DNA from: a virus
Reading direction: 5' to 3' (one strand)
Length of the DNA stretch: 22,422 nucleotides
IMG/VR virus record: IMGVR_UViG_3300046000_009961
Coordinates: 1 to 22,422 of that record
Shown here: positions 1-22,422 of the stretch, in pieces
Numbering within the stretch: the stretch's first letter is position 1
How the letters are laid out: every line of letters starts with the position of its first letter
The notes under the pieces: model-generated
Told to the model about the DNA's origin: nothing
The model's input: only the letters and a program-made list of their open reading frames with translations
The model's database searches: none
Position numbers and translations under genes: made by a program

Positions 1-323
1 TTAGATCTCTTTGGATTATCAACTCCATATTTATCTATACAAGTTTCTCTTCTATTTTTTACATAACAATATTTATTTCCACAACTTTTTCTATACCCAT
101 TTTTAAATCCCAAAAATGATAAGTGATTACCACAATCACACAACAATAGTTCATCTAAATTATTAACAAAGTAGTAAATTCTCTCAGATAAAGTTCTCTC
201 AGATAAACCTTTTGGTATATTATCATTTAGATAGTTTAAATAAATATTATTATTAGTATTATTTAAAAACAAACATAAACTACCTATGTTTCTATTTGCC
301 ATTTCAATTATCATATCCTTCAT
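1..323 (-). CDS. Zinc-ribbon/GVxN-repeat protein, N-terminal part (runs off window)
   Basis: The frame is open from an ATG at 323 to the window edge (107 codons) and is preceded directly by an in-frame TAG, which fixes this start. The visible protein has a Cys cluster (LLCDCGNHLSFLGF then GYRKSCGNKYC) resembling a zinc ribbon, followed by one KYGVDNPKRS unit. The same order, a zinc ribbon and then K-Y/W-G-V-x-N units, is seen in the proteins at 4526-6274 and 14702-15928, so this is a third member of the family. Such proteins are common in large phages and often carry a nuclease domain further on; whether this one does lies outside the window. It is transcribed away from the neck gene at 414. 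The family assignment is good; the function is inferred. Confidence 0.75.
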   Translation of the reverse strand, partial: MKDMIIEMANRNIGSLCLFLNNTNNNIYLNYLNDNIPKGLSERTLSERIYYFVNNLDELLLCDCGNHLSFLGFKNGYRKSCGNKYCYVKNRRETCIDKYGVDNPKRS

Positions 324-382
324 CTATGTTATATGTTTTTAGTTATATATTAAAAGTTGGTGATTGGTTTTCAATTTAGATA

Positions 383-395
383 TTTAATATATATG
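383..395 (+). promoter_or_regulatory. AT box upstream of the neck gene
   Basis: The sequence TTTAATATATATG lies 18 nt before the ATG at 414, in the short divergent gap 324-413. Very similar boxes lie 2-5 nt before the starts at 7403, 14702 and 17423. It could be a -10-like promoter element or an A/T-rich translation-initiation element. No Shine-Dalgarno sequence is visible here. Confidence 0.35.
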
Positions 396-413
396 TAAAA
401 TAAAGATAATTTT

Positions 414-1214
414 ATGTTAGATACAAATAGATTAGGTGACACTTATGTGCCTTACCAAGGTGGATATACAATCGAAGAATTAATTGACTTAGTTCAAAAT
501 GAATTAACTATTTCTTGTGCTTTGCCAAAAACATTACCAGATGCTAATATAAGACAAATTGTTGAAACAAGAGCACTTCCTTGGTTCTATCGTAGTTATC
601 AATACGCTGTTCAAAAGTTATACTACTTTATTGATAAGCAAGCTTTCTTTACTGAAGAATACACAAAATATAACTATGTTACTTTACCCTGTGAAATTCA
701 AACAGTTATTTATCTTTATGAAGTTAGAGGCGATAGTTTATTTCAATTAGGTATAAACACCCCAAACCTATCAGTTAACTTAGGTGTGACTAATCAACCT
801 TATCTATCATCATATGTAACCACAATTGGTGAATTGGGTGTTTATAAAACTGTATTAGATTCAATGTCTGATATGTTAAATCAAATGAATAAATATACTC
901 TTAAATATCAATTTAATCAGTTAAACCATAGGTTAAATATTTTAACTAATATTAAACACCACGTTATTATTGAGGCATATGCTAATATTCCACAAGAAAA
1001 CTTATTCAGAGATGACCTTTTCTTTAAATATGTAGTTGGGTATTGTAAACAACAATTGGGTAATCTGCTTGGTCGGTACGATTGGTCCTTACCAGGTTCT
1101 ATAAAAATCAATAGTGCTGATTTGATTTCTCAAGGTAAAGAAGAAGTAAAAGAAGTTGAAGAAGAAGTAAAAGGTCAAAGTACGAGTTCTTTCTTTATAA
1201 TGGTTAAGAAATAA
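414..1214 (+). CDS. Putative neck / head-completion protein, T4 gp13-like
   Basis: The 266-residue product has the layout of T4 gp13, which seals the filled head and joins the connector to the tail. An N-terminal helical stretch is followed by Y-V-T-L-P...V-I-Y-L-Y-E-V (about 88-104), resembling the gp13 F-D-L-R...V-x-x-I segment. Near the end an L-G-x-L-L-G-R-Y-x-x-x-L-P-G-S-I-K-I-N motif (about 215-233) resembles gp13's A-R-H-Q-G-M-M-L-P-G-G-V-T-I-D. An acidic Lys/Glu-rich stretch (about 240-254) then follows, as in gp13's E-E-A-R-L-E-K-E. The usual gp13 length is about 300 residues. The resemblance was recognised from memory rather than by alignment, so neck or adaptor protein is likely and the exact orthologue less so. 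A homing endonuclease gene starts 43 nt downstream. Confidence 0.6.
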   Translation: MLDTNRLGDTYVPYQGGYTIEELIDLVQNELTISCALPKTLPDANIRQIVETRALPWFYRSYQYAVQKLYYFIDKQAFFTEEYTKYNYVTLPCEIQTVIYLYEVRGDSLFQLGINTPNLSVNLGVTNQPYLSSYVTTIGELGVYKTVLDSMSDMLNQMNKYTLKYQFNQLNHRLNILTNIKHHVIIEAYANIPQENLFRDDLFFKYVVGYCKQQLGNLLGRYDWSLPGSIKINSADLISQGKEEVKEVEEEVKGQSTSSFFIMVKK

Positions 1215-1228
1215 TTTTTTTTAACACA

Positions 1229-1257
1229 GGGAGGTTAGAAAAAATTATATATAGTAT
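1229..1257 (+). promoter_or_regulatory. Leader of the GIY-YIG gene (GGGAGG plus ATATATA box)
   Basis: GGGAGG begins exactly 29 nt before the ATG, followed by an A-run and an ATATATA box ending a few nt before the start. The same arrangement with the same spacing precedes the gene at 14702, and a close version precedes the minus-strand gene starting at 6274. The GGAG is too far from the ATG to be a normal ribosome-binding site. Confidence 0.45.
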
Positions 1258-2169
1258 ATGGAAGAGATTAAATATACTATTTATAAACTTATAGATCCAA
1301 TATCTAATGAAATTAGATATATTGGACTAACATTTAACGACTTAAAACAAAGATTAAAATCTCATTGTTCTGAGAAATCTAAATCTCATAAATCTAATTG
1401 GATTAATCAATTAAAATCTAAAGGATTAAAACCTTTAATAGAATCTATTGAAGATGATATATCATCATATGATGATGTTTGTGAAAGAGAAATATATTGG
1501 ATTGATAAATATAAATCAGAAGGGCACCCTCTTACTAATATGGCATCAGGTGGAAATAAAAACAAGAAAATGTCAGATGAAACTCGGAAAAAAATGAGTT
1601 ATTCACACTTAGAAAGAAATAAAATATTTAAAAAAATACTCTCAGAATCAACTAAATTTTCAATAAGTAAATCATCTATCAAGAGATTTGAAAGTGAATA
1701 TGAAAGAGAAAAACTAAGAATATCTAATAAGAGATATGAGGATTCTAAAACAGAAGATCAGAAACTAAAAGATATTTTAATACAAAATTCTAAATCAGTT
1801 TATAAATATGATATTGATATGAATTTAATAGATATTTACCCATCAATAAATAATGCTGCTAAAATTAATAATTTGGAACAACGAAATATATCAAAGTGTT
1901 GTAAAAACATTTTTAGAATGGTTGGTGGATTTGTTTGGAGATTTGAAGGTGATTTAACACCAGTTGAGTATGTAGGTGGATCAGATAAATTTAGAGAAAT
2001 ATATCAATTTGATTTGAATAATAAATTATTAGCAAAATATGATAATGTTAAAATGGCTTCTAATGAACTAGGTATATTATCACAAGGTATTATAAATTGT
2101 TGCAAAGGTAAATACAAAACTTGTGGTGGGTATATATGGAAATATAAAAAATCGGTTTTAGAGGAATAA
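1258..2169 (+). CDS. GIY-YIG homing endonuclease with NUMOD repeats
   Basis: This is a site-specific DNA endonuclease of the free-standing homing type. The GIY-YIG domain occupies about residues 1-100: T-I-Y-K (7-10), Y-I-G-L (21-24), the catalytic-type Arg in K-Q-R-L-K-S-H (about 32) and the Glu in C-E-R-E-I-Y-W-I-D (about 76-84), followed by T-N-M-A-S-G-G. A short K-M-S-D-E-T-R-K-K-M-S segment (about 104-114) is typical of NUMOD3. Two NUMOD1-type DNA-binding repeats follow: S-V-Y-K-Y-D...G-F-V-W-R-F and E-I-Y-Q-F-D...G-Y-I-W-K-Y, each with an A-A/A-S helix and a C-C-K turn. It sits in the same orientation after the neck gene, which it may be using as its landing site. All domains appear intact. 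Confidence 0.9.
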   Translation: MEEIKYTIYKLIDPISNEIRYIGLTFNDLKQRLKSHCSEKSKSHKSNWINQLKSKGLKPLIESIEDDISSYDDVCEREIYWIDKYKSEGHPLTNMASGGNKNKKMSDETRKKMSYSHLERNKIFKKILSESTKFSISKSSIKRFESEYEREKLRISNKRYEDSKTEDQKLKDILIQNSKSVYKYDIDMNLIDIYPSINNAAKINNLEQRNISKCCKNIFRMVGGFVWRFEGDLTPVEYVGGSDKFREIYQFDLNNKLLAKYDNVKMASNELGILSQGIINCCKGKYKTCGGYIWKYKKSVLEE

Positions 2170-2198
2170 CAAAATTAGTAGTGATTTTATTTGGAAAT

Positions 2199-2672
2199 TT
2201 AAATAATTCTAATAACAAGTTTCAGATTATCAATGGTTGTGTTATCGTCTAATGAATTAAAATCATCCAATGATACTCTTTCATCATTAACTTTAATTAT
2301 CACCTTAGATTCAGGATAAACCTCTGTAATGATACTTGATGTTAATGTAACATACTCTTTTATATCACCTATCTGAAACTCACCTTCTAATTTAACAATA
2401 TTTACTTTATATAAAGACTTGAACTTACCATAAGTTGTAGTACCATCTTCATTTTGATAAACATCACTTTCTCTAAAATAAACAGAGATTTTATATTTAC
2501 CATCTTCTGATAGATAATAAGTTATATTATCAATCAACTTAGATACATCTTCAGATAAATCAGGTAAAGAAGGTCTTAGTTCAGTTATAACACTAACTAA
2601 TTCAATAGCTTCTTCTTTATCTAAAGAATTAATTTTTACTTTTCCTGAGAATTTATTAAATTCAACTATCAT
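2199..2672 (-). CDS. Hypothetical protein
   Basis: A 157-residue acidic protein that I do not recognise. It begins MIVEFNKFSGKVKI, has a helical segment rich in Glu and Leu (about 17-50), then alternating beta-like segments (Y-K-I-S-V-Y-F, Y-K-V-N-I-V-K-L), and ends in a hydrophobic L-K-L-V-I-R-I-I. There is no signal peptide, membrane segment or catalytic motif. It is divergent from the gene at 2694, with only 21 nt between the two start codons. That gap is nearly pure A/T and holds a TATAAATA on the minus strand two nt from this ATG, too close to act as a conventional promoter for it. Confidence 0.6.
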   Translation of the reverse strand: MIVEFNKFSGKVKINSLDKEEAIELVSVITELRPSLPDLSEDVSKLIDNITYYLSEDGKYKISVYFRESDVYQNEDGTTTYGKFKSLYKVNIVKLEGEFQIGDIKEYVTLTSSIITEVYPESKVIIKVNDERVSLDDFNSLDDNTTIDNLKLVIRII

Positions 2673-2693
2673 AATATTTATATATATAAAATA

Positions 2694-2987
2694 ATGAATT
2701 ATAAAATAATAAATAAAACGCTTTATATATGCGATAAATGGGGAAACACTGGTCGAAGAATTTCAGAAAATGTTTCCTTTGGTACATTTGATGACGCTAC
2801 ATCTAATTTCTTAGTAACTAAGACAGATGGTAAAGTCGAACTTAAAGATTTAAACGGATCTGTAAGAAGAGTTTTATCAAATGATGGCGTAGAAGCGAGA
2901 TTTCAAGGAAATGATATAATAATAAGAAAAAAAGATGGTAAAACCTGTATAGTTGATATATATGGTAACATCCAAAGATGGATGTAA
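2694..2987 (+). CDS. Small beta-repeat protein of unknown function
   Basis: A 97-residue protein made of three similar units. Each has a beta-like strand pair with a D-x-x-G-x turn and, in the first two, an R-R after it: L-Y-I-C-D-K-W-G-N-T-G-R-R-I-S, then L-V-T-K-T-D-G-K...L-N-G-S-V-R-R-V-L-S, then I-I-I-R-K-K-D-G-K...Y-G-N-I-Q-R-W-M. This could be a propeller-blade-like or beta-sheet repeat, but no function can be assigned. Its stop codon abuts the stop of the convergent gene at 2988 with no spacer, so the two 3' ends are packed back to back. Confidence 0.6.
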   Translation: MNYKIINKTLYICDKWGNTGRRISENVSFGTFDDATSNFLVTKTDGKVELKDLNGSVRRVLSNDGVEARFQGNDIIIRKKDGKTCIVDIYGNIQRWM

Positions 2988-4001
2988 TTACTTATTAAAT
3001 CTGTTGAATGAATTTTGAGTAATCATTTCATACCTAACTTCGCCAATAAACTCTTTAAGATTTCTACTATTTGTATAAGACATAGCTGATTTCAAATAGT
3101 CAGTAAAGTTTTCACACCAACCGGCTAATGTATAATCAACTTTATTATACTTAGTAATACCTTCACCAGTTTTTAACTCATGTCTATTCCAAGATTTTTG
3201 AACTTCTTTAGTTGACATACCACGATAGTATTTATGAACCTCACCACCTTCATTAAAATATTCTGTGGCTTCTTGAATTGTTATCTCCTTAAAACTTCTA
3301 TTAACTTCTATATAATTTTCACCACAACTCTCTAAGCATTTGTTGAAAATACCCCCTAACATTACATAGTCAGCACCTAAAGCCAGAGCTTTAATTATAT
3401 CTGAGAAGTTTTTGAATCCACCATCAGCAATAATTTTAGTTGGATTTTCAAATTCAGATTTATATTGAGCACATTCACTTATCAGTGAAGCCATTGGATA
3501 GTGAATTGAGACATTGGCAGAGGTCGTACAAGCCGATCCTCCACCAATACCAACTCTTATATAATCAACACCAATCTTACAATACTCCCGGTATGTATCG
3601 GGATTGGCGATATTGCCTATCATTAATTCAATTTGATTGCCATATTTTTCTTTAAGATTTTTAGATGTTTCATAAAGTTTCATCATGTTACCATTAGCAA
3701 TATCAATTAAGACTTTTTTTGGTAATTTTTCACCAGATTCTAATATAGAAATTATCTCATTAAGTCCATATGAATAAAAAAAGTGGTCATTTTTTACTTT
3801 TTCAAATTTAACATTTCTCGGTAAACAGATATTTATATTATTTTCTTCAAAAATAAATATATTATTCTCATCAATTACTTTATCCATCGGTGCGGTAAAA
3901 AGGGGTAATTTATCACCAACAAATGGATTTACTTCACTTCTGGATGAAATATTACTTAATACCTCCGGAACTATTACAATATCATTCCAATCAAATTTCA
4001 T
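2988..4001 (-). CDS. guaC: GMP reductase / IMP dehydrogenase family enzyme
   Basis: A TIM-barrel oxidoreductase of purine metabolism. Its 337-residue length without a CBS insertion fits GMP reductase (NADPH-dependent GMP to IMP) better than IMP dehydrogenase. Visible family motifs are the N-terminal D-W-N-D-I-V-I-V-P and L-P-L-F-T-A-P-M-D (about 33-40), D-I-A-N-G (100-104), I-G-N-I-A (128-132), and the catalytic loop R-V-G-I-G-G-G-S-A-C-T-T with nucleophile Cys158. I-A-D-G-G (191-195) and A-D-Y-V-M-L-G-G (210-217) follow, then the flap Y-R-G-M-S-T (259-264). The usual catalytic loop reads G-x-G-P-G-S-x-C-T-T; here Pro is replaced by Gly. It lies on the minus strand with the small gene at 4018 just upstream. 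A role in rebalancing purine pools for phage replication is inferred; the exact reaction direction is not certain. Confidence 0.8.
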   Translation of the reverse strand: MKFDWNDIVIVPEVLSNISSRSEVNPFVGDKLPLFTAPMDKVIDENNIFIFEENNINICLPRNVKFEKVKNDHFFYSYGLNEIISILESGEKLPKKVLIDIANGNMMKLYETSKNLKEKYGNQIELMIGNIANPDTYREYCKIGVDYIRVGIGGGSACTTSANVSIHYPMASLISECAQYKSEFENPTKIIADGGFKNFSDIIKALALGADYVMLGGIFNKCLESCGENYIEVNRSFKEITIQEATEYFNEGGEVHKYYRGMSTKEVQKSWNRHELKTGEGITKYNKVDYTLAGWCENFTDYLKSAMSYTNSRNLKEFIGEVRYEMITQNSFNRFNK

Positions 4002-4017
4002 AAATAGATTTTATTTT

Positions 4018-4332
4018 TTAATAGAAGATATATTTCTCTTCTTCTTGAATGCAGTAAATAGAGATTGGATAAAGTCTAATCTCACCTTGAGTCTCATCAA
4101 TCATAAATCTCATAGCACCATCAATAACTTCTTCATTAGTTATCTTTGCTGTAGCACTGTTTAAACCTTTGAAAATTGTGTAAGCCACATCATCTGTTGA
4201 TTCGTCAACCGTAATGAAATGGTTCTTTCCCAAAATCTTACCCATTTGACCTTCTTCAAAGTAGGCTTTTTGAATAATTGTTTTAAGAGCTTCTGAGTTT
4301 GAAAACTCAACTTTAATTTCGTGTTTAATCAT
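4018..4332 (-). CDS. Hypothetical protein
   Basis: A 104-residue protein that I do not recognise. It begins MIKHEIKVEFSNSEALKTII, contains G-K-I-L-G-K-N-H-F-I-T-V-D-E, and ends in an aromatic tail (Y-C-I-Q-E-E-E-K-Y-I-F-Y). A predicted beta-alpha mixture with no membrane segment is all that can be seen. It ends 16 nt before the start of the GMP reductase-like gene on the same strand, so the two are probably co-transcribed. The upstream region is A/T-rich without a Shine-Dalgarno sequence. Confidence 0.55.
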   Translation of the reverse strand: MIKHEIKVEFSNSEALKTIIQKAYFEEGQMGKILGKNHFITVDESTDDVAYTIFKGLNSATAKITNEEVIDGAMRFMIDETQGEIRLYPISIYCIQEEEKYIFY

Positions 4333-4411
4333 TTTTAAATTATTTTGATTTTATTTACTTATGTTTTATGGATTAGATAGAAGAAAGTTTATAAATTTTA
4401 TATATAACTAA

Positions 4412-4502
4412 TTAACCGGGGGCCCAGCGCCCACTCTTTAGGACCGGTATTAGTTACGCTAATAGAAAACACCGAATTCGCTACTCGGTGTTTTCGCTTT
4501 TT
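4412..4502 (+). ncRNA. Candidate structured small RNA (three hairpins)
   Basis: This is a GC-rich island within the gene-free stretch 4333-4525. Three stems can be drawn in order. The first has outer CCGG 4416-4419 with 4444-4447, enclosing GGGC 4420-4423 with GCCC 4429-4432. The second is TATTAG 4448-4453 with CTAATA 4459-4464 over a TTACG loop. The third is an 11-bp perfect stem 4465-4475 with 4485-4495. A T-run follows (CGCTTTTT), and an A/T box TTTATATATAA lies just upstream at about 4398-4408, so a plus-strand transcript with its own terminator is plausible. Strand and function are not proven; part of it could simply end the minus-strand gene at 4526. I do not match it to a known RNA family. 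Confidence 0.45.
4465..4502 (+). terminator. Strong hairpin with T-run
   Basis: An 11-bp perfect stem (GAAAACACCGA paired with TCGGTGTTTTC, 9-nt loop) is followed by GCTTTTT on the plus strand. On the minus strand it lies about 30 nt past the stop of the gene ending at 4526, where the A-run inside the stem supplies only a short U-tract, so it may also work there. Confidence 0.6.
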
Positions 4503-4525
4503 AAACAATTGAAATGAAAAATAAA

Positions 4526-6274
4526 TTAAATCTTCTTTTCAAACTTTAATTGACCACAATCAAATATCTTATATGAACCAAATTCATCTTCCATTATTTT
4601 AGATTCGGAAAGTGATTTATCATATCCAATTTTAACTAAGTTAGACTTCTTATATCTTTGTTTATTAACTCTTCTTTTATCAATAAAATATGAATAGTTT
4701 GGATAACTAGTTGATGACAACTCAAATCCCAATTTGAAATAAAGGCTACCATTTGACCAAGACTTATCAGCAAACGATATAATTCTTTTAGGTTTTTTTA
4801 ATTTAATAAAGTAGTTTAATAATTTAGAAGCACCACCAATAACATTAACATTTAATTTATTACAAAATCTGGATAAATTCCACTCATTATCTTGCATTTT
4901 CTTACGACCTTCAAAATGGTCAAATGTCATTAAACTAACTAAGGTCTCTTCGTAAAAGAGGCCTATTTTTAATGAGGATGAAACATAACCTTGTATATGA
5001 CTATCATTTAAAAATGACTTTATTAATTTAACATCTTTAATTTCCTCAATTTTACATTTTCTAGCAAATATCTTATTATCAGAAATTCCTATCCAGTTTC
5101 TTATTTGGCTTTTTATTACATCACATTTAAAGGACCAATCATCTTCCCAAATATTTATAATTCTTATACCTCTTTTTCTAAAATGATCTAACTTATCTAA
5201 ATGATAGTTTTTTTGCTTAAATAATTCCGAGTGCCAATAAAGACCATTAAATTCAAATCCAATATTTAGATTAGGTAAGTAAATATCAATCTCTAATCCA
5301 TCTCTATAAGATCTAATAATTTCGCCATTATATATAGAACTTATAAATTCAAATACTTCAGTTTCCTTGAAAGATTGAGTATCTTCCACTTGATAACAAA
5401 CTGTACATTGTTTATTGTTTATACCCCTTCTAGCATGATATAAATGTGAGTTTGTAATATAACTATGTTCTTTATCACAATCACAATTCATCTCATATTT
5501 GCCAAATCCAATATACTTTATATAGTTAATATCACTGTTTAAATTTGTTTTTATATCACAATTGTGATATTTATCAAACATTATTTTTTTATATTCATCG
5601 GTTTTTGTATAGTTATCGACTCCCCATTTATATAGAGATGTTTCTTTGTATTTATTTATTATCTCATCTGATTTCATCGGGTGATTAACACCATATTTTA
5701 TTAAATTTGAATTTTTAATCTTATTCTTTATTTCTTCAGATTGAAATGGGTTTTGAACACCGTAGTTTTTTAATGTAGTTTTTATCTTTCTATCTTTTAT
5801 TATATCTAATTTTGATATATTATCAACTCCATACCTATCCACAAAAGTCTTTTTTGACTTTATATCTATTTCATTGTAATCTAAGTTTAATTTAGATAGA
5901 GATATTTTACTTTTAACAGAATCTAACTCTGATGTATTCTCAACACCATACTTATTTAGGTTATTTTTCTTATAATTTATTAATTTTTTTTCTATAAGAC
6001 TCAAATCTGAATTAGAACAAGATTTTGAACAATATTCTCTATACCCTCTTGATATAGATAAGAATTTAGTTTTCTTTTTACAAGACAAACACTCACCATC
6101 TTTATTACTTAATAAATATATTTTTTCAGATATACTTACTCCATTTTTATCTAAAATAAATTTATAAAGATTCGGTAAGTTAGATAGAACCCAAGAATCC
6201 TTAACTGAGTGAATGATTATCTTAGATAGATAAATATTATATTCTTTTTCAATTTCAAATGAGTTATTAAACAT
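4526..6274 (-). CDS. Vsr-like endonuclease with zinc ribbons, GVxN repeats and a GNAT/Mom-like C-terminus
   Basis: A 582-residue composite protein, probably a selfish homing-type endonuclease. Domains in order: a zinc ribbon with C62/C65 and C82/C86; five K/R/N-Y/W-G-V-x-N units at about 108, 147, 170, 193 and 216, likely DNA-binding; a second Cys set (C264, C266, C290, C293); a Vsr/PD-(D/E)xK-like nuclease at about 300-395 with E-I-D-I-Y-L-P and G-F-E-F-N-G-L-Y-W-H-S, then the Vsr-type ending R-I-I-N-I-W-E-D-D-W. The region about 400-535 resembles GNAT or Mom-like proteins (S-L-M-T-F, L-S-R-F-C, I-S-F-A-D-K-S-W-S-N-G-S-L-Y-F-K-L-G-F). The C-terminal tail G-S-Y-K-I-F-D-C-G-Q-L-K-F is shared with the protein at 14702. 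It is an island between nucleotide-metabolism genes, the usual setting for free-standing homing genes. Confidence 0.8.
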   Translation of the reverse strand: MFNNSFEIEKEYNIYLSKIIIHSVKDSWVLSNLPNLYKFILDKNGVSISEKIYLLSNKDGECLSCKKKTKFLSISRGYREYCSKSCSNSDLSLIEKKLINYKKNNLNKYGVENTSELDSVKSKISLSKLNLDYNEIDIKSKKTFVDRYGVDNISKLDIIKDRKIKTTLKNYGVQNPFQSEEIKNKIKNSNLIKYGVNHPMKSDEIINKYKETSLYKWGVDNYTKTDEYKKIMFDKYHNCDIKTNLNSDINYIKYIGFGKYEMNCDCDKEHSYITNSHLYHARRGINNKQCTVCYQVEDTQSFKETEVFEFISSIYNGEIIRSYRDGLEIDIYLPNLNIGFEFNGLYWHSELFKQKNYHLDKLDHFRKRGIRIINIWEDDWSFKCDVIKSQIRNWIGISDNKIFARKCKIEEIKDVKLIKSFLNDSHIQGYVSSSLKIGLFYEETLVSLMTFDHFEGRKKMQDNEWNLSRFCNKLNVNVIGGASKLLNYFIKLKKPKRIISFADKSWSNGSLYFKLGFELSSTSYPNYSYFIDKRRVNKQRYKKSNLVKIGYDKSLSESKIMEDEFGSYKIFDCGQLKFEKKI

Positions 6275-6303
6275 AATTTATATATAAACTTTACCATCAC
6301 TCC
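6275..6303 (-). promoter_or_regulatory. Leader of the Vsr-like gene (GGAG plus ATATATA box)
   Basis: Read on the minus strand, TAGGAGT starts about 30 nt before the ATG at 6274 and is followed by TTTATATATAA next to the start. It matches the leaders at 1229-1257 and 14673-14701 in order of elements and, within one nt, in spacing, although the coding regions are of different families. Confidence 0.45.
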
Positions 6304-6379
6304 TACTAAAAAAATCCAAAGAGAAGAAAAAACTTTATTAATAAATACTCATATAAAAAAAATAAAATAATTTAAAATA

Positions 6380-7336
6380 ATGGAACATATACTACAAGAA
6401 AACAAAGACAGATTTGTAATGTTTCCCTTAAAATATCACGATATTTGGGAAATGTACAAAACCGCTGAACATTCATTTTGGACAGCTGAGGAGATTGATT
6501 TAGCTCAAGACTTAACCGATTGGAATGAAAAGCTAAATGATAACGAGAAACACTTTATTAAGATGGTGTTGGCTTTTTTTGCCGCTAGTGATGGAATTGT
6601 TAATGAGAATTTAGCTGAGAACTTTTTGAAAGAAGTTCAGTATCCAGAGGCAAAATCTTTCTACGGTTTCCAAATTGCTATGGAGAATGTTCACTCTGAA
6701 ACATACTCTTTGTTAATTGATACTTATATCAAAGACTCAGCTGAAAAAGATAGATTGTTTCATGCAATTGATAACTTCCCATCTATTAAAGAAAAAGCTG
6801 ATTGGGCTTTGAAATGGATTGCGTCTGATTCATTTGATGAAAGATTAATTGCATTTGCTGCTGTTGAAGGTATCTTCTTCTCAGGATCATTCTGTTCTAT
6901 CTTTTGGTTGAAGAAAAGAGGTTTAATGCCTGGTTTATCATTCTCTAATGAGTTAATCTCAAGAGATGAAGGTTTACATTGTCAGTTTGCTTGTTTGTTA
7001 CATAACAGATATATTAAAGATAAAGTATCAGAAGAAAGGATTAAAGAAATCATCTGCTCAGCAGTTGATATAGAAAGAACATTCATTACAGAATCTTTAC
7101 CTGTTTCTTTAATTGGTATGAACTCTAAACTAATGGAACAATATATTGAGTTTACAGCTGACTTCTGGTTACAAGCTTTAGGTTGTCAAAAAGTTTATAA
7201 TGTTGAAAATCCTTTTGACTTTATGGATATGATTTCATTACAAGGTAAAACTAACTTCTTCGAGAAGAGAGTTGCTGAATACCAAAAAGTATCTGATAAG
7301 GCTATTGACTTTGATAACTTAGATGATGATTTTTAA
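6380..7336 (+). CDS. nrdB: Ribonucleoside-diphosphate reductase class Ia, small (beta) subunit
   Basis: This subunit houses the diiron-tyrosyl radical that the large subunit uses to reduce ribonucleoside diphosphates to deoxyribonucleotides. The 318-residue protein shows all metal ligands in the expected spacing: D40 (E-E-I-D-L-A-Q-D), E102 and H105 (M-E-N-V-H-S-E), E163, and E197/H200 (S-R-D-E-G-L-H). The radical tyrosine is Y109. [13 protein letters not shown] and the helix around 95-115 are close to the eukaryotic and Bacteroidetes R2 type. The acidic, aromatic-ended tail D-N-L-D-D-D-F is the usual docking peptide for the large subunit. No large subunit gene is in the window, so it must lie elsewhere or be supplied by the host. 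A strong terminator follows directly. Confidence 0.95.
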
Positions 7337-7355
7337 TTAAATTAAATTCAAAAAA

Positions 7356-7390
7356 ATAAAACCCACTTCAAAAAAGTGGGTTTTATTTTT
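7356..7390 (+). terminator. Rho-independent terminator after nrdB
   Basis: The stem AAAACCCACTT (7358-7368) pairs perfectly with AAGTGGGTTTT (7374-7384) over a 5-nt loop, extends by two A/T pairs, and ends in a T-rich run. It separates nrdB from the next gene, whose AT box overlaps the end of the T-run. Confidence 0.85.
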
Positions 7391-7402
7391 AATATATATG
7401 TT

Positions 7403-7921
7403 ATGAAAATTTTAAGAGCTCGACTAAAACCTTATGGCGGTGTTACCGAATTCATATCTGTATCAGGTAGAATCAAAGGTCTTATTGATAAGAACAAAGG
7501 AGATGAGTTTCACTTTGTTATTGATAATGATGGTGTTAAAACTGTTAAAGAGTTTGGACCAGAAAATATCAACGAAGAATTAGTAGGTCAATCTATTAGT
7601 ATCTGTGATAGCCCTTGGTTAGCACAATTTAACGAAGACGGCACAGTTGATGTAGTAACTGAAACTAATGAATCTTTGCCTCGTCAACAAACAGTAGACC
7701 AATTAAAAAAAGTTATGAAGATGTCAGCTAAAACTGATATTGGTAATAGAATATCTGATATGAATAAACAAGGTGCTAATATTCAATATATTCAAAATCC
7801 AATTGATTCTGGTATTGAATCATATGAAGATTATGAAAAACACAATAAAAAATTTGTACCTTCTTGGAACTTAAAACATTTGTTAAGTCCATTTTCAGGT
7901 GAATCAAAAAAGAAGAAATAA
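7403..7921 (+). CDS. Hypothetical protein
   Basis: A 172-residue protein that I do not recognise. I chose the ATG at 7403 rather than an in-frame ATG... codon at 7376, because 7376 lies inside the terminator hairpin and 7403 follows a TTTTTAATATATATG box by two nt. The N-terminal half looks like a small beta domain (S-V-S-G-R-I-K-G-L-I-D, F-H-F-V-I-D-N-D-G-V). The C-terminal half is polar and ends in a lysine-rich tail (G-E-S-K-K-K-K). It lacks the MKYLK-type start of the genes that follow. The next gene starts one nt after its stop, so the two are probably co-transcribed. Confidence 0.6.
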   Translation: MKILRARLKPYGGVTEFISVSGRIKGLIDKNKGDEFHFVIDNDGVKTVKEFGPENINEELVGQSISICDSPWLAQFNEDGTVDVVTETNESLPRQQTVDQLKKVMKMSAKTDIGNRISDMNKQGANIQYIQNPIDSGIESYEDYEKHNKKFVPSWNLKHLLSPFSGESKKKK

Positions 7922-7922
7922 T

Positions 7923-8408
7923 ATGAAATACTTAAAACGATTTAACGAAGCATCATTTGATAGAATTGAAGAGTTCATTAAATTGGCTAATGCTATTATC
8001 AACTATGATGAAAGTGAATTAGAACAAGGTGATGAACCTTCTAATACTGATATTCTTTCTGAATTAGGTGATTTATGTAATGAATTAACATTTAGATCTG
8101 AAGAACTTCAACAAGTTATTAACAGTGGTCGTATATCTGATCCTAATAACTTCTTACAAATTATCTTAGATGAAACTTTAAGAGATGAAGAAGCTATGGA
8201 GAATGATGAAACACCTACTTTGAATACAGAAGATATTGAATCTAAAATTAAAGACGCTGCTTATAGTCTTAGAGGTTTTGGAACAATGACTAAAAATGCC
8301 GCTTTTATAAACGGTGCTAAATGGGTCATTCACAATCTAACAGATGCTGAAATAAAACATCTTAGAGAAAACTCAGATTCAGATGACCATAGTTTCTTTG
8401 GTCTATAA
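7923..8408 (+). CDS. Putative internal head protein with capsid-targeting N-terminus
   Basis: A 161-residue acidic, mostly helical protein of unknown function. I chose the ATG at 7923, giving MKYLKRFNEA; an in-frame ATG at 7899 lies inside the preceding gene. The first ten residues resemble the T4 internal-protein leader MKTYQEFIAE/A, and F-N-E/A fits the prohead protease pattern (hydrophobic-x-Glu, then a small residue). The rest has two helical segments (about 12-30 and 40-75) and an acidic linker; R-G-F-G-T-M-T-K-N-A-A-F-I-N-G-A-K-W (about 124-141) is the only distinctive stretch. Packaging in the head is inferred from the N-terminus and from five neighbours with the same feature. Confidence 0.65.
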   Translation: MKYLKRFNEASFDRIEEFIKLANAIINYDESELEQGDEPSNTDILSELGDLCNELTFRSEELQQVINSGRISDPNNFLQIILDETLRDEEAMENDETPTLNTEDIESKIKDAAYSLRGFGTMTKNAAFINGAKWVIHNLTDAEIKHLRENSDSDDHSFFGL

Positions 8409-8423
8409 AAATAATTAATATTT

Positions 8424-8711
8424 ATGAAATACTTAAAAACATTTGAAGCTTACGGACAATCATCAGATATTCACGAAGATATTGCTGTAAGTATATTAGC
8501 AGAATTAAAGAAACTTCAAGCTGAAAAAGGTTACTACACAGTAGAAGACTATGAAGCTTATATGAGAGAAAGAGGAGCTGACGATATTATGATCGATTCA
8601 GTTATGAATTATTTAGTAGGTATGGACTTTGGTTTTGATACAGAACCAGAAGAAGAACTACCAGAAGGCTGGGAAGACGAAATTAAATTAGTTTATAAAG
8701 ACGAAGAATAA
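8424..8711 (+). CDS. Small acidic putative internal head protein with capsid-targeting N-terminus
   Basis: A 95-residue protein starting MKYLKTFEAYG, the same opening as the gene 15 nt upstream; T-F-E/A would be the cleavage point. The body is strongly acidic with two helices (I-A-V-S-I-L-A-E-L-K-K-L-Q-A-E-K and V-E-D-Y-E-A-Y-M-R-E-R-G-A-D-D-I-M-I-D) and an E/D-rich tail. The E-x-Y-x-x-Y-M-x-x-R-G-x-D-x-x-x-I-D stretch could be a small helical protein-binding domain, but this is a guess. It is the last gene before a bidirectional terminator shared with the convergent RNA ligase gene. Confidence 0.6.
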   Translation: MKYLKTFEAYGQSSDIHEDIAVSILAELKKLQAEKGYYTVEDYEAYMRERGADDIMIDSVMNYLVGMDFGFDTEPEEELPEGWEDEIKLVYKDEE

Positions 8712-8739
8712 AAAAACCCACTCAAATGAGTGGGTTTTT
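8712..8739. terminator. Bidirectional terminator between convergent genes
   Basis: AAAAACCCACTCA (8712-8724) pairs perfectly with TGAGTGGGTTTTT (8727-8739). T-runs exist on both strands, so it can stop transcription from the gene ending at 8711 and from the RNA ligase gene ending at 8743. Confidence 0.85.
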
Positions 8740-8742
8740 CTT

Positions 8743-9831
8743 TTAGTTAATTTCCTCTCCGGTTTCTTTGTATGCCGGGTTGATGATTTTCAACCTAAGT
8801 TTAGTACCATCTTTAGCATCACGGTCAATGTAAGGACGAAGTACAACACCTTCACGGATATGTAATTCTTTACCAGACACTAACTCTTTTCCCTTACAAA
8901 GTTCTACGACATCTTTTGGAAGGATGAAGTCAACTCTTGTCTTACGGATTCCTCTTGACTCATCTTCGTAAAGAACTACTTCTTTAGATTCTAAGTTAAG
9001 AGTACCATCGTAAATGATTGGCACCCACAACGCTCTCAATTCATCAGGTACCATATCGTAAGGGATAGATTTACCATTTACCCTAACATCAAACAACCTT
9101 GCGGTTGGATTTGTTTGTCCATAGTTATATCCTTTTTGAACAGGAATAACTTCACCAAACACTTGAACAACACCTTCTGTAAAACTATTTCTAATCTTAC
9201 CAACGATGTTATCATTTTTAGATGCCATCCAGTATGTGTTTCCTTCTTCATCTTGTAAAGACAATCCGGCTTTTAACATACCTTTAGAACTTACAATCGT
9301 TTTCTCAGTTTCAATCTCATGTGCTAAGATGAATTGAGAACCGTGTACTTTCTCAGTGATAACAACTCTTTCACCTGGTACTAAATCATTGACATAAACA
9401 TTCGCATGTTCACAGTCGTGATTTCCAATGTGTGACATTTCAAATCGTGTCACACTTCCAGCCAAGTGAACTGGAATTGGTGGTTCGTATTTAGTTATAC
9501 CCAAGTCTTCAGAAATATCTACACCAACCGTGTAGCTTTCAAAGTTTGGAACTAAATGTTTAGGAATGATAATCCCAGAAGAGATTTCATTTCTAAGACG
9601 AACTGCCTTTACCCTGTCTTTATTAGGACCAGAAAGGTATTTTTCATACTCTGCTTTAAGCTGTCCGGTTAGAACAGATTTTTCAGGTGCGAAGATTACC
9701 TCGTCTCCGGTCACATAAAGACCTTTTTGAACTACTACTTGGTATGAACCAACCTTACCTAGTTCGAGAGCTTCTGCGTTTGGGTGAACGAATAGCTCGA
9801 TTCTTTCTTTAGATACTTTAAAATTACTCAT
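8743..9831 (-). CDS. ATP-dependent RNA ligase, Rnl5 / DRB0094 type
   Basis: This enzyme seals RNA ends (5'-phosphate to 3'-OH) through a covalent lysyl-AMP. The 362-residue protein has an N-terminal OB-like domain (about 1-130) and then a nucleotidyltransferase domain, the layout of the Deinococcus RNA ligase DraRnl. Motif I is E-K-V-H-G-S with the adenylated Lys161. Motif Ia is S-S-K-G (181-184), motif III Q-V-F-G-E-V-I (223-229), motif IV R-E-G-V-V-L-R-P near residue 330, and motif V L-R-L-K-I-I-N-P near 350. H-x-G in motif I, in place of the common D-G, is typical of this family. A tRNA 3'-end fragment lies just upstream of its start, and a 2H phosphoesterase is encoded by the second gene beyond, so a role in repairing cleaved tRNA is a reasonable inference. 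Confidence 0.85.
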   Translation of the reverse strand: MSNFKVSKERIELFVHPNAEALELGKVGSYQVVVQKGLYVTGDEVIFAPEKSVLTGQLKAEYEKYLSGPNKDRVKAVRLRNEISSGIIIPKHLVPNFESYTVGVDISEDLGITKYEPPIPVHLAGSVTRFEMSHIGNHDCEHANVYVNDLVPGERVVITEKVHGSQFILAHEIETEKTIVSSKGMLKAGLSLQDEEGNTYWMASKNDNIVGKIRNSFTEGVVQVFGEVIPVQKGYNYGQTNPTARLFDVRVNGKSIPYDMVPDELRALWVPIIYDGTLNLESKEVVLYEDESRGIRKTRVDFILPKDVVELCKGKELVSGKELHIREGVVLRPYIDRDAKDGTKLRLKIINPAYKETGEEIN

Positions 9832-9859
9832 AATTCTTTAATTTAATTTGTTTAACAAT

Positions 9860-9888
9860 CTGGGTTCGAGTCCGTCCTTGTGTCACCA
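9860..9888 (+). pseudogene. tRNA 3'-end fragment (T-loop and CCA)
   Basis: CTGGGTTCGAGTCC is a classic T-arm with T-loop TTCGAGT, and 12 nt later comes CACCA, a discriminator plus encoded CCA. Only the two stem pairs next to the loop are intact, and no D-arm, anticodon arm or 5' acceptor strand can be found in the A/T-rich sequence upstream. It is therefore a fragment, not a working tRNA. Unlike the tRNA-Gly at 15945 it carries CCA, which hints at a different origin. It could be a recombination scar, a decoy, or chance. Confidence 0.45.
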
Positions 9889-9968
9889 ATTAAATTCTAT
9901 CTAAGAAGAAATTAACAATACAAAGATATAAATTAATTTTGATTACACCAAATAATATATATAGATAT

Positions 9969-10400
9969 ATGAAATATCTTAAAAGTTTTAATGAATCAAT
10001 GGAAAATCAAATCTATAAGCAGGTTCTTGATACAATTAAAGATTGTTTTCAAGAATTTGAAGATAATGGTTGGTACTGGATATCAGATGTTTCTTATCCA
10101 GGTATATCTGTTTGGCAAAATCCAAACTTCAATTGTAGAATGATGAATAAAGAAGAATCTGATCCAAGAAACTGGACTCTAAATAAAAATCCTTACGAAA
10201 AAAACATTGATATTACCGGTGAAATTAAATCAGATGGTTCAATTAATTGGGAAATGAATGAAGACGAAACAGATAGCGAAGATGGTAAAGATTTCTTAGT
10301 TGCCGTAAAAAGATTACATGATGAAACTGGAATTGATTTTAGATTCTCATATAATAATAGAGGTGGTGAAAGAAGAATAATAATACAAGGTAGAATATGA
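9969..10400 (+). CDS. Putative internal head protein with capsid-targeting N-terminus
   Basis: A 143-residue protein of unknown function. The ATG at 9969 is preferred over an in-frame ATG at 9939 because it follows an AATATATATA stretch and gives the family opening MKYLKSFNES. The possible cleavage is F-N-E/S. The body begins with a helix (I-Y-K-Q-V-L-D-T-I-K-D-C-F-Q-E-F), then a W-rich segment (G-W-Y-W-I-S-D-V), and ends with a basic, beta-like tail (G-G-E-R-R-I-I-I-Q-G-R-I). It is the first gene of an operon whose members overlap by ATGA; its stop overlaps the next start at 10397. Confidence 0.65.
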   Translation: MKYLKSFNESMENQIYKQVLDTIKDCFQEFEDNGWYWISDVSYPGISVWQNPNFNCRMMNKEESDPRNWTLNKNPYEKNIDITGEIKSDGSINWEMNEDETDSEDGKDFLVAVKRLHDETGIDFRFSYNNRGGERRIIIQGRI

Positions 10401-11722
10401 TAATTAAAAACTATATACAATTTATAAAAGAATCAATTAACGGTCATAAATATGGATGTGTTATGATTGAAGTTCCTGTAAGTAACTGGAATGAAATAAC
10501 ATCATCTATTGATCCGGAAGACATATTTTATGGTGATGAAAATGATGATCCTAAAGGTGTTCAAGAAAATCCACATCTTACTATATTATATGGTTTACAC
10601 GATGATGTAACAGAAGACCAAGTTAAATCTGTATTTGAAGGATTCACTGATGATATTAATATAGAAGTTAATGGTGTTGGTATATTTGAAAATGATAAAT
10701 TTGATGTTGTTAAGTTTAATGTAAACCCAGATGGTGCTTTACAACATTTACATGATGAGTTATCTAAGTTTCCTAATTCAGACCAATTTCCTGATTACAA
10801 ACCGCATATTACTATTGCTTATGTTAAGAAAGGAATGGGTAAGAAATATGTTAAACCTGATTATAAATACGAAGTTAAGAATGTCAATAAGATTACATAT
10901 TCAATGCCTGATGGTACAAAAACAGAATTTGAATATAATAGTGGTTTAGTAGAATCATTGAATGAAAATAAGATGTGGTATAAAACTATTCCACAAATAT
11001 TAGAATGGTTAGAATCTAAATCAAAAATGCCTTGGTTGTGGATAGATACCGAGACAACTGGATTAGGTGGTCCTAAACAACAACAATTAACTCAAGTATC
11101 TGCTTTATCAACAGATTATAATTTTGCTTCAAATACTTTTAACGAATTAGGATTGTTTGATGAGAAGATTAAATTAACTGATGAAACTAAATCTAAATTT
11201 AGTACACCAGAAGATAGAACTAAATGGGTTTTAGGATTCAATCATTATGGTTCAGGTAAATACAAATATAAAAATGAACAAGAGATATTAAATCAGTTCT
11301 TTGATTGGATTGGTAACTATGAACCTTGTTTATTAATAGCACAGAACGCAGGTTTTGATATGGCTATGTTGGCTGGTAGATATGGTCATAAAATTAAGAA
11401 TGAAGTATTTGATACTAAGATGTTAATTCAATTATACTACTTACCACTTTTACAAAAATTATCTGAAGGAGATTCTAAATATAAAGATATGATTGATTTT
11501 ATTGGAAAGTCAACAAGAGATGGTGGTTTAATCTCATCTTCTATGTCTAAAGTAGGTCCAGCTCTTGGAATTAATATGACTAACTATCATGATGCTTTAA
11601 CAGATGTAAAGATAACCATAGAGATGTATCAAAAGATAGTTGAGTTCTTAAAGGAGAATCAAGAAGTTGATATTATGAAATATCAATCTGAAAGAATAAA
11701 AGTTATTAAATCAAGTAAATGA
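10397..11722 (+). CDS. 2H phosphoesterase - DEDDh 3'-5' exonuclease fusion with capsid-targeting-like N-terminus
   Basis: A 441-residue two-enzyme protein. Residues 1-13 (MIIKNYIQFIKES) resemble the capsid-targeting leader, with possible cleavage I-K-E/S. Residues about 18-180 form a 2H phosphoesterase: two H-x-T motifs, H60-L-T62 and H137-I-T139, the second in P-H-I-T-I-A-Y. This fold includes 2'-5' RNA ligase-like enzymes, cyclic phosphodiesterases and the anti-CBASS protein Acb1. Residues about 210-415 form a DnaQ-like exonuclease: D217-T-E219 (W-I-D-T-E-T-T-G), N-A-G-F-D321, and Y-H398-D-A-L-T-D403. Every catalytic residue of both domains is present. It is coupled by ATGA to both neighbours. 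The substrate is unknown: RNA ends, cyclic nucleotides or single-stranded nucleic acid are all possible. Confidence 0.85.
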   Translation: MIIKNYIQFIKESINGHKYGCVMIEVPVSNWNEITSSIDPEDIFYGDENDDPKGVQENPHLTILYGLHDDVTEDQVKSVFEGFTDDINIEVNGVGIFENDKFDVVKFNVNPDGALQHLHDELSKFPNSDQFPDYKPHITIAYVKKGMGKKYVKPDYKYEVKNVNKITYSMPDGTKTEFEYNSGLVESLNENKMWYKTIPQILEWLESKSKMPWLWIDTETTGLGGPKQQQLTQVSALSTDYNFASNTFNELGLFDEKIKLTDETKSKFSTPEDRTKWVLGFNHYGSGKYKYKNEQEILNQFFDWIGNYEPCLLIAQNAGFDMAMLAGRYGHKIKNEVFDTKMLIQLYYLPLLQKLSEGDSKYKDMIDFIGKSTRDGGLISSSMSKVGPALGINMTNYHDALTDVKITIEMYQKIVEFLKENQEVDIMKYQSERIKVIKSSK

Positions 11723-12555
11723 AACATTTAAAGAGCATAAATGAAAGTCTAAATACTACTACTTTGGCAAAAGACGAAGTAATTGAGATACTTACGAAAA
11801 AATGTAAGAAATTTCTTAATTGGGGAAAAGAATATACTGAAGATTGTTTAATTTATAGAAAAGATGAAAATCGTGGTGACTTTTTATTAGTTAATCCAAA
11901 GATTTCATCACAAGATAGAATTGCTCCTTATGCTTCTAAAAACTATCACAACTTACTAATCTCTAATTTAGAATCTTGGAAAGACTGGCCCAGAAGAAAC
12001 AAATCTTTGATTTGTGCTTCTTCATATAGAGCATTGTCACATGGTTCTGGATCAGTTGATTATGTTATTATTCCTTTTGATGATACTATGGTAGCCACTG
12101 GTGATAGAGGTGATTTTTGGAATTGTTTTTCAAATCTACCAAAAGATGAAGATTTTACAGAGGAAGAGATGGATAGACCATCAATTGCTTATTATATGAC
12201 ATCACTTGTTCATGAATTAGACAGAGATGTTAAACCATCATTAAATACAAATTGGAATGAACTAAAATCGTTTTTAGAAGAATCAGAAGCATCTGAACAG
12301 ATAATAAGTAAATACTTTACAACTGATTATGAAGTTTTGTGGGATGATAATCTAAACCTATTAGAAAACTTAAATATACTATTAAACCCTAAAAGTAATA
12401 ATTTCAAACTGACAGATATAACAGGCGTAATGAATCTTTATTCTCAACTTGATACAAATGAATCAGAAGCTAGCGAATCTTGGTTTGAAGATGAGTCAAT
12501 AATGATAAGACTTGATAAAATAACAGAAATATTAAAAGAACTTAACTTAGAATGA
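11719..12555 (+). CDS. Putative internal head protein, possible ADP-ribosyltransferase-like domain
   Basis: A 278-residue protein opening MKHLKSINES, with possible cleavage I-N-E/S. The middle has three segments reminiscent of ADP-ribosyltransferases: L-I-Y-R (44-47) in place of the Y-R-G motif, P-R-R-N-K-S-L-I-C-A-S-S (91-102) in place of the S-T-S motif, and D-Y-V-I-I-P-F-D-D-T (114-123), followed by G-D-F-W-N-C-F. A clear catalytic E-x-E is not visible, so the enzymatic call is weak. T4 also packages and injects an ADP-ribosyltransferase (Alt), which makes the idea attractive in this context. The C-terminal third is acidic and helical. The start overlaps the previous stop by ATGA, as does the end with the next gene. 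Confidence 0.6.
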   Translation: MKHLKSINESLNTTTLAKDEVIEILTKKCKKFLNWGKEYTEDCLIYRKDENRGDFLLVNPKISSQDRIAPYASKNYHNLLISNLESWKDWPRRNKSLICASSYRALSHGSGSVDYVIIPFDDTMVATGDRGDFWNCFSNLPKDEDFTEEEMDRPSIAYYMTSLVHELDRDVKPSLNTNWNELKSFLEESEASEQIISKYFTTDYEVLWDDNLNLLENLNILLNPKSNNFKLTDITGVMNLYSQLDTNESEASESWFEDESIMIRLDKITEILKELNLE

Positions 12556-13454
12556 AATACTTAAAGAAATATAAAATATTTGAATCTAAAGGAGAATCTA
12601 ATCTCTATGGTATTCACGATTGGATTGAAGATCTTAAATCTTGGGAATGGAGCAGAACTCAAAATCAAGTAGTGAATGAATCATCATTAAAGAAATGGTC
12701 TGATCATTTTATTGGCGAAGGTTATTATGAAAAAGTTGTCAATAATGTTGATAGAATATTTGAAGCCTTAAAGAAAGTTGATGAAGAAGAAATTCATATG
12801 AGAATGTATGATGTTTATGACCAAATACCTTCTAGTAAAGATAAATGGACTATGTGTTGTGTTGCTTATGGTGATGTAGAGAACTATAATAAACCAGATA
12901 GAAATAAGTATAATGGTTTAGTTACAGTAAAAAATAAAGATTCAAAAGATAGATTAAGAATAATTATTCATATTCTAAAAGATATAGTTTTTCCGACACT
13001 TTATATTGGCACTTGGCCCAATATGATGTTAAGACAAAGTGATGGGAGTTATTATGTAACTGATAAAAAATGGCAATGTCAAAACTTTAATATTGATGAT
13101 TATCAAGAAATGGGTATTAAATCAGGTGCTGAATTTGATACAGATGATTACAAAGGTAGAAAAGTTACAATCTATCAACATGATATAGATAAGAAAAAAC
13201 AATATTCTATTGATAAGATAATTAGTATGTATGTACCAGCTGTTGTTATTGAGATTGGTAATAGAGATAATTCAATTGCCTCTGGAGGTATTAATCTTAA
13301 AAAGATAGAGTTAATGATAGATGATGCTTTAGAATCTGTTTTACCAACACTTGATTATAAAGAAGTGGTATTTGATATGGCAAGATTCGATAGACAGTTT
13401 GATGATGATAAGGATATCTATGATTATACAGTAAAAATATTACTAAACTTCTAA
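12552..13454 (+). CDS. Putative internal head protein of unknown function
   Basis: A 300-residue protein opening MKYLKKYKIFES, with possible cleavage I-F-E/S. No known domain is recognised. Visible features are a Trp-rich helical N-terminal part (W-I-E-D-L-K-S-W-E-W), a central beta-rich part (W-T-M-C-C-V-A-Y-G, T-L-Y-I-G-T-W-P-N), and a later V-P-A-V-V-I-E-I-G-N-R-D-N-S segment. It is the last gene of the ATGA-coupled operon and is followed after 29 nt by a clear terminator, so the operon ends here. Confidence 0.6.
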   Translation: MKYLKKYKIFESKGESNLYGIHDWIEDLKSWEWSRTQNQVVNESSLKKWSDHFIGEGYYEKVVNNVDRIFEALKKVDEEEIHMRMYDVYDQIPSSKDKWTMCCVAYGDVENYNKPDRNKYNGLVTVKNKDSKDRLRIIIHILKDIVFPTLYIGTWPNMMLRQSDGSYYVTDKKWQCQNFNIDDYQEMGIKSGAEFDTDDYKGRKVTIYQHDIDKKKQYSIDKIISMYVPAVVIEIGNRDNSIASGGINLKKIELMIDDALESVLPTLDYKEVVFDMARFDRQFDDDKDIYDYTVKILLNF

Positions 13455-13483
13455 TTAAACTTTTTTGAAATTATTTTCTATAT

Positions 13484-13521
13484 AAGTGTGGTTTTTATTA
13501 TAAATTCCACACTTTTTTTAT
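13484..13521 (+). terminator. Terminator of the 9969-13454 operon
   Basis: AAGTGTGG (13484-13491) pairs with CCACACTT (13507-13514) and is followed by a T-run. The loop is 15 nt and itself A/T-rich. Confidence 0.75.
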
Positions 13522-13570
13522 TCTAATAAAATACTTCAAAATAACTCAACAACTTTTTTCAATCTTATAA

Positions 13571-13578
13571 TATAAATA
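13571..13578 (+). promoter_or_regulatory. T4-late-type promoter box TATAAATA
   Basis: An exact match to the T4 late consensus lies 53 nt upstream of the SSB start, after the operon terminator. By the T4 rule transcription would start at about 13584 and leave a leader of about 47 nt. The A/T richness makes chance matches likely. Confidence 0.4.
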
Positions 13579-13630
13579 ATAATCAGATACAATAAAGTAT
13601 TTGATATAAACAAAAAAATAAAAAGCAATT

Positions 13631-14596
13631 ATGGCACAAGAATTAGACGACCTCTTTAATGGAGGACTAGACAGCAAGATGGACTTCCTTAATGAGGCAA
13701 AAACAAACAACAACAACGATGGTATTTATCGTGTTGATCTTTCAAAAGTGAAAGACAAAAAAAGAGGATGGAGATCTGTAGTAAGATTACTTCCTAATTT
13801 GACCAAAGACGGTAAAGTTGGTCAATCAGCAATTGAGAAAGTTACTCACTATGTTGATATTAAACAACCAAGAGAATTAGCAGGTTGGTTCGACTCACCA
13901 AAAAACTTCAATGAGAAGTGTCCTTTGACTGATTTGTATTACACAATGCAGAATTCAAAAAATGCGATTTTGATTGAAAAGTCAAAACAATTAAAGTACT
14001 CTAAGAAATACTACTCTTACGTTTTAGTTATTGAAGACGAACAACAACCAGAATTAGTTGGTAAGATTTTAATCTTCCAATACGGTAAAACAATTAAAGA
14101 TAAAATCATGGCTGAAAAGAATGGTGAAATCTCTGGTGTAGGTTGTAACGTATTCAGTTTAGACTCTGGGAAAGACTTCGTATTGGTGGTAAAAGAAATC
14201 CAAACTGGTGACGAAACATATCCTGATTACAAGATGAGTATGTTCAAACCAGAAACTACTTCTCTTCCGATTTATTTTAAAGAGAAAGGAGTTTTCAAAA
14301 ATGCCCCTCTTAATGAAGGAAAAATTGAAGCTTCTGTTCAAAGTAAAATTAAAGAGTTCTTATTAGAACGTGAACACGATTTAGAAGAATTTTCTCCTAA
14401 AAAATTAACTGATGAGCAACAAGCTAAAATCACTGAGATTTCAAACTTCTTAACTGGTAAAGCTTCTTCTTCTTTCTCTAAACAAGAGTCAAAACCATCA
14501 TCTGATGATTTTGAATTTGAAGATAACTTCACAAAAACAGCGGCTACTACAAGTTCAAGTTCAGAAACTGAAGATGACTTCTTTGCAGATATTTAA
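13631..14596 (+). CDS. Single-stranded DNA-binding protein, T4 gp32-like
   Basis: This coats single-stranded DNA during replication and recombination and recruits partners through its tail. The 321-residue protein (T4 gp32: 301) has the gp32 plan: an N-terminal cooperative-binding segment, an OB core with R-S-V-V-R-L-L-P (48-55), Y-Y-S-Y-V-L-V-I-E-D-E (127-137) and I-F-Q-Y-G-K-T-I-K-D-K-I (148-159), and a Ser-rich acidic tail ending E-D-D-F-F-A-D-I. The T4 zinc finger (one His, three Cys) is not conserved: only H73 and C97 remain in that region, so the core probably folds without zinc. It has its own candidate promoter and a strong terminator, so it appears to be a single-gene unit. Confidence 0.85.
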   Translation: MAQELDDLFNGGLDSKMDFLNEAKTNNNNDGIYRVDLSKVKDKKRGWRSVVRLLPNLTKDGKVGQSAIEKVTHYVDIKQPRELAGWFDSPKNFNEKCPLTDLYYTMQNSKNAILIEKSKQLKYSKKYYSYVLVIEDEQQPELVGKILIFQYGKTIKDKIMAEKNGEISGVGCNVFSLDSGKDFVLVVKEIQTGDETYPDYKMSMFKPETTSLPIYFKEKGVFKNAPLNEGKIEASVQSKIKEFLLEREHDLEEFSPKKLTDEQQAKITEISNFLTGKASSSFSKQESKPSSDDFEFEDNFTKTAATTSSSSETEDDFFADI

Positions 14597-14616
14597 GATA
14601 CTGATAATAAGTAAAT

Positions 14617-14653
14617 AAAAATCCCCAAAAATTACCTTTTGGGGATTTTTTTG
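14617..14653 (+). terminator. Terminator after the SSB gene
   Basis: The 14-bp perfect stem AAAAATCCCCAAAA (14617-14630) with TTTTGGGGATTTTT (14637-14650), loop ATTACC, is followed by further T residues. Confidence 0.9.
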
Positions 14654-14672
14654 TTTAATAGATTACTATAAA

Positions 14673-14701
14673 GGGAGTACCAAAAATTTAATATATATCA
14701 T
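14673..14701 (+). promoter_or_regulatory. Leader of the GVxN-repeat gene (GGGAG plus ATATATA box)
   Basis: GGGAG begins exactly 29 nt before the ATG, followed by an AAAAATTTAATATATA stretch next to the start. Element order and spacing equal those at 1229-1257. Confidence 0.45.
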
Positions 14702-15928
14702 ATGATATTAAGTAATAAAATTTTAGTTAAAAGTAGCAAATATTATAATAAATTGGGATATGATATATCTGAAAAATATATAGAAATTAAAATATCGGAT
14801 TTACCACATGGATCTCATGTTAAAATTGAGGCTAAGTGTGATTATTGTATAAATACAAAGGAAATTTCCTATAAAGAATATAATAAAAATATATCAATAA
14901 ATAATAAGTTTTCTTGTTCTATAAAATGTGGTTGTTTGAAGTCCAAAGAAACCAATTTAGAAAAATATGGGGTTGAGTCAACTAATCAATTGGATTCAAA
15001 AAAGGAAAAGTCTAGAAAAACAACAAAGGAAAAATGGGGAGTAGATCACATTTCACAAATAGAATCTATAATAGAATCAAAGAGGATGAAAATGATTGAA
15101 AGGAGAGATGATATTTCAAAAAAATCTAAAGAATATTGGAACAACATAAGTGAGTCGGATCTTGTAAAGATTAATGATAAAAGAATCATTACTAATTTAG
15201 AAAGATATGGATTTGAATATGTTTCTCAAGTAAAAGAATTTAAGGATAAAATAAGAGAAACTAATTTACAGAGATGGGGAGGATATACATATCAATCATG
15301 TGTTCTAATGAATAAAGTAATATCAACTAATTTAGAAAGATGGGGAGCGACAAATTCATCATGTTCAGAAACTATAAAAGAAAAGGTTAAAGAGACTAAT
15401 TTACAAAAGTATGGTTGTCACCCGTCAAAAACGGATAGTGTTAAAGACAAACAAAAGGAGACTGTTAAAATAAAATGGGGAGTTGATAATATAATGTTTC
15501 TTAGCCAAACTAGGGAAATATTAAAGAATAAAATGATAGAAAAATGGGGAGTTGATAGTTATTTTAAAACTCTAAAATTTAAAGAAAGTAAATTATATGA
15601 TTTATTTTCAGATGAAAAATACAGAAAAGATAATTTTATCATATCAAAGAACGCTAACTATATTAGATACTTGGGTAATAATTTATCAGAGTTTAATTGT
15701 GATAGGAACTTAAATCATAATTTTGTTATTAATAGTGACGTTTTTTTTAGTAGAAAATCCAAGTATTTGGTAAGTGGAAAGAGAATAAACAAACAACAAT
15801 TCACTAAGAGTAAACTTAAAAAGAGATTAATTGATACTACTGGTAGTGAGAATTCCATAACAAAATCAATGGGAATTTATAAAATATATAATTGTGGTAA
15901 ATTAAAATTCCAACTTTTATTAAATTAG
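14702..15928 (+). CDS. Zinc-ribbon/GVxN-repeat protein lacking the nuclease domain
   Basis: A 408-residue relative of the protein at 4526-6274. It has a Cys set (C46/C49, then C72/C76), about eight K/R-Y/W-G-x-x-x units (near 88, 111, 168, 191, 213, 236, 258 and 281), a segment N-Y-I-R-Y-L-G-N...F-N-C-D (319-334) matching N-Y-I-K-Y-I-G-F...M-N-C-D of the relative, and the same C-terminal ending G-I-Y-K-I-Y-N-C-G-K-L-K-F. After F-F-S-R-K-S-K-Y (348-355) it passes directly to K-R-I-N-K-Q-Q-F (360-367), which corresponds to R-R-V-N-K-Q-R-Y about 250 residues later in the relative. The Vsr-like and GNAT-like parts are therefore missing as one in-frame block. It is an intact reading frame, probably a DNA-binding remnant or a regulator. 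Confidence 0.75.
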   Translation: MILSNKILVKSSKYYNKLGYDISEKYIEIKISDLPHGSHVKIEAKCDYCINTKEISYKEYNKNISINNKFSCSIKCGCLKSKETNLEKYGVESTNQLDSKKEKSRKTTKEKWGVDHISQIESIIESKRMKMIERRDDISKKSKEYWNNISESDLVKINDKRIITNLERYGFEYVSQVKEFKDKIRETNLQRWGGYTYQSCVLMNKVISTNLERWGATNSSCSETIKEKVKETNLQKYGCHPSKTDSVKDKQKETVKIKWGVDNIMFLSQTREILKNKMIEKWGVDSYFKTLKFKESKLYDLFSDEKYRKDNFIISKNANYIRYLGNNLSEFNCDRNLNHNFVINSDVFFSRKSKYLVSGKRINKQQFTKSKLKKRLIDTTGSENSITKSMGIYKIYNCGKLKFQLLLN

Positions 15929-15931
15929 ATA

Positions 15932-15939
15932 TATAAATA
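15932..15939 (+). promoter_or_regulatory. T4-late-type promoter box TATAAATA upstream of the tRNA
   Basis: An exact TATAAATA. If it occupies -13 to -6 as in T4, the first transcribed base is 15945, the first base of the tRNA acceptor stem. The same transcript would continue into the gene at 16031. Confidence 0.4.
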
Positions 15940-15944
15940 AAAAC

Positions 15945-16013
15945 GCAGGGTTAGCATAAGTTAATGTGTAGTACTTCCAGTACTGAGATTCTGTTCAAAT
16001 CAGAACCCTTGCT
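15945..16013 (+). tRNA. tRNA-Gly (anticodon TCC)
   Basis: A full cloverleaf can be drawn. Acceptor: 15945-15951 with 16006-16012, one G-T pair and one mismatch at the seventh pair. D-stem: GCAT (15954-15957) with ATGT (15964-15967) over a short 6-nt loop without the usual GG. Anticodon stem: TAGTA/TACTG with loop CTTCCAG, giving TCC. Variable region: AGA. T-stem: TTCTG/CAGAA with the canonical loop TTCAAAT. No CCA is encoded. The codon read would be GGA. The short D-loop and the acceptor mismatch are common in phage tRNAs but could mean decay. The next gene begins 18 nt later, so the tRNA is probably cut from that mRNA. Confidence 0.75.
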
Positions 16014-16030
16014 CTAAAAAATACTCAAAG

Positions 16031-16978
16031 ATGGATTTATCAAATAAAATCTTTAAGAACAATAGAACAGGTGAATCAATAAAAGTTATTGATTCATTTG
16101 AGAATATTGCTGTTCTTGAAAATAAAGGAAAGGAAAAAGTTTCAAATATTTTAAACACTGATTTATACACAGAACAAATTGATGTTTCTAATTTTTTCAA
16201 CACTCAAGGTGCTTATAATTCCTTAGCTGAAAAAATTAAAAATATACCAGTCGATAAGATTAGAGATGATGTTGGTGGTGAGGTTGTTATTAATGTTGAC
16301 GGCAATGATAATTTTGTTACTAAACCATCTATGAATGAAAGTGCTATATTAATGACTACTGAAGAAGATGAAAGAGCTGAGCTAGCTAGAAAATATGGAG
16401 TTACTACACCTAACCAAAATGATGTAGATAGACAAAATAAAGCATTTAACAAGTTATTAAATCCAGAGGCTGAAGAAGTTCAAACTATTGAAGTCAATAG
16501 AGAACAATCAAGAGTTGAAACTCAAAGACCTGTTCAACAACCTGTTCAAATGGTTGAAGATCCAATTATTACAATGTTTAAGAATGTGAAAAGATCTAAA
16601 GAATTTTCAATTTCTTTAGAGATAAAAAATAAAATTCCTCGTCCAGATTTTATTGAAATGATGGAAGATTCTTATAACACAAGTATTATTGACTTCTTGG
16701 CATCTGAATTTACAAATAGCTTACTTAAAAATCCGCAGATGATAGAAGATATGATTAGACAAAAGATTAAAGAAGTTGTTTATGGTGCTGAAGTTGGGAT
16801 TAAAGATATTAACTCACAGATAACTGATTCAGTTACTCAACTACATAATGAAAAAGTTGAAAAACATGAACCTCTTAGTATTGAAAAGGAACCAGTTTTA
16901 ACAAAAGACCTTGAAACCCCCAAAAAACCAACTACTAGAAAACCTAGAGCTAAAAAAGAAACACCAAATAATGGTTGA
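16031..16978 (+). CDS. Putative virion or assembly protein
   Basis: A 315-residue protein that I do not recognise. The start follows the tRNA by 17 nt. Residues 1-60 look like a small beta domain. The centre is polar with a Gln/Pro/Val-rich linker (R-P-V-Q-Q-P-V-Q-M-V, about 167-177). The stretch about 180-265 is hydrophobic-helical (F-I-E-M-M-E-D-S-Y, I-I-D-F-L-A-S-E-F), and the C-terminus is basic and proline-rich (K-K-P-T-T-R-K-P-R-A-K-K). Position before a coiled-coil protein and two structural-type genes suggests a head or tail assembly role. It overlaps the next gene by 8 nt. Confidence 0.55.
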   Translation: MDLSNKIFKNNRTGESIKVIDSFENIAVLENKGKEKVSNILNTDLYTEQIDVSNFFNTQGAYNSLAEKIKNIPVDKIRDDVGGEVVINVDGNDNFVTKPSMNESAILMTTEEDERAELARKYGVTTPNQNDVDRQNKAFNKLLNPEAEEVQTIEVNREQSRVETQRPVQQPVQMVEDPIITMFKNVKRSKEFSISLEIKNKIPRPDFIEMMEDSYNTSIIDFLASEFTNSLLKNPQMIEDMIRQKIKEVVYGAEVGIKDINSQITDSVTQLHNEKVEKHEPLSIEKEPVLTKDLETPKKPTTRKPRAKKETPNNG

Positions 16979-17372
16979 TGAAAAATATTTACAAAAAGCT
17001 ATTTCTATAAGAAGAACATATTTAAAGTTATTGAACAATATGGATCTTTATAGATCTAGAGCATTACAAGTTTCAGAGAGATTAGACGTTACTCTTAAAA
17101 AGATAGATAGTTATCAAAATGAATTAAAAGAGACTAAACCTAATAGAAATGAAGCCGAAATCTTTGAAAAATTATTAAAGATAATTGATGAAGTAGAAGA
17201 TGAGGGCAAAAGATTAGAAAGTCTAATAGGACCTATCAATTCAGAAATTGAAAAATTATCTAAGGAGGAAATGACACTATATGGTCAAATTTTAAATGGA
17301 CATCCAAATCTAACAGAGGAACAAATTGTAGAAAAAGTACAAGACAGATTAATAAAAGAAGGCCTTTCTTAA
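16971..17372 (+). CDS. Coiled-coil protein of unknown function
   Basis: A 133-residue protein. I chose the ATG at 16971 (MVDEKYLQKA), which overlaps the previous stop by 8 nt; an in-frame ATG at 16911 would overlap the previous gene by 68 nt. Most of the length is charged heptad-like helix (L-K-L-L-N-N-M-D-L-Y, L-D-V-T-L-K-K-I-D-S-Y, I-F-E-K-L-L-K-I-I-D-E-V, E-K-L-S-K-E-E-M-T-L), so a chaperone or assembly adaptor is plausible. The C-terminus (P-N-L-T-E-E-Q-I-V-E-K-V-Q-D-R-L) is a further helix. The terminator stem begins before its stop codon. Confidence 0.55.
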   Translation: MVDEKYLQKAISIRRTYLKLLNNMDLYRSRALQVSERLDVTLKKIDSYQNELKETKPNRNEAEIFEKLLKIIDEVEDEGKRLESLIGPINSEIEKLSKEEMTLYGQILNGHPNLTEEQIVEKVQDRLIKEGLS

Positions 17373-17388
17373 TAAGAAAGGTTTTTTT
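17363..17388 (+). terminator. Terminator overlapping the end of the coiled-coil gene
   Basis: CCTTTCTT (17363-17370) pairs with AAGAAAGG (17374-17381) and is followed by seven T. The stem includes the last codons of the gene ending at 17372. Confidence 0.8.
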
Positions 17389-17422
17389 AGTTAAAAGAGA
17401 TATATTTTTTAATATATAAGTT

Positions 17423-17530
17423 ATGAATAAAAAGCATATCATCTGTAACGATTTTAAAGACCTAAGAGCTTTTTATAAATTATTGAAAATAGAAAAAAAA
17501 GTAATGAAATATAATGGCAAAAAATTCTAA
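17423..17530 (+). CDS. Small ORF (35 residues) ahead of a structural gene
   Basis: The ORF opens at an ATG two nt after a TTTTTTAATATATAAG box, the same kind of start signal as at 7403 and 14702. It encodes a basic peptide (MNKKHIICNDFKDLRAFY...). It overlaps the start of the 714-residue gene at 17514 by 17 nt, so it may be a leader peptide that couples translation, or the box may serve the larger gene alone. No homology is recognised. Confidence 0.4.
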   Translation: MNKKHIICNDFKDLRAFYKLLKIEKKVMKYNGKKF

Positions 17531-19658
17531 GTTTGTAAAACTAGACAAAGATGTTTTACTTGAATATATCTATGATGATGGTAACTTAATAAGTGAGTCT
17601 TATGATGTTTTAGTTGATTCAAGAGATAGGAGACAATCCTATATAGCTGGTCCTTCATCTATTACCGGTAATACAATAGGTAATCAATTATTTAAAGTTG
17701 ATTCAGTAACTCAGAAATATGCTAAAGTAAATCCATCCTATTACTCATTTTTACAATTAAAAGAGTATTCCTCTGGAATACCTGTTAGACATGATACTAT
17801 TAAAATTCATATTCCTATAAATTGGACATTTGGTGAATACTTAGGTTTCTATATTAAAGTTTATGGATTTGATACTATAAATACCAGAACATTTGATATT
17901 TCTAACTTCTACTTTGATATGACTGATGTCAGTCAACAATATTTATTAAACTTTACAAGTCCACCACTTCTTTTTCAAGAAAAACTTTGGGGTAAAAATA
18001 TAACTATTAATATTCCTTCTTTAAGTTATATTTCATCTCAAAAAACCAACAACGTTCCAAAAGAAAATAGTATTAATGCTAATCTTACAAATGGTGCCGG
18101 ACTGAATATAACATCTCCTGTTTTTATTGATTTTCAGTTTGTTAATAACATACAAACTGTTAATGGTGTGACCACATATATATTATCTACCAAAACAACA
18201 ACAACAGTTCCACAAACACCTGAATTTGAAAGATTGGGATTAGTTGTTGCTCACTCTATTAATGGTGATTTCTTTGAAATATATGGTGTTTATAATGATA
18301 CTATTGCTGGATTCAATCAATTTATCGAGGAATCATTTAATATTGGACATAGATATTATATTCAGTATAATATAACGATGTATGAACAAAATATTAGAGG
18401 TAAAACTACAACTGTAACTGTTCATGATAATTTTAATGAAACTATTGAATATAGACCTATTATTAAGTACTCTACGACAACTGCTATAGTAGATGTTGAA
18501 ATGAGACTAATAGACGCTGTAGATGACTCTTATATCATAAGAAGAGCTTCTTATGGTATGCTTCAAGATGAAGTATCTAAATACTCTCTAAACTTAACTA
18601 AGATTAATTTAGCAAATGCTAATAAACCTAAGATTTATAATATTAAATCTAATATAGATCCATCATTAGTTGGTATTTCTAATTCAATGGGTAGAATAAA
18701 CAAACGAAAAGCAGTGAGTGGTAAAGTATCAACACCTATTATTCAAATTGAAACTGTTAAAGTTCCTTTTCCTATTTTAGTTGATAGGTTTAATATAGTT
18801 GGTAGATCAGATAATACTTCACTTAATAATACTTTATTTTATGGAATTGGGAAAATGATTATCAATATTTATCCCTTTGATAATATTATCACATTTACTA
18901 TTGCTAATGGTAATGATAATAAACCAGATTTTTTAAATATGACTGGATATGGTGATATTAAATTAACATTTAGAAATGATTCTAACACTTTTGAATTTCC
19001 CCTTTATACAGATTCTGGATCAATTAACTTAGATATTGGTCAATTAGCATTTAAGATAACTCAGAATAAATTTATTGATATTAAAAAGTTATATGAATCT
19101 GGTATTAACCTATTTTACATAACTAGTGATATACAATCGGTTAAATCCGTTGTTTATTCTGGACTATTTAAAATATACGACAACGCTGCTAATGTTGCTG
19201 GTCTTGGTCAAGCAGCACCCAATGCTAATCCTGCTATTATTAAAGATCCTAACTTACCACAAGAAACAGCTGTTGTAACAAGAAGACCAGTTAAAGAATC
19301 AACACCAGTTCTTAAACCAGGCAATACTCAGAGATCTGTTTTTGATATGAGAACAGAAAGAACCAATATGAATATCGAAAACACTAGTGTATTTACACAA
19401 GATCAAAATACAAATACAACAGAATATGTTTTACAATCAAGCCAGTATCCAAAAGTATTATCGTCAATAATTGGAATGAATTTAGATGATTTTGTTAAAT
19501 TAAATGATATTACGAGAAGCACACTTATTAATGCGGGCAAATTTATAAAAGTTCCTTCTAATATTAATTTTAAAAGTGATGTTTTAAGACCAAAAGGCAC
19601 AAAAGAAGATAGATTAGGAGGTAATGACAAGCCAAATATGCGAGGCGGTCCGAGATAG
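17514..19658 (+). CDS. Large putative virion structural protein (tail or baseplate)
   Basis: A 714-residue Asn/Thr/Ile-rich protein with mainly beta-strand character. There is no signal peptide or membrane helix. The N-terminal part contains D-S-R-D-R-R-Q-S-Y-I and H-D-T-I-K-I-H-I-P-I-N-W-T-F-G-E-Y-L-G-F-Y-I; the middle (about 200-400) alternates short strands and Asn-rich turns. From about 575 there is a low-complexity Ala/Pro/Asn linker (A-G-L-G-Q-A-A-P-N-A-N-P), and the C-terminal segment (about 645-690) looks like a small separate domain (L-S-S-I-I-G-M-N-L-D-D-F-V-K-L-N). Composition, size and position before a tail-tube-like gene suggest a tail or baseplate component. The specific role is unknown. 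Confidence 0.6.
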   Translation: MAKNSKFVKLDKDVLLEYIYDDGNLISESYDVLVDSRDRRQSYIAGPSSITGNTIGNQLFKVDSVTQKYAKVNPSYYSFLQLKEYSSGIPVRHDTIKIHIPINWTFGEYLGFYIKVYGFDTINTRTFDISNFYFDMTDVSQQYLLNFTSPPLLFQEKLWGKNITINIPSLSYISSQKTNNVPKENSINANLTNGAGLNITSPVFIDFQFVNNIQTVNGVTTYILSTKTTTTVPQTPEFERLGLVVAHSINGDFFEIYGVYNDTIAGFNQFIEESFNIGHRYYIQYNITMYEQNIRGKTTTVTVHDNFNETIEYRPIIKYSTTTAIVDVEMRLIDAVDDSYIIRRASYGMLQDEVSKYSLNLTKINLANANKPKIYNIKSNIDPSLVGISNSMGRINKRKAVSGKVSTPIIQIETVKVPFPILVDRFNIVGRSDNTSLNNTLFYGIGKMIINIYPFDNIITFTIANGNDNKPDFLNMTGYGDIKLTFRNDSNTFEFPLYTDSGSINLDIGQLAFKITQNKFIDIKKLYESGINLFYITSDIQSVKSVVYSGLFKIYDNAANVAGLGQAAPNANPAIIKDPNLPQETAVVTRRPVKESTPVLKPGNTQRSVFDMRTERTNMNIENTSVFTQDQNTNTTEYVLQSSQYPKVLSSIIGMNLDDFVKLNDITRSTLINAGKFIKVPSNINFKSDVLRPKGTKEDRLGGNDKPNMRGGPR

Positions 19659-19737
19659 TATTGATAATCAAAATTGATTTAATATATTTAATATATAATA
19701 AATCTAGTAAAAATAACTAAACTATTTAATAGTATAA

Positions 19738-20355
19738 AAATTAATCCAACATCCTATCCGTTTATCGAGTCAAGGTAGTCAGTTTATATTTAATTTACCA
19801 AGTGACTTTCTTAAACAAGAAGTTATTAACTCTTATTCACCAATTCTTGAAAAGAATTGGATTCAATATGAGAATGTAATTGATTATATCAATTCAACTA
19901 TTAAAGCAGTTAACTTTCCTGGTATTGGGTTTGATATGCCTAAGCAAACCAACATGAGAGGCAAAGAAAGGCAATTCAAACCTGCTAAAAATGTTCAAGA
20001 TATTACAACAACTCATGAGTTAACAGTTACTTTTAGATCTGTTGATTCTGACTTAAATTATTGGCTAGTATTTGACATTTTAAATAAACATTACTTAGAT
20101 GTTGAAAGTTATTGGGTTAATCCTTTTACAATTACCTCTGTTGATATACACCGAGATGCTATTTATGTAATTAGATTCTATGAGATTATTCTTAAAGGAC
20201 TTTCTGATAATACATTTAACTACTCACAACAAAAAGTAAATGCCAAAGAATTTACTTTAACATTTCACTTTAACTTTTATGATATTGTATTCCTATTGGA
20301 TGAATCTAAAGTACTTGAATTAGGCTCTTTACCTTCTATTATTCAACGTTTTTAA
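19738..20355 (+). CDS. Tail-tube-like structural protein with unresolved start
   Basis: The frame is open from 19738, just after an in-frame TAA, to 20355. The first ATG is only at 19936, yet the 66 codons before it are clearly protein-like (G-S-Q-F-I-F-N-L-P-S-D-F, V-I-D-Y-I-N-S-T-I-K-A-V-N-F-P). They fit the beginning of a gp19/gp54-like tail-tube fold, whose end appears as A-K-E-F-T-L-T-F-H-F-N-F-Y-D-I. None of those codons is ATG, GTG, TTG or CTG. The true start may be a rare ATC or ATT codon (for example ATC at 19744), or the gene may begin in another frame: frame 3 reads N-P-T-S-Y-P-F-I-E-S-R and then TAG at 19776, where a +1 shift would join this frame. The 3' end overlaps the convergent gene at 20339 by 17 nt. 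Confidence 0.65.
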   Translation, partial: KLIQHPIRLSSQGSQFIFNLPSDFLKQEVINSYSPILEKNWIQYENVIDYINSTIKAVNFPGIGFDMPKQTNMRGKERQFKPAKNVQDITTTHELTVTFRSVDSDLNYWLVFDILNKHYLDVESYWVNPFTITSVDIHRDAIYVIRFYEIILKGLSDNTFNYSQQKVNAKEFTLTFHFNFYDIVFLLDESKVLELGSLPSIIQRF

Positions 20356-20566
20356 ATATCTTATTAATAGAATTCTTTCTTCTTTTATTTCTATAAGGTT
20401 CAATTCCTAAATTTCTTAGGATTTCTTTATCAATACTTTTTGTTAATTCATCAGATAACATAGATTGTAATTGGTCAGCTACATCAATACCATAATGACT
20501 ACTTAATCTATCGGCTTCTGGATTTGAATAGACTTCACCACCGGCTCCTGTTTTAATTTGTCTCAT
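20339..20566 (-). CDS. Small hypothetical protein
   Basis: A 75-residue protein with a polar N-terminus (MRQIKTGAGGEVYSNPEADR), a helical middle (V-A-D-Q-L-Q-S-M-L-S-D-E-L-T-K-S-I-D-K-E-I-L-R-N-L-G-I-E, about 30-57) and a very basic end (R-N-K-R-R-K-N-S-I-N-K). Its start overlaps the end of the mutase gene upstream by 14 nt, so it is translated from the same minus-strand transcript. Its 3' end overlaps the tail-tube-like gene on the other strand. It is not recognised; the S-I-D-K-E-I-L helix faintly recalls capsid-associated proteins. Confidence 0.5.
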   Translation of the reverse strand: MRQIKTGAGGEVYSNPEADRLSSHYGIDVADQLQSMLSDELTKSIDKEILRNLGIEPYRNKRRKNSINKIFKNVE

Positions 20567-21659
20567 TTGATAATTCTCTTTTTACTTTTGTTAGAGCCGA
20601 TCCAATTATCTGATGCATGTCATAATATTTATACTCAGATAATCTCCCTCCAAATATTATATTTGGATATTGATTAGATAGTTCTTTATATTGGTTGTAT
20701 ATTTTATTATTCTTTTCATCATTTATTGGATAAAATGGAACACAACTTCTATTATAATCTAAAGGATATTCCTTTGTTATCCAGGTATAATTTGATTTTG
20801 AATTCTCAAAGTGTTTATGTTCTGTAATTCTTGTATATGGTACCTTTTCTGATGTATAGTTTACAATTGAACATCCTTGAAAATCTTCTTTATCTAATTT
20901 TTCATTAATAAATCTAAGAGACCTATATTCCAATTCACCGAATCGATAATCAAAGAACTCATCAATTTTACCAGTAAATACTATTTTTTTAGCCAACGAA
21001 TTAAAATAATCTTTATTAGAGAAGTAATTAGTACTTAATCTAACTTCGATTCCTTCAAGTAGCTTTTCAAATATTTTTGTATATCCACCAATCGGTATAC
21101 CCTGATATTTATCAAAAAAGTAATTATCATCAAAGTTAGTTCTAATAGGTAACCTTTTAATAATTGATGATGGTAGATCTTTAGGATGTTTGCCCCATTG
21201 TTTTTTAGTATATCCTTTTATAAATATTTCATAAATATCTCTACCAACTTGTGATAATATCCAATCTTCAAGATTATCCGGATTCTCGCAAGGAATCGAA
21301 ACATGTTTAAGTTTTTCTTTTGCTTCTTCAGGTGTATTAACAGCCCATATCTGATTTAGAGTTAAGAGATTAATAGGAAATGAATATATTTTATCTTCAA
21401 ATAAAACTTTGGGACTATGTTTATAAGGATGAAATTCACAAAATTGATTTATCCAATTCCAGATTACTTTATCATTTGTATGAAATATATGAGGGCCGTA
21501 AGTATGTATGTTTATATTATTCTTTTCTTCCGTATAGCAGTTGCCAGCAATATGGTCTCTATTTTCTATCACTAAACATTTTTTACCTATCTTATTCATT
21601 TCATAAGCAAATGTTGATCCAAACAATCCAGATCCAACTATTAAATAATCATACATCAT
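20553..21659 (-). CDS. glf: UDP-galactopyranose mutase
   Basis: This flavoenzyme interconverts UDP-galactopyranose and UDP-galactofuranose, the donor for galactofuranose in surface glycans. The start at 21659 gives MMYDYLIVGSGLFG, like the family; an ATG at 21680 would add seven residues and overlap the upstream gene by 32 nt. The FAD-binding G-S-G-L-F-G lies at 9-14, the Glu ending strand 2 (V-I-E-N) near 32, Y-G-P-H-I-F-H at 54-60, G-Y-T-K-K-Q-W-G at 149-156, R-L-P-I-R at 169-173 and Y-Q-G-I-P-I-G-G-Y at 185-193. The length of 368 residues is normal. In a phage it may serve modification of virion or host glycans; neighbours on this strand also look glycan-related. Confidence 0.93.
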   Translation of the reverse strand: MMYDYLIVGSGLFGSTFAYEMNKIGKKCLVIENRDHIAGNCYTEEKNNINIHTYGPHIFHTNDKVIWNWINQFCEFHPYKHSPKVLFEDKIYSFPINLLTLNQIWAVNTPEEAKEKLKHVSIPCENPDNLEDWILSQVGRDIYEIFIKGYTKKQWGKHPKDLPSSIIKRLPIRTNFDDNYFFDKYQGIPIGGYTKIFEKLLEGIEVRLSTNYFSNKDYFNSLAKKIVFTGKIDEFFDYRFGELEYRSLRFINEKLDKEDFQGCSIVNYTSEKVPYTRITEHKHFENSKSNYTWITKEYPLDYNRSCVPFYPINDEKNNKIYNQYKELSNQYPNIIFGGRLSEYKYYDMHQIIGSALTKVKRELSNETN

Positions 21660-22275
21660 ATTTTGTTTTAAAATTTTCATTGAATAGATATAACCAAATT
21701 CTCTCCATTATCCAAGGCATTTTATTACCTTGAGTACCACCACCTCCACCGGTGTTAATGTTATCAATATCTGTTCTATCAAATTCTTTTAACAAGTTTT
21801 CATAAAGTTCTTTTCTTCTTCTTAAAATTGCTGACTTTTTAACAATAAACTGAGCACCTACAACAAATACTAAATACTCTGAATAATTATTAAAAAAACT
21901 ATCAAATATTATTTTTTTAATTTCCAACTTTGGATGATGAGGATTACCATCTAAATCACATTGCAATAAATAACTTAAAGGGTAAAATTCAATATCTTCA
22001 TTAAAATTTTGAATAAAGTCAGCATCTTTATTCAAATGTCCTTTTGCGCCATCGAATGGGTTTCCTTGTAAAAAACAAGTATATTCAGATAGATTATCAT
22101 AATTTTCTATTATATGTGTTAAATATGTATGTGCTTCCCTTCCAAAATTTGGTAAGTTTATAAATCCATTATCTTCGTCACTTTTATCATATATAAATAA
22201 CCTAGACTTATCAAACTTGGATATCCAAGACATATCTTCTTTATATTTAGCAACTACTATATCCATATTATTCAT
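21649..22275 (-). CDS. DUF3431-like protein, putative glycan-modifying
   Basis: A 208-residue protein. N-L-P-N-F-G-R-E-A-H-T-Y-L-T-H-I (about 40-55), Y-T-C-F-L-Q-G-N-P-F-D (about 65-75), G-A-Q-F-I-V-K-K-S-A-I (about 140-150) and the final P-W-I-M-E-R-I-W-L-Y-L-F follow the pattern of DUF3431, a family of glycosyltransferase-like proteins of unproven activity. A glycine run (N-T-G-G-G-G-G-T) precedes the last motif. It overlaps the partial gene upstream by 8 nt and the mutase gene downstream by 11 nt, so the strand reads as one operon. The family was recalled by motif, without a search. Confidence 0.65.
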   Translation of the reverse strand: MNNMDIVVAKYKEDMSWISKFDKSRLFIYDKSDEDNGFINLPNFGREAHTYLTHIIENYDNLSEYTCFLQGNPFDGAKGHLNKDADFIQNFNEDIEFYPLSYLLQCDLDGNPHHPKLEIKKIIFDSFFNNYSEYLVFVVGAQFIVKKSAILRRRKELYENLLKEFDRTDIDNINTGGGGGTQGNKMPWIMERIWLYLFNENFKTKYDV

Positions 22276-22422
22276 ATAATTTTTTTGGATAGCTTTCTAC
22301 ATAGTGATTAACATTTGACCTCCAAACACAATTATATTTACCATCATTAGATTGACATAACCACATCTCTGCCATAACCCTCCATCTTTGATAGTTATTA
22401 TCAGGTAGCCAGTTTATAGGAT
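22268..22422 (-). CDS. C-terminal end of a gene entering from the right edge
   Basis: The minus-strand frame is open from the window edge to a TAA at 22268-22270 and gives 50 residues, including W-L-P-D-N-N-Y-Q-R-W-R-V-M-A-E-M-W-L-C and Y-V-E-S-Y-P-K-K-L-Y-E. The aromatic content and the 8-nt overlap with the next gene support a real coding end. It is too short to assign; by context it may belong to the glycan gene block. Confidence 0.6.
   Translation of the reverse strand, partial: PINWLPDNNYQRWRVMAEMWLCQSNDGKYNCVWRSNVNHYVESYPKKLYE

Follow-up and report, generated by a model that had tools for sequence, protein, structure and literature searches.

What does it mean that six genes lying close together in a phage genome fragment encode proteins that are otherwise unlike but begin in nearly the same way? 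The genes lie at 7923-13454 of the window, by which we mean the whole stretch of DNA analysed, an IMG/VR record taken in its entirety (22,422 bases). A sequence-only reading had proposed that this common N-terminus serves for capsid targeting, like that of T4 internal proteins, and that the proteins are packaged in the head and injected with the DNA. The window is a 22 kb piece of a huge phage genome of the 'Mahaphage' type, and it encodes an NrdB with 83% identity to the NrdB of the 642 kb genome LR756502.1. Complete phage genomes of 634, 636, 642 and 735 kb have been described, the largest being placed in the 'Mahaphage' clade, and Bacteroidetes hosts were predicted for five genomes above 634 kb (PMC7162821). 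The phage of the window presumably infects a member of the Bacteroidota.

All six N-termini singled out by the earlier reading were found in their places in the window (Table 1), each with a Glu at residues 8-12 (P1 of the predicted cleavage site) followed by Ala or Ser, and the proteins behind them are indeed unrelated. Described as neighbours, the genes are clustered but not strictly contiguous, since a leaderless RNA ligase gene on the opposite strand lies among them; the four genes from 9969 to 13454 form a run in which stop and start codons overlap. For the genes at 7923 and 9969 the longest open reading frame opens upstream (GTG 7899 and TTG 9939, respectively), and the leader starts at an internal ATG.

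Table 1 Features of the window and the protease-scaffold genes compared with it. Arrows mark predicted cleavage sites.
Feature	Coordinates	Strand	Description
Leader protein 1	7923-8408	+	161 aa; MKYLKRFNE↓A; body without known function
Leader 1 coding sequence	7923-7949	+	P1 Glu at residue 9
Leader protein 2	8424-8711	+	95 aa, acidic; MKYLKTFE↓A
Leader 2 coding sequence	8424-8447	+	P1 Glu at residue 8
RNA ligase gene within the cassette span	8743-9831	-	PF09414, 4.6e-15; no leader
Leader protein 3	9969-10400	+	143 aa; MKYLKSFNE↓S
Leader 3 coding sequence	9969-9995	+	P1 Glu at residue 9
Leader protein 4	10397-11722	+	441 aa; T4-type leader MIIKNYIQFIKE↓S, 2H phosphoesterase, DEDDh exonuclease
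Leader 4 coding sequence	10397-10432	+	P1 Glu at residue 12
Leader protein 5	11719-12555	+	278 aa; MKHLKSINE↓S; phrog_12810 family, no known function
Leader 5 coding sequence	11719-11745	+	P1 Glu at residue 9
Leader protein 6	12552-13454	+	300 aa; MKYLKKYKIFE↓S
Leader 6 coding sequence	12552-12584	+	P1 Glu at residue 11
Protease-scaffold fusion genes	L019:5272-7371, L084:5342-7480		Scaffold-like region of about 10 almost identical repeats of 14 residues (YSEYIAENLDKNIA), a possible cleavage site lying in every one

Using a two-block leader model trained on 101 seeds from LR756502.1, with a main threshold score of at least 12, we obtained scores of 21.9-26.6 for five of the window leaders, and no other window gene scored above 0.8. 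Shuffled N-termini yielded 0.04 leader genes per window, versus the 5 found among 26 genes. The sixth leader, that of the gene at 10397, was missed by this model and fits the T4-type rule. P3 is hydrophobic (F/I-x-E), as the T4 rule requires, in five of the six leaders and T in the remaining one; T at P3 is a regular sub-class among the leaders of relatives.

In this clade the leader has the consensus MK[HY]LKxY(KI)FE↓S or FNE↓S. It is a genuine, modular element under selection as a peptide, and hundreds of unrelated proteins carry it. Single linkage divided 264 leader proteins into 234 unrelated body families; the proteins came from LR756502.1, LR756504.1, the window and G001, an independent 281 kb IMG/VR contig that was held out from model training and is a fragment like the window. 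The information content reaches 3.9 bits at the P1 Glu, drops to 1.0 at P1' and stays below 0.3 past P2'. Among 100 N-termini starting M[KR][HYFW][LIV][KR], 96 have a Glu at positions 7-14, where 43 would be expected. The string MKHLK is encoded by 12 DNA versions, the P1' Ser is encoded by all six of its codons, and codon use at Glu, Asn and Ser tracks the genome background, indicating that it is the peptide and not the RNA that is under selection. A mild bias was seen at codons 2-4, of a kind that is common near start codons. Selection at the DNA level was rejected on this codon evidence.

Comparison of orthologs showed how leader and body part company. After the Glu, the bodies of W01 385173 (MKYLRTYE↓GFDHL) and W04 43366 (MIIKKYIKFINE↓EFDHL) are 83% identical, and their leaders belong to different classes. 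Orthologs of the 12552 product keep the body while their leaders differ (MKIIKKYNHFINE↓N, MNMKIKTYSLFLE↓S), such that three different leaders precede a variable linker and then the conserved body. Some orthologs of leader proteins carry no leader. In W01/W04 orthologs that both have class-A leaders, leader identity is 0.69, versus 0.34 for random pairs, which suggests that most leaders are inherited and that swaps are occasional. The number of body families, the end of conservation after the Glu and the swapped leaders bear out the expectation that conservation of the N-terminus is independent of that of the body. We also observed a second complete leader in mid-chain in two proteins, L009:2663-3577 (LR756502.1 22663-23577) and G001 242296-243606 (MKYLKAYKLFES, MKYLKLFES), which may be polyprotein-like or recent gene fusions.

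The earlier suggestion that the leader could be used to find further cargo proved fruitful, although counts are approximate since genes were called by a simple longest-ORF procedure. LR756502.1 carries the leader on 134 of 999 genes at a score of at least 12, against 0.9 in shuffled sequences, and on 146 at a looser threshold, where about 4-5 calls are expected to be false. The G001 contig has 50 leader genes among 412 at score 12 (0.3 shuffled; range 50-56), and LR745206.1 has 81 among 642 over 395 kb (0.5 shuffled; range 81-92), a count which, like those for LR756501.1 and Lak, refers to part of a genome. In LR756504.1, 37 of 946 genes have the leader, and the 735 kb phage has it on 7 of 563 at score 12, over 400 kb. 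Among the complete relatives, the tagged fraction reaches roughly one gene in seven. Prevotella Lak-A2 is a Mahaphage and had none among 491 genes at score 12 over 400 kb (5 versus 2.4 shuffled), so the leader is not universal in that clade. This leader type is likewise absent from Tenacibaculum phage pT24 (0/307 genes at score 12).

A degenerate pattern at the DNA level matched 38, 35 and 16 times in LR756502.1, LR745206.1 and G001, respectively, and 0-5 times in twelve other phages; the reversed pattern, used as a control, had no match in any phage. Two leader patterns matched 70 and at least 111 stretches of IMG/VR. There, 157 of 164 leader starts opened a frame of at least 60 codons, and 158 leader proteins fell into 88 body families.

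In the mechanism we propose, the 8-12 residue leader would attach a protein to the prohead's scaffold core, on it or within it, as the head is assembled. A gp21-like (S77) protease, made as one chain with the scaffold, would then cut after the Glu ([I/L/F/Y]-x-E followed by S, A or N), and would cut the capsid protein and the scaffold at sites of the same kind. The freed bodies would remain in the head beside the DNA until infection, when they would pass into the host.

A gp21-type protease, the enzyme for which a search had been recommended, is encoded in the complete relatives, with one S77 match each in LR756502.1, LR756504.1 and pT24; in the huge phages the match (E 4e-6 to 2e-5) falls short of the Pfam threshold. 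A profile built from all three proteases had T4 gp21 (5jbl) as its sole match in the PDB (E 0.006), and no other profile searched against the PDB gave a match. GE..HP and SSR, which are conserved in the S77 proteases, align with the T4 catalytic His and Ser regions, and we take these residues to be catalytic. Neither a protease gene nor a capsid gene was found in the window or in G001, both of which are fragments.

In both huge phages, the protease chain continues into a scaffold-like region with about ten YSEYIAE↓NLDKNIA repeats and 37 occurrences of [ILFY]xE, versus 18 in shuffled sequence, and a gp23-type capsid gene directly follows. A protease-scaffold fusion is likewise annotated in PTm1. 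The N-terminus of the capsid protein contains an invariant I-x-E before N or S, and further relatives have capsid-protein sites of the form I/M/L-x-E followed by N, S or D. At P2, leaders prefer F or N, versus A in the scaffold repeats. Yet another leader flavour, MIKxFKLFE↓S, occurs in the 735 kb phage; such lineage-specific flavours, spread across the unrelated genes of one genome, are the expected product of a common machine that recognises them.

The cultivated Sphingomonas phage PAU offered a comparison with annotated head proteins. Its capsid protein is homologous to that of the huge phages, and by N-terminal sequencing the mature protein keeps 520 of its 585 residues (PMC5646251); the site that we predict, ALME↓N, would leave 521 residues, one off the published value. 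The leader of PAU has another flavour, MKT[LI]xxLYE followed by A or S, and several times fewer carriers than that of the huge phages (19/289 genes, null 0.03), the scaffold being one of them. Of five proteins annotated as 'internal capsid protein', labels for which the PAU record gives no basis, three carry the leader by rule (P 0.002), and gp270 (MKGLHNLYE↓A), which breaks the rule at its third residue alone, is a fourth by eye. Nicknames such as 'mango' and 'banana' suggest that real PAU particles have been studied. We found no description of the PAU leader in the open-licence literature searched.

Judged on these comparisons, the shared N-terminus is very probably a T4-type capsid-targeting sequence, mediating prohead docking, cleavage after the Glu, head packaging and injection. 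This agrees with the earlier reading, which each sequence-based test favoured. We infer from this that the leader proteins are present in the virion, lose their leaders and are injected. Counting against this reading are the acidity of the leader bodies, the weak protease match and the P2 mismatch between leaders and scaffold, as well as a few carriers, such as a lysozyme and a Toprim protein, that are not obvious takeover proteins. A leader that acts as a scaffold- or capsid-docking helix, packaging proteins but staying uncut, would account through docking alone for the modularity and the genome-specific flavours. However, such a helix has no need for a fixed Glu-small pair at its end. A cleavage site, by contrast, would be expected to have a near-invariant Glu and conservation that breaks off at P1'/P2', as seen here, and to resemble the capsid-protein site, which shows the same I-x-E↓N pattern. 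We therefore consider an uncut helix improbable.

The leader might instead be a signal of another kind, such as a degron, an enhancer of translation start or an address for a membrane or phage compartment, as its short, lysine-rich, N-terminal character and the slight codon bias behind the start would allow. This too is unlikely: codon use points to selection on the peptide, the leader lacks a hydrophobic stretch, and the analogous PAU leader sits on annotated internal capsid proteins and on the scaffold. Finally, leader genes are often adjacent (72 pairs versus 21 under shuffling), as expected if they were recent duplicates sharing an N-terminal domain. With so many unrelated body families, a likeness that ends about two residues past the Glu and shuffled sequences that yield about one leader per genome, duplication or chance resemblance can already be rejected for the vast majority of leader genes, and we regard it as very improbable overall.

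The capsid-targeting reading places these proteins beside the T4 internal proteins IPI-III, which also have an MK... leader ending in hydrophobic-x-Glu before Ala or Ser on unrelated, fast-changing bodies. The statement that all three begin MKTYQEF holds for IPII and IPIII but not for IPI, which begins MKTFKEFTSTTTPVSTITE↓A; on 65 T4 genes, the T4-type rule picked ipII and ipIII only. T4 and the relatives of the window phage further have in common a gp21-type protease and a gp23-type capsid protein bearing a comparable site. The leader genes are accessory, only 3 of 146 in LR756502.1 having a homologue in LR756504.1 versus 179 of 853 other genes (p 2e-10), and T4 internal proteins are accessory as well (PMC3012670). 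In contrast to the three proteins of T4, some 130-150 genes are involved in LR756502.1, and the huge phages have their own leader consensus and a protease fused to the scaffold. Moreover, lysines mediate the DNA contacts of T4 internal proteins (PMC3012670), whereas the leader bodies are acidic (median net charge per residue -0.036, versus -0.012 for other proteins) and unrelated to them by the profile searches run. The leader bodies of LR756502.1 and G001 were also poorer in cysteine than the rest of the same genome.

Phages phiKZ and SPN3US provide another parallel, as huge phages whose inner-body or ejection proteins include many head-loaded proteins cut after x-x-Glu. SPN3US has about 50 head proteins, eight of which are processed, with cuts after A-x-E (PMC5694885). 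Unlike in the phages described here, no short leader on more than 100 unrelated proteins has been reported for them in the literature examined. The leader strings gave nothing relevant in the open-licence literature, and a term search of jumbo-phage reviews brought up no such leader. The mechanism would belong with the T4 capsid-targeting sequence, while its spread to roughly a seventh of the genes appears to be new, being undescribed in the open-licence literature searched.

On balance, we favour the view that one lineage of huge Bacteroidota phages has made the T4 capsid-targeting sequence into a general delivery tag, so that the products of roughly a seventh of all genes (some 130-150 proteins) would be loaded into the head, trimmed and injected in finished form. 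The load would fit: one copy each of the 146 trimmed bodies of LR756502.1 amounts to about 2.7 MDa, well below the 15-20 MDa of the phiKZ inner body (PMC5694885), so head capacity is no obstacle. Such a set would be the largest virus-delivered protein arsenal known to us, nearly all of it without known function, and genes would gain, lose and sometimes swap the tag, each phage lineage keeping its own flavour. More than 100 anonymous proteins of the largest known phages would become a defined, testable class of candidate injected proteins. Delivery before any phage gene expression would make them a natural place for anti-defence or takeover functions, and the leader bodies may indeed counter host defences or serve host takeover, as the 2H phosphoesterase at 10397 might. 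The tag would also give a sequence handle on the head-loaded proteins of huge phages and possibly a means to tag chosen cargo. Finally, T4, PAU, the 735 kb phage and this clade form a comparative series for the joint drift of prohead protease and leaders.

Pfam searches gave few matches among the leader bodies (lysozyme, SET, GNAT, NUDIX and Toprim) and no function for most. A GH16 match (W01 146862) was set aside as most likely a start-site false positive. In L032:9926-10687, a phage lysozyme domain (PF00959, 4e-23) follows the leader and about 100 extra residues. The commonest leader family in the IMG/VR matches (15/158; L109, L125, L126, L130, L158 and others) starts LYHGNRKGDFPP...FAGAIFLTS and is ADP-ribosyltransferase-like by eye, and the leader protein at L119:3491-4237 is kinase-like by eye (GRGGNAMVFEIP...VLRLKK...DPSKPNNFLID); neither had a Pfam match.

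Among the leader proteins of the window, a function could be read only for the 10397 product. Its 2H phosphoesterase domain, of the Acb1/2'-5' RNA ligase superfamily, has both motifs (HLT 60 and HIT 137), and matches PF13563 (2'-5' RNA ligase superfamily) above the cut-off (5.2e-11) and Pfam Acb1 at E 2e-5 (24.8 bits; cut-off 27). The C-terminal domain is a DEDDh 3'-5' exonuclease (DTE 217, FD 320, HDA 398). Two possible protease sites lie between the domains (LVE↓S 184-187 and LNE↓N 188-191), at which the protein could be cleaved into two inside the head. The G001 ortholog consists of the 2H domain alone. Acb1 of T4 (57B), an anti-CBASS 2H phosphoesterase, shares both H-x-T/S motifs with the 10397 product but has neither a capsid-type leader nor a DEDDh exonuclease domain; its gene adjoins ipI, yet is leaderless. 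A putative signal-degrading enzyme that arrives ready-made would suit early counter-defence.

Leader protein 1 is akin to leader proteins of LR756502.1 (W01 425031) and LR745206.1, leader protein 2 has a relative with a leader in LR745206.1, and the G001 ortholog of leader protein 3 also bears a leader (MKHLKRFNE↓N). For the 11719 and 12552 products, AlphaFold modelling reached mean pLDDT values of 39 and 37.5, respectively; the 11719 product might be a candidate ADP-ribosyltransferase. In L001, an 8424-type body is fused C-terminally to a homologue of the 7376 product, with an internal KIKRFHE↓S sequence. The gene at 7376-7921 is itself a leaderless neighbour of the cassette, and its LR745206.1 homologue is fused behind a leader-bearing segment. 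Three other leaderless window genes, at 4526-6274 (-), 14702-15928 (+) and 1258-2169 (+), resemble mobile-element endonucleases by eye, two of them with repeated KYGV-type motifs and one being GIY-YIG-like.
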